Source: Maricaulaceae bacterium EIL42A08
GTDB taxonomy: Bacteria; Pseudomonadota; Alphaproteobacteria; Caulobacterales; Maricaulaceae
Assembly (NCBI GenBank): GCA_024178355.1
Contig: JAMZNZ010000002.1
Location: 849,501-913,500, forward strand
Reading direction: 5' to 3'
DNA: 64,000 nt
Positions 1 to 64,000 of this stretch are shown in pieces (within the stretch, counting starts at the first letter, position 1; each line of letters opens with the position of its first letter). The notes under the pieces are model-generated. The model was not told the DNA's origin. It searched no databases and saw nothing but the letters and a program-made list of their open reading frames with translations. A program made the position numbers and the translations under genes.

Positions 1-3
1 CAA

Positions 4-822
4 TTAACTCTGATCCCGGCGCTTGGCCGGTGCGGGCGCATCCAGCGATGCCAGCAGCTCCACAAGAGCCGGCGACAGGACACCGCCACCGCTTTGGAAG
101 GCGGTAAAACTGCCTGGCATATAGCCCCGCTCTGACACCACAGCCTGTGCTGGCGCAACGCTCGAGGCGTCGGATGCATACTGAACACGGTCGGGTGCTT
201 CGACGCTCCGGCTTTCCCCGCTCAGTCGCTCCAGAAGCGCCTTGGCCGTAACGGGCCGCCCTTCATCGTAGAAGATCGGCCGGTTGGCGGCAGCAGCCTG
301 CGGGAAGGCTTGGTCGGCGCGTGCCAGCGGGCTTTGCTCGGCCAGGGTGATCAGATCACCTGCACCACGTGCGCCCAAAAAGTGCGCCGCGTAGAGCTCG
401 CCCGAACTTGGCTGGCGCCCGATCTGTCGACGCAGCAGCGCGGCATTGTCGGCGGCCAGCTCGCCAGCCATCACACTCGCCGTTTCAGCATCAAAGCGCA
501 TATCGAGCACACGTTGGTGTTCAGCAGGGTCGGCGATCGTGAAGCGGCCATTGGTATCGCGCTCGATCATCCCGGCTTCAGCGCCAAGACCGTGCTTTTC
601 ACCATGGCGATGGACCATGGCAAGCCAGGTTTGCTCGATAAACTGGAACATGCCCGCAGCGCTGGAGGTTTGCGCCTTGGCCTGGGGGTCGAAATTGCTT
701 TCCCGGGCCGCCGTGCGAACCAGAAAGTCAAAATCAGCACCGGTGCTCTGGGCCGCCTGCCCGATGACTTGGCGCGGCGAGAAACTGCGCATATCAGCCG
801 TTTCAGGGATCGGGGCAGCCAT
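4..822 (-). CDS. Lytic transglycosylase (SLT domain), secreted or flagellum-associated type
   Basis: Predicted 272-residue peptidoglycan lytic transglycosylase, which cleaves the glycan backbone in the periplasm. Seen: an SLT-like segment near residues 38-70 with RESNF carrying the likely catalytic Glu, then an Ala-rich stretch and GMFQF, followed by AAHFLGARGAG further on. The C-terminal 80 residues are low in recognisable structure. There is no clear N-terminal signal peptide, which is common in transglycosylases exported by other routes or tied to flagella. The ATG at 822 is preferred because GGAG lies 11 bases upstream; an upstream GTG at 834 sits on top of that site. It is transcribed away from the ThiO-like gene's downstream side with a 69-base gap. 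Function by family; the flagellar link is only inference. Confidence 0.8.
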   Translation of the reverse strand: MAAPIPETADMRSFSPRQVIGQAAQSTGADFDFLVRTAARESNFDPQAKAQTSSAAGMFQFIEQTWLAMVHRHGEKHGLGAEAGMIERDTNGRFTIADPAEHQRVLDMRFDAETASVMAGELAADNAALLRRQIGRQPSSGELYAAHFLGARGAGDLITLAEQSPLARADQAFPQAAAANRPIFYDEGRPVTAKALLERLSGESRSVEAPDRVQYASDASSVAPAQAVVSERGYMPGSFTAFQSGGGVLSPALVELLASLDAPAPAKRRDQS

Positions 823-891
823 AGTCTGTAGCACTCCAGCGTGACGAATCGTTACGTCTTCGAGTGTCGGCCATGCCGCGATAATCTTTGG

Positions 892-2049
892 TTAATGATC
901 CCTTCGTGCCCGTAAACCTGCTCGGTGCGGGGTAAAGGGCTGGGCGGTGTCTGGCAGTGGTCTGTCAGTCACTGCAGCAAGGCAAGCTGCGGCAATGACC
1001 GGTGCCAGAAGCACCCCGTTGCGATACCCGCCACCGGCCATGATCAACCCAGGCTCCAGCTCGCCCAGCAAAGGCATCAGGTCTTTGGAGGCCGGACGCA
1101 AACCTGACCAATGTTCGACCGGTGCCATATCCCCAAGGCCGGGGAGCGTGCGCCGTGCCAGCGCAAGAAGACGTTGCTGTGCGTCCTCAGTCGTCTCCGT
1201 ATCGTAGACGTCAGGCTCTACGGTCGCACCAGCGATCACCCGATGGCCGGGCTTGGAGCAAAGATAAATGGAAAAGCCGCGCACCACATGGCGCGGCCCC
1301 TGCCCCGGTTCGACTTCAAAACCCAGCATCTGACCTTTGACGGGCCGCGCAGTCACCGGATCCGGCAATTCAGCCAGCCCCTGCGCGCCGGTCGCAAGCA
1401 CGACCCGGTCTGCTTCCAGCGCGCGCCCATCATGAAGCTCAACACCCGTTACCGCCCCACCACGCCTGCGCAATGCTTTCACGCCGCTGCGCATCTCCAT
1501 CCGGCAGCCGGCCGCAAAAGCGGCCGACGTCAGCGCCTGGGCCAGCGCGCGATTATCCAGCTGACCATCACCGGGAAAGACCAGCGCCCCGTCAGCGGAG
1601 GCGAGGCCAGGCTCAAGCGATCGGAGGGCGGCACCATCAATCTGCTCGACGGTGATACCTAGCGCTTGGGCCTGCGCCAAGACGCGGTCCGCACGTGCAA
1701 GCTCAGCCTCGCCATTAAGCGGCGTGACTGCCCCGTCCTGATTATAGCCAAGTGGCCCGGCACTATATCCTTGAAGCGCATGAATCCAGTCGCCCCAATG
1801 GTCGAGGCTCGCCTGAAGCAGGTCAGAAAACGCTCGCGCCAGATCGTGATGGAGGTCCAGCTCAACGCTGGCTTCAAACCCGGCTGCCAGCATTCCGCCG
1901 GACGCCCAGAGCGCTCCGCGTCCCAACTCGCCCCGATCAACAAGGGTGACCGCGTGACCGGCCCGCGCTAGCTGCCAGGCGCAAGACAGGCCAGCTGCCC
2001 CCGCCCCTACGACGACAATGCGTAACGCCGAATAATTTGATACACTCAC
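892..2049 (-). CDS. thiO: FAD-dependent glycine/D-amino-acid oxidase (ThiO-like)
   Basis: A 385-residue flavoprotein of the DAO superfamily. Seen: an N-terminal dinucleotide-binding motif VVVGAGAAGLSCAW at residues 12-25, a conserved ASGGMLAAGFE segment near 49-59, and a C-terminal GGGYRNGVLLAPV flavin-contact segment as in ThiO/glycine oxidases. ThiO oxidises glycine to dehydroglycine for thiazole synthesis in thiamine biosynthesis; other family members are D-amino-acid oxidases, and no thi genes lie beside it here, so the thiamine assignment is probable rather than proven. It appears to start with GTG at 2049, without a strong Shine-Dalgarno sequence. Confidence 0.75.
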   Translation of the reverse strand: MSVSNYSALRIVVVGAGAAGLSCAWQLARAGHAVTLVDRGELGRGALWASGGMLAAGFEASVELDLHHDLARAFSDLLQASLDHWGDWIHALQGYSAGPLGYNQDGAVTPLNGEAELARADRVLAQAQALGITVEQIDGAALRSLEPGLASADGALVFPGDGQLDNRALAQALTSAAFAAGCRMEMRSGVKALRRRGGAVTGVELHDGRALEADRVVLATGAQGLAELPDPVTARPVKGQMLGFEVEPGQGPRHVVRGFSIYLCSKPGHRVIAGATVEPDVYDTETTEDAQQRLLALARRTLPGLGDMAPVEHWSGLRPASKDLMPLLGELEPGLIMAGGGYRNGVLLAPVIAAACLAAVTDRPLPDTAQPFTPHRAGLRARRDH

Positions 2050-2144
2050 GGGAAATGAAACTCGAAGCGACAGCGTAATACGGGCCTGGGCGAATCATCG
2101 CCGAGGCGGCTTGCACACTAAAGCCCATTGCAAAGGTGGAGACC

Positions 2145-2576
2145 ATGACACGACTGAATGCAGCGCTACTTGGCCTGACTCTGGCCGCCTTTGGCACATC
2201 TGGTATCCAGGCGCAGGACGCTGCCGTCGACGGTACGAGCGAGCCTGTGCAAGAACCGCCGCGTTGCGTGCGGCTTGTGAACATCAACGGCTACTCGGTA
2301 ATCGACAACCAGCACATGGTGCTTAACGGCGGTGCATCACGCCATTATCTCGTGACGCTTCGCAGGTCATGCACCGGGCTTCGTTTCGGAGCACAGGTTG
2401 GCACCACATTCAGATCAAATGCGCGCGTATGCCAACCCGTTGTAGAGGATGTCATCACCAGCGATGGCTGGCGCTGCCCGATAGATACGGTGGAAGAAGT
2501 TGAAAGTCTTGAAGCCGCTGAAGCGCTGATTGAATCCCGCGCGGAGGCCGAAGCCCACGCGCAAGGCTCGCGCTAG
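2145..2576 (+). CDS. Secreted DUF6491-like protein
   Basis: A 143-residue protein with a signal peptide (MTRLNAALLGLTLAAF... ending around IQAQD). Seen: a cysteine, then a 'vidnqhmvl-nGgaSRHYLVTL-rrsC' stretch and two further cysteines late in the protein. This matches the pattern of the DUF6491 family of small exported proteins common in Caulobacterales and Sphingomonadales; no biochemical role is known to me. ATG at 2145 is chosen because AAAGGTGGAG lies just upstream; a GTG at 2136 overlaps that site. The end overlaps the convergent gene by 4 bases. Confidence 0.65.
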   Translation: MTRLNAALLGLTLAAFGTSGIQAQDAAVDGTSEPVQEPPRCVRLVNINGYSVIDNQHMVLNGGASRHYLVTLRRSCTGLRFGAQVGTTFRSNARVCQPVVEDVITSDGWRCPIDTVEEVESLEAAEALIESRAEAEAHAQGSR

Positions 2577-3214
2577 GCCCGGCTGGCGAGGTCAAAGGCG
2601 TTGATAGGCGGCCCCGCGGCACCTTCGGTGCGCTCCAGCGGCGCGCGGCAGCTGTGAAGGAAGGCCTCGCCGTCAGCGCCTGCTTTGCCGGTCCACGAGC
2701 GCGCAAGCTCACGGGTATAGAAGTTGGTCAGCGTGATACGCCACGCCTCGTCCGGCTCTTCTTCCTGACGACCGCAGGCATCGAGCGCGGCTTCATAGAC
2801 GCTGTCGGCCCATTTGAGCGCGTCACGCAGGTCTTCCAGGCGCGCGCCACCAGCTGGGCCGGCCTTACGCTCGCCTTCACGCAGGGCCGACAGGTGCGCC
2901 CGGCTTAAAGCAATGCTGGGCGTATCAGACGAGAGCTGCTCGATATCCGGGCTCATCTCAGCCAGCTGGGCGGCCAGCTGGCGAGCCAGGCGCAAATCCT
3001 GACGCACCCGTGCCAACTTAGTCGGGGCAGCACTTAAACGACGCTGATCGAGATAGGCGTGACCGGCTTTTTCAAGCAGACGCCAAAGCGCCCCGCGCTG
3101 GGTCTCGGATATCTGATGTTGAGCGCAGATCTGGTCGATGTCTTCAGAGGCATAGAGCGGCTCATGGTCGAGGATAACAAAGGTCGACTCACCTTTTTCG
3201 CTCAGTCGTGCCAC
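2573..3214 (-). CDS. Conserved hypothetical protein, helical
   Basis: About 213 residues, no family recognised. The N-terminal part (VARLSEKGESTFVILDHEPLY) looks like a small beta-containing start, followed by a charged helical middle (about residues 45-140) and a C-terminal part rich in Trp, Arg and Glu. No signal peptide or membrane segment. An open frame runs up to an ATG at 3340, but that extension would occupy the upstream region of trhO. GTG at 3214 is preferred because GGGAGG stands 6 bases upstream of it; GTG at 3220 is also possible. Convergent 4-base overlap with the DUF6491-like gene. Confidence 0.55.
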   Translation of the reverse strand: MARLSEKGESTFVILDHEPLYASEDIDQICAQHQISETQRGALWRLLEKAGHAYLDQRRLSAAPTKLARVRQDLRLARQLAAQLAEMSPDIEQLSSDTPSIALSRAHLSALREGERKAGPAGGARLEDLRDALKWADSVYEAALDACGRQEEEPDEAWRITLTNFYTRELARSWTGKAGADGEAFLHSCRAPLERTEGAAGPPINAFDLASRA

Positions 3215-3385
3215 GGCCACCTCCCTGCCCTTTGGAATCGTGACTATGATCGACTCGTTTACGCGCGTTAACCATTGTGACAGTCCGAATACCATTATGC
3301 TGTGGAAAACTTCCGCTGCAGGGCGCGCAATTTTCCACACCGGCCCCAGCTATCACCGGCGCAAAGCTTTTGGCATAACAGCGCC

Positions 3386-4345
3386 ATGACTGAATTTCGC
3401 GTTGCCGCTCTTTACAAGTTCACGCCGCTGACCGCCGACAAGGCCTTGCAGGCGCACCTTATGGCTGCGTGTGAGGCCCAAGGCGTAAAAGGCATCCTTC
3501 TGATCGCGCCGGAAGGCATCAACGGCACGATTGCCGGAAGCCCGAACGGTATCGAAGCGGTGCTGGATACCATCCGCGCCCTGCCCGGCTGCGCCGATAT
3601 CGAGCACAAGGAGTCCACTGCCAGCGAGCAGCCCTTTCTACGCATGAAGGTGCGCATCAAGAAAGAGATTGTGACGCTGGGCGTGCCGGGCGTCGATCCA
3701 AGCCGCGAGGTGGGCACCTATGTGGAGCCGGAGGACTGGAACGATCTGATCAGCTCGCCCGATGTGGTCACCATCGACACACGCAACGATTACGAAGTGC
3801 GTATTGGCCAGTTCAAGGGCGCGGTGAACCCTGAGACCAAAAGCTTTACCGAATTTCCCGACTGGTTCCGCAAGTTCAAGGAAACCCGCCCCAACGCCCG
3901 CATCGCCATGTATTGCACGGGCGGCATTCGCTGTGAGAAGTCGACGGCGTTTGCGCTGACCGAAGGGCTGGGTGAGGTCTATCACCTTAAAGGCGGGATT
4001 CTGAAATATCTCGAACGCATCGACGAAGGTGAGAGCCTTTGGAAAGGCGATTGCTTCGTCTTTGACCGGCGCGTTGCTGTACGTCATGGGCTGGAGGAGA
4101 GCGGCTATACCAGCTGCCACGCCTGCCGCGAGCCGCTGTCGCCGGATGACATCGCCTCTCCGCTTTATGTGGAGGGTGTCAGCTGCCCCTTCTGTCACGC
4201 GGTGCGCGATGAGGAGCAACGCCAGCGCTATGCCGAACGCCACCGCCAGGAAGAGCTCGCGCGGGCCCGCGGAGAGCGCCATGTGGGCGCGGTATTGAGC
4301 GGCGACGCTGATGGACAGGCCGATGAAGAGAGCAAGAATGGCTGA
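3386..4345 (+). CDS. trhO: tRNA uridine(34) hydroxylase TrhO (rhodanese-like, UPF0176)
   Basis: A 319-residue rhodanese-superfamily protein that catalyses oxygen-dependent hydroxylation of wobble U34 in tRNA to ho5U. Seen: an N-terminal UPF0176 domain ([28 protein letters not shown]), a rhodanese domain from about residue 120 with the active-site loop [12 protein letters not shown] around residues 173-184, and a C-terminal Cys-rich part with CHAC and CPFC pairs that could bind metal. ATG at 3386 begins the conserved [12 protein letters not shown] segment; the frame is open further upstream but without homology. It overlaps the following GST gene by 8 bases, suggesting co-translation. Confidence 0.92.
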
Positions 4346-4964
4346 GGCCCTGCCGATCCTCTATTCCTTTCGTCGCTGCCCCTACGCCATGCGCGGGCGA
4401 ATGGCGCTGGACGTTGCTGAGGTCCAGCTGGAACACCGCGAAATTCTGCTCAAGGACAAGCCGGCAGAAATGCTGGAGGCTTCGCCCAAGGGCACGGTCC
4501 CGGTGGTTGTCCTGCCTGACGGGACGGTGCTGGAAGAAAGCCTGGATGTCATGATGTGGGCGCTGGGACAGAACGATCCCGAAGGTTGGCTTCAGCCGGA
4601 GCTGAAGTCTGAAACCGACGCCCTGATCGCGGCCAATGACGGCAAGTTCAAGCACCATCTGGATCGGTATAAATACGCAACGCGTTACGAGGGCGCAGTG
4701 TCAGAAGAACACCGGGCCGAGGCCAGCAAACATCTCGAAACGCTGGAAGCCCGCCTCAGCCAGACACCTCAGCTTTTCGGCGACTCTCCGACCCTCGCCG
4801 ACATCGCAATCTTCCCTTTCATCCGCCAGTTCGCCAACACCGACCGCGACTGGTTCGACGCACAAGCCTGGCCCGGCGTCCAGCGCTGGCTCGCCAGGCA
4901 CCTGGCGTCAGCCCGTTTTGGGCGCGTGATGAAGAAGTGGGAGTTGTGGGCACCTGCGCCCTAG
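4338..4964 (+). CDS. Glutathione S-transferase family protein
   Basis: A 208-residue thioredoxin-fold/GST protein. Seen: N-terminal [17 protein letters not shown] (CPYA in the position of a GSH- or Cys-type active site), the cis-Pro region [18 protein letters not shown], and an all-helical C-terminal half with [16 protein letters not shown], the typical GST N-capping segment. Likely glutathione-dependent redox or conjugation activity in the cytosol; substrate unknown. It starts inside the last codons of trhO, so the two are probably one transcript. Convergent 4-base overlap with the XRE-type gene. Confidence 0.8.
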
Positions 4965-5587
4965 GCCGGTGACTTAAGCTTCAAGCACCGAGAACTTTGT
5001 CTTTCGATCATAGGTGTTCGCATCAATCGGCATATGCTCGACTTGATGGTCCAGCGCCCATGATCATCCTGCAGCGCAACGCTGCGGGCGCTGAAATAGA
5101 TCACGCCCTGTTCGCCTTGCGTATGCCAGACATTTTCAAGCGCCCGGATCTTGCCATCAAAGGCACCGACCGATTTGAGCAGGTCAAAATGGGCATCGGC
5201 ATCATCCCCGACGCGCCCTTCGAGGACGTGGCCCGTTTGAGCGTCGGCGAACTGGCGATCAAGCTGTGTAAAGCCCTCTGAAAACTGAGACAGGCAAACG
5301 CGGCCGCGGTCCTGATAAACAACACTTTCCAGACCCTGGGAGATACGCACGCCAGCGTTGACACTCAAGAAAGGTGACTTCGCCTCCACATCGGCAAGCA
5401 GGCCCCGGATACGCAAAGCCACATCACGGCCAGGACGGGAATCGCCGCTTTCAATGCGAGACACCATCGCCTGGCTGACACCCAGCAATTCAGCAAAAGT
5501 CGATTGCTTCAGGCGCATCATGAACCGCATCCGGCGGACCTGTGCAGCAATATCATTGTCATCAAACATGACCGCAGTATTCCCCAT
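4961..5587 (-). CDS. XRE-family transcriptional regulator with C-terminal sensor-like domain
   Basis: About 208 residues. Seen: an N-terminal Cro/C1-type helix-turn-helix at roughly residues 9-65 (MRLKQSTFAELLGVSQAMVSRIESG) and a C-terminal domain of about 130 residues with LENVWHTQGEQGVIYFSARSV that looks PAS-like, though I cannot confirm it. ATG at 5587 has AAGG 7 bases upstream; GTG at 5593 is possible. It is divergent from the NTF2-like secreted protein across 170 bases, so it may regulate that gene or itself; that is inference. Confidence 0.7.
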   Translation of the reverse strand: MGNTAVMFDDNDIAAQVRRMRFMMRLKQSTFAELLGVSQAMVSRIESGDSRPGRDVALRIRGLLADVEAKSPFLSVNAGVRISQGLESVVYQDRGRVCLSQFSEGFTQLDRQFADAQTGHVLEGRVGDDADAHFDLLKSVGAFDGKIRALENVWHTQGEQGVIYFSARSVALQDDHGRWTIKSSICRLMRTPMIERQSSRCLKLKSPA

Positions 5588-5757
5588 CCCCACACCTTTT
5601 CAATGGGAATACCCTGCAGCCCAGGATAGAGACCCAGCAAAAAGGCCCAACTGTTGCTCGCGGGTAGCACAGCCGTAGCAATATCGATCCGAATATTCTG
5701 GCCACCACAGGTCGTCCCGCCTACGGTGGCGCGAACATCAATCCATGGGGACATATC

Positions 5758-6228
5758 ATGAAGACATTTGTTTTTGCCGCGGCGACTGCACTGGCCTTGA
5801 CCGGGGCTGGTATTGCCGACCACCACAGCTCACCTGAAGCCGTGATCTCGGGCATTTACGACGCCTTTGCCGCCGGTGACCCGGAAGGCTTTGCCGCCGC
5901 GCTTCATCCGGAGATCGTCTGGAACGAAGCCGAGAGCAATGTTTATGCAGACATGAACCCCTATGAGGGTCCACAGGAAGTCATGGAAGGCGTGATTGGT
6001 CGGGTGCTCACTGACTGGTCCACATTCAACGCCACACCGGAAGAGATGATCGTCGAAGGCAACCGCGTTGTGGTGCTGGGTCGCTATACCGGCACCCACG
6101 GGGCGACAGGCGAAGATATCAACGCCCAGATGGTCCACGTGTGGACCGTTCAGGACGGCCAGGCCATCTCCTTCCAGCAATATGTCGACACGCTCCAGCT
6201 GCGCGAAGCCGAAACGCCGGACGAATAA
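5758..6228 (+). CDS. Secreted NTF2/SnoaL-like protein
   Basis: A 156-residue protein with a short signal peptide (MKTFVFAAATALALTGAGIA) and an NTF2-like fold: SSPEAVISGIYDAFAAGD, ALHPEIVWNEAE, DWSTFNATPEEMIVEGNRVVVLGRYTG, and a closing beta-hairpin (MVHVWTVQDGQAISFQQYVD). This cone-shaped fold is shared by SnoaL cyclases, ketosteroid isomerases and many non-enzymatic binding proteins, so the ligand cannot be told. GGGGAC precedes the ATG. It is followed by a strong inverted repeat that probably ends its transcript. Confidence 0.7.
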   Translation: MKTFVFAAATALALTGAGIADHHSSPEAVISGIYDAFAAGDPEGFAAALHPEIVWNEAESNVYADMNPYEGPQEVMEGVIGRVLTDWSTFNATPEEMIVEGNRVVVLGRYTGTHGATGEDINAQMVHVWTVQDGQAISFQQYVDTLQLREAETPDE

Positions 6229-6237
6229 CGGGCACCT

Positions 6238-6270
6238 CGAGACGGTCCGATACTGCGACGGACCGTCTCG
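6238..6270 (+). terminator. 12-bp perfect inverted repeat after the NTF2-like gene
   Basis: CGAGACGGTCCG (6238-6249) and CGGACCGTCTCG (6259-6270) form a perfect 12-bp stem around a 9-base loop, ten bases after the stop codon. There is no T-tract on the plus strand, so it is a likely transcript end or 3' stabiliser rather than a textbook intrinsic terminator. A smaller hairpin (AACCC/GGGTT) follows at once. Confidence 0.55.
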
Positions 6271-6356
6271 AACCCGCAGGGTTTGCAAGCATAACGGCTC
6301 GCAAGCGGTATCAGAGAGCGCTGATTAAGCGGCACCGAAAAAATTTGATGAAAAAA

Positions 6357-6433
6357 TGGTACCGCCTCCCCGGTTCGAACGGGGGACCTCTAGATCCACA
6401 ATCTAGCGCTCTAACCAACTGAGCTAAGGCGGC
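6357..6433 (-). tRNA. tRNA-His (GTG), 3' CCA encoded
   Basis: A full cloverleaf can be drawn on the minus strand: acceptor GCCGCCT paired with AGGCGGT (one G-U), D arm TTAGCTCAGTTGGTTAGAGC, anticodon stem CTAGA/TCTAG with loop TTGTGGA (anticodon GTG at 6397-6399), T arm CCCCGTTCGAACCGGGG, then A73 and genomically encoded CCA. The base before G1 is C and the discriminator is A, so the usual G(-1):C73 identity pair is absent, as known for several alphaproteobacterial lineages. Two T6 runs follow the 3' end on the minus strand and probably terminate it. Confidence 0.95.
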
Positions 6434-6557
6434 GCACCACGTGGGTCGGCGAAAGACGCCTGACCGACCGGGCGCGGAACCTAGCTCCACCCGCCCCGCC
6501 GATCAAGACAGGTTTTGACGCTTGCGCAGCGCCGTGTTCAGTACCCGGCTTTAGGCC

Positions 6558-7367
6558 TTACGCGTAGCCGTTCGCCTGAATATGCTGTCGCAGGGCGTTG
6601 ATCCGTGTGGAGCTGGACGGGTGGGTGGACAAAAGCTCCACCTGCTGGCGCTGGTTCTGGGCCGCCTTGGCACTCCAGAAGGCCAGAGCCTGGCTGGGCC
6701 GATAGCCGGCGGCATGCATGTAGTCCACGCCCTTCAGATCAGCCTCCAGTTCGTGATTGCGCGAATACGGCAGCAGCACGCCAAAGGTCAGGCCCGCGCC
6801 CAGAATACCGGCCCACTGGCCGGAATTTTCTACTCCACTGGCTCCGAGCGCCACATTGGCAATGGCCAGCCCGGCACCGGTGGCCGCCTGCTGGCGCGCG
6901 CGCTGGGTCGCATGCTGGTAGTGAAGGTGGGCAATCTCGTGGCCCATGACGGTTGCGACCTGGTCGTCATTGCTCATGGTCTCAAGGATGCCGCGATAGA
7001 AAGCCACCTTGCCGCCGGGCAGCACCCAGGCGTTCTGGGCATCAGACTCAAAAACCACAAATTCCCAGTTCAGATTGCGAAGGCCAGAGTATGGAACCAG
7101 GCGATTGCCGACCCGCTCCACCCGGCGACGAAGGGCCGGGTCCTGGCTGACACGTTCCTGCCGAAGCGCCTGGCTCCACGCCGCCTGAGAGGCCTGCTGG
7201 ACCTGAGCATCACTGACCAGAAACTCGCCCAGCCCCCCGCTGGTTTCACACGCGGTCGTCAGCGGCACCACCGTGCCTGCGGCAATCCCCAAAAGGATTT
7301 CACGCCGCCCCATGGACACACGCGGGGCCTTGTCGACCACGTCCTGGCTAATCGTAAGCTTTTCCAT
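6558..7367 (-). CDS. M48-family zinc metalloprotease, lipoprotein
   Basis: A 269-residue predicted periplasmic, membrane-anchored peptidase. Seen: a Tat-like/lipoprotein N-terminus (GRREILLGIAAGTVVPLTTAC, lipobox near residue 40), the zinc motif HEIAH at about residues 145-149, the third-ligand motif NHELEAD near 205, and a C-terminal LLSTHPSSSTRINAL motif typical of this M48 branch (LoiP/YggG-like quality-control proteases). GGGGAG precedes the ATG. Stands alone between tRNA-His and the divergent asmA-like gene. Confidence 0.85.
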   Translation of the reverse strand: MEKLTISQDVVDKAPRVSMGRREILLGIAAGTVVPLTTACETSGGLGEFLVSDAQVQQASQAAWSQALRQERVSQDPALRRRVERVGNRLVPYSGLRNLNWEFVVFESDAQNAWVLPGGKVAFYRGILETMSNDDQVATVMGHEIAHLHYQHATQRARQQAATGAGLAIANVALGASGVENSGQWAGILGAGLTFGVLLPYSRNHELEADLKGVDYMHAAGYRPSQALAFWSAKAAQNQRQQVELLSTHPSSSTRINALRQHIQANGYA

Positions 7368-7510
7368 ATTCAGCTCCCCTGCCGGAAAATTTTATTCAAC
7401 TTCAAGATCGCGCCCCCTGCCTTGAGCGCGTCAAATTTGGTAGACACTGTTCCAGTCCTGACCGGCGCTATCAAGCGCTGATTATCGATTCTGTTTCGCG
7501 GAGGCTGATC

Positions 7511-9577
7511 ATGCGGCGCGTATTTATTATTCTTCTGGTGCTCGTTGTGGCGCTTGCCGGAGCGATCCTGATCCTGCCTTCTCTGATCGGATCAGAGGAA
7601 TTGCGCACCCGTGCAGAGGCTGCCGCCACCGAAGCACTGGGCCGCGAGGTGACACTGGCGGGCGATATCCGCCTGCAGCTCTTCCCCACCGCACAGGTGC
7701 GCGCCGGCGATGCGCGGATCGCCAATGCTGAGGGCTTTGGTGATGAGCCCCTCGCTGAAATGGCCGAAATGCGCGTGAGCGTTGCCATCTTGCCGCTCAT
7801 CTCCCGCCAGATCGAAGTGCGCGAGTTCATTCTGGTAGAGCCGGTTATCCGCCTGCAATCACGCGCGAGCGGTAACAACTGGACGCTCGGCAATGCCAGC
7901 GCAGAACCTGTGGCCAGTGGCTCCAGCGAAGGCAGCTTTGTGCGTCGGCCCGGAGCCCTGCCCTTTGATGCCAGCTTCGGCGATGTGCGTCTTGAGAACG
8001 GCACAGTCATCTACTCCGACGCTAGCCAGACCCGCCGCTTTGACGGGGTGAACCTGGCGGTCGCCCTGCCCTCGGTTGATGAAGAGATTGCGCTGACCGG
8101 CTCATTCCAGGCCGATGGCCGTCCGATGAATTTTGATGCGCGTCTCGGCTCGCTGCGCGGCTTTTTTGAGGGTGCGGAAACCCCGCTATCGCTCCGACTT
8201 GATGGCGCACTCGCCGATATCGGCTTTGAAGGCCAGATCGATGAGGGCGAAGGCCTGGTGTTGCGCGGCGGCGTGGATATAGACCTGCCGCTGCCAGCGC
8301 TCGCCTCCTATGCCGGTGCCGACCTGCCAGAAGGCGACATATTCCAGCGCTTTGCCGCAGAGGCTGACATCGTCGCCGACACCACCAGCGTGGCGCTGTT
8401 AAACGCTGCGATCCGGTTTGATGACATTGCGGCCAATGGCGACATCACCTTGTGGCTCAACGGGCCCCGTCCTGATGTCGTCGGCGCGATCTCAACGGCC
8501 AATCTCGATATCACGCCCTACATCCCTGCCGACAGCGCCGCTGAGGCCGCGACAACCGAAGGCGGCAGTTTCCCGCCCTGGAGCGAGGAAGAGTTTGACG
8601 TGGCCGCTTTACGCCTGGTCGATGCCCAGCTTTCCATCAGGGCTGACCGCTTCAAGGCGAATGATATCGAGGCGACCAACGTCAATATCTCGGCCGATCT
8701 GGAAAATGGTCGGCTGGAAGCCGAGCTGACCGGCTTTGATCTTTATGGCGGTCAGGGCCGGGTCGCCGGCGTGATGAATGCCCGCCGCTCAACGGCCAGC
8801 TACAGCTTTGACGTGGACGTCGACACGCTCGAAGCTCTGCCCTTCCTTCAAGCCGCGGCCGGATTTGACCGGCTTGCGGGTCTCGGCGGCCTAACGCTGG
8901 ACGTGACCGCCAGCGGAAATAGCCCGGCGGCCATCATGAATTCCCTCAATGGTGCCGGTGATTTCGACTTTGCCAACGGGGCGATTGTAGGCGTGAACCT
9001 GGCGCAGGTGATCCGTACCGTTCAGGATGCGATCAGCACTGGGTCTCTTCCCGCCGGGTTCGCAGACCAGCAGCAGACTGACTTCACCTCGCTGGGTGGA
9101 ACGTTCCAGATCGAAAACGGCCGCGTGCAGAACCTCGACCTTGCCATGCTAAGCCCGCTGATCCGGGTTGCCGGTCAGGGCACGGTTGATCTGGCCAGCC
9201 AGACCATCGACTACCGCCTCAACCCGCGTGCGGTCGGATCGCTGTCCGGTCAGGGCGGCGCGATTGATCTCAATGGCGTGGGCGTTCCGATTACACTGCG
9301 CGGCAGCTTCAGTGATGTCTCTGTGGGTATCGACTACGCCACTCTTGCCAGAGACATAGCGCGCGCTCAGGCCTCCGGCGCGCTCGGCGACCGGCTCGGT
9401 GAAAATCCGCTCGGCAATGCGGCTCGCGATTTGTTGAACCGTCCCGATGGGCAATCCACAGAAGAAGCGGTCGGCAATGTGCTGCGCGGGCTACTCGGCA
9501 ATCGCCGCCCGCCGCAGGACGAAGAGCCCGCTGAGCCTGAGGGTGAAGGTGATGAGGGCGAGGATGGGCCCGGCTAA
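7511..9577 (+). CDS. AsmA-family outer-membrane assembly/lipid transport protein
   Basis: A 688-residue protein with one N-terminal transmembrane anchor (RRVFIILLVLVVALAGAILIL) followed by the AsmA signature ALGREVTLAGDIRLQLFPTAQVRAGDARIAN and long beta-rich repeats. The C-terminal region has the AsmA-like core (QGTVDLASQTIDYRLNPRAVG) and ends in an acidic, Pro-rich tail. AsmA-like proteins are thought to bridge inner and outer membranes and affect phospholipid or porin homeostasis. A strong GGAGG lies upstream of the ATG. Monocistronic in appearance. Confidence 0.85.
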   Translation: MRRVFIILLVLVVALAGAILILPSLIGSEELRTRAEAAATEALGREVTLAGDIRLQLFPTAQVRAGDARIANAEGFGDEPLAEMAEMRVSVAILPLISRQIEVREFILVEPVIRLQSRASGNNWTLGNASAEPVASGSSEGSFVRRPGALPFDASFGDVRLENGTVIYSDASQTRRFDGVNLAVALPSVDEEIALTGSFQADGRPMNFDARLGSLRGFFEGAETPLSLRLDGALADIGFEGQIDEGEGLVLRGGVDIDLPLPALASYAGADLPEGDIFQRFAAEADIVADTTSVALLNAAIRFDDIAANGDITLWLNGPRPDVVGAISTANLDITPYIPADSAAEAATTEGGSFPPWSEEEFDVAALRLVDAQLSIRADRFKANDIEATNVNISADLENGRLEAELTGFDLYGGQGRVAGVMNARRSTASYSFDVDVDTLEALPFLQAAAGFDRLAGLGGLTLDVTASGNSPAAIMNSLNGAGDFDFANGAIVGVNLAQVIRTVQDAISTGSLPAGFADQQQTDFTSLGGTFQIENGRVQNLDLAMLSPLIRVAGQGTVDLASQTIDYRLNPRAVGSLSGQGGAIDLNGVGVPITLRGSFSDVSVGIDYATLARDIARAQASGALGDRLGENPLGNAARDLLNRPDGQSTEEAVGNVLRGLLGNRRPPQDEEPAEPEGEGDEGEDGPG

Positions 9578-9692
9578 CGCCCTCGTGATCGCCTGACGCA
9601 GGCGGTGCGCTTGATTGACGGGTCTGAGACCTATCTACTCCCCCGCGACAAACCGCCCCACAAAACCGGGGCCAAACCGGGGAGACATCTAG

Positions 9693-11465
9693 ATGATCCG
9701 TACCGTCACACTTGCGGGAGCTGCGGCGCTTATGGCCTTTGCTGAGTTCGGCGCGCCAGCTGAGGCGCAATCTCATATTCCAGGTGACCGCGTAAGCGGC
9801 GAGCATTACGCCACGCGCTCTGTCACCACGGCGACCGGCGGCATGGCTGCTACGGCCCACCCTCTGGCCAGCCAGGTCGCGCTGGATATCCTTAAAGCTG
9901 GCGGCAACGCCGTGGACGCTGCCATCGCAGCAAACGCAGCCACCGGTCTGATGGAGCCCACCGGCAACGGCATTGGCGGCGACATCTTCGTGATTATCTG
10001 GGACCCGGAAACCCGCCAGGTCTATGGCCTGAATGGGGCCGGACCCTCGCCGATGGGGCTCACCTATGACGAGGTGATCGAGATTGTCGGCGAAGGCGGA
10101 TCAATCCCGGCCATGGGGGCCATGCCGGTTTCTGTTCCGGGCACCGTCGATGGCTGGTTCACCATGCATGAGCGCTTTGGCTCCATGCCGATGGAAGACA
10201 TCCTGTCGCCGGTCATTTCCTACGCCGAGAATGGCTTCCCGCTGACCGAGACGATTGGCTACTACTGGGATCGCAATATGCGCATCCTCGACGCGCGCTT
10301 TGAGCGGGGCGAATTCGAGGAATTTGCCAACGCCCAGGCGACCTACCTGACCGAAGATGGCGATGCCCCGCGCGAAGGTGAAATCTTCCGCAACCCGGAT
10401 CTGGCCAATACCTATCGCATGATTGCCGAAGGTGGCCGCGACGCTTTCTATGACGGCCCGATCGCCCAGACCATCAACGACTATATGGAGCGCATCGGCG
10501 GCTGGATTTCCTATGAGGATATGGCCAATCACCGCTCTGAGTGGGTGGACCCGCTTAGCGTCAATTATCGGGGCTATGATGTCTGGCAGCTGCCGCCCCA
10601 AACCCAGGGCGTTGCCGCGCTTCAGATGCTGCAGATCCTTGAAGACTATGACCTGGCTTCAATGGGCTTTATGAGCCCGGAAGCGCTGCACCTGATGGTC
10701 GAGGCCAAGCGCCTCGCCTTTGAAGACCGGGCGCGCTTCTATGCCGATCCGGACTTCTCCAACACCGACCTTCAGGCTCTAATCAGTGAAGAATATGCCG
10801 ACACCCGTCGCGCCCTGATCTCGACCGATGCCGCCATGGAAACGGTCACCCATGGTGACCCTGAAATCCTTGAAGATGGCGACACCACCTATCTGACCGT
10901 CGCTGATGGCAACGGCATGATGGTTTCGCTGATCCAGTCGAACTTCCGCGGTATGGGCTCTGGCCTGGTGCCGGACGGTCTGGGCTTCATGCTCCAAAAC
11001 CGGGGAGAGCTGTTCAGCCTCGATCCGAACCACCCCAATGTCTATGAGCCGGGCAAGCGCCCCTTCCACACCATCATTCCTGCCATGATCACCCAGGGTG
11101 ACGAGGCCTTCATGAGCTTTGGTCTGATGGGCGGCTCCATGCAGCCGCAGGGCCATGTCCAGATCATCACCTCGGTGATCGATTTCGGCCTGAATATCCA
11201 GGAAGCCGGTGATGCCGCACGTTGGCGCCACGACGGCTCCAGCTCTGAAACGGGCATGGCGGGTGAGACCGCCGGCATCGGCGTTCTGCGCGTTGAAAGC
11301 GGCGTGCCTGAAAGCGTGCGCGAGGCGCTGCGTGCTCTTGGCCACGTTGTCGAAGAAGGCGATGGCGGCTTTGGCGGCTATCAGGCTATCCTGCGCGACG
11401 CAGAGAACGGCGTGCTGCACGGTGCCTCTGAAATGCGCAAGGACGGCGCGGCTCAAGGGTATTAA
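9693..11465 (+). CDS. ggt: Gamma-glutamyltransferase
   Basis: A 590-residue Ntn-hydrolase proenzyme, exported by a signal peptide (ending near PAEAQS, residue 27). Seen: conserved ATAHPLASQVALDILKAGGNAVDAA, GIGGDIFVII, and the autoprocessing site before Thr in GDTTYLTVADGNG around residues 396-401, with the downstream GSGLVPDGLGFMLQNRG and PFHTIIPAM segments. It cleaves gamma-glutamyl bonds, chiefly of glutathione, in the periplasm. The length matches the family. A small GAAA-loop hairpin lies about 20 bases after the stop, and a separate promoter precedes the next gene. Confidence 0.9.
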   Translation: MIRTVTLAGAAALMAFAEFGAPAEAQSHIPGDRVSGEHYATRSVTTATGGMAATAHPLASQVALDILKAGGNAVDAAIAANAATGLMEPTGNGIGGDIFVIIWDPETRQVYGLNGAGPSPMGLTYDEVIEIVGEGGSIPAMGAMPVSVPGTVDGWFTMHERFGSMPMEDILSPVISYAENGFPLTETIGYYWDRNMRILDARFERGEFEEFANAQATYLTEDGDAPREGEIFRNPDLANTYRMIAEGGRDAFYDGPIAQTINDYMERIGGWISYEDMANHRSEWVDPLSVNYRGYDVWQLPPQTQGVAALQMLQILEDYDLASMGFMSPEALHLMVEAKRLAFEDRARFYADPDFSNTDLQALISEEYADTRRALISTDAAMETVTHGDPEILEDGDTTYLTVADGNGMMVSLIQSNFRGMGSGLVPDGLGFMLQNRGELFSLDPNHPNVYEPGKRPFHTIIPAMITQGDEAFMSFGLMGGSMQPQGHVQIITSVIDFGLNIQEAGDAARWRHDGSSSETGMAGETAGIGVLRVESGVPESVREALRALGHVVEEGDGGFGGYQAILRDAENGVLHGASEMRKDGAAQGY

Positions 11466-11487
11466 AGTCTCAGAAACATGAACCAAA

Positions 11488-11505
11488 CTGAGCCGAAAGG
11501 TTCAG
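11488..11505 (+). terminator. Hairpin after ggt (weak terminator candidate)
   Basis: CTGAGCC-GAAA-GGTTCAG forms a 7-bp stem with one G-U pair and a GNRA tetraloop, 22 bases after the ggt stop. No T-tract follows, so termination is only possible, not shown. Confidence 0.3.
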
Positions 11506-11530
11506 TCACCATTCATGGCGGGCCCTTGAT

Positions 11531-11561
11531 AGTCAGATGCGTTATAAATGCGTGTCTGACT
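11531..11561. promoter_or_regulatory. Inverted repeat overlapping a TATAAA box before the crystallin-like gene
   Basis: AGTCAGA (11531-11537) and TCTGACT (11555-11561) are a perfect 7-bp inverted repeat separated by 17 bases that contain TATAAA (11543-11548), a likely -10 element. The layout suits an operator across a promoter, or a 5'-UTR hairpin. The -35 element is not clear. The Shine-Dalgarno AAGGAG follows within ten bases. Confidence 0.4.
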
Positions 11562-11576
11562 GACAAGGAGCCCGCC

Positions 11577-12533
11577 ATGCGCGTTTCAGCCCTTATTTTC
11601 TCAAGCCTTGCGCTTAGCGCGATGCTTATGGCCCCGGCCGATGCCCAGCGTGGTGGCCGTGGCGTTGACGCGGATAATAATCCCACCCTCACCCTGCATG
11701 ACCTGCCCAACTTTGGTGGCCGCTCCCTGACCCTTGATGGCGATGCGCCAGACCTGCGCTGGGTCCAGTTCAATGATCTTGCCAGCAGCTACAGCTTTTC
11801 CGGTGGCCGCTGGGAGGTGTGTCTGGAGCCGAACTACCGCGGAACCTGCCATGTGGTGGATGCTGACGTGGCAGATATGACGCCTTGGTCGTTCAACAAC
11901 CGGATAACCTCGGTGCGCGCTTTGCATCGCCCGGACCGGGATCGCCGTCGCGGTATCACGCTCTACTCCGGCCGAAACTACACCGGTCAGGCGGTGCATA
12001 TCCGCGATATCGAATTTGATCTGCGCGATATCCGCTTTGACAATCAGGCCAACTCCATTGAGGTCCACTCCGGGACCTGGACGCTGTGCGAGGATCGCAA
12101 TTTCTCCGACCGCTGTGTGGAGTTCACCCGTGACAGCAATGACCTGAAGCTCTTCCGCATGGATGGCCGGATCAGCGCAGCTAGCCCCGATGGCATTCCG
12201 CGCCCTGAGCCGGTTCCAGATTACGGCGGCGGCTATGGCGGTGACTATGACACCGGCTATGGCAACAGTCTTGGCAATTCAGGGGCCGTGCGGGGCGTGA
12301 ACAGCGTCTTCATCCCGACACCCCAGTCGCGCGGCTATCCGGTCGCCTTCTGCCTTGAACCCAATGGGCGCAGCTGTGGCGCACCAGTCGCCGACCGGAT
12401 CTGCCGGGCTGAAGGCTTTGGGCGCGCCGCACACTTCGATAGCCGCAGGGCCCGCGGCCAGCTGTGGTTCATTGGACCGCGCTTTGCCCGCGGTGGCCGC
12501 AACGAGATCGTCGACGTGCTGTGCCTGCGCTAA
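11577..12533 (+). CDS. Secreted beta/gamma-crystallin-related protein
   Basis: A 318-residue exported protein (signal peptide ending at PADAQR). Seen: two beta/gamma-crystallin-like units, with motifs TLHDLPNFGGRSLTL ... WEVCLEPNYRGTCHVV and ITLYSGRNYTGQAVHI ... WTLCEDRNFSDRCVEF. Each has Greek-key-type YxGxxxxF-like cores and paired cysteines, then a Gly/Tyr-rich linker (about residues 215-240) and a Cys-containing C-terminal domain (FCLEPNGRSCGAP). Such domains often bind calcium or contribute to stress-stable surface proteins; the function here is unknown. ATG at 11577 has AAGGAG upstream; the longer frame from 11478 lacks a signal peptide. Confidence 0.75.
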   Translation: MRVSALIFSSLALSAMLMAPADAQRGGRGVDADNNPTLTLHDLPNFGGRSLTLDGDAPDLRWVQFNDLASSYSFSGGRWEVCLEPNYRGTCHVVDADVADMTPWSFNNRITSVRALHRPDRDRRRGITLYSGRNYTGQAVHIRDIEFDLRDIRFDNQANSIEVHSGTWTLCEDRNFSDRCVEFTRDSNDLKLFRMDGRISAASPDGIPRPEPVPDYGGGYGGDYDTGYGNSLGNSGAVRGVNSVFIPTPQSRGYPVAFCLEPNGRSCGAPVADRICRAEGFGRAAHFDSRRARGQLWFIGPRFARGGRNEIVDVLCLR

Positions 12534-12543
12534 TACGCGTCGG

Positions 12544-13887
12544 CTAGGTCCGCTGGAACGGATAAAAGTCGGGACCGAGCTTCAGGATTTGCGTCAGCTC
12601 ATCCAGCGCGGCCCGGCTTTCATCCACAATTGACGGGTCGCCCAGATCATCCGGCCCCAGGCTTTCGCGATAATGCTTGTTCGCCCAGCTGGTGAGTGAC
12701 GTGTAGAGCCCGTCATTCATCCATACGGCCGGATTGACCGCCTGACGCTGGGCATCATCCAGCACCACCCGCAAACGCAGGCAGGCCGGACCGCCGCCAT
12801 TTCGCATGGACTGGCGAACATCGGCAAAGTCGACCTTCCCGATGGGGCCATTGCCCGCCACCAGGCGCTCACAGTACGCGTTGGTGGATTCTGTTTCGCG
12901 CGTTTCTTCTGGAGCCAGAACCACCTGGCGGCTTTCACCGGGCCAGGTCAGGAGCTGGGAATTGAAGATGTAGGATTTTACTGCGTCAGCGATCGGAACT
13001 TCGCTCGCTGGAACCTCAACAAAGATCGGCTCGAACAGGCCTTCTGCCGCCTTGCAGATGGCGTCCAGCGCCGCATCTTTGTCCTCAAACGCCCACTCGT
13101 GGAAGAACAGTACCGGCCCGTTGGACACGCACACCACGTCGTTGTGGAAGGCCCCTGCTTCAATCGCGGCTTTTGACTGCTGAATGAAGACAGTGCGCTC
13201 TGGCTTCAGACCATGGCTGCGCGCCACGGCTTGACTGGCCTGCAGTGTCTGGCGGGCCGGGAATTTTGCATCCCATGGCGCAAAGCCATCCCTGCCATAA
13301 ACAAAGACCTCAACGCCTTCACTGCCATGGTCTGCCGACAGGCGCACATGGTTGGCCGCGCCCTCGTCAGCAAAGCTTGATTGATGGGGCAGTTCATCGT
13401 GAACGGTAAAGTGAGCCTCATCGGCAAAGATACGCTGTAGCGCGCGCTTGGTCTGAAAACCCTCAATGGAGCGGTGCAGTGCCGTGATCAGGTTAGCGGG
13501 CGTAAAGTGGACCCGGCCATCTGCCGTGTCCGCGCCAGGACTTACCGTTGCCGCATTGGCGGCCCACATGGAGCTTGCTGACATGAAATCTGACGCCAGT
13601 TTGGGGTCGGCCTTCACGGCGGCTTCCCAAACCGCTGCGTCAGTCGCGCCGGAAAAGCCCAGCTGGCGCAGACCATGGATATAGGGTCGCTCCTGTGGCG
13701 GCAGCAGGCCTTGAGTCAAGCCGGCATCGGCCAGGCGCTTGGCCTTGGCGAGGCCTTCCAGAACCCCGGTGCGTGGCGAGGCCACAGAGCCCTTGTTATT
13801 GGCGCTGGCGAGGTTGCCCGGTGCCAGGCCGCCATAATTGTGGGTCGGGCCGATCAGGCCGTCGAAATTGGCTTCCACCGTCGCCAT
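12544..13887 (-). CDS. astB: N-succinylarginine dihydrolase
   Basis: A 447-residue enzyme of the amidinotransferase fold. It converts N2-succinylarginine to N2-succinylornithine, ammonia and CO2, the second step of the arginine succinyltransferase (AST) pathway. Seen: N-terminal VEANFDGLIGPTHNYGGLAPGNLAS, then QGLLPPQERP, SSMWAANAATVSP, and the Cys/His-bearing C-terminal stretch RNGGGPACLRLRVVL, all typical of AstB. Its ATG shares one base with the stop of astD (TGATG), so translation is coupled. Last gene of the five-gene operon; it converges on the crystallin-like gene. Confidence 0.95.
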   Translation of the reverse strand: MATVEANFDGLIGPTHNYGGLAPGNLASANNKGSVASPRTGVLEGLAKAKRLADAGLTQGLLPPQERPYIHGLRQLGFSGATDAAVWEAAVKADPKLASDFMSASSMWAANAATVSPGADTADGRVHFTPANLITALHRSIEGFQTKRALQRIFADEAHFTVHDELPHQSSFADEGAANHVRLSADHGSEGVEVFVYGRDGFAPWDAKFPARQTLQASQAVARSHGLKPERTVFIQQSKAAIEAGAFHNDVVCVSNGPVLFFHEWAFEDKDAALDAICKAAEGLFEPIFVEVPASEVPIADAVKSYIFNSQLLTWPGESRQVVLAPEETRETESTNAYCERLVAGNGPIGKVDFADVRQSMRNGGGPACLRLRVVLDDAQRQAVNPAVWMNDGLYTSLTSWANKHYRESLGPDDLGDPSIVDESRAALDELTQILKLGPDFYPFQRT

Positions 13888-15341
13888 CAGTCGAGCCCTT
13901 TCACAGCCTGACGCTCCAGTGTTGGTGCAGCCTGGCTCGCCACCGGATAGGCGCAGTAATCAGCCGCATAATAAGCACTGGGGCGCAGATTGCCCGACTG
14001 GCCCGGACCGCCGAACGGCATAGTGGATGCCGCGCCCGGCGTTGGCCGGTTCCAGTTTACAATGCCGGCGCGAGAGCCGGCCCAGAACTTTTTCCATAGC
14101 TCTTCGCTATCTGACACCAGGCCCGCCGCAAGGCCGTATTTTGTGTTGTTGGCTTCGGCGAGGGCCGCTTCGAAACTGTCAGCACGGCGCACCTGTAGCA
14201 GGGGGCCAAAGACCTCGTCATCGTCGGTCTCAATGCCATCAACATCGATCAGCCCAGGCGAGACAAAGGCAGGCCCCTCTTCCATGCGCCGGGCTTCAAC
14301 GATGGCTTTGCCACCCTTGGCGATGAGGTCTGCCTGCGCCTTGATCGTGTGTTCAGCGGCAGCGGTCGTCACTAGTGGCCCCATGAAGGGCTCCGGGTCG
14401 GCATCCCACTTTCCGATCGTCAACTGCGGGATCATGCCGGCCAGGGCATCAATCACCGCATCGCCCTCAGCACCCTCGGGCACAATCAGACGTCGCGCGC
14501 ACGAACAGCGCTGACCGGACGTGATGTAGGCTGACAGAACCGCGACGCGGGCCGCAGCCTCAGCGTCTTTGGCATCCCAGACCACGAGCGGATTGTTGCC
14601 GCCCATCTCAAGCGCCAGCTGCACGCCGGTGCGGCCTGCGAACTTCTTGTGGATGAAGCTGCCGGTCGCCCAACTGCCAGTGAACAATACGCCATCGAGA
14701 TCAGGATCATCCAGCGCCGCAGCGCCGGTCTCGCGCGCGCCCTGGACGAGATTCAGCACGCCTGCAGGCAGGCCAGCCTCCTCCCAGCACCGCACCATAA
14801 GTTCACCGACCGCAGGGGTCAGCTCGGATGGCTTAAACACCACGGTATTACCCGCGAGAAGCGCTGGAATGATGTGGCCATTGGGCAGGTGGCCGGGGAA
14901 GTTATAGGGGCCCAGCACAAACATGACGCCGAGCGGCTTGTGGCCCAGCGTCGCCTCACCGAATGCGGTCTCGGTACGCGTGGAGCCGGTACGGTCTTCG
15001 TAAGCCTTGATGGATACGCCCACCTTGGCGGCCATGGCCCCGGCCTCGGTTTTGGTTTCCCAGTGGGGTTTGCCGGTTTCTAGCGCTATCAGCCTGGCCA
15101 GCTTATCAGCCCTGGACTTGATAACGGCCTCGTAGCGCTCTGCGATCGCGCGACGCGCCTCGTACGGCGTCAGCGCCCAGTCGGTAAAAGCAGAGCGCGC
15201 AGCACCGAAGGCAGCGCGAACACAGGCCGGATCAGCCGCTGCGCCTGTCCAGACGGGCTTGCCATCGGCTGGATTGATCGACTGGAAGCTCTCGGCACCG
15301 CCCTCTATCCACTGGCCGTTCACATACGCAGATGCCGTCAT
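13887..15341 (-). CDS. astD: Succinylglutamate semialdehyde dehydrogenase
   Basis: A 484-residue NAD(P)-dependent aldehyde dehydrogenase that oxidises N-succinylglutamate 5-semialdehyde, the fourth AST step. Seen: LGPYNFPGHLPNGHIIPALLAGN, FKPSELTP, the cofactor segment VLFTGSWATG, the catalytic Glu in LALEMGGNNPLVV, the catalytic Cys in TSGQRCSCARR, and EVFGPLLQV near the end. PFGGPGQSGN is AstD-typical. Length fits the family. It lies 3 bases after astA and overlaps astB by one base. Confidence 0.95.
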   Translation of the reverse strand: MTASAYVNGQWIEGGAESFQSINPADGKPVWTGAAADPACVRAAFGAARSAFTDWALTPYEARRAIAERYEAVIKSRADKLARLIALETGKPHWETKTEAGAMAAKVGVSIKAYEDRTGSTRTETAFGEATLGHKPLGVMFVLGPYNFPGHLPNGHIIPALLAGNTVVFKPSELTPAVGELMVRCWEEAGLPAGVLNLVQGARETGAAALDDPDLDGVLFTGSWATGSFIHKKFAGRTGVQLALEMGGNNPLVVWDAKDAEAAARVAVLSAYITSGQRCSCARRLIVPEGAEGDAVIDALAGMIPQLTIGKWDADPEPFMGPLVTTAAAEHTIKAQADLIAKGGKAIVEARRMEEGPAFVSPGLIDVDGIETDDDEVFGPLLQVRRADSFEAALAEANNTKYGLAAGLVSDSEELWKKFWAGSRAGIVNWNRPTPGAASTMPFGGPGQSGNLRPSAYYAADYCAYPVASQAAPTLERQAVKGLD

Positions 15342-15344
15342 GTC

Positions 15345-16361
15345 CTAGTCCTTTGTCCAGTATCGCAGGGTCTCGCCTTCGGTCACATCCAGCGCGCGCT
15401 GTGCGTCGGCGCTGAGGCGAAGGCCCCCCTCTACGAGTTCAATTTCGGTTTGAACGCAGCGAAAATCGCCAAAGCGTTCGTTGGCTACAAGACCGCTAAC
15501 AGCCCCCTCACCCGGGTTTCCGCCTGCAAGCGCGACGACGTCACTATCTTTTACCGTCGCCACATCCGACACCGCGCAAGACACCAGCGGACCACCATCA
15601 AAGATGTCAATATAGCGGTGATACTTGAAGCCTTCCGCCTCAAGTAGTCGCAGTGCATTGGCACCATGGGGGTGGGTCTTGCCGATCACGTCCTGGACGC
15701 CCTGCGGCAGCAAATCCAGATAGATCAGGTGCTGGGGCATAAGATCCAGGATGAACTGATTGTCGGTTGCCGCGGACAGCCGATCAGCCTCTTCAAATGT
15801 CATGCGGAAGAAGGGACGCGTAACGTGCTCAAAGAAGATGCTGTCACCCTTGTCATCCACCACACCGCGCAGCTCTGACAGGATACGGTCACCAAAACGC
15901 TCGCGTTCAGTGGCAACCAGCAGATAGCGCGATTTGGATGCCAACTTACCAGCACCGCACCCTCGCAGCTCGTCACTCACGAAAAGCGAACCCACCTCGG
16001 TCGCCCCGGCAAAATCGTTGACCAGCATCATGGCGTCCATGTCGAAGCGACGGTCCGCCTCCTGGCTGGCCTGGGCGATGGTAAAGACCTTGAAGTCGAA
16101 ATAGGGCTTCTTCACCCCCACTTCGGCCTTGACCGCGGAGGTGCCAAGGATCTTTCCGCTCTCGGTGTCTTCGAGCATCAGCTGGTAAGCACAGTCAAAC
16201 TTGTGATCGAGCTCGCCATTGAAGGCTTTTTCTGACTTCGTCAGTTTTTCAGCCAGCGCATCATCGGGCAGCGCAAGGCTGGTAAATCCGGGCCCGGCCG
16301 CCTCGGCAAGGCGCAGGAAGCAATCAGTATCTGCAGCCCTGGCTGCGCGCATGACCAGCAT
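15345..16361 (-). CDS. astA: Arginine N-succinyltransferase
   Basis: A 338-residue GNAT-related enzyme that transfers the succinyl group of succinyl-CoA to arginine, the first AST step. Seen: N-terminal MLVMRAARAADTDCFLRLAEAAGPGFTSL (in part), GTSAVKAEVGVKKPYFDF, EVGSLFVSDELRGCGAGKL, LPQGVQDVIGKTHPHGANAL, and LVSCAVSDVATVKDS, which all match AstA. It is a single subunit rather than the paired AruF/AruG arrangement of pseudomonads. It lies 12 bases downstream of the M20 hydrolase gene and directly upstream of astD. Confidence 0.95.
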   Translation of the reverse strand: MLVMRAARAADTDCFLRLAEAAGPGFTSLALPDDALAEKLTKSEKAFNGELDHKFDCAYQLMLEDTESGKILGTSAVKAEVGVKKPYFDFKVFTIAQASQEADRRFDMDAMMLVNDFAGATEVGSLFVSDELRGCGAGKLASKSRYLLVATERERFGDRILSELRGVVDDKGDSIFFEHVTRPFFRMTFEEADRLSAATDNQFILDLMPQHLIYLDLLPQGVQDVIGKTHPHGANALRLLEAEGFKYHRYIDIFDGGPLVSCAVSDVATVKDSDVVALAGGNPGEGAVSGLVANERFGDFRCVQTEIELVEGGLRLSADAQRALDVTEGETLRYWTKD

Positions 16362-16372
16362 GCATGTCCCCT

Positions 16373-17635
16373 TTATTGACTAAGCTTGCGGGCCTCTGCG
16401 GCGTCAAAGCGACCGCGAGCAAAGCCCATCAGCATGATGGCTGACAACTTGGCACGCTCAGCAAAGCTTGAAAGCTTAGCGATCTCGCGATCGGAGTGAA
16501 TGTCAGACCCGCAGACCCCCAGCGTGTCCACGTTCGGGCATCCTGACGCCCACAGATTATTGCCTTCACAGACACCGCCAGTGTCGTTCCACTTGATGTC
16601 GAGCCCGAGCGCCGATCCGCTGGCTCGCGTCCACTCAAACATGCGCAGGTTCGCCGCACTCATCGGCTTTGGCGGACGGGTAAAGCCGCCATGAAGTTCA
16701 GCCGATATGCCCTCACGAGCATTAATCTCATCGACGATCTTGCCAACTTCAGCCTTGGCCCAAGCAGCATCATCCTCGGTCTTCACGCGAATATTGAAGC
16801 GGCAGATCCCCAGGTCAGGCACCACGTTCGGCGCGCCGCCGCCATCAATGCGCGAGACATTGATGGTCACCGGGTCCCGTTGACCGTTGAGCCTGTCAAT
16901 CCGGCTGGCAAACTCGGCCGCCGCCACAATGGCGTTACGGCCCAGGTGGTGTTCCCGCCCCGCATGGGCTGCCTTGCCCTTGCAATGAAGTGAGAAATTG
17001 CCAGATCCCTTGCGTGCGCCAGCCAGCGAGCCATCAGCTAGCGCTGGCTCATAGGTCATGCCCACATGGGCCTTGGCCCCCAGCTCCATCAGGACCGGGC
17101 CTGAGCCCAGAGAGCCGATCTCCTCGTCAGGACTGACCAGAACGTCATAGCCGATCTGATCGGCCCACGGGCTACGCTCCAGTGCGAGCAGGCCGTGAAG
17201 CATGACCAGCAGGCCACCCTTCATGTCCGCCACGCCCGGCCCATTGATGGTGTTGTCATCGACCATGCGCCAGTCTTCAAACCCGCAACCGGGCGGGAAG
17301 ACCGTGTCATGGTGCCCGGTCAGCACGATCCGGATCGGCGCATCGGGTCGTTTGGAGACCTTCATGGACGGCGTGTATTCGATGTCTCGAATTTCGCCAT
17401 TGCTTTCAACCGTCTGAGATGGCTTCAGCTCGACCGCACTGACCTCGCCTTCAAGCTCACCGAAAGCCTCCGCCAGCTCCTTGCGCATGGCTTCCAGGCC
17501 GTCGGGGTTGCGGCTTCCTGAATTGATCTTCGACCAATGCTTGACGGTATCGATCATCCCGTCTGCGCGACCCTCGATCCAGTCGAGAATGTCGGTCTCG
17601 GTCTTGTCGAGCTCGATCTTTGGCAAATCAGTCAT
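16373..17635 (-). CDS. M20-family metallohydrolase in the AST operon
   Basis: A 420-residue zinc-dependent amidohydrolase of the ArgE/DapE/carboxypeptidase G2 class. Seen: the first metal motif LTGHHDTVFPPG, DMKGGLLVMLHG, the general-base/metal pair in SPDEEIGSLGSG, a dimerisation/lid domain (KGKAAHAGREHHLGRNA), and a C-terminal DIHSDRE. It sits between the PLP enzyme and astA in a tight operon. The AST pathway needs AstE (an M14-type succinylglutamate desuccinylase), which is not in this cluster. An M20 enzyme acting on N-succinylglutamate would fill the gap. That substrate is my inference; N-acetyl or N-succinyl ornithine are alternatives. Confidence 0.8.
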   Translation of the reverse strand: MTDLPKIELDKTETDILDWIEGRADGMIDTVKHWSKINSGSRNPDGLEAMRKELAEAFGELEGEVSAVELKPSQTVESNGEIRDIEYTPSMKVSKRPDAPIRIVLTGHHDTVFPPGCGFEDWRMVDDNTINGPGVADMKGGLLVMLHGLLALERSPWADQIGYDVLVSPDEEIGSLGSGPVLMELGAKAHVGMTYEPALADGSLAGARKGSGNFSLHCKGKAAHAGREHHLGRNAIVAAAEFASRIDRLNGQRDPVTINVSRIDGGGAPNVVPDLGICRFNIRVKTEDDAAWAKAEVGKIVDEINAREGISAELHGGFTRPPKPMSAANLRMFEWTRASGSALGLDIKWNDTGGVCEGNNLWASGCPNVDTLGVCGSDIHSDREIAKLSSFAERAKLSAIMLMGFARGRFDAAEARKLSQ

Positions 17636-17662
17636 GATGTCTCCAAAGGCCTTGTCTCTGGT

Positions 17663-18955
17663 TTAAACCGCGGCAAGCGCCTGTTCAAAGTCAGCGATAA
17701 GGTCCTTTGGGTTTTCGATACCGATAGACGTGCGCACCATGCCCGGCGTGTAACCGAGGCGCTTTTGCAGCTCTGGATCAACCGCGGCGTGAGTGGTCGT
17801 GCCCGGGTGACAGATCAGCGATTCGGTACCCCCGAGACTCACAGCCAGCTTCACCACTTTGAGCGCGTTGAGCATCCGGAACGCGCCCTCCTGACCGCCT
17901 TCAACATCAAAGGAGAAGGTCGAGCCGTTATAGTCACCGGACTGGCGCTTATGAATCTCATAATTGCGGGTGCCTGGTTCCAGAAAGCCCAGATGGCGGA
18001 CCTTGGAAACCTTCGGGTGATTACGCAGGAATTCAGCCACCTCATCAGCGCCGTCAAAAGCAGCCTGCATGCGCAGCTTCACCGTTTCGAGCGAGCGAGC
18101 CAGCATCCAGCAGGTATTCGGGTCAAGATTGGTCCCCATTCCAGAGCGCAGCTTACGCACAGGAGCCATAAGCGTACTGGTACCAAGCGCAGCGCCGCCA
18201 ATCAGGTCTGAGTGACCACCGATATATTTCGTCAGCGAGTAAACGACGATGTCGCCGCCATGATTGAGCGGGCTCTGGCCAAGCGGGCCCAGAACCGTAT
18301 TGTCGACCACCACCGGCGGTCGATGCCCCTGAACCTTGCCGATGTCATCGGCGAGCTTAGCCATGAGCTGGAGGTCAACGAGTTCGTTGGTCGGGTTGGT
18401 CGGCGTCTCGACATAGATGACCGCAATTCGGCCCTTTGCAGAGGCAGCCTCGACCTCCTTACGGATCTCCTCTTCAGAGGCGTTTGCCAAGAAGTCCTGA
18501 CTCTTGATGCCGTATTGCGGCAGGATGGAGCGAACCAAAGTCTCAGTGCCGCCATAGAGCGGCGTCGAGTGAAGCACCACGTCGCCAGAGTGCGCATGAG
18601 CCATCAGAACGGTGGAAATGGCCCCCATGCCGGAGGAGAAGACCAGCGCGTCTTCCGCGCCATCAAACAGGGTCAGGCGATCTTCAACAACTTCCATATT
18701 CGGGTTGTTAAAGCGCGTGTACATCAGCCCCGCAGTCGCAGGATCGCCAGCTTGAGCGCGACCGCCCATCACCCGGAAAAATGCCGCGCCTTCTTCGGCT
18801 GACGAGAACACAAAGGTCGATGTCTGAAAAATTGGCGGCTTGATGGAACCTTCCGACAACTTGGCGTCGAAGCCATAACTCATCATCAGGGTTTCAGGGG
18901 ACAGGTTGTGAGCGCCCACGGCGCGTTTGCGGTATGGCGTTTCCGGCTTGCTCAT
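17663..18955 (-). CDS. Cys/Met metabolism PLP-dependent enzyme (cystathionine gamma-synthase/methionine gamma-lyase family)
   Basis: A 430-residue fold-type I PLP enzyme. Seen: YTRFNNPNMEVVEDRL, the cofactor-stacking region FSSGMGAIST, LYGGTETL, YVETPTNPTN, DNTVLGPLGQSPLNHG, the Schiff-base Lys in VYSLTKYIGGHSD, and GGTESLICHPG. The family catalyses gamma-replacement or gamma-elimination on homoserine- or sulfur-containing amino acids. Being first in the AST operon, it is presumably linked to amino-acid catabolism here, but the substrate cannot be read from the sequence. ATG at 18955 (AGGA 8 bases upstream) is preferred over ATG at 18964, which overlaps that AGGA. Confidence 0.8.
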   Translation of the reverse strand: MSKPETPYRKRAVGAHNLSPETLMMSYGFDAKLSEGSIKPPIFQTSTFVFSSAEEGAAFFRVMGGRAQAGDPATAGLMYTRFNNPNMEVVEDRLTLFDGAEDALVFSSGMGAISTVLMAHAHSGDVVLHSTPLYGGTETLVRSILPQYGIKSQDFLANASEEEIRKEVEAASAKGRIAVIYVETPTNPTNELVDLQLMAKLADDIGKVQGHRPPVVVDNTVLGPLGQSPLNHGGDIVVYSLTKYIGGHSDLIGGAALGTSTLMAPVRKLRSGMGTNLDPNTCWMLARSLETVKLRMQAAFDGADEVAEFLRNHPKVSKVRHLGFLEPGTRNYEIHKRQSGDYNGSTFSFDVEGGQEGAFRMLNALKVVKLAVSLGGTESLICHPGTTTHAAVDPELQKRLGYTPGMVRTSIGIENPKDLIADFEQALAAV

Positions 18956-19099
18956 AAATGACATCCTGATTGGCAGCGACGCGGATGACCGGGATCACCC
19001 CAGTTCAGCGAGGGACAAAATAACTGTCAGGTTTCTGCGCTTGCCCGCGCGACGGGTCAACCCATTGGCTGGCCACTGCGGCATGAAGGCTTGGGAATA

Positions 19100-19134
19100 A
19101 AAAGCAAACGGCCCGGCGCTTTCGCACCGGGCCG
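19100..19134 (-). terminator. Intrinsic terminator of the ompA-like gene
   Basis: CGGCCCGG (19109-19116) and CCGGGCCG (19127-19134) make an 8-bp GC stem with a 10-base loop. Read on the minus strand it is followed by TTTGCTTTTT, a good U-tract. It lies 31 bases past the stop of the OmpA-like gene. Confidence 0.85.
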
Positions 19135-19164
19135 CTCCAGTCTTAGCCGTGAAGCGTGATGACC

Positions 19165-20253
19165 TTAGTTCAGGTCGATCAGCACTTCCGCACGACGGTT
19201 AAGCGGCTCGCGCACACCGTCAGGCGTTGCCGTTGCAGGCTGGCTTTCACCGAAGGCTTCCAGCGAGATCGCTGCACCCGGAACGCCGAGACGGATCATC
19301 TCGTCGCGAACCGCGCGAGCACGACGCTCGGACAGACCAACGTTGTAAGCCGCTGCACCCGAACGGTCAGCGTGACCGTCGATGGATACAGATGCCACGC
19401 CACAGTTGCGGGCTTCATTCACAGCCTGGTTGATCACGGCGCGAGCCTGATCGGTCAGGTTGGAACGGTCCCAGTTGAAGTAGACCGTGAAGTCCACATC
19501 CTCACACGCCGGCGGAGGCGGCGGCGGAGGCGGAGGTGGCGGAGGTGGCGGCGGCGGCGGAGGCGGCGGCGGAGGTGGCGGAGGCGGCGGCGGCGGCGGT
19601 GCCGCAAACAGATACCGCAGGCTCAGCCATGCCTCGTGGCCAGCATAACCATCAGCGTCCAGACCCGGCGTATAGCTAGTGCCTTCAGAGTTGAAGTAGC
19701 GATACTCGGTGTCGAGCGTCAGGTTGTTAGACAGTTCCCAGCCGATACCTGCGATCAGGTTCCAGGCGAGGGAGTTGTCGCTGTCCTGAACAGCTGTCCA
19801 GCGCGGGTCAGCAGCGCCAGCGTTGGCAACCGGAGTGGTTCCGGTGCTCCAGCCAAAGGCCGAAACGTCATGCTGTGCCCAGCCAATACCGGCACCCACA
19901 TAAGGGGTCCACCAGCCGCCCTGGTCGAAATCATAATAGAGGTTCAGCATACCGGTCCAAAGCTGGACGTCGGAGCTGCTGTCCTCGAAGTTGCCGACGG
20001 CACCGGTGTCGTTCAAGCGGTGAGCAAGTTCACCTTCAAGACGCCAGCCGCTGGCCCAGTCATAGCCAAGGGCGAGACGCTCGCGCAGGTCACCTTTACC
20101 TTCAGCGTCGCCGGTCAGGCTACCGCTGAATTCGGTGTCCACGCTGCCATAGCCAACACCACCGCTGACGTACCAGCCTTCATCCGCGACCGCCATGGAC
20201 GGTACGGCGAAGAGGGCACCAACGGCTGCAGCCGAAAGAAGCTGTTTCTTCAT
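19165..20253 (-). CDS. OmpA-family outer membrane protein with a 30-proline linker
   Basis: A 362-residue outer-membrane protein. Seen: signal peptide (ending at AVADEG), an N-terminal 8-stranded OmpA-like barrel (GWYVSGGVGYGSVDTEF, PYVGAGIGWAQHDV, LTLDTEYRYFNSEG, AWLSLRYLF), then 30 consecutive prolines at about residues 219-248, and an OmpA C-terminal peptidoglycan-binding domain (VDFTVYFNWDRSNL, SIDGHADRSGAAAYNVGLSERRA). It anchors the outer membrane to peptidoglycan. An AGGGGATAG Shine-Dalgarno sequence precedes the ATG, and its upstream region carries a 16-base palindromic motif also found before sodB. Confidence 0.92.
   Translation of the reverse strand: MKKQLLSAAAVGALFAVPSMAVADEGWYVSGGVGYGSVDTEFSGSLTGDAEGKGDLRERLALGYDWASGWRLEGELAHRLNDTGAVGNFEDSSSDVQLWTGMLNLYYDFDQGGWWTPYVGAGIGWAQHDVSAFGWSTGTTPVANAGAADPRWTAVQDSDNSLAWNLIAGIGWELSNNLTLDTEYRYFNSEGTSYTPGLDADGYAGHEAWLSLRYLFAAPPPPPPPPPPPPPPPPPPPPPPPPPPPPPPACEDVDFTVYFNWDRSNLTDQARAVINQAVNEARNCGVASVSIDGHADRSGAAAYNVGLSERRARAVRDEMIRLGVPGAAISLEAFGESQPATATPDGVREPLNRRAEVLIDLN
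19510..19599 (-). repeat. 90-base tract coding for 30 uninterrupted prolines
   Basis: Thirty Pro codons in a row: 20 CCG, 7 CCT and 3 CCA by my count, read on the minus strand. The codon mix shows it is not a pure triplet repeat, but the G/C-rich near-repeat could still slip in replication. Such a run demands EF-P during translation and forms a stiff polyproline II rod between barrel and peptidoglycan domain. Confidence 0.95.
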
Positions 20254-20359
20254 TCCTATCCCCTCCGGGCGAACTCGCCCTTCGATTGGTTAATTCTCGG
20301 ATACCGCGAATCGAGCCCGGACGAGCTTTAATCACGTTCCGCCGACTGTGATATCGTAA

Positions 20360-20375
20360 TTGTGCAGTGCACGCT
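20360..20375. promoter_or_regulatory. Palindromic motif upstream of the ompA-like gene
   Basis: TTGTGCAGTGCACGCT contains the 11-base palindrome GTGCAGTGCAC (20362-20372). It lies about 107 bases upstream of the ompA-like start, in the 150-base gap after the CoA-transferase gene. The same 16 bases recur at 58688-58703 before sodB. Regulator unknown. Confidence 0.4.
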
Positions 20376-20403
20376 ACCGGCTACTGCGCGGCGAAATGAC
20401 AAA

Positions 20404-21612
20404 TCAGGCCAGAACTCCCGCCCTAATCAGCTCATTAACCAGATTTTGATCCAGACCGAGGCGTTCCTGCAACACCTGTGAGGTGTGTTCGCCATGCCGG
20501 GGTGGGGCCAGCCTTGTTTCAGGTGGCGTGGAGGATAGGCGTAGCGGGCTGGAAACAAGCTGGGCATCGCCTACACCGGATATCTCCATCGTGTGTGTCA
20601 GACGCCTCGCCTGCGCCTGGGGATGGTTAAATACTTGGTCGATCGTTTGAATTGGACCGCATGGCACGCCGGCTCGCGATAATGCTGTCTGCCAGTGATC
20701 GCTCGACTGGTCGGACAATATCAAGGTTATCTCTGCCACAAGGCGTTCGCGGTTTTTCACCCGTGCGGCATTCGTCCGGTAGCGCTCATCATCGACCCAG
20801 CCTTCACACCCCAGGGTTTTGGCAAAGCTGGCGAACTGGCGATCATTGCCAACGGCGACCGCAATACGGCCATCGGCGGTCGGGAAGTCCTGATACGGCA
20901 CGATATTGGGGTGAGCGTTGCCCTTGCGGCCCGGCACCTTACCTGAGACCAGATAGTTCGACGCCTGATTGGCCAACATGGCGGCCTGCACGTCAAAAAG
21001 GGCCATATCAATGTATTGGCCGACGCCAGTCGTCTGACGCGCCATCAGCGCCGCCATGACAGCATTAGCCGCGTAAACGCCGGTAAACAAATCCACCGCT
21101 GGCACACCGACTTTCAGGGGAGCCTCTTCGCCAGTAACGCTCATGAGGCCCCCCATGGCCTGGATCAGGAAGTCATATCCAGGCTCCTGGGCCAGCGGGC
21201 CGGTCTGGCCAAAACCGGTGATGGAGCAATAGACCAGCTTCGGATTGGCTTTACTAAGCGTCTCGTAGTCGAGGCCGTATTTCTGAAGCCCGCCAACCTT
21301 GTAGTTTTCGATAACGACATCGCTCTGAGCTGCGAGTTGACGAAGGATATCCCGCCCCTTCTCGTCGCGAAGATTGACGGCAATGGAGCGCTTGTTGCGA
21401 TTGGCACACAGATAATAAGCTGCGTCAGCTGGCTCGCCATCCTGGTCTGTTAGAAACGGCGGCCCCCAGTGGCGTGTATCATCACCGCCATCAGGGTTCT
21501 CCACCTTGATCACGTCTGCGCCAAGATCGCCCAGGATCTGGCCACACCAGGGTCCGGCCAGCACACGAGATAGATCCAGAACTCTGATATTGGACAGCGC
21601 GCCGTCGGCCAT
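20404..21612 (-). CDS. CoA transferase family III (CaiB/BaiF type)
   Basis: A 402-residue protein that moves CoA between carboxylic acids. Seen: N-terminal RVLDLSRVLAGPWCGQILGDLGADVIKVE, RNKRSIAVNLRDEKGRDI, IENYKVGGLQKYGLDYE, SITGFGQTGP, the catalytic Asp in PGYDFLIQAMGG, and LFDVQAAMLANQ. It resembles succinyl-CoA-dependent and formyl-CoA transferases of class III; the acid substrate is unknown. It diverges from recQ across about 100 bases and ends 150 bases from the ompA-like start. Confidence 0.88.
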   Translation of the reverse strand: MADGALSNIRVLDLSRVLAGPWCGQILGDLGADVIKVENPDGGDDTRHWGPPFLTDQDGEPADAAYYLCANRNKRSIAVNLRDEKGRDILRQLAAQSDVVIENYKVGGLQKYGLDYETLSKANPKLVYCSITGFGQTGPLAQEPGYDFLIQAMGGLMSVTGEEAPLKVGVPAVDLFTGVYAANAVMAALMARQTTGVGQYIDMALFDVQAAMLANQASNYLVSGKVPGRKGNAHPNIVPYQDFPTADGRIAVAVGNDRQFASFAKTLGCEGWVDDERYRTNAARVKNRERLVAEITLILSDQSSDHWQTALSRAGVPCGPIQTIDQVFNHPQAQARRLTHTMEISGVGDAQLVSSPLRLSSTPPETRLAPPRHGEHTSQVLQERLGLDQNLVNELIRAGVLA

Positions 21613-21715
21613 GTCCTTACCCTTTTTATTGTTATGTCCCTCGCCTACTCCCAGCGCTGCAAGAGAGCAAGCCGAAGCGCTTTGCCAGCCACAGTCAGAT
21701 CGCTAGCGTCGCCCC

Positions 21716-23560
21716 ATGTCATCGGCTGATTCTTCCTTTCCTCCCCCCGCGCCGCTTGATGCGGCTCGGTCCGTCATGAGCGATGTTTTCGGGTTTCGAA
21801 GCTTCCGGCCTGGTCAGGACGAAATCATTGAAGCGGTGCTGGCTGGAGAGGACGTGCTGGCGGTCATGCCCACAGGCCGAGGCAAATCCCTTTGCTTTCA
21901 GCTACCTGCGGTCATACGTGGCGGGCTGACGCTCGTGGTCTCGCCGCTGATCGCCCTGATGCGAGATCAGGTGGTCAGCCTTCAGGCCAATGGTGTCGCT
22001 GCGGCGCACCTGACCAGTGCAGATGATCCAGATGAACGCGAGCGCGCCTGGCAGATGCTGGATGATGGCGAGTTGCGGCTTCTCTATGTCTCTCCCGAGC
22101 GCCTGGGCGTGCCCGGCTTTGCCGAGCGGCTTGGCCGCGCTGGCCTGACCATGATTGCAGTCGATGAAGCCCACTGCGTGAGCCAGTGGGGCCATGATTT
22201 CCGCCCTGACTATCTGCGTATTGCAGAATTGGCAGAAGCTGCTGGCCGCCCACAGATCGCCGCCTTCACCGCCACTGCTGACGCTGCCGAGCGCAGGGAT
22301 ATTGCCGCGCGCCTGTTTGAGCGAGAACCGAGAGAATTCGTGGCCGGGTTTGACCGCCCAAACCTGCATCTCGCGGTAGGTGCCAAGCGCTCTGCCAACA
22401 GTCAGATCGAAGCCTTTGTCAAAGCCCGCCCCGGACGATCCGGCATCGTCTACGCGGCCAGCAGAAAGGCGTGCGAGGATCTGGCTGACCGCCTCAACGC
22501 CGCAGGCATTTATGCGGCGGCCTATCACGCTGGCCTCGACAAGGACGTGCGTGCCTGGCGCCAGGACGAGTTCGTCAAATCTGATGAGATGGTGATGTGC
22601 GCCACCATCGCCTTTGGCATGGGCGTCGACAAACCCGATGTTCGCTATGTCGTCCACGCCGCCCTGCCCAAATCGATGGAGGCCTATTATCAGGAGATCG
22701 GGCGCGCGGGCCGCGATGGCGAACCGGCTGAAACCCTGATGCTCTGGTCTTTGGGCGATGCGGCTTTGCGCCGGCGCCAGATTGCCGAAAGCGACACTGA
22801 AGACAGCCGCAAGCAGATGGAGTTGCGCCGCCTGTCTGCGCTCATCGCCTATTGCGAAGCGCCGCAATGCCGGCGACAGACCCTGCTGGGGTATTTCGGT
22901 GAAGAGATCGAGCCGTGCGGCAAGTGTGATCTGTGCGAAGACCCACCCAAGCGCATCGACGGCAGCGTGCTGGCCCAGAAGGCGATGTCAGCGATTGCCC
23001 GCACCGGCCAGCGCTTTGGCCTGGAACATCTGATCAGCGTCTTGCGCGGGGTGGAAACCGATAAGGTGCGCGCCCGCGGGCACAACACCATCCCGACCTT
23101 CGGCGTTGGTGAGGACTTGTCGAAGGAACAATGGATGAGCGTCTTTCGCCAGCTGTTTGCAGCCGGGGCCATCGACCAGCCCATAGACGGCCATGGCGAA
23201 TGGACCATCACAGCGAAGGGCAAGGAAATCCTCTTCGGGCGCGAAACCATCGAGCTGCGCCCACCCGAAGAAGCACGCGGGGCCAAGGCGTCGCGTTCAC
23301 GACCGGTTTCGGAAGCCGCAGAGGCGCTTAAATCCGAGCGTGATCGCGAGCTTTACAGCGCCTTGAGAAAGCTCCGGCTCGATCTGGCAAAAGAAAGTGG
23401 AAAGCCGGCCTATACCGTGTTTGCCGACCGCACCCTGATCGAACTTGCCCTCGCCCGTCCCGCATCGCCTGAAGCGATGAGCCAGTGCCACGGCGTGGGA
23501 ACCCGAAAGCTGGAGCGCTATGGCGAGGCGTTCTTGAAGGTGATTGCGGAGGCTGGGTAA
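21716..23560 (+). CDS. recQ: ATP-dependent DNA helicase RecQ
   Basis: A 614-residue SF2 helicase that unwinds DNA 3' to 5' in recombination and fork repair. Seen: FRPGQDEII, Walker A MPTGRGKSLCFQLP, the DEAH box and aromatic-rich loop in AVDEAHCVSQWGHDFRPDY, motif VI QEIGRAGRDG, a zinc-binding Cys set (YCEAPQCRR ... PCGKCDLC), a winged-helix RQC region, and a C-terminal HRDC domain (LYSALRKLRLDLAKE ... ALARPASPEAM). All expected parts are present and the length is typical. Confidence 0.96.
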   Translation: MSSADSSFPPPAPLDAARSVMSDVFGFRSFRPGQDEIIEAVLAGEDVLAVMPTGRGKSLCFQLPAVIRGGLTLVVSPLIALMRDQVVSLQANGVAAAHLTSADDPDERERAWQMLDDGELRLLYVSPERLGVPGFAERLGRAGLTMIAVDEAHCVSQWGHDFRPDYLRIAELAEAAGRPQIAAFTATADAAERRDIAARLFEREPREFVAGFDRPNLHLAVGAKRSANSQIEAFVKARPGRSGIVYAASRKACEDLADRLNAAGIYAAAYHAGLDKDVRAWRQDEFVKSDEMVMCATIAFGMGVDKPDVRYVVHAALPKSMEAYYQEIGRAGRDGEPAETLMLWSLGDAALRRRQIAESDTEDSRKQMELRRLSALIAYCEAPQCRRQTLLGYFGEEIEPCGKCDLCEDPPKRIDGSVLAQKAMSAIARTGQRFGLEHLISVLRGVETDKVRARGHNTIPTFGVGEDLSKEQWMSVFRQLFAAGAIDQPIDGHGEWTITAKGKEILFGRETIELRPPEEARGAKASRSRPVSEAAEALKSERDRELYSALRKLRLDLAKESGKPAYTVFADRTLIELALARPASPEAMSQCHGVGTRKLERYGEAFLKVIAEAG

Positions 23561-23729
23561 TCCCGCCTCCAAACCCTGATCATTTTTGAAAAAGCTGCGT
23601 CAGTTCTGAAAAAAGCTGGGCATTTTCATCTGCGATAAGACGGCGCGAGCCGGTCCTGCTTTTGTCGATCCTGTCGAGGCGCTCCCCCGCCGCGACATCC
23701 CACTGGTGATCGATAAAAGGATGACACCC

Positions 23730-24062
23730 ATGAAGACGATTATGCTCCTCCCCGCCCTCGCCGCAGCCCTGTTTGCAACTCCGGCTTTGGCCAATGACGA
23801 CGCCGCCTCGCGCGGTGTATCCATCTCAGCTGCCGACCTCAGTACGCCAGCCGGTGCCGCACGCATCCACAGCCTGATCGAAACCACAGCGCTGGAGGTG
23901 TGCCGGGAAGAAAACCGCGGCGGCGTCGCCTATCGTGAGAGCGTTCGCATCTGCACCGAAGATACCGTGGCGCGTACGGTGGCCGAGCTCGATGCTCCGC
24001 TTCTCACCGCCCATCATGACGGATTGGTCGCACGCATCCAGCTTGCCTCAACCGCGCACTAA
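23730..24062 (+). CDS. UrcA family protein
   Basis: A 110-residue exported protein: signal peptide (MKTIMLLPALAAALFATPALA), then the UrcA pattern 'vsisaaDLstpaGaaRihslIettAlevC' and a second Cys (VRICTEDTVARTV). The two cysteines probably form a disulfide. UrcA-type proteins are abundant in Caulobacterales/Sphingomonadales; their role is not known to me. ATG at 23730 is chosen because AAAGG is 9 bases upstream; ATG at 23721 touches that site. Confidence 0.75.
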   Translation: MKTIMLLPALAAALFATPALANDDAASRGVSISAADLSTPAGAARIHSLIETTALEVCREENRGGVAYRESVRICTEDTVARTVAELDAPLLTAHHDGLVARIQLASTAH

Positions 24063-24101
24063 GGCGCATCTTTCCTCACAAGCTATTGCGGAGGTGGCGC
24101 G

Positions 24102-25184
24102 TTGGACGCCCTGATCACACTTGATATGGCGCTACGTGGCGCGGCGGCCGGAGCCTGTCTCATCCTGGCCGCCGCGCTCCTGCCGTTGGTCGGCCGGTCT
24201 CTGACGGCTCGGTTCGGAGCCCTGTTCGCGGTGGCCGCCGCGGCCTATGGCATTGCCAGCGCCGAAGCGATGATCACCGCACTGCCTGCGCTGACTACAG
24301 CGCTGAAAGTCCCCGCGATGGCCGCCGGAGTATTCTTCTGGTGGTTCGCTCTTGCGATGTTTTGCGACATGAATCGCTGGCACTGGAGCCGTCTAATACC
24401 TCTGCCGATCGCTGTCCTGCCCGCCGCGCTCGTTCTTCTGGGACTATCCGAAGCGACGATCAGCGGTCTGTATATCGCGACCGAGATTCTGAACGCGGCC
24501 CTGATGGTCCACGTCATGGTGATTATCCTGAATGGCTCCACCGACGATCTGGTCGAGTGCCGCCGCAAGTCCCGCACCCTCTGGGTTGGTGCCGTGGCCC
24601 TCAGCATCATCGCCATCACGATCATGCATACGCTCGATCTGGCCGGACTAATGCCTGAGGAGATCCACCTGGCCCAGGCCGCGACCTTGCTGCTGGTCAG
24701 CTGCGGCGTGACCGCATACTGCCTCAGCGCACAAGGCGATTTCTTCCCCGAAGACCGCGACGTGGTGCGTAATCGCGATCCTCAGATCGAGCCGAGCGTT
24801 GCGGCGGCCGACCGCCATCTGGCGGTGGAGCTGCGTACATTAATGGCCAACGGCGCCTATACCGAAGCCGGCCTCACGGTCGGTCGCCTGGCTGACCAGC
24901 TGGGAACACCAGAACACCGCCTGCGTCAGGTGATTAACCAGCAGCTGGGCTATCGAAACTTCGCGGCTTTCCTGAATGAATACCGCATCAAGGCGGCCCG
25001 CGACGCGCTGAGCGACCCAGCCCAGTCTCGCCGCCAGATCCTGCAGATCGCGCTCGATCTAGGCTACGGCTCCATCGCCCCCTTCAACCGCGCCTTCCGC
25101 GCCACCACCGGCCAAACCCCAACCCAGTTCCGGCGTGAAGCGCTGGAAGAAGCGGTCACGATGGACGGTGTGGTGGCGGAGTAG
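24102..25184 (+). CDS. Membrane-anchored AraC-type transcriptional regulator
   Basis: A 360-residue protein: about seven hydrophobic segments in residues 1-215 (a 7TM-like sensor), then a cytoplasmic AraC-type DNA-binding domain with two helix-turn-helix units (AGLTVGRLADQLGTPEHRLRQ; LQIALDLGYGSIAPFNRAF) and the closing TGQTPTQFRR. Start is TTG at 24102, supported by GGAGGTG 6 bases upstream. This membrane-AraC design is common in this lineage and probably senses an envelope or extracellular signal. Targets unknown; the urcA-like gene lies 40 bases upstream and may be co-transcribed. Confidence 0.82.
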   Translation: MDALITLDMALRGAAAGACLILAAALLPLVGRSLTARFGALFAVAAAAYGIASAEAMITALPALTTALKVPAMAAGVFFWWFALAMFCDMNRWHWSRLIPLPIAVLPAALVLLGLSEATISGLYIATEILNAALMVHVMVIILNGSTDDLVECRRKSRTLWVGAVALSIIAITIMHTLDLAGLMPEEIHLAQAATLLLVSCGVTAYCLSAQGDFFPEDRDVVRNRDPQIEPSVAAADRHLAVELRTLMANGAYTEAGLTVGRLADQLGTPEHRLRQVINQQLGYRNFAAFLNEYRIKAARDALSDPAQSRRQILQIALDLGYGSIAPFNRAFRATTGQTPTQFRREALEEAVTMDGVVAE

Positions 25185-25387
25185 GTTTCGCCTCATCCGC
25201 AATCTCTGCCAAGGCAATGCGACGGAGCTAAGGCCCTGAACGCAGATCCCGGATCGCTACGAGTCCGGGACAGGTAAAAATAACAGCGCAGCCTTCATCG
25301 CGCTTAGCGATGGTCTCGAGCGTGGGATGACGTCTGAGGGGGCCAACATCGCGCCCGACCGACCGGATGGGAGGGAGGACGGAGAGT

Positions 25388-25463
25388 TGGTGAGCCGACA
25401 GGGGTTCGAACCCTGGACCTACTGATTAAAAGTCAGTTGCTCTACCAGCTGAGCTATCGGCTC
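25388..25463 (-). tRNA. tRNA-Lys (TTT), 3' CCA encoded
   Basis: On the minus strand: acceptor GAGCCGA/TCGGCTC, D arm TAGCTCAGCTGGTAGAGC, anticodon stem ACTGA/TCAGT with loop CTTTTAA (anticodon TTT), T arm CAGGGTTCGAACCCCTG, A73 and encoded CCA. A complete 76-base cloverleaf. No clear U-tract follows it. Confidence 0.95.
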
Positions 25464-25607
25464 GTTTCGGTGGCCCGAAATGAGGTCGCGGAACCTAGTG
25501 GCGCCCGAACGCCTGGTCAAGCGCTTAGGCGGGCCTTTGCAGCGGTTTTTCAGCAGAGCCCATTTCGGGGCTGACGGCGCATCATGGCTCGGGTTAGGCT
25601 CTCCCCC

Positions 25608-26210
25608 ATGAAACGAATTTCCTACCTCCTCGCCGCGCCCTGGGCGGCGCTCACCCTTACCGCCTGTGGCAGCGTGGGTGATGTGTTTTCTCCTGATACG
25701 GCCAGTGATGCCATCGGGCTTCCCCGAGCCGAACCTGGCGAGATCGTCATTGATGACGGCGAAACCACGGTGGCAACGCCCTATGGCGGCTCCGGCGAGA
25801 CGGCGAGCTGTCCGGCTGTGGCACGCGACATTGCGCGTCTGACCGCCCTGCTGGGTCCGGATGATGAACCCTCGCCTCCTCGCCCTGAAGGCAATGAAGA
25901 AGACGAGGATTTCGTCGAGGAAGCCACAGAATTTGCGAGCGATGCCGTGGCGCGCACACCGGACATGGCCGCAGACGTCGCCCGCGACACGATTGTCGGC
26001 CTGAACCCCGCACGGCCAGTGGTACGCTTTCTGGGCGGTGCTGGCGAAATTGAAGCGGCCGCGCGGCGTGAGCGCGAGCTGGCGTTGAAGCGTCGGGCCT
26101 GGCTGCGTGGAGCGTTTGACGTTCAGGACTGTGAACGCTCGGTCCTGGAAGACGCGCTGGGCGCCTACAATCTGCTTGTTGAGCCTGGTCCGCCCGTCGC
26201 CAGCAACTAG
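25608..26210 (+). CDS. Hypothetical lipoprotein
   Basis: About 200 residues. Seen: a lipoprotein signal ([20 protein letters not shown]), a region with [23 protein letters not shown], an acidic segment ([13 protein letters not shown]), then an Ala/Arg-rich helical part and a second Cys ([10 protein letters not shown]). The ARDI..LTALLG stretch resembles exported alphaproteobacterial proteins of unknown function. ATG 25608 is preferred over 25584 because the shorter form starts directly with the signal peptide. Convergent 4-base overlap with tgt. Confidence 0.65.
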
Positions 26211-27340
26211 CTTGAGCGCGAGGCCTGGCCCTCTTCCCAGCGCGCCAGAAAGCCTTTGCGGAACGTCTCGAACTCACCGGCTGCAATAGCGGCGCGCATG
26301 CGCCCGGTGAGGTTCTGGTAGTAGGCGATATTGTGCCAGGACAGCAGCATCGATCCCAGATACTCCCCCGCCCGGATGAGGTGATGGATGTAGGCGCGCG
26401 AGTAGTCGGTGCTTGCCGGGCAGTCGAGGCTGTCATCAAGCGGCGCGGTGTCTTCTGCAAAGCGCGCATTTTTAAGATTCATCGGACCATAATCAGACCA
26501 GGCCTGACCATGGCGCCCGGAGCGGGTCGGCAGGACGCAATCAAACATATCAATGCCCCGTGCCACCGCTTCAACCAGATCAATCGGTTTGCCAACTCCC
26601 ATGAGATATCGCGGCCGGTCGGTGGGCAGGTGCGGCGTCGTAAAGTCGAGCACCTCACACATGCGTTCAAACCCCTCGCCCACGGCAAGGCCGCCGACCG
26701 CATACCCGTCATAGCCTTGAGCGATCAGCGCTTCAGCGCTTTGCTGGCGCAGGTCTTCAAACACCGACCCCTGGACAATGCCAAACAGCGCCTGATCGGA
26801 GCGCTCGCCAAAGGCCGCTTTTGACCGCGCGCCCCAGCGCACCGACAGCTGCATGGAGCTGGCCGCCTCGTCACGGGTGCAGGGATAGTTCGTGCACTCA
26901 TCAAGCTGCATGGAGATATCAGCGCCCAGCAAGTCAGCCTGAATTTCGATAGAGCGTTCGGGCGTCAGCATGTGTTTTGAGCCATCAAGGTGGCTTTTGA
27001 ACGCCACGCCCTCTTCGCTCATCTCGCGCAGGTCAGACAGCGACCAGACCTGAAACCCGCCAGAATCGGTCAGGATCGGCTTGTCCCAGCGCATGAAGTG
27101 ATGGAGCCCACCCAGCCGCTTCACGCGCTCTGCCCCCGGGCGCAGCATCAGGTGATAGGTGTTGCCCAGAAGGATATCTGCCCCGGTCTGGCGAACCTGA
27201 TCGGGGTAAAGCGCCTTAACCGTGGCCTGCGTCCCCACAGGCATGAAGGCCGGCGTGCGAATGTCGCCGCGCGGTGTTTTCAACACCCCGGTGCGCGCAC
27301 CGCCATCGACAGCGGACACTTCAAACGGAAAAGCACCCAT
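26207..27340 (-). CDS. tgt: tRNA-guanine(34) transglycosylase (queuosine pathway), zinc site degenerate
   Basis: A 377-residue enzyme that swaps G34 of tRNAs with GUN anticodons for the queuosine precursor preQ1. Seen: [38 protein letters not shown], the active-site region [30 protein letters not shown], and the catalytic Asp region [16 protein letters not shown]. Odd: the zinc site, normally CxCxxC plus His, reads [14 protein letters not shown], so only the middle Cys is kept; the downstream His (SWHN) is present. ATG at 27340 has AAGGG 7 bases upstream. QueA, the next pathway enzyme, lies 4 kb away. Confidence 0.93.
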
Positions 27341-27411
27341 GGCGCAGCCCTTCACGGTCAGTCCTGATCAAGCCGCGTGACTTGGACTGGCGTGCGCTCC
27401 AGTGCAAGTCC

Positions 27412-28476
27412 CTACTCCACAACGTCCACGTAATCTCGCGCCCAGGCAGCCAGCACCGGCATCGTCTCTTCGGCGGTCATTCCGCTTTGAAAAAGCCGCA
27501 GTGCCTCGTCGGCAAAATCGTCAAATGCAATGAAGCCGCGACGATCAACCATGAAGGAAACAAACTCCTCCTTGAGCTCACCAAACGCCTCGGCTGGCAG
27601 CTGATCGGCGGCATACATCAGGTAGACCGCCCAGGTCATATACTCATTGAACTGCAGCTCTGCCGTCGCGTATGCGCGGGCGCCGGTGCCTTGCCCCGCC
27701 CATACATCAAGCTGGGAAAACCCCGGCTCAACCTGATCAAGGATCAATGTGGTCGCCGGATTGACGTAAGAATGGTCAAGTTCGGTGAAAACCGAATATC
27801 CGTCATTAACCCGATCATAGTCACTTTTTTCAGACGCTGGCGTCCCGCCAACCGGCGGCGCCACCCAGATACGCGTCTGAGGCTTGAACAGCGTACCCCA
27901 ATTGAAGCCGTCGATCAGGGGGGAAACGATGATCCTCATCGGTCCGGGGCGCGCGGTAAAATTATCTTCAAGCCAGGCGGTCATGCCTGCACTGTCCGTC
28001 TGGGCCTGCAGGTCCGATAGCGCAGCATTGTAAACAGGCTGCTGAGCCTCATAAAAGGCCAGGAAATCGCTTTGGTCAGCAAAGTCTTGCAATAGCGCGA
28101 GATGGCGGCGGAACAGGTCGCCATCTGTATCCCCCCAGAGCGAACCCGTGTCATCGATCTCGATGATTTGCCCTTCCTCGTTGAAAGCAAAGTCTGCCGC
28201 GTTTCCGGCAAGTCTTGGCAGGTTGAAGCTATCGCCGAGAGCCTCAAAAAGCGGGTGGTCGGTGTGAGGAGCAAAATGGGCAGTAACTGCTTCTGCGTAT
28301 GGTCCGCTGCGCTGAACCGACTGCCCGCCTGGATCCAACTCGCTGAGCATGGTGACAACCATCGCTAGCTCGACGGTCTCTGGCGCTTCAAAACTGACCG
28401 CATCGCGCGATTGAGCGACCGCGCCAACGCTTGTGACAACAACGGCCAAGACGCTTGCGAAAATGGCTCGGATCAT
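27412..28476 (-). CDS. Exported DUF4932-like protein
   Basis: A 354-residue exported protein (signal peptide ending at GAVAQS). Seen: VELAMVVTMLSELD, VTAHFAPHTDHPLFEAL near residues 70-80, PMRIIVSPLIDGFNWG, and FTELDHSYVNPATTLI around residues 228-243. The last one resembles the HE-x-x-H-like/ExxHSYVNP motif of DUF4932 proteins, which look like inactive or unusual metallopeptidases. Function unknown. GGGGG lies just before the ATG. Divergent from the acyl-CoA carboxylase gene. Confidence 0.65.
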   Translation of the reverse strand: MIRAIFASVLAVVVTSVGAVAQSRDAVSFEAPETVELAMVVTMLSELDPGGQSVQRSGPYAEAVTAHFAPHTDHPLFEALGDSFNLPRLAGNAADFAFNEEGQIIEIDDTGSLWGDTDGDLFRRHLALLQDFADQSDFLAFYEAQQPVYNAALSDLQAQTDSAGMTAWLEDNFTARPGPMRIIVSPLIDGFNWGTLFKPQTRIWVAPPVGGTPASEKSDYDRVNDGYSVFTELDHSYVNPATTLILDQVEPGFSQLDVWAGQGTGARAYATAELQFNEYMTWAVYLMYAADQLPAEAFGELKEEFVSFMVDRRGFIAFDDFADEALRLFQSGMTAEETMPVLAAWARDYVDVVE

Positions 28477-28583
28477 GCGTTACCCCCTCAATTCCAATGA
28501 CTTTCAACACTCTGGCTGCAGTCTATGGAACCAACACAAGATCGGCAATTGACTCACAGCGCGCAGCCGGGCGTTCTTTTGCC

Positions 28584-30131
28584 ATGAGCTGGAAAAACGA
28601 AATCGAGCAGTTACGCAAGCGCCAGGCGCTGGCCAAAGGCATGGGCGGCCCCGAAAAGCTGAAGCGTCAGGCTGATGCTGGTCGCCTGAATGTGCGCCAG
28701 CGCATCGAGCTTCTGGTTGATGAGGGCAGCTTTACCGAAGTCGGCTCCATCACCGGGACCGCCCATGTCGATGGCGAGGGTGAGCTATCCGGCTTCGTGC
28801 CGGCCAACTGTATTTTCGGTCGCGCCTCGATCGACGGGCGCCGGGTGGCTGTTGTAGCCGATGACTTCACCGTGCGCGGGGGTGCCGCAGATGCGGCCAT
28901 CATCGAAAAGCAGATCCAGGCTGAAAAAATGGCTGGCGAGCTGGGCCTGCCCTTGATCCGCCTGATCGAAGGCACGGGCGGCGGCGGCTCGGTGAAATCC
29001 ATCCTCGACATGGGCGCGAGCTATGTGCCGTTTAATCCTGGCTGGGATCAGGTCGTCGCCAATCTGGAGCGAGTGCCGGTCGTCTCGCTTCTACTGGGTC
29101 CGGTTGCCGGGCTTGGTGCAGCGCGCGCAGTCTCAAGCCATTACAGCGCCATGGTCCAGGGCCAGTCCCAGATGTTCATTGCCGGGCCGCCTGTGGTCGC
29201 GGGGATCGGCGAAGACGTGACGAAGGAGGAGCTGGGTGGTGCCGACCTGCAGCTCGCCGCGGGCGGAGTGGACGACGCCTATGCCAGCGAAGCCGATGCC
29301 ATGGACGCAGCAAAGTGGTTTCTTTCCTACCTGCCCGATCGTGCCGGTGAGGCACCTTCGCGCGTCGCCTCCAACGACCAGCCAGATCGCATTGATGAAG
29401 GCCTTCGCGACAGTGTTCCAAAGGACAAGCGCTTTGGCTATGACATGCGCGCCATCCTGGCTTCAGTCGTCGATCAGGGCAGCCTGTTCGAGATGGGTCG
29501 GCCCTTTGGTGCGTCGGTTATAACCGCCTTTGCCCGCCTTGATGGCTGGCCTGTGGCGGTGTTGGCGAGCAATCCGAACGTGTATGGCGGCGGCTGGACC
29601 GCTGAGGCCGCGCAAAAGGTCACCCGTTCTGTGGACTTGGCCGAAACCTTCCGCCTGCCCGTCGTCCACTTCGTTGATATTCCAGGCTTTGTTATCGGGA
29701 CGCGCGCTGAGCGGGCTGGCACGATCCGTCACGGTGCCAAGGCCCTTTCGGCGATTTATCAGGCAAGCGTGCCCTGGTGCACCATGCTGATTCGAAAAGC
29801 CTATGGTGTGGCTGGTGCAGCCATGATGGACCACACCCGCTTTCGCTATCGCTATGCGTGGCCATCCGGGGACTGGGGCTCACTGCCGCTTGAGGGCGGC
29901 GTCGAGGCGGCCTTCAAATCCGCCCTGGCGGCTTCAGACGATCCAGACACCCTAAAGGCCGAGCTTTCTGCACGCATGCGCGATCTGTCAGACCCGTTCA
30001 AAACCGCAGAGCGCTTCTGGATCGAAGAAATCATTGATCCAGCCGAGACGCGGCCCCTACTGACAGAATTTGCCAATCTGACGGCGAAGCTGCGCACTGA
30101 TCTGCCTCCGCAGACGCGGTACCGGCCTTAG
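28584..30131 (+). CDS. Acyl-CoA carboxylase carboxyltransferase (beta) subunit
   Basis: A 515-residue biotin-dependent carboxyltransferase subunit that moves CO2 from carboxybiotin to an acyl-CoA. Seen: RQRIELLVDEGSFTEVG, VVADDFTVRGGAA, the first oxyanion region IEGTGGGGSVK, GGADLQLAAGGVDDAYASE, GYDMRAILASVVD, HFVDIPGFVIGTRAERAGT, KAYGVAGAAMMD, and WPSGDWGSLPLEGGVEAA. The related propionyl-, methylcrotonyl- and geranyl-CoA carboxylases share this layout; the substrate is not clear. No biotin carboxylase/carrier subunit lies nearby, so its partner is elsewhere. ATG at 28584 begins the conserved part; the longer frame from 28455 overlaps the divergent gene. Confidence 0.85.
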   Translation: MSWKNEIEQLRKRQALAKGMGGPEKLKRQADAGRLNVRQRIELLVDEGSFTEVGSITGTAHVDGEGELSGFVPANCIFGRASIDGRRVAVVADDFTVRGGAADAAIIEKQIQAEKMAGELGLPLIRLIEGTGGGGSVKSILDMGASYVPFNPGWDQVVANLERVPVVSLLLGPVAGLGAARAVSSHYSAMVQGQSQMFIAGPPVVAGIGEDVTKEELGGADLQLAAGGVDDAYASEADAMDAAKWFLSYLPDRAGEAPSRVASNDQPDRIDEGLRDSVPKDKRFGYDMRAILASVVDQGSLFEMGRPFGASVITAFARLDGWPVAVLASNPNVYGGGWTAEAAQKVTRSVDLAETFRLPVVHFVDIPGFVIGTRAERAGTIRHGAKALSAIYQASVPWCTMLIRKAYGVAGAAMMDHTRFRYRYAWPSGDWGSLPLEGGVEAAFKSALAASDDPDTLKAELSARMRDLSDPFKTAERFWIEEIIDPAETRPLLTEFANLTAKLRTDLPPQTRYRP

Positions 30132-30565
30132 AACGCGGCAATTCGGTCACAGATCTTGAAAGAGCGGCGCAGAAATTCATGTGAAATATGAAGTATTTGG
30201 CGTATCCGGTTGAGGTTCGCAGGACTGGGCATCGGACTTAAAGCTCGCCGTTGAATAACTGTTTCTCAATGCATCGAAAAGCGCACGACTACGCGTATTT
30301 TAATAGACTCATTGAACACGCTTCAATAGCGTGCTCTTGAAGCTGCTTTTCCAGCCTTGGCCTTGGGTGATGTTACGCGAATCACTCTGCTGGAACGGTG
30401 GTTCCAGCTCACTAGCCGACGCTTTGCTAATGTTACGCCTTAGAAGTCTTGCCTAAACCGCGTCACTTACGCGGTAAGTCCCGACTTCGCGCTGAATACC
30501 TGCACGAGCACTGATCCACTGCGTCGAACGTCCCGTACACATCTACGCAACCAAGGGAGAGACTG
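30132..30565. other. 434-base intergenic region with hairpins, repeats and GANTC sites
   Basis: No gene recognised, and A/T content is higher than in flanking genes. It holds CACGC/GCGTG (30317-30333), GTGAT/ATCAC (30367-30385), TGGAAC-GGTG-GTTCCA (30391-30406) and ACCGCGT-CACTT-ACGCGGT (30457-30475); two exact copies of ATGTTACGC (30370-30378, 30430-30438); and two GANTC sites for the CcrM methylase (30306-30310, 30379-30383). It could be a long regulated leader or an sRNA. It precedes a 56-codon ORF. Confidence 0.5.
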
Positions 30566-30736
30566 ATGAACAAGACCGACCTTGAATACCTGCGCGACGT
30601 CCTCGCCACCGAGCACACCGCCCAGTCCGAAGAGCCTTCGGCAACCGCGGAAATCGCAGCGGCAATCAAATCATTTCAGCTTCAGGCCGAAGTGGAGACG
30701 CTCGCCGCCCGCGAAATCACAGAAACGCTACACTAG
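30566..30736 (+). CDS. Small ORF, 56 residues, acidic
   Basis: ATG at 30566 with GGGAGAG 5 bases upstream opens a 56-codon frame ending in TAG at 30734-30736. The product starts MNKTDLEYLRDVLATEH, continues with a Glu/Ala-rich helical segment (ATAEIAAAIKSFQLQAEVE) and ends REITETLH. No Cys, no signal peptide, probably a soluble helical peptide. Good Shine-Dalgarno sequence and alphaproteobacterial codon use argue that it is real; no homolog recognised. Convergent with the M50-like gene, 13 bases apart. Confidence 0.5.
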   Translation: MNKTDLEYLRDVLATEHTAQSEEPSATAEIAAAIKSFQLQAEVETLAAREITETLH

Positions 30737-30749
30737 TAACGTTGGCGTC

Positions 30750-31307
30750 TTAGCCCAGCCGTATTGGGAAGGCCTGCGAACCCAGGACAATTGCCGCGAC
30801 CGTCGCGCTACAGGTTATGTAGGCAATAATGTTGGCGATCAGGCCGGCCCGCGCCTTATACGCTGCCCAGATTGTAAGGCCGAGCAAACTTGCAACCACG
30901 ATTGAGGGCAGGACCCAGATCGGTAGCCCCATAAGCATGGAAATGCGTGCTTCGTCGTTGGGATAGACCATCATGGATATAGCGAAGGCGGTCGCGCGCA
31001 TGTAGAACGCGGCGACTACAACGCCATAAAGCCACAGCTGGGTGCGGGACCGTATTAAAAGGGCTGCAATGACGGCCTGTAGAACCGTCACAGCAGGGCC
31101 TGCCAACGTAATGAGTGACTGTTCAAACGCCGACGGGCGTGCCTCTGTGTTGAACCCGGCGTAATTCAGGTTGAACCAGCTGTCGTAGCCTAACGCTTCG
31201 CCCGTCGCGTAATGGGCTAACTCGTGAACGAGAAACGATGCAAATGTAATAAATGGCAGAAGGATCGCGAAGCTAATCCATTCCTTTATTGATCTCTTGG
31301 TCCGCAT
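30750..31307 (-). CDS. Compact M50-like integral membrane metalloprotease homolog
   Basis: A 185-residue protein with about five hydrophobic segments. Seen: HELAHYATGEALGYDSW at about residues 28-44, a zinc motif HELAH inside the first hydrophobic segment as in site-2 protease-type M50 enzymes, and TLAGPAVTVLQAVIAAL near 67-83, like the GGP-type helix next to it. The usual third ligand motif (NxxPxxxLDG) is not obvious, so activity is uncertain. GGGGGG precedes the ATG. Function unknown; possibly a lineage-specific small family. Confidence 0.55.
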   Translation of the reverse strand: MRTKRSIKEWISFAILLPFITFASFLVHELAHYATGEALGYDSWFNLNYAGFNTEARPSAFEQSLITLAGPAVTVLQAVIAALLIRSRTQLWLYGVVVAAFYMRATAFAISMMVYPNDEARISMLMGLPIWVLPSIVVASLLGLTIWAAYKARAGLIANIIAYITCSATVAAIVLGSQAFPIRLG

Positions 31308-31352
31308 TTTATCCCCCCTGAATGCGCTCCGAAACGCAAGCGTACGCGCGAA

Positions 31353-32417
31353 CTACTCTTTACGCCACAACAGGCTAGAGTCGCCATAGGAGAAGAAGCG
31401 ATATTTGTTCGCGATGGCATGGGCATAGGCCGCATGCATCTCTTCAAAGCCTGCCAGCGCTGATACCAGCATGAAAAGCGTGGACTTTGGCAGGTGGAAA
31501 TTCGTCATCAGGGCGTCGATCACCTTGAAGCGATAGCCCGGCGTGATGAAAATCGCGGTGTCACGCGACTCCGCGCGCACCGTGCCGTCGTCCTCGCTGG
31601 CGCTTTCCAGCGTCCGGATTGATGTGGTGCCCACAGCGATAATCCGGCCACCGGCGGCGCGTGTCGCGTTGATCCTGGCCGCGGCCTCTTCGCTGACCTG
31701 ATACCATTCGGCATGCATCTGGTGTTCGGAGACGTCTTCGGTTTTGACCGGCAGGAAGGTCCCTGCCCCCACATGCAGCGTTACGTGTACGCAGTCCACG
31801 CCGCGCGCCTCCAACGCCTTGAAAAGTCGATCCGTAAAGTGAAGCCCCGCAGTGGGTGCCGCAACAGAGCCCGCCTTTTCCGGCGCCGCATAGACCGTCT
31901 GGTAATCGTCCAGGTCCGCCGCGTCAGCAGCCCGCTTGGACGCAATATATGGCGGAAGCGGCGGAGCACCGGCTTCCACAATCGCCTTGTCTAGCGCGAT
32001 ACCTGACCGATCAAAGCGTAGCGCAATTTCGCCGCCTTCAAGCTTGGCCGTAACCTCAGCAGACAACTCGCCCTTGAAGTGGAGGATGTCCCCTTCCTTG
32101 ATGCGCTTTCCAGGGCGGGCAAAGGCGCGCCAGTCTGCCTCGCTATCGCGCTTATGCAGGTTGACCTCAACCTCCACATCACCGCCGCCACCGTGAGCGC
32201 GTGCTGGTCGCGTTCCCACCAGCGCCGCGGGAATGACCTTGGTGTCGTTGAAGACCAAGAGGTCACCCGGTTGCAGCAGGTCTGGAAGGTCGAGAACACC
32301 CCTGTCCTCGATCGACCCTGCTTTCACATGCAGCAGGCGCGCGCTATCCCGTGGCCGCGCCGGGCGCAGCGCGATCAGCTCTTCAGGCAGGTCGAAATCG
32401 AAGTCAGAGAGTTTCAT
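31353..32417 (-). CDS. queA: S-adenosylmethionine:tRNA ribosyltransferase-isomerase
   Basis: A 354-residue enzyme that adds the epoxycyclopentane ring (from SAM ribose) to preQ1-tRNA, forming epoxyqueuosine. Seen: [19 protein letters not shown] (start), [62 protein letters not shown] in part, and [13 protein letters not shown] at 32417 starts the conserved segment, so the upstream frame to 32483 is discarded. Length is normal. Works directly after Tgt in the queuosine pathway. Confidence 0.95.
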
Positions 32418-32539
32418 GGAGCGTGGAGATAGCGGGAGCCCCGCCGGTGAGCAATAACGCAAGCCACTCCATGGCCCCAACACCGCCTTAATTATGGGCG
32501 AGCTCTTACGAAAACGCTCACGAGTCCGGAGAGGACACC

Positions 32540-33517
32540 TTGCGCCGAATTGTTCTTATTGTCTGCCTTTTGGCAGCGATCGCACTCCTGCTTGCCCACT
32601 TCTTGAGTGGTCGATCAGCGCTTGGCGATATCATTGACGAGCTCTGGCCAGTTTACATGGCCATCGCCGCTGGCCTTGTCTTTCTATGCCTCTTCTTCAA
32701 CGCCCCGCGCCGGATTGGATGGCAAGGAACAGCAGCCAGCCTGCTGACTGCCTCTTTGCTAATCTATGAAACAGAGTTCTGGGAGCTCGGCCCACTCCAT
32801 ATGGAAATGACCGCCGCGGCACCCAACGGCGATACGCTCTCTGTCGCCACGTTCAATGTGTGGGCTAGCAATCAGGATCTGAACGCGACAACGACTTTCA
32901 TTTTGGAGCACCAGTTCGATCTAGTTTCGGCCCAAGAGGTTGGCTTGAATTCTGGCGAATTACCTGACCGCCTGCGCGCCGAATACCCTCACCAGTTCAC
33001 CTGTGGCCGCGGTGTTTACATCTTCTCCCGTCGCTCCTTCCTCGACACCGGCTGCCCTGACACCCCGCAAGGGTTGAGCCGTCGCATGCCAGTGGCCTGG
33101 GCCGATATCGAGTGGAATGACGGTGAGGTAATTCGATTTGTGGCTGTTCACCTGGCCCGCCCGATGGAAATGGATTGGCGGCGACCACAAATCGAACGGC
33201 TGGCTGATTTTTTGGCCGCCAACAGCGACAGGACCATGATCCTGGCCGGAGATTTCAATGCAGGTCATGCCGGCCGGTCCATGGAGGGCCTTGAGGCGCA
33301 ACTGGCACTCATGCGACGCGCTGATGACCGCCACCCAACCTGGCCGTCAAATCGGTTTGGTGGTGTGCCCCTACTCGCGCTTGATCAGCTTTGGCTCAGT
33401 GAGGACCTGATGATGCTATATTCACATCGTGGACCAGATCTGGGGTCAGATCACCGACCGGTGATCGGAGAGGTCGCTAAGCGCCATTGGCCTGGGAACG
33501 CTGAAGAAGTCCAATGA
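32540..33517 (+). CDS. Membrane-anchored endonuclease/exonuclease/phosphatase (EEP) domain protein
   Basis: A 325-residue protein. Seen: three hydrophobic segments in residues 1-80, then an EEP domain with [18 protein letters not shown] (metal-binding Glu), [26 protein letters not shown] (catalytic Asp/Asn) and [10 protein letters not shown] (catalytic His). The fold serves nucleases, phosphatases and sphingomyelinase-type enzymes; with this membrane topology it resembles VanJ-like envelope phosphatases, a weak assignment. Start is TTG at 32540 with GGAGAGGA upstream. Its end overlaps the VOC remnant on the other strand by 41 bases. Confidence 0.75.
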
Positions 33518-33839
33518 TGTTACCCGCAACGTCGCGGACCCAGGCAAAGAGTTGACCATCAGGGGTTGGGAACGGCCCCAGCACCGCTTCGCCGCCGGCT
33601 TGAACTACGGCATCGATTTTGGCCGCCACGTCGTCGACCTCAATTTAAAAGTTTAGGGCGGTTGGCCACTCTTCCAGCGCCACAAAATGACCGTTGAGGC
33701 TGTCCTTCGCTCCGGTCTCAATCCGACGCCCGTTAGGGCCATAGTCGGATGTGGACCAGCCAAAAACCTGTTCGTAGAAGTTAGAAGTTGCTTCTAAGTC
33801 CTTGCACCCAATCTCGAAACTGACGACCCGATCGCCCAT
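33477..33839 (-). pseudogene. VOC (glyoxalase-fold) protein gene broken by an in-frame stop
   Basis: From ATG at 33839 the frame gives MGDRVVSFEIGCKDLEATSN..., 64 codons, then TAA at 33645-33647. The same frame resumes at once with IEVDDVAAKIDAVVQAGGEAV, GPFPTPDGQLFAWVRD and AGNIIGLLQ, ending at TAG 33477-33479. The two halves together form one normal-length (about 120) VOC domain; the stop replaces the residue before IEVDDV, where Tyr (TAT/TAC) is usual, so one base change explains it. No frameshift. Either a recent pseudogene or a sequence error. The Shine-Dalgarno sequence lies inside a terminator hairpin. Confidence 0.8.
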
Positions 33840-33841
33840 AT

Positions 33842-33871
33842 AAAAACTCCCCCAGACTATGTCCGGGGGAG
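33842..33871 (-). terminator. Intrinsic terminator after ppiB, overlapping the VOC gene's ribosome-binding site
   Basis: CTCCCCC (33847-33853) and GGGGGAG (33865-33871) form a perfect 7-bp stem, 11-base loop. Read on the minus strand the hairpin is followed by TTTTTAT, then the VOC start codon at 33839. It lies 33 bases downstream of the ppiB stop. The minus-strand 3' arm GGGGGAG is also the only Shine-Dalgarno candidate for the VOC frame. Confidence 0.8.
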
Positions 33872-33904
33872 CTTATCATACTGTTTCGAGGTAGATCGAA
33901 TTGA

Positions 33905-34348
33905 TCAGGCCACCACAGCCTTGACGATCTTGCCAGGATTGCGCGGCGGCTCGCCTTTCGGCAGGGCGTCGACATGTTCCATGCCGGATGTCACTTCACC
34001 CCAGACAGTGTAGGCCCCATCAAGATAGGGCACGTCATCCAGGCAGATGAAGAACTGGCTGCTGGCCGAGTTCGGATCCTGGGCGCGGGCCATGGACATG
34101 GTGCCACGCTTGTGCGGCTCTTCAGAGAACTCCGCTTCGATATGCTGGCCGGAACCACCCATGCCAGTGCCATCCGGGCAGCCACCTTGGGCCACAAAGC
34201 CATCAATCACGCGGTGGAAGGTCAGGCCGTCATAAAAGCCTTCGCTGACCAGCTCGCTGATGCGCGCGCAGTGCTTCGGCGCCAGATCCGGGCGCAGCTT
34301 GATGGTGACGTCGCCGCCTTCCAGGGTGAAAATCAGGGTATCAGACAT
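33905..34348 (-). CDS. ppiB: Cyclophilin-type peptidylprolyl isomerase, cytoplasmic
   Basis: A 147-residue cyclophilin with no signal peptide. Seen: TLEGGDVTIKLRPDLAPKHCARI, YDGLTFHRVIDGFVAQGG (catalytic Arg in FHRV), QHIEAEF, GTMSMARAQDPNSASSQFFI (in part), and YTVWGEVTSGMEHVD. It speeds cis-trans isomerisation of prolyl bonds in folding proteins. It follows the exported cyclophilin by 26 bases and ends at an intrinsic terminator, closing the coaD-ppi-ppi run. Confidence 0.93.
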   Translation of the reverse strand: MSDTLIFTLEGGDVTIKLRPDLAPKHCARISELVSEGFYDGLTFHRVIDGFVAQGGCPDGTGMGGSGQHIEAEFSEEPHKRGTMSMARAQDPNSASSQFFICLDDVPYLDGAYTVWGEVTSGMEHVDALPKGEPPRNPGKIVKAVVA

Positions 34349-34374
34349 GGGAACTCTTTCGTTGCTCTGGCAGC

Positions 34375-35349
34375 TTAGTTGGTCACGCGAGTGGGAACTT
34401 CAATGTCGCAAAGGTCAGGCAGCGCACCATCCGCATCGCGCAGGCTATCAAGATAGGCTGCAAACGCAGGTGAGCTGGTGTCCATCACTTCGACCGTCGG
34501 CGCATTTTCAAGGTCTGAGGCGACGTCAATCGCCTCGATAAAGGTCGGCGAGAAGCCAAAGCCCTGGCCCAGCGTGCCCTCTTCGATATTTCGCACGACA
34601 TCAAGCCCGACACGGGTCTGGCCCCAGACAGTGTATTGGGTGTTCAGGTGCTCGGCTTCATAGCGCACAATGTAGAACTGGCCATTGGCCGAGTTCGGGT
34701 CCGAGGTCCGCGCCATGGCCGCGACACCCGGGCAATGGGGCAACCAGCTATCCACACGACCGTCGCCCATAATGCCGGCGGCGGCGGCAGGCTGTGTGCC
34801 CACCACAAAGCCCTTGTAGAAACCGGCAGGTTGGCGAGAGCGGTTGGAGCGCGGGTTGACGAAACGCTCGGAGATCTCCTCCACCTCAATCTCATATGGA
34901 TTGCGGCGGATCTGGAACTCAGCCTCCATCGGCTGGGTTGGCGGGGCAGCATTGGGATTGTCCAAAGCACCACCGCCCTGGGCCATAAACTCGTCGATCA
35001 CCCGGTGCCAGACCTTGTAATCATACCAGCCTTCACGGGCCAGGTAGCGCATCCGCTCTACATGGGCGGGTGCAAATTCCGGGATCATTTCCACCCAGAT
35101 ATCGCCGATGGGTGTCTCGATTTTCAGAAGGTTTTCCGGATCCACCCCGCGCCAGGCATCATCGGGTGCGTTCGCCACAGCAAGTTCAGCCGGTGTGGGC
35201 TCTGGCGCGGCTTCAGGCGCAGGCTGAGCGGTGTCGACAGCAGCCATTTCAACTTCGACTTCAGTGACTTCGGTTTCAGCTTCGGCACACGCAGACGCGG
35301 TCAGGGCCGCAGCGATAACAAAACCAGACGCAAACACAGAACGCATCAC
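34375..35349 (-). CDS. Cyclophilin-type peptidylprolyl isomerase, periplasmic lipoprotein
   Basis: A 324-residue exported cyclophilin. Seen: lipoprotein signal (FVIAAALTASAC), an acidic/Pro-rich spacer to about residue 65, then the cyclophilin domain (IETPIGDIWVEMIPEFAPAHVERM, WHRVIDEFMAQGGG) with two insertions of roughly 20-40 residues (a region with NPRSNRSRQPAGFYKG), MARTSDPNSANGQFYIV and TQYTVWGQT. The catalytic Arg (WHRVID) is present. Start overlaps the coaD stop by 4 bases (ATGA), so translation is coupled. It probably folds outer-membrane or periplasmic proteins. Confidence 0.9.
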   Translation of the reverse strand: MMRSVFASGFVIAAALTASACAEAETEVTEVEVEMAAVDTAQPAPEAAPEPTPAELAVANAPDDAWRGVDPENLLKIETPIGDIWVEMIPEFAPAHVERMRYLAREGWYDYKVWHRVIDEFMAQGGGALDNPNAAPPTQPMEAEFQIRRNPYEIEVEEISERFVNPRSNRSRQPAGFYKGFVVGTQPAAAAGIMGDGRVDSWLPHCPGVAAMARTSDPNSANGQFYIVRYEAEHLNTQYTVWGQTRVGLDVVRNIEEGTLGQGFGFSPTFIEAIDVASDLENAPTVEVMDTSSPAFAAYLDSLRDADGALPDLCDIEVPTRVTN

Positions 35350-35837
35350 GCGAATTTCTCCAGCAGACGTTTTTTCACAAGTGGTGGCACGAAGGGTGTC
35401 ACGTCCCCATCGAGCTTCGCGATCTCCTTGACCAGGCGCGAGGCAATGGCCTGGTGGCGGGGATCTGCCATAAGGAACACCGTTTCAATGTCCGGATTAA
35501 GGCGCTGGTTCATGCCCACCATCTGAAACTCGTACTCAAAGTCCGACACGGCGCGCAGGCCGCGAATGATCGAGTTGGCCCCGACCTCTTCGGCAAAATG
35601 CATCAACAGACCTTCAAACGGCAGCACCTCGATCTCCGTATCACCAGCAACCGACTCCGCCAGTTCCCGGGCCATCTCCACACGCTCTTCAAAGCTGAAG
35701 AGCGGGCCCTTGGAGCTATTCAGCGCCACGCCAAGCACCAGCTTGTCATAGAGCTTCACCGCCCGACCAATGATGTCGAGATGCCCGTTGGTCAGCGGGT
35801 CAAACGTGCCGGGATAGAGGGCTACGCGCTTTTTCAT
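35346..35837 (-). CDS. coaD: Pantetheine-phosphate adenylyltransferase
   Basis: A 163-residue nucleotidyltransferase: ATP plus 4'-phosphopantetheine to dephospho-CoA, the fourth step of CoA synthesis. Seen: MKKRVALYPGTFDPLTNGHLD with the (T/H)xGH-type motif, LGVALNSSKGPLFSFEER, GLRAVSDFEYEFQM, and ISSRLVKEIA-like IASRLVKEIAKLDGD. ATG at 35837 begins the conserved N-terminus. First of a three-gene run with two cyclophilins, 66 bases after gyrA. Confidence 0.96.
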   Translation of the reverse strand: MKKRVALYPGTFDPLTNGHLDIIGRAVKLYDKLVLGVALNSSKGPLFSFEERVEMARELAESVAGDTEIEVLPFEGLLMHFAEEVGANSIIRGLRAVSDFEYEFQMVGMNQRLNPDIETVFLMADPRHQAIASRLVKEIAKLDGDVTPFVPPLVKKRLLEKFA

Positions 35838-35903
35838 GGAAGCCGTCCTGTGAAAATCGAGCCGCAGTGGTGCACAGGCTCGCGCACCGATCAACCCAAG
35901 GGG

Positions 35904-38732
35904 CTAGTCCTCAGATGTGTCCGGTGCAGAGCCTTCGCCGCCAGCATCGCCTTCACCGCCGCCGGTCTCTTCGGAGATTGCCGCGCCCTCTTCGCCCTCA
36001 GGCAAGTCGGTTTCAGCATTCTCGTCTTCTTCCACGCGGACCACGGACACGACCTTTTCCCCCTCACCCAACCGGATCAGACGCACACCCTTGGTGGCGC
36101 GCGCCGCGATCCGGACGGTGTCGACCGGGAAGCGGATCAGCTGCCCCCCATCGGTGACAGCCATGACCGTGTCGGCTTCGGTGACCGGGAAGCAGGCAGC
36201 AAGGTCTTCAGGGAAGCGCTTGTCTTTGGTCCACACGCCCTGACCACCTCTGCCCTGGCGGAAGTACTCGTAGGAGATGACGCGCTTGCCGAGGCCGGAT
36301 TCTGCGACCGTCAGCAACAGCTGCTCATTGGCCTGCATCTCCATGTAGCGCACGTCGTCGAGCGTGATTTCCTCTTCGCCCTCTTCTGCGGCATCGACCT
36401 CTGGCGTTTCGAGTTCTTCCTCGCCCTCGCTACGCATCTCTGCGCGGCGCCGCTTCAGGTAGGCGCGCACTTCAGCGCGGCTCACTTCCAGAGCATTCAG
36501 GATTGCCATGGAGATCAGGCTGTCGCCCTCCTCCATGCGGATACCCCGCACGCCAGTGGAGTTGCGGCTGGCGAACACACGCACATCGGTGACCGGGAAG
36601 CGGATCGCCTTGCCCTTTGCGGTGACCAGCAACACGTCGTCATCTGGACGGCAGACCCGAACGTCAAGGATCTGGCCGACCTCCTCGTCCAGCTTCATGG
36701 CGATCTTGCCATTGCGATTCACCTGCACGAAGTCTGACAGCTTGTTGCGACGTACCGTGCCGGCGGTCGTGGCAAACATCACGTCATATTCGCCCCAGGT
36801 ATCCTCATCTTCCGGTAGGGCCATGACCGAGGTTACCCGCGCGCCTTCATTCACGGAAGGCAGCAAGTTGGTGAGGTATTTGCCCTTGGAGTTCGGCACG
36901 CCCAGCGGCAGGCGCCAGGTCTTGGTCTTGTAGACCATACCGTCAGAGGTGAAGAACAAGAGCGGCGAGTGGGTCGACGCTACGAACAGCGTCTCGACGA
37001 AATCCTCGTCCTTCATCGCCATGCCGGAGCGTCCCCGACCGCCGCGATGCTGGGCGCGATAGGTCGACAGCGCGGTGCGCTTCACATACCCGCCATGAGT
37101 CAGCGTCACGACCATGTCTTCGCGCGGGATGAGGTCTTCGTCCTCAATCTCCAGATCGCCTTCAACCATGGTAGAGCGACGCTCAACACCGAACTTGGTC
37201 TTGGATTCGATCAGCTCGTTTTCGATGATCGAGCGGATCCGGTCCGGACTTCTGAGAATATCGAGAAGGTCCGCGATCTGCTCAGCCAGCTTGGCGGCCT
37301 CATCACCGATCTCGTCACGGCCGAGCGCCGTCAGGCGGTGCAGGCGCAAATCGAGAATGGCTTTGGCCTGCTCTTCGGTCAGGCGGATCGTACCGCCGCT
37401 GATCAGCGAGCGCGGATCAGCCACCAGCTCCACCAGAGGAGCGACATCGGCGGCCGGCCAGGCCTTGGCCCGCAGCTGTTCGCGAGCCGTGGTGGGATCA
37501 GGCGCGGAGCGGATCAACGCGATGATCTCGTCGATATTGGCCACCGCAACGGCCAGACCGATCAAGACGTGGGCGCGATCACGCGCTTTCCTCAGGTCAA
37601 ACTTGGTGCGCTTGACCACCACTTCCTGGCGGAAGGCGATAAAGGTCTCAAGGAAGGTGCGAAGCCCGGCCTGTTGCGGGCGCCCGCCGATGAGGGCGAG
37701 CATGTTCACACCAAAGGAGGTCTGCAGCGGGCTCCAGCGAAAAAGCTGGTTTAAGATCACCTCTGCGTTGGCGTCCTTCTTCAGCTCGATGACCACGCGC
37801 ACGCCGGAACGGTCGGACTCGTCGCGCAGATCGGAAATGCCTTCCACGCGCTTGTCACGCACCAGCTCGGCGATCTTCTCGATCATCGAGGCCTTGTTCA
37901 CCTGATAGGGAATTTCGTGGACGATGATGGCTTCTCGGCCCTGGCGGATATCCTCAATCGAGGTCTTGCCGCGCACGATGACCGAGCCGCGGCCCTCCAT
38001 CAGCGCCTTGCGCGCGCCAGAGCGGCCGATGATCTCGCCACCGGTGGGGAAGTCTGGGGCTGGAACGTGCTCTAGCAGCTCACCATCGGTGATGTCCGGG
38101 TTTTCCATGATGGCCAGCGTCGCATCCACTACCTCATTGAGGTTATGGGGCGGAATATTGGTGGCCATACCCACCGCAATACCGCCAGCGCCATTGACCA
38201 GCAGGTTCGGGAAACGCGCGGGCAGAACAATCGGTTCCTGCTTGGAGCCGTCATAATTGTCCTGGAAGTTGACCGTTTCCTTGTCGATGTCGGCCAGCAG
38301 CGCTTCAGCCGGGTGGTCCATGCGAATTTCGGTGTAACGCATCGCGGCGGGCGGATCGCCGTCCATGGACCCGAAATTGCCCTGACCATCAAGAAGCTTC
38401 AGCCCCATGGAGAAAGGCTGCGCCATGCGCGCCAGAGCGTCATAGATCGCGCTATCACCGTGGGGGTGGTAGCGGCCCATCACGTCGCCCACCACGTTGG
38501 CGGACTTCTTGTAAGGCTTGTCCTTGGTGTAACCGCCCTCGTGCATGGCCCACAGGATGCGCCGGTGCACCGGCTTCAGGCCGTCACGCGCGTCGGGGAT
38601 GGCGCGGCTGACGATCACGCTCATCGCGTAATCGAGATAGCTGCGCTTCATCTCGTCTTCGATGGATACGCCCGGACCGGACGGCGGCGGAACGTCGATG
38701 GCTTCAGGATCGTCAGTTGGCGGAGTGCTCAA
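35904..38732 (-). CDS. gyrA: DNA gyrase subunit A
   Basis: A 942-residue type IIA topoisomerase subunit that cuts and rejoins DNA during negative supercoiling. Seen: [42 protein letters not shown] (Ser and Asp of the quinolone region both kept), the catalytic Tyr in RYTEIRM, and six-bladed C-terminal repeats including the GyrA box-like QRGRGGRG-type [10 protein letters not shown]. An acidic insertion (about residues 795-830) and an acidic tail occur in the C-terminal part, as seen in related bacteria. Start is uncertain: TTG at 38732 (AGTGAG upstream) is chosen; TTG at 38774 would add 14 residues. Confidence 0.95.
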
Positions 38733-38964
38733 AGCGGTCTCACTAAAGGCTGGCGCGCCTTGCCAGAGCGGCAATCACGCGAGGTTCGACACACGGCGCC
38801 GCACACAGGAATCACATGCGCGCCCTAGCGTTAAAGGTTTAGCAATTTGCCAGGAGAGCGGCAAACGGTGGTGACGGCTCAAACCGCACTTATCCCCTAC
38901 AATACAGGCAGTGGCGTGCTAGGTTCAGCGCCATAGCTTTGACCTTTCACGCAGGAGACCTGCC

Positions 38965-39540
38965 ATGACATTCTTTCGCCTTGCCCTGCCCGCCTCGCTC
39001 GCCCTTGCTGGACTGTCTGCGGCCTGTGCCGCCGATCACCATGGTGATGGCCATGGCGACAACCATGCCGTTAGCGAAGCCACAGCGAGCCTGATTGATC
39101 GCAATCGCGAAGTGGTGGGCTCTGCCCGCTTTCAGCAGGGGCCGACGGGTGTTCTGATCACGATTGAAATGGATGGCCTGCCCGATAGCGCGACGGGTTG
39201 GCATGGCTCTCACCTGCACGCGATCGGTGATTGCTCGAACGAGGATTTCACCAGCTCTGGCGGGCATATCAATGTGGACGGGCAGGCCCATGGCCTGCTT
39301 AATCCCGATGGCCCTGACAATGCCGACATGCCCAACGTCTATGTCCACTCTGATGGGGCTGCGCGCGCCCAGATCTTCACCAACCTGGTCAGCCTGAATG
39401 GCGAGTATGGCGCTCCGGCCCTGCTGGATGGTGACGGCTCGGCGATTGTGTTCCACGATAATGCCGATGATCACATGAGCCAGCCCATCGGCGGCGCTGG
39501 CGCGCGCCATGTCTGCGGTGTGATCGAAGCTGCGGAGTAA
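38965..39540 (+). CDS. sodC: Periplasmic Cu/Zn superoxide dismutase
   Basis: A 191-residue exported enzyme that dismutates superoxide. Seen: signal peptide (ending near LSAACA, possibly a lipoprotein Cys), GWHGSHLHAIGDCSN with two copper ligands and the first disulfide Cys, FTSSGGHINVDGQAHG with bridging and zinc His, a zinc Asp region (LLDGDGSAIVFHDNADDH), and GGAGARHVCGVIE with the second Cys. All expected ligands appear. AGGAGA lies upstream. It is 4 bases from the kelch gene, so the two are co-transcribed. Confidence 0.93.
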   Translation: MTFFRLALPASLALAGLSAACAADHHGDGHGDNHAVSEATASLIDRNREVVGSARFQQGPTGVLITIEMDGLPDSATGWHGSHLHAIGDCSNEDFTSSGGHINVDGQAHGLLNPDGPDNADMPNVYVHSDGAARAQIFTNLVSLNGEYGAPALLDGDGSAIVFHDNADDHMSQPIGGAGARHVCGVIEAAE

Positions 39541-39544
39541 GACA

Positions 39545-40609
39545 ATGACAGGTTCAGCCATTTCCCGGCGTACGGCGCTGACCGGCCTTGGGGCCGCGAT
39601 TGCAACAACGGCCTGTGCGCGCGGGCAGGATGCTGGACCTGAAATCGGCGAGACACTGTCACCGGGCTGGACCGCAGGGCCGTCGCTGCCCATCCGGGTG
39701 CAGGAGATTTATCCGGCCACCCTGGGCGGTACGCTCTATGTCGCGGGCGGTCTGTCTCCTGATGTCGATGCAGGCCGGATCGGCATTACCGACCGGGTGT
39801 TCGCGCTGGAACCGGGCGCTGAGCGCTGGCGGGAACGCGCGTCGCTTCCCGTTCCGACGCACCACCCGAACCTGGTGGCCGTTGGCGATGAGATTTACGC
39901 CATTGGCGGCTTCACCGCAGAGCGCGGCGGCGCGTGGGCGATGTCGAGCGCTGTGCGCATCTACGACCCGGAGCGCAACGCGTGGCGCAATGGCGTATCC
40001 ATGGCTCAGCCCTATGCTGAGACCGTGGTCGCCAACCTCAATGGTCGCATTCACGTGGTAACGGGGCGGCGCCCGGCCGCTTCCGCAAACCGCAACTGGA
40101 CCGATCACGCCGACACAACGGCCCACGTGGTGCTTGATCCCACCGCCGAAGCCTGGACCTCCGCCGCCCCTGCTCCGACGGCTCGCAACTCAGCCACCGG
40201 TGCCGTTCTGAACGGCAAGCTGCACATCATTGGCGGGCGGACCGTGTCAGGCGGCAATACGCCGATCCATGAAGTTTACGACCCGGAGGCAAATAGCTGG
40301 GCCACCCTTGCCCCCCTGCCCGAGCCCATCGATGGCCCGCGCGGCTCCGGCGGCCTGGCTGCAGCAGTGCTGAACGGCACCATCTTCGTGTTCGGCGGGG
40401 AGTGGTTCAGCTCCACCGGCGGCGGTGTCTACAGCCAGGTCTGGGCCTATGACGCAGCCAGAGACAGCTGGCGCGACGCAGGCTCCATGCCCACGCCGCG
40501 CCATGGTCTGGGCGCTGTCACCGTCGGCGATCGCATCGCCACAATCGCGGGCGCAGCCAGAGCTGGTGGCGATGAGACGAGTTCCGCTGTGGAGTGGTTT
40601 TCGGGCTAG
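39545..40609 (+). CDS. Exported kelch-repeat beta-propeller protein
   Basis: A 354-residue protein with a twin-arginine/lipoprotein-like N-terminus (SRRTALTGLGAAIATTAC) and a kelch propeller from about residue 45: repeated units with 'lyvaGGL', 'iyaiGGFta', 'ihvvtGRrp', 'lhiiGGRtvsgg', 'ifvfGGEw' and 'iatiaGAar', each followed by Trp-containing strands (DPERNAWR, DPTAEAWTS, DPEANSWATL, DAARDSW). The propeller probably binds a ligand or partner; catalysis is not evident. The coupling to sodC suggests an oxidative-stress context, an inference. Confidence 0.82.
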   Translation: MTGSAISRRTALTGLGAAIATTACARGQDAGPEIGETLSPGWTAGPSLPIRVQEIYPATLGGTLYVAGGLSPDVDAGRIGITDRVFALEPGAERWRERASLPVPTHHPNLVAVGDEIYAIGGFTAERGGAWAMSSAVRIYDPERNAWRNGVSMAQPYAETVVANLNGRIHVVTGRRPAASANRNWTDHADTTAHVVLDPTAEAWTSAAPAPTARNSATGAVLNGKLHIIGGRTVSGGNTPIHEVYDPEANSWATLAPLPEPIDGPRGSGGLAAAVLNGTIFVFGGEWFSSTGGGVYSQVWAYDAARDSWRDAGSMPTPRHGLGAVTVGDRIATIAGAARAGGDETSSAVEWFSG

Positions 40610-40612
40610 CGA

Positions 40613-41431
40613 TTAATCTTCAATCGCAGGCACTGGCGCTCCGACCGCGATGAGGGCGTTGCGAGCAACACGGGTCCGCAAAGCCCCTTCGCGGGTTTCA
40701 TAATCGAGATCGACATTGACGGCGAAAAGCCAGACATCGTCATCGGCCTCAAGCCAGCCTACATACCAGCCATGGTTCGGCTCATCGCGGATGGCCCATC
40801 CGGTCTTTGCCCGTAGCATCCAGCCGTCGCCCCAGCGATGACGCATCAATGTGATAACCTGCTCCTGGACGTCGGCGCGGAACGGCAACTCACGCCCATG
40901 GAGGCGATGGAGAAAGTCCACCTGCTCACGCGCTGAAATCTCCAGCGCACCGTTCAGCCAGAAGGTGGCAACTTCGTCGGCCGGACCGATGTCACCATTG
41001 CCATAGCCCAGACCGGCAACCCGTGCGCTCATCTCATCATGACCCACCTCTCGCGCCCAATGCTGGTAAGCCCAAAAGGCAGAGCGCACAAAGGCCGTGC
41101 GAAGTGTCTGCTCGTCATCCCAACCGGGGCTGCGTTCGACACCATCCCAGGGCAACACCTGGCGTTCTGGATCGGTGACAGTACCCGTTTCCAGAATGAT
41201 CAAACTGTTTGGAATTTTAAAAGTCGAGGCAGGCAGGAAACGCTGATCCACACGTGCGCCGCCACCTGTCCACTCAGCGCCATCAGAGAGCCTGCGGATG
41301 AAGATCGCGCCGGCCGCATCCTCTGCAGCCAGCACGCCATCCAGAGCATCGTCTTGCGTGACGCCCCATGCCCATTCAGGTGCAGCCAAAAGAGCGACCA
41401 CAGCAGCTATTGGTAAGACTAATTTGAGCAT
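40613..41431 (-). CDS. Class D beta-lactamase (OXA-type family)
   Basis: A 272-residue serine beta-lactamase, exported (signal peptide ending near AWAWG). Seen: the STFK box with the nucleophile at residue 69-70, PWDGVERSPGWDDEQTL, a second-box variant SAF at 117-119 (SxV in most), YGN at 143-145, Trp in FWLNGAL, and KTGW at 209-212 with a following GWYVGW. The length fits OXA enzymes. Likely hydrolyses beta-lactams in the periplasm, or is a related penicillin-binding sensor. It is chromosomal, with no mobile element nearby, so probably intrinsic. Confidence 0.88.
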   Translation of the reverse strand: MLKLVLPIAAVVALLAAPEWAWGVTQDDALDGVLAAEDAAGAIFIRRLSDGAEWTGGGARVDQRFLPASTFKIPNSLIILETGTVTDPERQVLPWDGVERSPGWDDEQTLRTAFVRSAFWAYQHWAREVGHDEMSARVAGLGYGNGDIGPADEVATFWLNGALEISAREQVDFLHRLHGRELPFRADVQEQVITLMRHRWGDGWMLRAKTGWAIRDEPNHGWYVGWLEADDDVWLFAVNVDLDYETREGALRTRVARNALIAVGAPVPAIED

Positions 41432-41529
41432 GTCCAGAGCGCCCTCATCGACGGACTTTAGCTAGCCAAACGAGAGAGTGCGCACGATTGTGGCCATAGT
41501 CAGACTAATGCAAACCGCCTGCTGACAGT

Positions 41530-41913
41530 CTACCCTTGAGGCGGGTTGTCGCCATCAGGTGCGGGGGCCTCAACGGCGGGTGCAGGCGCGCTAGCCTGTG
41601 AGCGTGAGAACGACTCGCGCAGCTGTCGCGCCAGCTCGATATTCTTGTCGCGGGCGCGGCCACCGATCAGGAAATAGTCAACGATGACCCAGATCCCGAA
41701 GCCGCCAAAGGTCAGCAGCTTTAGTATGCCCGCGACCACATCACCGACCAGAAAGCGGTCAATGCCAAGAAAACCCAGCCAGTAGTTAAATCCGAACAGG
41801 ATCACCGGGTTCTTCTCCGACGCCGTAAAGGCATTGATGAAACCCTGACGCTGGTCCTCAGGAACAGAGCCGACAATGGTCATCAGCTCCATGGTGTAGC
41901 TTGCACGATTCAT
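41530..41913 (-). CDS. TM2-domain membrane protein
   Basis: A 127-residue protein. Seen: an N-terminal soluble part (about 35 residues), then a TM2 domain of two transmembrane helices with a tight turn (FGFNYWLGFLGIDRFLVGD ... LLTFGGFGIWVIVDYFLIG), which matches the TM2 consensus including the D-R-F in the turn. A Pro/Ala-rich C-terminal tail follows. TM2 proteins are common small membrane proteins; the function is unknown. No obvious operon partner. Confidence 0.85.
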   Translation of the reverse strand: MNRASYTMELMTIVGSVPEDQRQGFINAFTASEKNPVILFGFNYWLGFLGIDRFLVGDVVAGILKLLTFGGFGIWVIVDYFLIGGRARDKNIELARQLRESFSRSQASAPAPAVEAPAPDGDNPPQG

Positions 41914-41952
41914 GGATATCCCCCGATCAAGACTGGCCGATATGGCCCGTTC

Positions 41953-41971
41953 GCTGACAAGCTATGTCAGC
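41953..41971. repeat. 7-bp inverted repeat between ssb and the TM2 gene
   Basis: GCTGACA (41953-41959) and TGTCAGC (41965-41971) with loop AGCTA. It lies 45 bases downstream of the ssb stop and 40 bases upstream of the TM2 start on the same strand. No T-tract, so it could be an operator for the TM2 gene or a weak transcript end for ssb. Confidence 0.35.
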
Positions 41972-42015
41972 AAGCGTCGCTATGGCCAGCCTGATTGTGT
42001 GCGACGAATTGGGTC

Positions 42016-42522
42016 CTAGAACGGGATGTCGTCGTCGAGGGTATCGGAGGAGAAGTCTTCCTTCGGGGCGTCCATCTGGCGCTGACCACCGCCACCTCCG
42101 CCAGAGCGATCGTCCATGCGGTTGCCGCCGCCATAGCCGCCACCGCCCATGCGGTCGCCGCCACCTTCGCCGCGCCCGTCCAGCATGGTCAGCTCGCCGC
42201 GATAGCGTTGGAGCACGACTTCGGTTGTGTAGCGATCATTGCCGTCGCGGTCCTGCCATTTGCGGGTCTGAAGCTGGCCTTCGATATAAACTTTAGAGCC
42301 CTTTTTCAGGTAATTCTCCGCGACCTTGGCCAGATTGTCGTTGAAGATCACGACATTGTGCCACTCGGTCTTCTCACGGCGCTCACCGGTAGACTTGTCG
42401 CGCCAGCTTTCGCCGGTGGCGATGCGCAGATTGACCACAGGGTCGCCGCTATTCATGCGGCGCACTTCCGGGTCCGCTCCCAGATTGCCCACCAGGATCA
42501 CCTTGTTCACACTACCCGCCAT
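42016..42522 (-). CDS. ssb: Single-stranded DNA-binding protein
   Basis: A 168-residue SSB. Seen: the OB fold ([38 protein letters not shown] in part, [15 protein letters not shown]), a Gly/Asp/Arg-rich linker, and the acidic protein-docking tail DDDIPF. It protects single-stranded DNA and recruits repair and replication proteins. ATG at 42522 has GGGAGA upstream; GTG at 42525 is next to it. Divergent from uvrA with a LexA-type box between them, the classic arrangement. Confidence 0.96.
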
Positions 42523-42556
42523 CACGCGTCTCCCGCTTGTCTTTCGCTGCGCATTT

Positions 42557-42571
42557 GTTCACATTATGTTC
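42557..42571. promoter_or_regulatory. LexA (SOS) box between ssb and uvrA
   Basis: GTTCACATTATGTTC is an exact fit to the alphaproteobacterial LexA operator GTTC-N7-GTTC. It lies 35 bases upstream of ssb and 161 bases upstream of uvrA in the shared 209-base promoter region. Either or both genes should be de-repressed on DNA damage. Confidence 0.85.
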
Positions 42572-42731
42572 ACGCCGTCAATGAGTCGGCGAGTTAAACG
42601 TTAACGAACACGAGCAAAGCCGGGCTGTCCACGCCCCTGCTGCGCGCTGACCTGATTTGATGGTGGATAGCTGGCCCCGGCGGACCTAAATACGTCGGGT
42701 CGCACCCGAAAAACGAGGACGCCGCTGCGCC

Positions 42732-45614
42732 ATGAGTGACCCGCAAAAATCCATCTCCGTTCGTGGAGCGCGCGAACACAATCTCAAAGGCGTGTCGGTG
42801 GACCTACCGCGCGATGAACTGATTGTTTTCACCGGACTTTCAGGCTCCGGCAAGTCCTCGCTGGCATTTGACACCATCTATGCTGAAGGCCAGCGGCGCT
42901 ATGTGGAGAGCCTGTCGGCTTACGCGCGCCAATTCCTGGAACTGATGAGCAAGCCGGACGTGGACTCCATCGAGGGGCTGTCTCCTGCCATCTCGATTGA
43001 GCAGAAAACCACCTCCAAGAATCCGCGCTCCACCGTCGGCACGGTGACGGAGATCTACGACTATATGCGCCTGTTGTGGGCGCGGGTTGGAACGCCCTAC
43101 TCGCCCGCGACCGGCCTTCCCATCGCTGCCCAGACCGTGTCGCAGATGGTCGATCGCATTACCGGGCTAGGCGATGGCGCGAGGCTTTACCTGCTGGCCC
43201 CCATCGTGCGCGGTCGCAAGGGCGAGTTCAAAAAGGACTTCGCCGATCTGCAGAAACAGGGCTTTCAGCGCGTGAAGGTCAACGGAGCCTTCTACGAAAT
43301 TGAGGACGCGCCAGAGCTCGACAAGAAATACAAGCACGATATCGACGTGGTTGTGGACCGCGTGGTGACCAAGGAAAGGCTGGAGCAGCGCCTCGCCGAT
43401 AGCCTTGAGACCGCGCTCCGGCTTGCTGATGGCCTCGCTGTGGCTGAATTTGCCTCCGACCACGGTGACCATGAAAAGCATGATCGCATCGTCTTTTCAG
43501 AGAAGTTTGCCTGTCCGGAAAGCGGGTTCACGATTGAGGAGATCGAGCCGCGTCTGTTTTCCTTCAACAATCCGTTCGGGGCCTGCCCGGCCTGTGATGG
43601 CCTGGGCCAGAGCCTGAAGTTTGACGAAGCCCTGGTCGTCCCGGACCGTGACAAGTCGCTTTATGATGGTGCGGTCGCGCCATGGAGCCGGGCCACCTCA
43701 AAGCTCTATCAGCAGACCCTGGAGTCCCTGTGCAAGCATTTTGGCGCGGACATGTTCACGCCGTGGCGCGACCTGCCTGCAAAGTTCAAGGCGGTGGTGC
43801 TGCACGGCACCAAGGAGAAGGTGAAATTCACCTACGAGGATGGCCTGCGCCAGTTTGCGACGACCAAGGCATTCGAAGGCGTTATCCCCAACCTGTCGCG
43901 ACGCTGGCGCGAAACGGACTCAAGCTGGGTGCGCGAAGACCTCGCCCGCTTTCAGTCTGCCCAGCCTTGTGAGACCTGCCACGGCAAACGCCTGAAGCCA
44001 GAAGCCCTGGCGGTGAAGGTCGCGGGTCAGGACATCTCCGAGGCCGGTGAACGCTCCATCCGCGCGGCCAATGACTGGTTTGAACAGATTGAAGACGAGC
44101 TCACCGATAAAGAGCTGGAAATTGCGCGCCGTATTCTGAAGGAAATCCGGGACCGCCTGAAATTCCTCGTCGATGTGGGCCTTGATTACCTGACGCTCAG
44201 CCGCGCGTCGGGCACTCTGTCGGGCGGGGAAAGCCAGCGCATCCGCCTGGCGAGCCAGATTGGCTCTGGCCTGACCGGCGTGCTCTATGTGCTGGATGAA
44301 CCCTCTATTGGCCTGCACCAGCGCGACAACACCCGCCTTCTGGAATCGCTGCGGGGTCTGCGCGATCTGGGCAATACCGTCATTGTCGTGGAGCATGACG
44401 AGGAAGCCATCGAAACGGCCGATTATGTTGTCGACCTGGGCCCCGCAGCAGGCGTTCATGGCGGCGAGATCGTCGCTCAAGGCAAGCCCAACGAAATCGC
44501 GGCGAACCCGAAAAGCCTGACCGGCCAGTACATGTCCGGCGCGCGCATGGTCCCGATCCCGCAGGTCCGTCGCGCGGTGGATATGAAGAAATCCATCACC
44601 GTCAAAGGCGCATCCGGCAACAATCTGCAGGGCGTTGATGCCAGCTTCCCGCTTAAAGTGCTCACCTGCGTGACCGGTGTGTCGGGCGGGGGCAAGTCCA
44701 CCCTGACCATTGAGACGCTCTACAAGGCCGCTGCCCGGCGCCTGAACGGTGCCTCTGCGGTCCCCGCCGAGCACGACGATGTGACCGGGCTTGATCAGCT
44801 CGACAAGATTATCGACATCGACCAGAGCCCCATCGGCCGTACCCCGCGCTCCAACCCGGCGACCTATACCGGTGCCTTCACCCCGATCCGGGAATGGTTT
44901 GCCCAGCTGCCCGAAGCCCAGACCCGTGGATACAAGCCCGGGCGCTTCAGCTTCAACGTGAAGGGCGGGCGGTGTGAGGCCTGTCAGGGCGACGGCGTGG
45001 TGAAGATCGAGATGCACTTCCTGCCCGACGTCTTCGTGGAGTGCGATGTCTGCCACGGCGCGCGCTTCAATCGCGAAACGCTGGAGGTGAAGTTCAAGGG
45101 CAAGTCCATCGCCGATGTGCTCGACATGACGGTTGAAGAGGCGGCTGACTTCTTCAAGGCTGTTCCATCGGTCCGCGACAAGATGGAGACGCTCAAACGC
45201 GTCGGCCTCGGCTATGTGAAGGTGGGCCAGCCCGCCACCCAGCTATCGGGCGGTGAAGCCCAGCGCGTGAAGCTATCCAAAGAACTCGCCAAGCGCTCCA
45301 CCGGCAAGACGCTCTACATCCTTGATGAGCCGACCACCGGCCTGCACTTTGAAGATGTGCGCAAGCTTCTCGAGGTGCTGCACGAGCTGGTGGACCAGGG
45401 CAACACCGTGGTGGTGATCGAGCACAATCTGGATGTCATCAAGACCGCTGACTGGATCATCGATCTTGGCCCTGAGGGCGGTTCAGGCGGCGGTGAAATC
45501 GTGGCCGCAGGTACCCCCGAAGACGTCGGCGAAGTCGAGCGCAGCTGGACCGGTCGCTACCTCAAACCGCTCCTGGAGCGCGACAAGGCCCGGGCAAAAA
45601 AGCTGGCAGGTTAG
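42732..45614 (+). CDS. uvrA: Excinuclease ABC subunit A
   Basis: A 960-residue damage-recognition ATPase of nucleotide excision repair. Seen: two ABC modules with Walker [10 protein letters not shown] and GVSGGGKST, signature [12 protein letters not shown] and [12 protein letters not shown], Walker [14 protein letters not shown] and [13 protein letters not shown], and zinc modules: [20 protein letters not shown] ... CPACDGLG (the first pair has CPES rather than CPxC, as in related alphaproteobacteria) and RCEACQGDG ... ECDVCHG. Start ATG at 42732. Overlaps the convergent CPBP gene by 4 bases. Confidence 0.97.
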
Positions 45615-46600
45615 TCGGCCTGAACCACCGGCTTCCACCGCGGCGAGCGGGCTCTGCGAGTGAGCACGACTGCCAGCACGGCTGCGATCACGCCTGCGGT
45701 CAGGCCTTGGGCAAACAGGCCTGTGCTGAACGTTCCACCGGCGGTTCCCGTGGCGCTGGCAAACACCTGGGCGATGGCATCATTGGGCGCGAGATCTGGA
45801 TCACTTGCGAGCATGACAGCAAGCGGCGCTGTGAAGGCGGCCGCGTTAAACGCACCGTGGGCGGCAATAGCCTCGATGATTGAGCGCGTGACCAGGCATA
45901 GAAGCGCGAAGACCATCCCCATGGCTCCCAGTCCCGCCAGAGCCACCGCGCCAAAGGCGAGGCCGGACACAAAGACATGCGCATGCAGCAGCATGAAGAC
46001 GAGGCTGGAGACGATCACACCGGCCCGCACGCCCCAACGGGCTGCAAGCGTGCTCATGAGCCAGCCGCGAAAAATCACCTCCTCCGCCCCGCCCTGGACC
46101 AGAAAGACCAGAACGATCACGGCAAGAAGCATCGCAATTTCAGGCTCCACAAGCCGGGCTGCTGCGACCTGCGAGGCCATGTCTTCCACCCCGGCCCCGA
46201 CACCCAGCAGCAGACCCACAAACCCAATCGCAAGTGCCAGCAGCACGCCGAGCACGAGACCCACCGCGTAACGCAGCGGCGTCAACCCCGTCAGTCGTAA
46301 GCCCCAGCTTGCCGCATGGCGACGCTCAAACAGCCTCGCCCAGCCCCATATCATCAGAGCCCAAAGCGCGAACTGCACGAAGATGGTGGCAAACAGCCAG
46401 TCCGACAGGCGTGCCGTTAAACGGCTCTGCGCAACCGCGACGTCTAAGCCGGAGGCGACATCAAGAGCGACCGAGACGAGACCCCAAAGGATCACCGGAG
46501 CCGCAGACAGGCCGTATGTGGCAAGCACAAGGCCAATCGCGCCCCAGGCCCAGGTCCGGCGGCTATTGGAAGGCCATTGTGCGTAGAGGGCCTGGCTCAC
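45611..46600 (-). CDS. CPBP-family intramembrane metalloprotease
   Basis: A 329-residue multi-pass protein (about eight hydrophobic segments). Seen: the CPBP/Rce1 motif [13 protein letters not shown] around residues 174-186, FMLLHAHVF near 213, and a final AAHGAFNAA-like segment that supplies the last His. These enzymes cut prenylated or peptide substrates in the membrane, or act as immunity proteins for peptide bacteriocins. GTG start overlaps the stop of the upstream membrane protein (GTGA), so it is coupled to it. Confidence 0.85.
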
Positions 46601-47517
46601 GCGGCGTCCTTTTGATGGGACAAAGCAAGGCTCACACCGATCCCCCGCGATATTGCGGAGATGATCGAATAGGCAAAACCGGCAAAGAGAAAGACCAGAC
46701 CAAGGGCGACAAGGTTGCCGGGATTCTCCACCAGAGCGGCATAGGCCTCATACTGGGCGTACGGGTTTTCGAGGTTCTCAAACTGATAAATGATGGCGTC
46801 GGCGAACGCTCCAACAGCAGCGAGGAGCACCGCGAAATAAATTGCCATGAAGATCAGATAGAGCCCGCCAAACCCGAGCCAGGCGAGCATGAGCGAGCCC
46901 TGGTTTGCACGCGCCAGCGACCACGCTTTGCCCAGTGTGAGTTCTTTTTCCTGATAGGTTATCGCGGGAAGTGCGCTAAAGCGCGACATCACCACCAGCG
47001 ACAACACCACAAATACAAGAACCCCAATCACACCCACGATTACCCCCGCTGCCAGGCCTGAACTTGTCCCGGCGAAAATCGCCGCAACCATGAAGACCAT
47101 GAAAATCACGAAATACCCGGCAAAGAAGATCGCGAAGATGATGACGAAGCTGAGTAGCAGCCAAAGCATGCGGCTAATTGGTGGAAACAGCTTCACACGG
47201 TTGTTCATGAAAAGCTCAAGCCAGACAGCCTCAATCCACACCGCACCGGCATAAATCAGAAGGTTGATACCTGAGGTAATCAGCGACATCCGCAGCTGGG
47301 TCTGCATCAACGCTATCGGGTCGTCAGCGACATCCATAACGTCCTGGCCCATCACGCCCATAACGTAGAATACGGCCAGCGCAGGGATCGTGAATAAAAC
47401 CGCCTGGACCACTGAAAGCTGGGCGAATGTTATTGGCCGTTGGCGCAAGATGGTCAGCCCATATCCAAGCGCAGCCCCGGCTTTAAACGCAGGCGCGGTG
47501 CTCGCATTATCGCCCAT
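46597..47517 (-). CDS. Multi-pass membrane protein, paralog 1 of 3
   Basis: A 306-residue protein, about six transmembrane segments. Seen: AGAALGYGLTILRQRPITF at the N-terminus, a middle motif SRFSALPAITYQEKELTLGK followed by AWSLARANQGSLML, and two C-terminal segments. The R-F-x-x-x-PA segment recurs in the next two membrane proteins, so the three form a local paralog set. No enzyme motif. Lies 2 bases after the neighbouring gene, so one operon. Function unknown; related proteins are often listed as YciC-like or GlpF-unrelated membrane proteins of unknown role. Confidence 0.6.
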   Translation of the reverse strand: MGDNASTAPAFKAGAALGYGLTILRQRPITFAQLSVVQAVLFTIPALAVFYVMGVMGQDVMDVADDPIALMQTQLRMSLITSGINLLIYAGAVWIEAVWLELFMNNRVKLFPPISRMLWLLLSFVIIFAIFFAGYFVIFMVFMVAAIFAGTSSGLAAGVIVGVIGVLVFVVLSLVVMSRFSALPAITYQEKELTLGKAWSLARANQGSLMLAWLGFGGLYLIFMAIYFAVLLAAVGAFADAIIYQFENLENPYAQYEAYAALVENPGNLVALGLVFLFAGFAYSIISAISRGIGVSLALSHQKDAA

Positions 47518-47519
47518 GA

Positions 47520-48530
47520 TCAGCCCTCACCAGGTGCGTCGCCAACAGAGGCGGGTGGCGCTGAGATGTCTTCTTCAAGAGTCCCGCCCGCGCCATGGCG
47601 CACAGCTGCATAAGCCCCCACGCTATGGAAAACTGCATCGTAGAAAATCTGGAAGACAACCTGAAGAAGGATAACAATGCTAACCCCGATCAGGATTGAC
47701 GGACGCGCGAGCAGTTCAAGAACAGCACCGGCATCTGCCTCTTTGTCGAGCGCGTCAAAAAAGGAAGCCGCATCGGCCAGACCGAACATCGCCACTCCAA
47801 GCTGGAGCATGTAGACAAGCGAGCTTGCGAAAAACACGATGATGAAAATCACGATATAGGACAGCAGCATCCAGCCCCATATGCCTTTTGTGGCCGCGAA
47901 TGAGCCAAATAGCCTGAACCCTCCTTCATTGATGGTCATGGCCGGTGCCGCTGCAAATCGCAGGGCGAAAAACACGAACAGGGCAAACATCAAGAGGCCG
48001 AAAACCACACCGGCAAGCACTCCGACAACACCGGATGATGAGTCTGCCCCAGCCCCCAGGCCAAACCCGGCTACAACCCCGACAAAGCCGATTACAGAAA
48101 TGATGTATCCGATCAACAGCAAAGCAATCAGGCATAGATTGACGCCGAACAGCCGAAGTTCGTCAGCCCCGAAACGAAAGGGAATACCTGGCGCAACGCG
48201 GCCGTGAGTGAGAAGGCGCAGCCAAGCCGCCTGAATCATCAGCACCACGATCAGACTGCCGAAAATGGCGACGACCATACCAAGCCATGTGCTGCCAAGT
48301 ATGGCCAGCACCTCGGCGTCTGTTGGGTCACGCCCAACGCTCGCCGCCTCAAAGATGACGCCAAACAAGGGCGCGAATGCAGCAAAAATGGCACCGAAAA
48401 GCACCGCATAAAGAAGCGCCGTCCAGATGATCAGGCCAAGCGTAGACCCGGGTCGGCGACCGAACGTCTTGAAGAAGTGAAACGTTCCATCGGTAAAATC
48501 GTAAGCAGGTTGTGCCAAGAACCCCTCCAT
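47520..48530 (-). CDS. Multi-pass membrane protein, paralog 2 of 3
   Basis: A 336-residue protein, six or more membrane segments. Seen: FTDGTFHFFKTFGRRPGSTLGL at the start (in part), AAWLRLLTHGRVAPGIPFRFG, then ALRFAAAPAMTINEGGFRLF and SFAATKGIWGWML, the same 'R-F-x-x-x-PA-x-T' unit as paralog 1, and an acidic C-terminal tail. First gene of the CPBP-containing run; the 128-base gap upstream should hold its promoter. Function unknown. Confidence 0.6.
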   Translation of the reverse strand: MEGFLAQPAYDFTDGTFHFFKTFGRRPGSTLGLIIWTALLYAVLFGAIFAAFAPLFGVIFEAASVGRDPTDAEVLAILGSTWLGMVVAIFGSLIVVLMIQAAWLRLLTHGRVAPGIPFRFGADELRLFGVNLCLIALLLIGYIISVIGFVGVVAGFGLGAGADSSSGVVGVLAGVVFGLLMFALFVFFALRFAAAPAMTINEGGFRLFGSFAATKGIWGWMLLSYIVIFIIVFFASSLVYMLQLGVAMFGLADAASFFDALDKEADAGAVLELLARPSILIGVSIVILLQVVFQIFYDAVFHSVGAYAAVRHGAGGTLEEDISAPPASVGDAPGEG

Positions 48531-48658
48531 TTGGCCGTCGCTTGAGTTGAAAGCTTAACGGCCAAAACGCGAAAGGTCTTGGGTAAATTCCAAAAACTTC
48601 AGGATAAAGTGACTGATTTCAAAAAAGCGCGCGGTATCAGCGCAGAGCCGAGAGACTC

Positions 48659-49543
48659 TTAAAATCCGGCGGTAGGTGGCGCATCCTTTAGCTCACGATA
48701 GAGCGCACACAAAGCTGCGCAAACCGGTGCCCCCACTAGTCCTGCCTTACCGACACCGTAGAGGAAGGACACAATCATGAAGCCAGGAGCCGCCACACTT
48801 AACGCTCCGGCCTCTCCAGATGCACTTTGAGCCGCCGCCGGATAAACCCCCAGCAGCGCAGCTGTGATGAGATTAAAGACAACAAGGATAAGAACACCGG
48901 GGAGCGCAGCCGCCAGCGTTGTGGTCAGGATCTTGACGGAGCGGCCTCTGCCTGAAAGCGGCCAAACCGACATGATCTGTATACGCGAAGCGTCCAGCGT
49001 CGCCGGATAGGCCATAGCCAGTCGCAGGAAGAACCACAGGCTGAACACGGCGAAGCTACCAATGCAAACGTATAAAAGAATTAAGCCGCCTGTGCCCAAT
49101 AAACCAATGGCTGAAGCCCCCTCGGCTTGATCTGCGTTTAGTCCCGCTTCAAGGCCCGCGACCACCGTTGCCGCGATCACTGGTGCTACCGCAAACAACG
49201 CGATAACTGGGAGGACGGCAATCAGAAGCACACAAACAAGTATCACCATCAACAAAACCCGCACCTCGTCAGCGCCAACCGCAAGGCCCAGCAGCTGTCC
49301 GCCTGGTTTTCCAAGCGCGATCCGTCCCCAGCTCGCCATTGCCAGCACAAAGGCAAAGAACCCCACCATGGCGAACCCAAACGCAATCGGTGCCGCGCCG
49401 ACATCGCCTGCCCCTGCAAGGGCTGTGAAATAAGACTGGAAGGCGAACACGACGCCATAAAGCCCTGCCGCAACCGCGACAGGAACGGGGTTCACGACAC
49501 TGAAGAGGAGCGCGCGCTTAAGAGCGGGAAGGTCAAACATCAT
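48659..49543 (-). CDS. Multi-pass membrane protein, paralog 3 of 3
   Basis: A 294-residue protein with about six membrane segments. Seen: MFDLPALKRALLFSVVNPVPVAV at the start (in part), a loop GADEVRVLLMVILVCVLLI similar to the FGADELRLFGVNLCLIAL segment of paralog 2, and FLRLAMAYPATLDASRIQI with the R-L-x-x-x-x-PAT unit. ATG at 49543 (or the next ATG at 49540) is the sensible start: the longer frame to 49801 lies within the upstream gene. Separated by 10 bases from that gene's stop. Confidence 0.6.
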   Translation of the reverse strand: MMFDLPALKRALLFSVVNPVPVAVAAGLYGVVFAFQSYFTALAGAGDVGAAPIAFGFAMVGFFAFVLAMASWGRIALGKPGGQLLGLAVGADEVRVLLMVILVCVLLIAVLPVIALFAVAPVIAATVVAGLEAGLNADQAEGASAIGLLGTGGLILLYVCIGSFAVFSLWFFLRLAMAYPATLDASRIQIMSVWPLSGRGRSVKILTTTLAAALPGVLILVVFNLITAALLGVYPAAAQSASGEAGALSVAAPGFMIVSFLYGVGKAGLVGAPVCAALCALYRELKDAPPTAGF

Positions 49544-49553
49544 GGCGCAGGAT

Positions 49554-50321
49554 TTAGCCCTGACCGCTGCCCTCGCCAAGTGACTCTGTGCGTTCAAGCT
49601 CTGGATGAGCAATGGGCTGGTCCCGGCACACCTCGACCAGCAATAGATCCCGGGTTGGATAGCTACTGCACGGGCTGAATAGCCGGACCTGAATCCGGTC
49701 GCCTGTGTCATACCACCGACCGTCCTCGATGATGTGCTGGCCCAGGCCGAGACCTTCATCATGCGGGTAGGCATAGACGATGCTGTCAGGAGGGGCGGCA
49801 CGGGTCATCGCCCGGCGCGGAAACCCGAACGCGATGAACACATGATCGGCTTCAGGCGGGCTATGGGTCAGAAGGTCCTCGCTCAACAGGTCCTGCGCAC
49901 ATCCCCGCATCAAACCTTCCGCCAGGTAGGGCGTCTGGAGAAAAAAACGATCCGTCAGAACGCTTTGCCCAGGGCGCGACTGCAACGTCTCAGCCACCCG
50001 GACTGCTCCGTCAGGCAGGGCATTCAGGTGCTGATGAACTTCAGCGGCGACCCAGAACATATAGCCCGTCGGCATGTCCATATGATCGTGGGTCGTGCCA
50101 GCCACACCCCCCATGAAGGCTGCCAGCGCGGCATCATTGCGCAGCGGGCAGGCACTTTGCTCCATCAGGCCAAGAGCGGTGCTTGCTGCATTTGCAACAT
50201 CATGGAAATGCCCCGCTCTCCAATGGTTCTCCAGAGCGCCTAGTGTTTCAGCTATCTCGGCCTCCACCGCGTCTGCCGAGGGTGACGCAGTCAAAACCAC
50301 ACTGAGAACAAGAGACTTCAT
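49554..50321 (-). CDS. Exported protein of unknown function
   Basis: A 255-residue protein. The N-terminus (MKSLVLSVVLTASPSADA) is a short signal peptide candidate. Seen: a helical N-terminal half with ETLGALENHWRAGHFHDVANAA, CPLRNDAALAAFMGG and HDHMDMPTGYMFWVAAEVH, and a beta-rich C-terminal half (VYAYPHDEGLGLG, DRIQVRLFSPCSSYPTRDLLLVEVC in part). Several Cys may form disulfides. No family recognised. It sits between the TonB-domain protein and the membrane paralog, 20 and 10 bases from them, so probably one transcript. Confidence 0.5.
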   Translation of the reverse strand: MKSLVLSVVLTASPSADAVEAEIAETLGALENHWRAGHFHDVANAASTALGLMEQSACPLRNDAALAAFMGGVAGTTHDHMDMPTGYMFWVAAEVHQHLNALPDGAVRVAETLQSRPGQSVLTDRFFLQTPYLAEGLMRGCAQDLLSEDLLTHSPPEADHVFIAFGFPRRAMTRAAPPDSIVYAYPHDEGLGLGQHIIEDGRWYDTGDRIQVRLFSPCSSYPTRDLLLVEVCRDQPIAHPELERTESLGEGSGQG

Positions 50322-50341
50322 GACGCGCGCTCTAAACCCGA

Positions 50342-51487
50342 TCAGTCCGCAAGCACGAACCGAAACTCGGTAATCATTCCAGGACGGTCGACAGCCTCAC
50401 CGCCTTGTGTTGCTGGCTCATAGCGCCAGCGACTTACAGCGCTCTCACCCGCTTCACCAAAGTCGCGCACAGGAACAGACATCAGGACTTCGACATCTTC
50501 CGCGCTCCCGTCAGCGGCGACCGTGAACTGAATGACGGCGATGCCTTCAAAACCAGCAGCGGCCGCATTTCGAGGATAGGACGGCTCACGTCGACGGCTT
50601 GGCGTGGCATCAACAAACCCCTCCTGAGCCAAGAGTGCTTCGCGCCGCGCTGCTGCCTCTTCGCGCTCGGTGGCTTCTTGCGTTTCCGCGATTTCAGGAA
50701 GCGTGACTTCGGCAAGCCGACCGAGGAGGTTGAGCCGTTCATCGTCATCAAGCTGGTTTCGGGCATATTGCGACCACCAGAACAGCGCATCCTGCTCCTG
50801 AGGCAGATAGTGATAGGCAATGGTCAGCCAATAGGCGGCCTCCTCTGAGTCGCGAAACACCGAATGGGTAGCCCCAAGAACAAAGGTCACCAGCCCGTAA
50901 TAGGGGCTATTGGTAAAGTCCTGTGCGCCGGCAACCTCAATCGCCTCGTTCGCGCGCCCAAAAGCGGGACGCATATTTCCGTCGCTCCAGTGCGAAACAG
51001 CCTGAATGGCCCGACTGTTGAAGAGCAAATCTGCGCGCTGAACTTCAGGTAGCTCACCGGCGCTTTCGGCCATGTCACCGGCCGTGTCGGCAAATTGACG
51101 CGCCTCACGATATTCCCCCGCGGAAAGCGCGGAGTGGGCAGCAAGCATCCATGTCTGAGCCAGCGTGAAGGCGTCTGAGTTATCCGCCTCTAACAGCTCC
51201 GCCGTACGACGAAAGCTGGTTATCGCTTCTGCAAACTCCCCAGTCCGCAAAGCCAGCTGGGCGTAATTGTCTGCAAGAATGGAGGTGGTCCCAGCATCAA
51301 ACTGAAGGGCTTCAGCCGCGTCCCAGGCCGCTCGCGCCTGCGTGCGTGCCTCGACAAGATCACCCCCGGCCAACGCTTCCTGATAGGCCTGATAGGGTGT
51401 TGCAATGTCTTCTGGGAGGCCTTGTGCAACTGCCTGCAAGGGCAAAAGAACGAGAAACACAACGGCACACGCGAACTTTCTTATCAT
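50342..51487 (-). CDS. TonB C-terminal-domain protein with helical repeats
   Basis: A 381-residue exported protein. Seen: signal peptide (ending at LQAVAQ), a TPR-like helical region (residues 25-260: EALAGGDLVEARTQARAAWDAAEA, ALRTGEFAEAITSFRRTAELLEA and similar), then a C-terminal TonB domain with PSRRREPSYPRNAAAAGFEG, VIQFTVAADGSAEDVEVL and AVSRWRYEPATQGG. This is a 'protein TonB'-like periplasmic linker that may contact an outer-membrane receptor or a peptidoglycan-linked complex. ATG at 51487 starts the signal peptide directly; a GTG at 51505 is possible. Confidence 0.75.
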   Translation of the reverse strand: MIRKFACAVVFLVLLPLQAVAQGLPEDIATPYQAYQEALAGGDLVEARTQARAAWDAAEALQFDAGTTSILADNYAQLALRTGEFAEAITSFRRTAELLEADNSDAFTLAQTWMLAAHSALSAGEYREARQFADTAGDMAESAGELPEVQRADLLFNSRAIQAVSHWSDGNMRPAFGRANEAIEVAGAQDFTNSPYYGLVTFVLGATHSVFRDSEEAAYWLTIAYHYLPQEQDALFWWSQYARNQLDDDERLNLLGRLAEVTLPEIAETQEATEREEAAARREALLAQEGFVDATPSRRREPSYPRNAAAAGFEGIAVIQFTVAADGSAEDVEVLMSVPVRDFGEAGESAVSRWRYEPATQGGEAVDRPGMITEFRFVLAD

Positions 51488-51628
51488 TGGCTTTGGAATC
51501 TCCACTTCTCGCGTAAAAGGATTGCATAGCGCAGGTCGCGGTCAACCCTCCAGCGAGAAAATTCAACTCGCAAGCGCCTGCTGCGACGGCGATTGAGACG
51601 AAGCCATCAGACGCGTATATACGCGCCT

Positions 51629-53035
51629 ATGACACATAATACTCCGATCCACATTATTGGCGGCGGCATGGCGGGCTCTGAAGCTGCCTGGCAGGCCGCA
51701 AACGCTGGCGTTCGCGTCGTGCTTCACGAGATGCGCGGCGTTCGCAAAACCGAAGCTCACCAGACCGATGGTCTGGCTGAGCTGGTATGCTCGAACTCCT
51801 TCCGCTCCGATGACCATGAGACGAACGCGGTGGGCCTTCTCCACGAGGAGATGCGCCGGGCCGGGTCAATCATCATGGATAAGGCCAATATCGCCCAGGT
51901 GCCCGCAGGCGGCGCACTGGCGGTGGACCGGGAGGTGTTTTCCCAGCACGTGACCGCAGCCATAGAAGCGCACCCCAACGTCGAAATCGTGCGCGAGGAA
52001 ATCGCTGGCCTGCCGCCAGAGGACTGGGACAGCGTGATCATCGCCACCGGCCCCCTCACCTCCCCAGATCTTGCAACGGCTGTGCACGACTTGTCCGGCG
52101 AGGGCGAGCTCGCCTTCTTCGATGCCATTGCGCCGATCCTCTATGCCGACAGCGTCAACATGGATGTGGCCTGGAAACAGTCCCGCTACGACAAGGGCGA
52201 CACCGAAGAAGACAAAGCGGCCTACATCAACTGCCCGATGGATAAGGACCAGTACGAGACCTTCATCGATGCGCTACTGGCCGCTGAGAAGACCGAGTTC
52301 AAGGACTGGGAAAAGGACACGCCTTATTTTGACGCCTGCCTGCCGATCGAGGTGATGGCAGAGCGCGGGCGCGAAACCCTGCGCCATGGCCCGATGAAGC
52401 CGCGCGGCCTGACCAACAGGCACAAGCCAGACGAAAAGCCCTATGCGGTCGTTCAGTTGCGACAGGACAATACGCTGGGAACCCTTTTCAACATGGTCGG
52501 TTTCCAGACCAAGATGAAATACGGGGCTCAGGCTGACGTCTTCAAAATGATCCCGGGACTGGAAGATGCGCGCTTTGCGCGCCTCGGCGGCATCCACCGC
52601 AATACCTTCCTGCATTCACCGAAGCTACTGGATGGCGTGATGCGCCTTAAAGCGCGGCCTTCGCTACGCTTCGCCGGACAGATTACCGGCGTTGAAGGCT
52701 ATGTGGAAAGCGCGGCCATGGGCCTGCTCGCGGGACGCTTTGCAGCCGCTGAAAAGCTGGGCCAGGCAATCACTCCGCCACCGCCAACCACAGCGCTGGG
52801 TGCCTTGCTGACCCACATCACCACCGGTCACGTGCCAGGCAAGAAAGGCGCATTCCAGCCGATGAACGTAAATTTCGGCCTCTTCCCTGACGTCGAAGTC
52901 CCGACCAAGCGCGAAGATGGGTCTCGTATTCGAGGCAAGGACAAGTCGGTGGCCAAGAAGAAGGCCATGACCGCGCGCGCGCTCGTGGATGTGGATGCCT
53001 GGCTGGTGGAACCCCAGCCCAAGGCGGCTGAGTGA
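51629..53035 (+). CDS. trmFO: Methylenetetrahydrofolate-tRNA-(uracil-5-)-methyltransferase TrmFO
   Basis: A 468-residue folate/FAD-dependent enzyme that makes 5-methyluridine at position 54 of tRNA. Seen: [18 protein letters not shown] (FAD), [97 protein letters not shown] (in part), and NFGLFPD. ATG at 51629 begins the conserved segment; a longer frame from 51593 adds nothing. Its stop overlaps a GTG-started 46-codon frame (GTGA). Confidence 0.95.
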
Positions 53036-53172
53036 TTCTGGCCATAATCCAGCGGCTGGCTTTCATCGCCGCGGCCGGTGTTGCGGTCACGGCCCATGAA
53101 GTTGCGCCCCATCTGGGTTCAGATCACCTACCGGAGCTGGTCGGACTGTGCACCCTAGCGGATGGCCCTTAA
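53032..53172 (+). CDS. Possible small ORF coupled to trmFO, 46 residues
   Basis: GTG at 53032 overlaps the trmFO stop as GTGA and opens 46 codons to TAA at 53170-53172. The product begins (M)[18 protein letters not shown], a short hydrophobic stretch that could be a signal or single membrane span, followed by a His/Glu-rich part ([13 protein letters not shown]) and a Cys. Coupling is the main support; there is no homology I recognise and the frame may be chance. Confidence 0.3.
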
Positions 53173-53293
53173 AGCCACCAAACACGTCAAGAGTGAAAGC
53201 CGCGACCGCCTTCGACAAAGTAAGCCAAAGATTTAGCTTGTAGTTTCAAAGCGCCCCCTTCTAGGCTACTCGCCTTACAGGGGATGCTTCACG

Positions 53294-55213
53294 ATGAAAT
53301 TCGTAACAAGATTATGTCTTCCACTACTTCTGGCATTGACTGAACCAGCCCTGGCCCAGGTTCCGATTGAACACTTCGCTCGCCTGCCAGCGACACAGGG
53401 CCTTTCGATCTCCCCCGATGGAACCCGCATCGCCTTCATTGTGCACGCTGAGGACCGCCGGCTTATGGTGGTTGAGAACCTGGATACTGGTGAGCAGGTC
53501 GCAGCGGCCGCTGATGATCTAAGGGTTCTCAGCACACGTTGGGCCGGGAATGACACAGTTCTGGCTCGTGTCAGCACCGTTATAGATGTCGATTATGTAC
53601 GCGGTGATATAGACCTCACGGCTTTCATCACCTTCGATGCGGACACGCTGGAGTCCAGAGAACTGATCGAGCGACAGCGCCTGTCAGGAATCAATTTTGA
53701 CTCAAGTCGCATCGCCGGTCGCGACCCACAGAGCGGGCACCTGCTCATGCCTCTTCGCGATCAACGCGGGCGGCTCAATCTCAGTGTTGTGAACCCAGCG
53801 ACAGGAAGCCGAAGCCGAACGATCGCGAGAGGCAGCACAACAACACAATACTGGATCGCAGACCCGGCAGCAGAGCGTTTCGTCGAAGTGCGGTTCTCTC
53901 GTCGGGAAAGTCGCTTCTCAATCATTCTGGAAGAAGGCGCGGGCAACCAGACACTCTACTCGAGAGACGCAGCACTCATGCCGCTTCAGGTGGAGGGATT
54001 TGCCGAGGACGGTGACCTGGTCATCAGCCGAACGTTTAATGCACCGCCCTACACACGCCAGCTTCAACGCCTTGAGCCACAGAGCGGTGAGTTTGGTGAA
54101 GTCCTTTTTCACGACCCGCAATACGACTTTGAGACGGTCAGGTTAGACCACCACTCAGGCCATGTAGCCGGTGTCGTCATCGACAGAGAAAATACAGAAA
54201 CGGTCTGGCTGGATGAGGAACTGGCCCAAAGACAACGCGCGCTTGAAAATGCTTTCCCCGGAATGACGGTTTCGCTGGTTGACTGGAGCGAGGATCGCCA
54301 ACGCTTTGTTGTTCGAACTGAAACGAGCGGGCAGCCTCCAATCTATTCTCTTGTGGACTTTTCGATTTCGGACGCCCGCGCCATCAAGCTGGCTTACCCG
54401 GAACTCTTTGAGGTGCCACTGGCCAGCAGGGAGTTGATTTCCTACACGGCGCGCGATGGCACACAGATCCCCGCCTACCTCGCCGTGCCCGCCGGGGACG
54501 GGCCCAAGTCGTTTGTAATTCTGGCCCACGGAGGTCCAGCGGCGCGCGATCTGGGAGGTTTCGATTACCTCGCTCACTTCCTCGCTGATCGCGGATACGG
54601 TGTTATTCAGCCTCAATTCAGGGGGTCGGGGGGCTTCGGTGTCCGTTGGGAAATTGCTGGACGTGGCGAGTGGGGCACAGGCCTCATGCAAACAGATGTC
54701 AGCGATGCCGTCGCTTATCTAATGGATGAGGGCCTGGCATCACAGGTGTGCATCGTTGGAGCCAGTTATGGTGGATATGCAGCCATGGCCGGCGCGGCGT
54801 TCACACCGGACCTTTATGACTGCGCCATCTCCATCAATGGGGTTAGCGATCTGCCACAGTTCCTTGATTATGTAAGCGACCGTTTTGGGACCGACTCCCA
54901 GGCTGTCCGATACTGGAACCGGTCCATCTCTGGCTCTATCAGCGAGCGCGCCAGCATGGACGCGCTCACCAGCGCGTCTCCAAGTCGCCAGGCCGCAGCG
55001 GTCACAATTCCTGTTCTTCTCCTGCATGGGCAGGACGATACGGTCGTGCCCTTCACCCAGTCGCGACGCATGTCCGACAGCCTCCAGAGGTCTGGGGGCA
55101 ATGTGGAACTCATCGAGCTCCCGGGCGGCGATCACTGGCTTTGGGAATACCAGAGCCGACTACGAGTTCTTCAGGAAATTGAGCGCTTTTTATCGATGCA
55201 TCTGGAGGAATGA
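53294..55213 (+). CDS. S9-family prolyl oligopeptidase-like serine peptidase, exported
   Basis: A 639-residue enzyme. Seen: signal peptide (ending near ALAQVP), a beta-propeller region with WD40/PD40-type repeats (GLSISPDGTRIAFIVHAED), then an alpha/beta-hydrolase domain: ILAHGGPAARDLGGFD, IQPQFRGSGGFG, the nucleophile Ser in VGASYGGYAAMAG, the Asp in LLHGQDDTVVPF, and the His in ELPGGDHWLWE. All three catalytic residues are present. It probably degrades oligopeptides in the periplasm or outside. Convergent with the radical SAM locus, 24 bases away. Confidence 0.9.
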   Translation: MKFVTRLCLPLLLALTEPALAQVPIEHFARLPATQGLSISPDGTRIAFIVHAEDRRLMVVENLDTGEQVAAAADDLRVLSTRWAGNDTVLARVSTVIDVDYVRGDIDLTAFITFDADTLESRELIERQRLSGINFDSSRIAGRDPQSGHLLMPLRDQRGRLNLSVVNPATGSRSRTIARGSTTTQYWIADPAAERFVEVRFSRRESRFSIILEEGAGNQTLYSRDAALMPLQVEGFAEDGDLVISRTFNAPPYTRQLQRLEPQSGEFGEVLFHDPQYDFETVRLDHHSGHVAGVVIDRENTETVWLDEELAQRQRALENAFPGMTVSLVDWSEDRQRFVVRTETSGQPPIYSLVDFSISDARAIKLAYPELFEVPLASRELISYTARDGTQIPAYLAVPAGDGPKSFVILAHGGPAARDLGGFDYLAHFLADRGYGVIQPQFRGSGGFGVRWEIAGRGEWGTGLMQTDVSDAVAYLMDEGLASQVCIVGASYGGYAAMAGAAFTPDLYDCAISINGVSDLPQFLDYVSDRFGTDSQAVRYWNRSISGSISERASMDALTSASPSRQAAAVTIPVLLLHGQDDTVVPFTQSRRMSDSLQRSGGNVELIELPGGDHWLWEYQSRLRVLQEIERFLSMHLEE

Positions 55214-55237
55214 ACCGCCAGCTGGCATGCGCAATGA

Positions 55238-56005
55238 TCAGGCCGCTGCCTCGATAAGGCGAACAATCGTGGCGATGTGCGCAACACAAACATCTCCGTG
55301 TGACTGTTCCAGCAGATCATCATCGATCTCCGGGCCCTGATGGTGCCAATCGGCCAAAGGCGACTGATCGATCACTTCAGCAAGTTGATCAGAATCGGCC
55401 AGGTTGCCTAAGGCTCCCACGCCGGTTTCCATCATGGCCTGACAACCAAATACATCACCACGATCATCCACACAGAGCATAAGCCGGCCAGCACACGCCT
55501 TGTCCATGGAGCCAGCACGAGCCGCCGCCGGGTTGAAGCAGGTGGCCCCCCAGGTCGATATTTTTTCTGATGCTAAAACACGCGAGACATCGTCTCCGCT
55601 CAAATCCATGAAATTGATCGTCAGGTTCAGGAAATCAGCTTCGCAACGGTCGAGGGCCTCAAGAAACAGGTCAACACTCTCCTCGAAAAGATTAATGGTT
55701 AGCGGCAGGCGTCGATAGGCGACAAGCCCTTCGGCCAGAGCCTGCGCACCGACATCGCCATCAATTTTGATGTGTACGGTTGCCAGCCGAGAGGAGAGCT
55801 GCGGTGTGGAAACAAGGTCCAAAAACCGGTCAGCCGGACTCAAATCTCTAAAAACAATAGACTTTTCAGAGAAATGCTCGACAAGACGATTGAGCCCAGC
55901 CAGAGCTTTAGGGTTGCCCTCGCACAGGCGAAGGGCCCCACCAAGCACGAGGACGCGCGAAAAAAAGGTCAGGCCGGCTCGGCGTTGAAGTAAGAGGTTG
56001 CCCAC
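55238..56005 (-). CDS. SPASM-like partner protein without radical SAM motif
   Basis: About 255 residues from GTG at 56005; a GTG at 55948 would give 236 and avoid the overlap with the upstream gene. Seen: no CxxxCxxC anywhere; a middle with VHIKIDGDVGAQ, PLTINLFEESVDLFLEALDRCE and NLTINFMDLSGDDV that looks like a partial TIM-barrel; then C171-x16-C188 with GRLMLCVDDRGDVFGC, the same spacing and layout as C212-x16-C229 in the adjacent radical SAM protein; a last Cys at 240 (GDVCVAHI). It overlaps the radical SAM gene and is probably a non-catalytic companion or recognition subunit; that role is inference. Confidence 0.5.
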   Translation of the reverse strand: MGNLLLQRRAGLTFFSRVLVLGGALRLCEGNPKALAGLNRLVEHFSEKSIVFRDLSPADRFLDLVSTPQLSSRLATVHIKIDGDVGAQALAEGLVAYRRLPLTINLFEESVDLFLEALDRCEADFLNLTINFMDLSGDDVSRVLASEKISTWGATCFNPAAARAGSMDKACAGRLMLCVDDRGDVFGCQAMMETGVGALGNLADSDQLAEVIDQSPLADWHHQGPEIDDDLLEQSHGDVCVAHIATIVRLIEAAA

Positions 56006-56976
56006 TCAACGACACTCTCCTTTTCTACAACTTCGAGAACACGCTTGACCGCATTTGCCTTCTCAGGGTCAGAAAACACCGTCCAGCAGGCATGGCACGG
56101 GCCCAGGAAGGCGTCGTCTTCGGGCACGTCGAAACCCTGCTCTCTCAACAACTCAAGGAAGGAGCGCGAGCCGCGTCTGACCAGATCAGACAAAAGCGCG
56201 GATTCATTCATTCGCTCAACAATGTCCACAAGCCGATCGGTACGCACATCCCCAAAACACAGGGCCTCGGTCTGGTCAGCACCAGAACAGCACGGAGCGA
56301 CCTTACCCGCCGGATTGATCGTCAAATTCAGATTCGACATGCAGCCGGCATCAAGATTCTGACCACCATAAAGCTCATCATGGGGAAATTCTTCGGCGGC
56401 TTTTCCGGTCGGGAGCACGTTACCGATAGCTATCTCATCCAGAGCTTCGATTATGTCACGGCCCAGCATGTCGAATGCTTCGTGACCTCGGACAGATTTG
56501 GTTGTGAGCAGACGCAAATTGGTCTCGACACCTGCACGGTGAAGCGCACGGATCGCGGTGGCCACACGTTCGGCCTTCACATAAGGCGCATGCCACACAT
56601 CCCAACTGATTTCCATCTGGGACAGGCCAGCCTCAGCAAGCTTTTCAGCCACCTGATTTGCACGGGTCTCGCTCACGCCCCAAAAGCAGTTGGAAACGGC
56701 GGTCACATCGCGAAAGCCGAGCTGCCTGGCGTAAGCGATGACGCCATACATCATCTGCTGGTCCAGAAAGCCTTCCCCGCCGCCAAAATGGACGCGGTCG
56801 GGCAGACCCGGAATATTCCGGGCCTGCTCGAGCACACTAATCGTATCTTCAAGCTTGAGCGCAACGTCCCCGACATAGGTCGATCCCTTGGGGCCGGCCG
56901 CCTGGTAGCACATCTTGCATTGCGCGTTACATCGCGACGTAAGCTCAAAGACAATGGCGTTAAAGCTCAGGCTCAT
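55969..56976 (-). CDS. Radical SAM/SPASM protein (putative peptide-modifying maturase)
   Basis: 335 residues. Seen: SRCNAQCKMCYQ with the 4Fe-4S cysteines C16, C20, C23; the SAM-binding FGGGEGFLD (residues 64-72); EISWDVWHAPYV; GNVLPTGKAAEE; then a SPASM-like C-terminal region with C212, C229, C230, C240, and CHAC at 294-297. This combination is typical of enzymes that modify ribosomally made peptides. ATG at 56976 overlaps the upstream stop (ATGA), so the frame extension to 57021 is rejected. It sits between a leader-bearing protein and a SPASM-like partner. The chemistry cannot be deduced. Confidence 0.85.
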   Translation of the reverse strand: MSLSFNAIVFELTSRCNAQCKMCYQAAGPKGSTYVGDVALKLEDTISVLEQARNIPGLPDRVHFGGGEGFLDQQMMYGVIAYARQLGFRDVTAVSNCFWGVSETRANQVAEKLAEAGLSQMEISWDVWHAPYVKAERVATAIRALHRAGVETNLRLLTTKSVRGHEAFDMLGRDIIEALDEIAIGNVLPTGKAAEEFPHDELYGGQNLDAGCMSNLNLTINPAGKVAPCCSGADQTEALCFGDVRTDRLVDIVERMNESALLSDLVRRGSRSFLELLREQGFDVPEDDAFLGPCHACWTVFSDPEKANAVKRVLEVVEKESVVEWATSYFNAEPA

Positions 56977-57506
56977 TTGCGGGTCTTCAAGGTCCGCGAA
57001 ATCACCCGCATATCGGGACACAGGAACTCATTCCTGACGACAAAATCTCGCACGCCCGTGAAGCGGCTCGGACCAAGCTCGATATCGCGCCCCGCCTGGG
57101 CGCTCAACCAATTTGTGGCCATGTATGTCGTGGAGGCTGCACTCACCACGGCGGCGGCTGCACTGACCACAGCTGCGACAGCCACAACGGTCGCGGCCTG
57201 GGCGGGCCCTCCGGGAACCCCTTCAATACCGCCTCCCACACGAAAGTCTTCCGGGACCGGGTCGATCCAACCTGGATCCTTGATTGGAATCTTAAGCTCT
57301 TCGAGGACTTCGTTACGATACCCTTGGGACGCCATCTGGCCTTCGATCTCAAGGAAGCGATCGCGCATATGGGACCCAAACCCCTTATCGAGCTTTACCC
57401 CAAGAGAGTCAGCGTACTCTTCAGGATCAGCGATGAATAACGCGCGGTCAGCCTTGGAACTGGCGGCACGGCTTATGAGTTCAATTTGTTCTGTAGCATC
57501 TGACAT
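56973..57506 (-). CDS. Putative RiPP-type precursor or substrate protein with leader-like N-terminus and Ala/Val-rich core
   Basis: A 177-residue protein. Seen: an N-terminal region (residues 20-41, DRALFIADPEEYADSLGVKLDK) with the 'D-P-x-x-Y-a-x-x-L-G-v' pattern seen in NHLP/Nif11-type leader peptides, a linker with WIDPVPEDFRVGGGIEG, GG at 99-100, then a hydrophobic Ala/Val-rich stretch (101-131) ending STTYMATNW, and a charged C-terminus with one Cys (FLCPDM). GGAG precedes the ATG. Translation is coupled to the radical SAM gene. Alternatives: a membrane-inserted small protein, or a chaperone subunit. No homolog recognised. Confidence 0.55.
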   Translation of the reverse strand: MSDATEQIELISRAASSKADRALFIADPEEYADSLGVKLDKGFGSHMRDRFLEIEGQMASQGYRNEVLEELKIPIKDPGWIDPVPEDFRVGGGIEGVPGGPAQAATVVAVAAVVSAAAAVVSAASTTYMATNWLSAQAGRDIELGPSRFTGVRDFVVRNEFLCPDMRVISRTLKTRK

Positions 57507-57756
57507 GTCCGTCTCCGTATAAATAACAAACCCGAGGCTGCGGAAGACGGACGCAGAACACTCCCGAAAAGATCCTCACAAAAGCCTTAGATCAATAATG
57601 GCTTTGCACGCAAGGGTATTATTGGCAAAAGTATAAGTCGGTTAATTATGACCTACGGAACGATATTTTTTTATTTACAATGCACTAGACTACGCGATGC
57701 GTAACGGGCGTCGAGAAAAACCCTTGCCTCAATGCCCGCTAAACGCGAACTTCTGT
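57507..57756. promoter_or_regulatory. A/T-rich upstream region of the radical SAM locus with an inverted repeat
   Basis: 250 bases without a gene, visibly richer in A/T than the surroundings. It carries CAATAAT (57593-57599) and ATTATTG (57618-57624), a perfect 7-bp inverted repeat around an 18-base centre that itself contains TTGCACGCAA-like symmetry. Minus-strand promoter elements are likely here, and the Shine-Dalgarno sequence GGAG stands 7 bases before the precursor start. I cannot name a regulator. Confidence 0.45.
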
Positions 57757-58602
57757 CTAGACCCGCCCAGTTAAACTCGCCCACGTCAAACGCCACTGGC
57801 GGCTCGCCAGGGGGCGGTCGACGACTTCGCGATACGGGTCTGACACTCTCTTGAGAGCCTGCAGATAGCCAGATGCGAGCCCGGCATAGCCAACGGCAGG
57901 GAACACATCCGCAGGCAGGCTGGAGCGCGTACGGGTCAACATGGCGCGGGCATCTTCAGCTTCCTTCATCAGGCCTGGCAGCGCGGCTTTGACCGCCTCC
58001 GGCCTGCGCCCCTTGGCCAGATCAATTTCGGTCAGCTCGGAGGCAGCCAGTTCATCGGCACTGAAAGGCGGTCGTCCAGCTTCGCACAAGGCTGGAAAGG
58101 CCCGCAGAAGACCGACAAAGCCCCAAAGCCGCCCGGCCGCCATGATGGCTGCGCCTGGCTCACCGCCAAGATCGAGGTCTGGCTTTAACAGTCGGGCCGC
58201 TGCGCGCATCAGCGTCACGGCGGCCCGGTCCACATAGTCGCGGCGATCGTCTCTGGTGGGGAATGGTCCCTGCCCCAGATCTGCGGCCCGTGCTTCGACC
58301 AGAGCTGTCAGCGTGTCCCGGTCCGGCCCGCCGGGCGCCTCGCGCAGCTCTGACAGCGCTTCATAGATGTCATGGCGGCGAACTTTGGGCGGCTCGGCAA
58401 ACAGATCGGCCACCGCATCGCGGGCCCAGGCCAGGCGCATTTCGCCGACCACCGCTTCGCTCACCGTGTCGGGGACCTTGGCGATTTCATGATAAAACGC
58501 ATACAGCGTGAACAGCCGCCCCCGCAGCTCAGGCGGCGCAAACAGCGCAGCCATACGCCGATCCGGATCGGTTTTCTGCAGTAAGGCGTCGAAATCTGTC
58601 AC
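57757..58602 (-). CDS. Squalene/phytoene synthase-family protein (NDUFAF6-like)
   Basis: A 281-residue helical protein. Seen: LFTLYAFYHEIAKVPDTVSE and EMRLAWARDAVADLF at the position of the first Asp-rich region, but the DxxxD motif of true prenyl synthases is not intact (YHEIAKVPD); DYVDRAAVTLMRAAARLL and GRLWGFVGLLRAFPAL follow. This non-catalytic branch includes mitochondrial NDUFAF6, an assembly factor for respiratory complex I, whose alphaproteobacterial homologs often stand near secDF and an MTH938 gene, as here. A carotenoid or hopanoid enzyme is less likely. Confidence 0.75.
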   Translation of the reverse strand: MTDFDALLQKTDPDRRMAALFAPPELRGRLFTLYAFYHEIAKVPDTVSEAVVGEMRLAWARDAVADLFAEPPKVRRHDIYEALSELREAPGGPDRDTLTALVEARAADLGQGPFPTRDDRRDYVDRAAVTLMRAAARLLKPDLDLGGEPGAAIMAAGRLWGFVGLLRAFPALCEAGRPPFSADELAASELTEIDLAKGRRPEAVKAALPGLMKEAEDARAMLTRTRSSLPADVFPAVGYAGLASGYLQALKRVSDPYREVVDRPLASRQWRLTWASLTGRV

Positions 58603-58687
58603 GCGTCTTTCCTTTTAACGGGTGGACACATAGCCCATAGCCCCCATATCAAGCGTGCGACGCTTCGTCATCGCCAGTTCGTCCTGC

Positions 58688-58703
58688 TTGTGCAGTGCAC
58701 GCT
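58688..58703. promoter_or_regulatory. Palindromic motif upstream of sodB
   Basis: TTGTGCAGTGCACGCT, identical to the motif at 20360-20375 before the ompA-like gene; the core GTGCAGTGCAC (58690-58700) is a perfect palindrome around a central G. It lies 52 bases before the sodB start codon, in a place that could overlap the promoter. Confidence 0.4.
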
Positions 58704-58754
58704 GGCGACGCAGGCGAGGCCACGAGTTTTAAACGCCAAGTCAGGAGTGACCCC

Positions 58755-59354
58755 ATGGCTTTTGCCCTTCCCGATCTTCCCTACGCCAAAGACGCGCTGG
58801 CTCCGCATATCAGTGCAGACACGCTCGATTTCCACCACGGCAAGCACCACAAGACCTATGTGGACAAGGCCAATGCCGCCCTTGAAGGGTCTGCCTACGA
58901 GGGCCTGAGCCTTGAAGAGACCGTGGCCAAGTCCTGGGCTGCTGGTGATATGGGCATGTTCAATAATGCCGGCCAGATCTGGAACCACACCTTCTACTGG
59001 AACTCCATGAGCCCGAACGGTGGCGGCAAGCCGACCGGCGCGCTGGCTGAAGCCATCGATGCCTCCTTCGGTTCCTATGAGAACTTCGTCAAGGAATTCA
59101 CCGGCGCTGGCGCGACCCAGTTTGGGTCAGGCTGGGCCTGGCTGGTGGCCAAGGACGGCAAGCTTGAGGTTCGCAAGACCCTGAACGCCGAAACGCCGCT
59201 CACCGAAGAGGGTGTGACCCCGCTTCTGACCATGGATGTGTGGGAGCACGCCTACTATCTGGACTACCAGAACCGTCGCCCCGATTACATGGGTGCCTTC
59301 CTGGAGCACCTGGTGAACTGGGACTTCGCAGCGAAGAATTTCGCCGCCGCTTAA
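58755..59354 (+). CDS. sodB: Iron superoxide dismutase
   Basis: A 199-residue cytoplasmic Fe(Mn)-SOD. Seen: FALPDLPYAKDALAPHIS, the first metal His in TLDFHHGKHHKTYV, NNAGQIWNHTFYWNSM (second His), AGATQFGSGWAWLV (the Gln/Gly arrangement of Fe-type enzymes), and MDVWEHAYYLDYQNRRPDY with the last Asp and His ligands. ATG at 58755 has AGGAGTG upstream; the longer frame from 58695 has no support. Followed by a strong intrinsic terminator. Confidence 0.96.
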   Translation: MAFALPDLPYAKDALAPHISADTLDFHHGKHHKTYVDKANAALEGSAYEGLSLEETVAKSWAAGDMGMFNNAGQIWNHTFYWNSMSPNGGGKPTGALAEAIDASFGSYENFVKEFTGAGATQFGSGWAWLVAKDGKLEVRKTLNAETPLTEEGVTPLLTMDVWEHAYYLDYQNRRPDYMGAFLEHLVNWDFAAKNFAAA

Positions 59355-59380
59355 CAGGCACGAAATTTGCGCTCATGATG

Positions 59381-59412
59381 CGGCCGCGGCGATATTCGCT
59401 GCGGCCGTTTTC
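59381..59412 (+). terminator. Intrinsic terminator of sodB
   Basis: CGGCCGC (59381-59387) and GCGGCCG (59401-59407) with an inner GCGA/TCGC extension give an 11-bp stem with one mismatch and a TAT loop; TTTTC follows. It is 27 bases past the sodB stop and only 18 bases before the next start codon. Confidence 0.85.
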
Positions 59413-59429
59413 ATATGGGGATTTCTTCG

Positions 59430-60782
59430 ATGGCGACCTTTGATCCGACGCGCAGCGTCGTGCTCACCCTTGCTGCAATCAGCGCGTTGGCCCTGGCGGC
59501 CTGTGAAGATCGAAATCAGGCTCCGGAGCTCAGCCAGGCGCAGGACGTCGCCGCCTCACCGCAGGCCGCGGCACCGGCCGTTGAAGCGCCGGTCTTGGCC
59601 TCCTCTGCGCTGGACGCGATGGATGCGCGGCTCGCTCAGCTGGTGGCCAACGAAGATCGCTCAGGCGTGGTCATGCTGATGGCCCGCCATGGCGAGGTGC
59701 AACATGTCAGCCAGGCTGGCTACGCCAATGTCTCTGACGGCACGCCGATGACGGCAGATACGCTGGTGCGCATCGCCTCCATGACCAAGCCGGTGACGGC
59801 CGCCGCGATCATGTTGCTGGTCGAAGACGGCGTGATTTCCTTGAACGACCCTGTGGCTGACTACATCCCCGCCTTCGCAAATGCCCGTGTGGCCACCTCG
59901 CTTCAGGTCAATGAAGAGTACGAAATCCCGACCGAGCCGCTGGACCGCCCGATTACCATCGAAGACCTTCTGACCCACACCTCCGGCATTGGTTATATCT
60001 TCGATTATCAGACAAATCTGGGCGCGCTTTATATCGGCAACGATATCTATCAGGGTGGACCTGAGGTCTCCATGGACCAGCGTATGGAAACGCTGGCCGG
60101 GTTGCCGCTTTACTTCCAGCCGGGCGAACGCTGGTACTATTCCTACGCCAATGATGTACTGGGTCACGTGGTGGCCGCGGCGTCGGGTCAAAGCCTTGAG
60201 AACTTCAAGCAAGCGCGAATCTTCGGCCCGCTTGGCATGACCAGCACGAGCTATTTCCCGGATGAGAGGCTGCGTGAGCGCCTGTCGACGCTCTACACCC
60301 ATGATGATCTGGGCGACATGGTCCCGGTTGAGGGCAGCGCTGATCAGGCCGCGCTGGCGCCATTTGAAGCCGGAGGCGCAGGCCTGTTCTCCACCGCGAA
60401 CGACTATTTCCGATTTGCCCAGATGCTGGCAAATGGCGGCGAGCTGGATGGCGTGCGTGTGCTGTCAGAGGCGAGCGTCGCGGCCATGACCGCGCCCCAC
60501 ATTCAGGCCGACCGCATGCCAGAGGGTATGGCCAGCGTCGACATGGCCTTTGGCTATTCGCTGAGCGTCATCCATGACGGGCCGGGCCAGCACCCGTTTC
60601 GCCGCAATGGTGACTTTGGGTGGGGCGGGTATTTCGACACCAATTTTGTGGTGAGCCCGTCGACCGGCATGGTGGCCATCATCATGGCTCAGGAGCTTCC
60701 TGGTGCCAGCACGGGCGACACAATCGCGGCCCGAGACGTATTTGACGCCCTCGCCTACGCCGCCATTCCTGTCGAAAGCTAG
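59430..60782 (+). CDS. Serine hydrolase, beta-lactamase class C/penicillin-binding family, lipoprotein
   Basis: A 450-residue protein. Seen: lipoprotein signal (AISALALAAC), a spacer, then the beta-lactamase fold: SxxK box in IASMTKPVTAAA, HTSGIGYIFDY, YxN box in YYSYANDVLG, and a C-terminal GDFGWGGYFDTNF in place of HxG/KTG. These enzymes are esterases or D-aminopeptidases more often than true beta-lactamases. ATG at 59430 with GGGGA 8 bases upstream is preferred over 59415. Convergent with the MTH938 gene. Confidence 0.88.
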   Translation: MATFDPTRSVVLTLAAISALALAACEDRNQAPELSQAQDVAASPQAAAPAVEAPVLASSALDAMDARLAQLVANEDRSGVVMLMARHGEVQHVSQAGYANVSDGTPMTADTLVRIASMTKPVTAAAIMLLVEDGVISLNDPVADYIPAFANARVATSLQVNEEYEIPTEPLDRPITIEDLLTHTSGIGYIFDYQTNLGALYIGNDIYQGGPEVSMDQRMETLAGLPLYFQPGERWYYSYANDVLGHVVAAASGQSLENFKQARIFGPLGMTSTSYFPDERLRERLSTLYTHDDLGDMVPVEGSADQAALAPFEAGGAGLFSTANDYFRFAQMLANGGELDGVRVLSEASVAAMTAPHIQADRMPEGMASVDMAFGYSLSVIHDGPGQHPFRRNGDFGWGGYFDTNFVVSPSTGMVAIIMAQELPGASTGDTIAARDVFDALAYAAIPVES

Positions 60783-60785
60783 GCG

Positions 60786-61148
60786 TTAAACGGCGATCAG
60801 CGCTGCGCCGACCTTGCGGCCCTCGCCTGCGAGCAGGTTATAGGTGCGGCAGGCCGTGGCTGTGTCCAGCACCTCAAGGCCCACGCGCGCCTCACGAAAC
60901 GCCTTGCGGATGTCTGCCGGCGGATGAGCCAGACGCTCGCCCGTGCCCAGCAGCACCATGTCCGGCTTGTCTGAGCCCTCAAGGAAGGCGGCAAAGTCCG
61001 CGACGCTCAAGCTCTCACTGGCTCGAAACCAGGCACGCGCAGCATTGGCCGCAATCAGCGTGTCGCCATCCTTGCGGATACCCGCAATCCGGAAGCCACC
61101 ATCACCGAACGCATCGATGGGGGGAGCCTGAATATTCTGGCTACGCAA
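60786..61148 (-). CDS. MTH938-domain protein (NDUFAF3-like)
   Basis: A 120-residue protein. Seen: IDAFGDGGFRIAGIRKDGDTLIAAN at the start (in part), PDMVLLGTGERLAHPPADIRKAF, and LEVLDTATACRTYNLLAGEGRKVGAALIAV (in part), which match the MTH938 fold. The human homolog NDUFAF3 is a complex I assembly factor, and the bacterial gene commonly follows secDF. It lies 3 bases from secF, so probably the last gene of a yajC-secD-secF-mth938 operon. Biochemical role unproven in bacteria. Confidence 0.85.
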   Translation of the reverse strand: MRSQNIQAPPIDAFGDGGFRIAGIRKDGDTLIAANAARAWFRASESLSVADFAAFLEGSDKPDMVLLGTGERLAHPPADIRKAFREARVGLEVLDTATACRTYNLLAGEGRKVGAALIAV

Positions 61149-61151
61149 GAC

Positions 61152-62189
61152 TTACGGCCGGTTGTCGATGAAAGCCGATGAGCCGTCCTCGCCGCTTTCA
61201 CGCTTCACACCGGTCAGGGTGAGCAGCGGAGCCGCCACGAAGATCGACGAGTAGGTCCCGATCACCACACCCCAGATCAGCGCCAGCGCAAAGCCCTCAA
61301 GGGCTGGGCCACCGATGATCGCCATGGCAACAATCGCCACAAGCGTGGTGCCTGAGGTCAGGATCGTCCGCGACAGCGTCTTGTTGATCGCCATGTTGAG
61401 GACTTCAGCGGTTTCACGCGTCTTGTACTTGCGGAACTTCTCGCGGATCCGATCATACACAACGACGGTGTCGTTCATGGAGTAACCCACAATCGTCAAA
61501 ATCGCCGCGATGGTCGACAGATTGAACTCCAGCTGGGTCACGGCGAAGAAGCCGATGGTGGCGATCACGTCGTGGGTCAGTGCCAGCACAGCACCCACCG
61601 AATACTGCCACTCAAAGCGGAACCAGATGTAGATCAGCATCAACACCAGCGCGATGCCCACGGCCGAGGTGCCCGCCACGATCAGCTCGCCGGACACCTG
61701 AGGACCCACGACTTCCACGCGGCGGTACTCAATGCCTTCAAACTGGGCATCCAGCGCAGCCTGAACCGCGGCGTTGACCACTTGCTGGGCCGCCTCGTCA
61801 TCCTCAGAACCGCGATTGATCACATTCTGCGGCAGCTGCAGACCCAGCTCTGCGGCGCGCTCCAGCACGGCAGCCCCCGCAGCCGCATCCAGCGTCTCGG
61901 CGCGGATCAGGACGGCATTGTCACCACCACCAAAGGCCTGAACCTGCACATCGCCAAGCGGCAGTTGAGCCAGATTGGTGCGAATATCATTGAGGTCGGT
62001 TCCAGCATCGGTGCTGATCTCGATCAACGTGCCACCTCTGAAATCGATTCCGAAATTCAGGCCAAGGCCGAAAAAGGCCGCAAAAGACCCGACAATCAGC
62101 GCAATCGAAGCGAAAAAGGCGACGAGCCGCATCCGGATAAACGGGATGTCGGTATCGACCGGAAGGAAGCGAACGAGGGCAAGTTTCAT
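61152..62189 (-). CDS. secF: Protein translocase subunit SecF
   Basis: A 345-residue RND-type membrane protein that, with SecD, uses the proton gradient to pull proteins out of the Sec channel. Seen: six membrane helices, an N-terminal GLNFGIDFRGGTLIEI, a periplasmic domain of about 100 residues, and C-terminal GYSMNDTVVVYDRIREKFR and NKTLSRTILTSGTTLVAI, the signature helices. Length and topology are normal. 12 bases after secD. Confidence 0.96.
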   Translation of the reverse strand: MKLALVRFLPVDTDIPFIRMRLVAFFASIALIVGSFAAFFGLGLNFGIDFRGGTLIEISTDAGTDLNDIRTNLAQLPLGDVQVQAFGGGDNAVLIRAETLDAAAGAAVLERAAELGLQLPQNVINRGSEDDEAAQQVVNAAVQAALDAQFEGIEYRRVEVVGPQVSGELIVAGTSAVGIALVLMLIYIWFRFEWQYSVGAVLALTHDVIATIGFFAVTQLEFNLSTIAAILTIVGYSMNDTVVVYDRIREKFRKYKTRETAEVLNMAINKTLSRTILTSGTTLVAIVAMAIIGGPALEGFALALIWGVVIGTYSSIFVAAPLLTLTGVKRESGEDGSSAFIDNRP

Positions 62190-62201
62190 CGATCCGCTCC
62201 G

Positions 62202-63833
62202 TTAAATCGCAAGCGTCTTGGGACGCGCCAGGCGGACCCAGGTGGCCACCAGAAGGCGCGAGAATACAAAGGCGGTGAAGACCGACGTCAGGATGCCTAT
62301 ACCCAGCGTGACCGCGAAGCCCTGAACCGGGCCCGCGCCGAGCAGGTAGAGCACAGCAGCGGCAATAAAGGTGGTCACGTTGGCGTCGATAATGGCGGCA
62401 AAGGCCCGATCATAGCCCGCCTCAATGGCGTTGATAACCGTTCGACCCTGGCGATATTCCTCGCGGATACGCTCAAAGATCAGCACGTTGGCGTCCACCG
62501 CCATACCAATCGTCAGGATGATGCCGGCAATGCCTGGAAGCGTCAGCGTCGCCTGAAGGCCCGACAGACCACCCAGCAGCAACAACACGTTCACCAGCAG
62601 GGCGATCGTCGCGTAGATACCGAACAGGCCATAGGTGAGAACCATGAACACGATGACCAGCGAGAAACCGATCGCAATCGCGTTCTGACCACGATCAATG
62701 GAGTCCTGGCCAAGGCCCGGCCCCACCGTGCGCTGTTCGATCGGCGTCAGTTCCGCAGGCAGCGCACCGGCGTTGAGCATGTTGGCAAGATCGTTCGCCG
62801 ACTCAACCGTGAAGCCGCCCTGAATGATCCCCGAGCCGCCAAGGATCGGAGAGTTGATACGGGGTGCCGAGATAATCGTGTCATCAAGCAGGATGGCAAA
62901 CCGGCGGCCGACATTACCTGCTGTCGCTTCACCAAAGGCGCGCGCGCCCGAGGTGTTAAACGAGAAAGACACAGCCGGAGCGCCATTCTCGTCAAAGCTC
63001 TGCGAGGCTCGCGTCAGCTGCTCACCCGTCACCAGCGCACGTGACTGCACGGCGAGGAAGGGCTCGGTTGGCTCATCGGTGCCACGGATCATCACACCCG
63101 GCGGGGTGCGGCCCTGGCCATCGGGGCCAGGATCCACGTTGGCCTCAACCAGATGGAAACTCATGCGGGCGGTCGTACCAACGAGCTCGATGATCCGCTG
63201 GGGATCGTTTTCGCCGGGCACCTGGACCAGCACACGATCATCGCCCTGGCGGGCAATATTCGGCTCGGTGGTGCCGGTGGAGTCCACGCGTCGGCGGATG
63301 ACTTCAATCGACTGAGCGATGGTGCGCTGCTGAATGGCCTCAAACGCGGCCTCGGTGATGGACAGGCGGATCGTCCGCCCATCTGGATCTGACGTGATCT
63401 CCAGCGTACGTTGGAAACCCTGACTGCCCGAAGCCGTCGTGATCGGCTCGTTCACATCATCCAGACGCGACAGCGCCTCTTCCATGTCGTCCGGGTTGGA
63501 CAGACGCACGACCACCTGATCACCCACCGCAGCGGGGCGAGCCGCCGGAATCAGCGGGGCTTCCATGAAAGCCGCGCGGACGTCGCCTGCCAGGTTTTCC
63601 AGACGCTCCTCACGCACCTGCTCCATGTCCACTTCGAACACCAGGTGCGAGCCCCCGCGCAGATCAAGACCCAGATTGATCGTCTGGTGCGGCAGGGTCT
63701 GCCAGATGCCGACCGGCTCGCCGGTGGCATCCACGCGTTGGTTTGCCGGAATGAAGTTCGGCAGCGTGAACAGAAGGCCAATCAGGATTACGGCAATGAT
63801 GGTGCCGGTTTTCCAGGGTGAGAAATACAGCAT
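62202..63833 (-). CDS. secD: Protein translocase subunit SecD
   Basis: A 543-residue RND-type subunit. Seen: an N-terminal helix, LGLDLRGGSHLVFEVDM, a large periplasmic part with P1 and P3 domains (VPGENDPQRIIELVGTTARM in part), PVSFSFNTSGARAF-like APAVSFSFNTSGARAFGE, six membrane helices, GMAVDANVLIFERIREE and GYDRAFAAIIDANVTTFI, the conserved helix 4/5 motifs. Pairs with SecF downstream and YajC upstream, 49 bases between yajC and secD. Confidence 0.96.
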   Translation of the reverse strand: MLYFSPWKTGTIIAVILIGLLFTLPNFIPANQRVDATGEPVGIWQTLPHQTINLGLDLRGGSHLVFEVDMEQVREERLENLAGDVRAAFMEAPLIPAARPAAVGDQVVVRLSNPDDMEEALSRLDDVNEPITTASGSQGFQRTLEITSDPDGRTIRLSITEAAFEAIQQRTIAQSIEVIRRRVDSTGTTEPNIARQGDDRVLVQVPGENDPQRIIELVGTTARMSFHLVEANVDPGPDGQGRTPPGVMIRGTDEPTEPFLAVQSRALVTGEQLTRASQSFDENGAPAVSFSFNTSGARAFGEATAGNVGRRFAILLDDTIISAPRINSPILGGSGIIQGGFTVESANDLANMLNAGALPAELTPIEQRTVGPGLGQDSIDRGQNAIAIGFSLVIVFMVLTYGLFGIYATIALLVNVLLLLGGLSGLQATLTLPGIAGIILTIGMAVDANVLIFERIREEYRQGRTVINAIEAGYDRAFAAIIDANVTTFIAAAVLYLLGAGPVQGFAVTLGIGILTSVFTAFVFSRLLVATWVRLARPKTLAI

Positions 63834-63882
63834 GGGAGCTCAGATCGTCTGGACGCAGCGCTAATCCGCGCTGCTGGAAGGA

Positions 63883-64000
63883 TTAGCTGTCGCTGGAGTC
63901 GTTTGCGGGCTCTGTGCGGTTGCGCACTTCAGAGATGGTCGCCTTGACCACTTTGACCCGGACACCTTCAGCGATTTCCACGGTGGCTTCGGTATCGGTC
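63883..64000 (-). CDS. yajC: YajC, C-terminal end (partial at the window edge)
   Basis: The last 38 codons of a minus-strand gene, cut by the window end: TDTEATVEIAEGVRVKVVKA then TISEVRNRTEPANDSSDS and TAA at 63883-63885. This matches the end of YajC (VEIAxGVxVxVxxxxI), the small single-pass partner of SecDF. The start lies beyond position 64000. Confidence 0.8.
   Translation of the reverse strand, partial: TDTEATVEIAEGVRVKVVKATISEVRNRTEPANDSSDS

Follow-up and report, generated by a model that had tools for sequence, protein, structure and literature searches.

A probable epimerase-type RiPP cassette with a degenerate radical SAM partner in a Maricaulaceae bacterium

Results and Discussion

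Analysis of a 64,000-nucleotide stretch of DNA from Maricaulaceae bacterium EIL42A08 (contig JAMZNZ010000002.1 of assembly GCA_024178355.1, positions 849,501 to 913,500; hereafter the window) revealed three coupled genes that probably form an epimerase-type RiPP cassette. The first encodes a precursor with an NHLP-like leader, the second an EpeE-like radical SAM/SPASM enzyme and the third a pseudo-radical-SAM partner. The data establish the gene structure of the set, its homologies, its conserved residues, the co-occurrence of its members and its patchy presence among bacteria. Homology, co-occurrence and held-out profiles lend good support to the original prediction of a hitherto undescribed peptide-modification (RiPP) locus.

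Organisation of the locus

The features of the locus, in window coordinates, are as follows.

56973..57506, minus strand: precursor gene (177 aa; leader, core and tail) with an ATG start; held-out profile E 1.6e-21, alignment with 12 relatives
57327..57506, minus strand: leader region, residues 1-60; predicted helical bundle, block mean pLDDT 86-96
57132..57203, minus strand: Ala/Val-rich core, residues 102-125 (about); pattern near AAVVxAxAAVVxA in the alignment of relatives
56976..57131, minus strand: C-terminal tail, residues 126-177; low model confidence
55969..56976, minus strand: EpeE/YydG-like radical SAM/SPASM enzyme (335 aa), a probable peptide epimerase by homology
56908..56931, minus strand: CNAQCKMC, the CX3CX2C radical SAM cluster motif, enzyme residues 16-23
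56287..56292, minus strand: Cys229-Cys230 of the enzyme; by alignment to 8ai1, Cys230 is the putative equivalent of EpeE Cys223
55238..56005, minus strand: partner, a degenerate radical SAM/SPASM paralogue (255 aa) with a GTG start and without CX3CX2C
55214..57756, no strand: strain-specific stretch between the S9-type peptidase gene and the squalene/phytoene-synthase-type gene
53294-55213, plus strand: S9-type peptidase gene, flank of the strain-specific stretch
57757-58602, minus strand: squalene/phytoene-synthase-type gene, the other flank

The coordinates of the open reading frames agree with the coupling of three minus-strand genes that had been proposed: the stop of the precursor gene overlaps the ATG start of the enzyme gene in an ATGA at 56973-56976, and the enzyme and partner genes share a 37-base overlap (55969-56005). 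Besides the 335-aa reading from this ATG, the enzyme frame permits an alternative reading of 350 aa from an upstream GTG. The cassette of the window contains no peptidase, phosphotransferase or ABC transporter gene.

The enzyme is related to EpeE/YydG

The best NCBIfam match of the enzyme is TIGR04078 (E 3.1e-31 and 109 bits for the 335-aa reading; E 3.7e-31 and 108.7 bits for the 350-aa reading), and with 109 bits against a cut-off of 300 the enzyme lies outside this curated epimerase family. The homology extends over the full length of the protein: a solved EpeE/YydG chain aligned to residues 8-312 (phmmer E 3.1e-23), and the profile of the enzyme family matched solved EpeE/YydG at E 5.1e-48. 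In addition to this full-length homology, the enzyme displays the CX3CX2C motif and a cysteine at the position of the proposed hydrogen donor of EpeE. The motifs initially read from the second gene are all present, namely CNAQCKMC at residues 16-23, GGGEGF at residues 65-70 and the SPASM-type cysteines C212, C229, C230, C294 and C297. Comparison of 15 enzymes (that of the window, two from Tropicibacter, those of loci L007-L016, and those of L081 and L082) revealed eight cysteines, at positions 16, 20, 23, 212, 229, 230, 294 and 297, to be invariant in all 15. Furthermore, TIGR04078 matched each of the 16 members of the enzyme alignment (A5), which also includes more distant Halocatena and Allochromatium enzymes, at E <= 1e-5.

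The chain of 8ai1 carries a PCC motif, of which the second cysteine is replaced by alanine in the chain of 8ai3-8ai5, and this column corresponds to Cys230 of the window enzyme. The position of this alanine change led us to take the column as that of EpeE Cys223, so that Cys230 would be the counterpart of the proposed hydrogen-atom donor. Passages of PMC8326336 name Val36 and Ile44 as the targets of EpeE and Cys223 as its proposed hydrogen donor, and report that changing Cys223 leads to a loss of D-residues or to breakage of the peptide.

Among the literature matches listed, none reports, by title and opening abstract, assays on this enzyme subfamily. A viperin-like role in defence was considered and dropped; the viperin matches obtained for the enzyme with PADLOC span the radical SAM core only. 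The specific kinship to EpeE/YydG epimerases had escaped the first reading of the sequence.

The cassette occurs in scattered bacteria

Relatives were sought among 84,980 species genomes with a profile of three enzymes. As this motif-based scan was limited to genomes with either of two exact motif patterns, it misses variants, two of which are among the loci found later. It returned 25 loci, comprising 13 near-full-length relatives (32-45% identity) and 12 partial, weak matches. The former derive from Elusimicrobia, Loktanella, Sphingobacterium, Vibrio penaeicida (two), Paenibacillus, Acidobacteriaceae, Parvularcula, Roseibium, Rhodoferax and Fibrobacter succinogenes (three), and each of the 13 enzymes has a precursor-like ORF nearby, as well as a gene for the partner. 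Among them, the partner of L012 and the precursor of L014 are divergent, and in L015 both precursor and partner lie downstream of the enzyme. A plasmid of Tropicibacter oceani encodes enzyme, partner and precursor, each in two copies. Genes for APH-like phosphotransferases were observed near L006, L010, L011 and L014. The cassette occurs in scattered, distantly related bacteria.

The 12 weak partial matches (L020-L031) were kept outside all alignments and were covered by scans for Ala/Val-rich stretches, which gave nothing, and for the leader motif, whose matches in L020 and L027 were judged not precursor-like. Over the 1964 ORFs of the window and of L003-L031, the leader-motif scan produced 19 matches, 15 of them precursors (one Tropicibacter precursor being counted twice) and four not; the precursors of L007 and L013 escaped it. 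Loci L018 and L019 are near duplicates and were held outside the alignments, and L017-L019 were outside the held-out tests. The Allochromatium enzyme (29% identity) was rejected as a member, its neighbouring genes being unlike the precursor-enzyme-partner system.

In 14 genomes that carry the system, the precursor model gave exactly one match per genome, located at the cluster; as 12 of these genomes trained the model and L018 and L019 are near copies, it is the uniqueness of the match alone that is informative. Across 398 genomes from the phylum, three matched the precursor model at E <= 1e-4, namely the genome of the window and two new ones, in each case beside an enzyme gene, and four matched the enzyme model at E <= 1e-45, the same three and G591. 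Enzyme, precursor and partner occur together in all four enzyme-positive genomes of this set. The three new stretches matched the enzyme at E 2e-116 or better, the partner at E 1.8e-38 or better and the precursor at E 3e-12, 4e-5 and 5e-5; in G591 a run of N interrupts the precursor, leaving its leader and core legible to one side of the gap. The cores of the new loci are rich in Ala and Ser, and one of them contains an 11-residue repeat; in two of the blind-test loci, few or moderate numbers of Val are present (3 Val in 70 and 9 Val in 82 residues after position 90). A second precursor in L088, 43% identical to the first, has a similar leader and a differing core, and was not picked up by the model built on alignment A4.

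The precursor and the partner of L011 each matched a single entry among 72,556 plasmid records, the Tropicibacter plasmid, on which the enzyme is also encoded. A frequent occurrence of precursor homologues apart from the radical SAM gene would have spoken against the original prediction; no homologue lacking that gene was found in the 398 genomes, the 14 carriers or the 72,556 plasmid records. Two scans of viral contigs gave no relatives. With single sequences as queries, the enzyme found its own copy only among 385 genomes of the class (own included; E <= 1e-25), and the precursor likewise its own copy only among 99 genomes (own included).

The precursor family

The precursor carries the leader-like DPEEYADSLG at residues 27-36, GG at residues 99-100 and an Ala/Val segment, all as first described, and a GGG lies at 91-93 as well. 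The relatives do not share the GG at 99-100, which leaves a double-Gly cleavage site unsupported. Double-Gly cleavage and C39-type export were accordingly dropped, there being, in addition, no transporter gene in the cassette. The family has a leader motif of the form F-x2-[DNS]-P...G-[VIL]-x-[LF], the window version of which reads FIADPEEYADSLGVKL. Of the 13 sequences in the precursor alignment (A4), 11 have a core of roughly AAVVxAxAAVVxA; in the two from Fibrobacter Ile/Val/Pro replaces it, and the Fibrobacter core is short. The core of the window precursor contains no Cys.

The Ala/Val richness of the precursor is, by itself, not beyond chance for this window: among 305 ORFs of at least 60 aa, the best 30-residue A/V/I scores are 21 (one ORF) and 20 (three ORFs, the precursor included). 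Since such stretches are not rare here, the case for the precursor rests on homology. When a profile of 14 other precursors was run against 905 six-frame segments of the window, the window precursor scored E 1.6e-21 and the runner-up 0.062. Held-out profiles recovered the left-out precursor in 15/15 loci (weakest E 1.6e-8, L014), although for L006 the left-out copy ranked second, behind the other Tropicibacter copy, a member of the training set. Plain BLAST gave no match between the window precursor and one Tropicibacter precursor, nor among the partners, and the kinship of precursors and of partners is thus visible by profiles only.

In the library searches, the precursors scanned reached no Pfam or NCBIfam family at its cut-off. 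Against PHROGs, the window precursor had a single chance-level match (E 0.013). Its profile gave 49 low-level matches to PDB sequences, which we read as composition noise; the best of them (E 5.8e-4) is, to judge from the naming style of the chain, presumably a designed protein. A confident, unrelated enzyme fold for the 177-residue protein would likewise have counted against a precursor, and none emerged, confident prediction being limited to about residues 1-60, which are modelled as a bundle of four helices.

When this predicted leader was compared with solved structures using Foldseek, three chains of Os1348 and one proteusin precursor occupied the first four of 11 places (E <= 10), at weak E-values of 1.1-3.4. 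The Os1348-type NHLP model NF038399 matched four of 13 precursors at E <= 1 (best E 0.0023, 18 bits against a cut-off of 40), and TIGR03793 matched one of 13 at the same threshold; neither of these two NHLP-type leader models reached its cut-off with any of the 13, and the window precursor matched neither. Kinship of the leader to the NHLP family is, on these sequence and model comparisons, likely but unproven.

The partner is a degenerate radical SAM paralogue

The third gene had been noted to repeat part of the SPASM pattern, and C171, C188, C240 and H243 (window numbering) are indeed kept in 13/13 partners, forming one candidate Fe-S site. The CX3CX2C motif occurs in none of the 13. In a profile-profile comparison, partner and enzyme aligned over 191 columns (probability 96%, E 3.5e-9). 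Held-out profiles recovered the partner in 13/13 loci, the short and most divergent window partner being the weakest (E 3.3e-11; 41 bits, compared with at least 113 in the other 12), and in the tests of L003 and L006 the other Tropicibacter copy ranked first. In 12 of the 13 loci, an enzyme of the same locus appeared as a weaker match of the held-out partner profile (E 1.2e-7 to 0.02).

The model of the partner (pLDDT 71, pTM 0.67) consists of alternating strands and helices, the end part aligning with SPASM. In a Foldseek comparison, SuiB chains take the first three places (best E 4.7e-4; query TM-score 0.42) and PqqE the fourth (2.0e-3); 5why, an entry on sactipeptide maturation, ranks eighth and SkfB tenth; unrelated TIM-barrel/Rossmann-like entries appear at similar E-values, and these matches, with TM-scores of 0.42 or less, come from a model of middling confidence. 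Taken with the profile comparison, the predicted structure indicates that the partner is homologous to radical SAM/SPASM proteins and similar to them in fold. Enzyme and partner distances between loci correlate (r 0.62, n=13; 0/5000 permutations as high), as expected of proteins that travel together, which does not in itself prove contact.

No match was found for the two partners tried against PHROGs, nor for partner and precursor against PADLOC, and none of 14 partners matched TIGR04347 at E <= 0.01. The pseudo-SAM/SPASM proteins of TIGR04347 and the gene 3 product are nonetheless alike in being radical-SAM-like without the SAM cluster motif; the former are encoded beside an active radical SAM enzyme, and SPASM-only partners, such as that of GeoRSP, also exist. 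The first reading had missed that the partner is a degenerate radical SAM paralogue.

Insertion in this strain

In a single-sequence search, the precursor was found in none of the 14 congeners. The squalene/phytoene-synthase-type gene is present in 14/14, with a superoxide dismutase gene on its far side in 14/14. A junction without the cassette is visible in seven of them, where the near side is formed by an abutting GidA/TrmFO-type gene in four (L067, L068, L072 and L076) and by an S9-type peptidase in three (L069, L071 and L073; 40-53% identity). In the other seven the junction is not shown at the range examined, the near-side gene of L070 lying about 1 kb off. The cassette is most simply explained as an insertion in this strain; the S9-type peptidase, found at the same place where the cassette is missing, is not evidently part of it.

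Proposed mode of action and alternatives

From the features above we infer epimerisation, its sites, the role of the partner and any bioactivity of the product. Gene 1 would supply a precursor whose leader, predicted to be folded and helical and weakly related to the NHLP kind, is followed by an Ala/Val-rich core and a tail; the leader would bind the enzyme-partner pair. A 5'-deoxyadenosyl radical may then remove the alpha-hydrogen from residues in the core (probably Val, Ala or both), after which Cys230 would return hydrogen from the other face to generate D-residues. The partner, paired with the gene 2 product, might serve in leader binding, in holding the hydrophobic core, or in an electron/hydrogen relay to Cys230. 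Removal of the leader and export would fall to proteins encoded elsewhere in the strain. Because the cores vary among loci, and EpeE acts on Val and Ile, no single residue specificity is set.

A RiPP locus with a different radical chemistry has to be weighed against this, in which a C-C or other bond is formed on Val/Ala side chains, as in the cyclopropylglycine of TvgB. Other radical SAM/SPASM reactions on Val-containing repeats are on record (TvgB, in passages of PMC9062424), the enzyme is well under the epimerase family cut-off, and the cores differ among loci. We consider such a chemistry improbable nevertheless, given the kinship to EpeE along the full length and the putative hydrogen-donor cysteine in 15/15 enzymes; thioether chemistry is disfavoured by the Cys-free core of the window.

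Equally unlikely, in our estimation, is that the 177-residue protein stays uncut, as a small helical membrane protein whose Ala/Val helix is modified in place. Residues 102-140 are modelled as a single long helix, albeit with low confidence, a tail of 52 residues follows the core, with a GLG motif common to the tails of four relatives, and the three-gene cassette encodes neither a leader protease nor an exporter. What argues for cleavage is the combination of similar leaders with differing cores, including the two precursors within one locus, and the presence of peptidase genes near some relatives (trypsin-like near L003 and L008; M23-type near L003/L006, L012 and L015). Finally, a chance placement of a radical SAM gene beside unrelated hypothetical ORFs, for which one might cite how common Ala/Val-rich stretches are in the window, is so improbable as to be dismissed, being refuted by the same three-part set in 13/13 distant relatives, the held-out recovery and the co-occurrence in 398 genomes.

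Comparison with known systems and significance

The epimerase-type cassette favoured here resembles the epipeptide system of Bacillota (YydF/YydG, or EpeX/EpeE) in its epimerase, which is homologous lengthwise and has the CX3CX2C and PCC cysteines in common, and differs from it in the 177-aa precursor, with its predicted folded leader, and in the pseudo-radical-SAM partner. In an epipeptide copy on a Macrococcus plasmid, a precursor gene of 156 bases and the epimerase gene are followed by peptidase and ABC-transporter genes; the cassette of the window does not have the short YydF-type precursor, peptidase and ABC transporter by which epipeptide clusters are defined. Proteusins and other NHLP-clan precursors (Os1348, PoyA-type) have a folded helical leader, as predicted here, with PDB fold matches that are weak; in our case the leader similarity remains below cut-offs, and the best named family of the enzyme is YydG. 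Passages of PMC8326336 name two kinds of radical SAM peptide epimerase, PoyD-type and EpeE, and state that proteusins, too, are epimerised by PoyD-type radical SAM enzymes.

Among the matches listed from a search of the open-access literature, outside which most subscription journals lie, none describes the precursor-enzyme-partner set in its title or the opening of its abstract. Passages of PMC9062424 mention 22 unexplored pathways, and the set could be among these.

It is tempting, if doubtful, to go further and propose a distinct RiPP class, with a two-subunit radical epimerase that has an obligatory dead Fe-S paralogue and a multiply epimerised Ala/Val product forming a membrane-spanning beta-helix; if true, this would be a three-gene-cassette counterpart of polytheonamide or gramicidin channels.

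The more probable reading, an epimerase-type RiPP cassette, would itself add a further epimerase family, found in distant bacteria and characterised by a conserved pseudoenzyme partner and mostly Ala/Val cores. The resetting of the cysteine radical after turnover is called unclear in passages of PMC8326336, and such a family would offer a test bed for how this radical is reset at each turnover and for how the residue to be flipped is chosen. It would also open to genome mining a group of probable D-amino-acid peptides left unnamed in the family libraries scanned.

Other genes of the window and of related loci

At the junction between the S9-type peptidase gene and the squalene/phytoene-synthase-type gene, a relative of the former is present in 3 of the 14 congeners compared, while a different gene takes its place against the junction in four of the 14. 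Elsewhere in the window, a 200-aa ORF includes a stretch in which Ala, Val and Ile account for 21 of 30 residues, as against 20 of 30 in the precursor core.

53294-55213, + strand: S9-type peptidase gene
41995-42597, + strand: 200-aa ORF

In L082 (1480-1998, and at the same place in L089), a locus from the 398-genome phylum sample, the precursor core carries the 11-residue unit DAASSVADIAT three times in tandem, twice identically and once with one residue altered. The 49-kb plasmid of Tropicibacter oceani (L003/L006) carries two enzyme-partner pairs and two precursors together, along with genes for a third radical SAM protein, a phosphotransferase, a trypsin-like peptidase and an M23-type peptidase.

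Among the more distant enzymes, the EpeE-like radical SAM gene of Allochromatium vinosum pALVIN01 and a second radical SAM gene (L004, 3435-7014) lie within a type III CRISPR locus, flanked by cmr6 on one side and csm6 on the other. On a plasmid of the haloarchaeon Halocatena salina (L005, 4455-6056), a distant EpeE-like enzyme is paired with a 177-aa ORF whose terminal segment is Ala/Val-rich and contains Tyr; the next annotated gene downstream encodes a tetratricopeptide-repeat protein, not a cassette-type partner. This pair is perhaps a convergent or ancestral version of the cassette.
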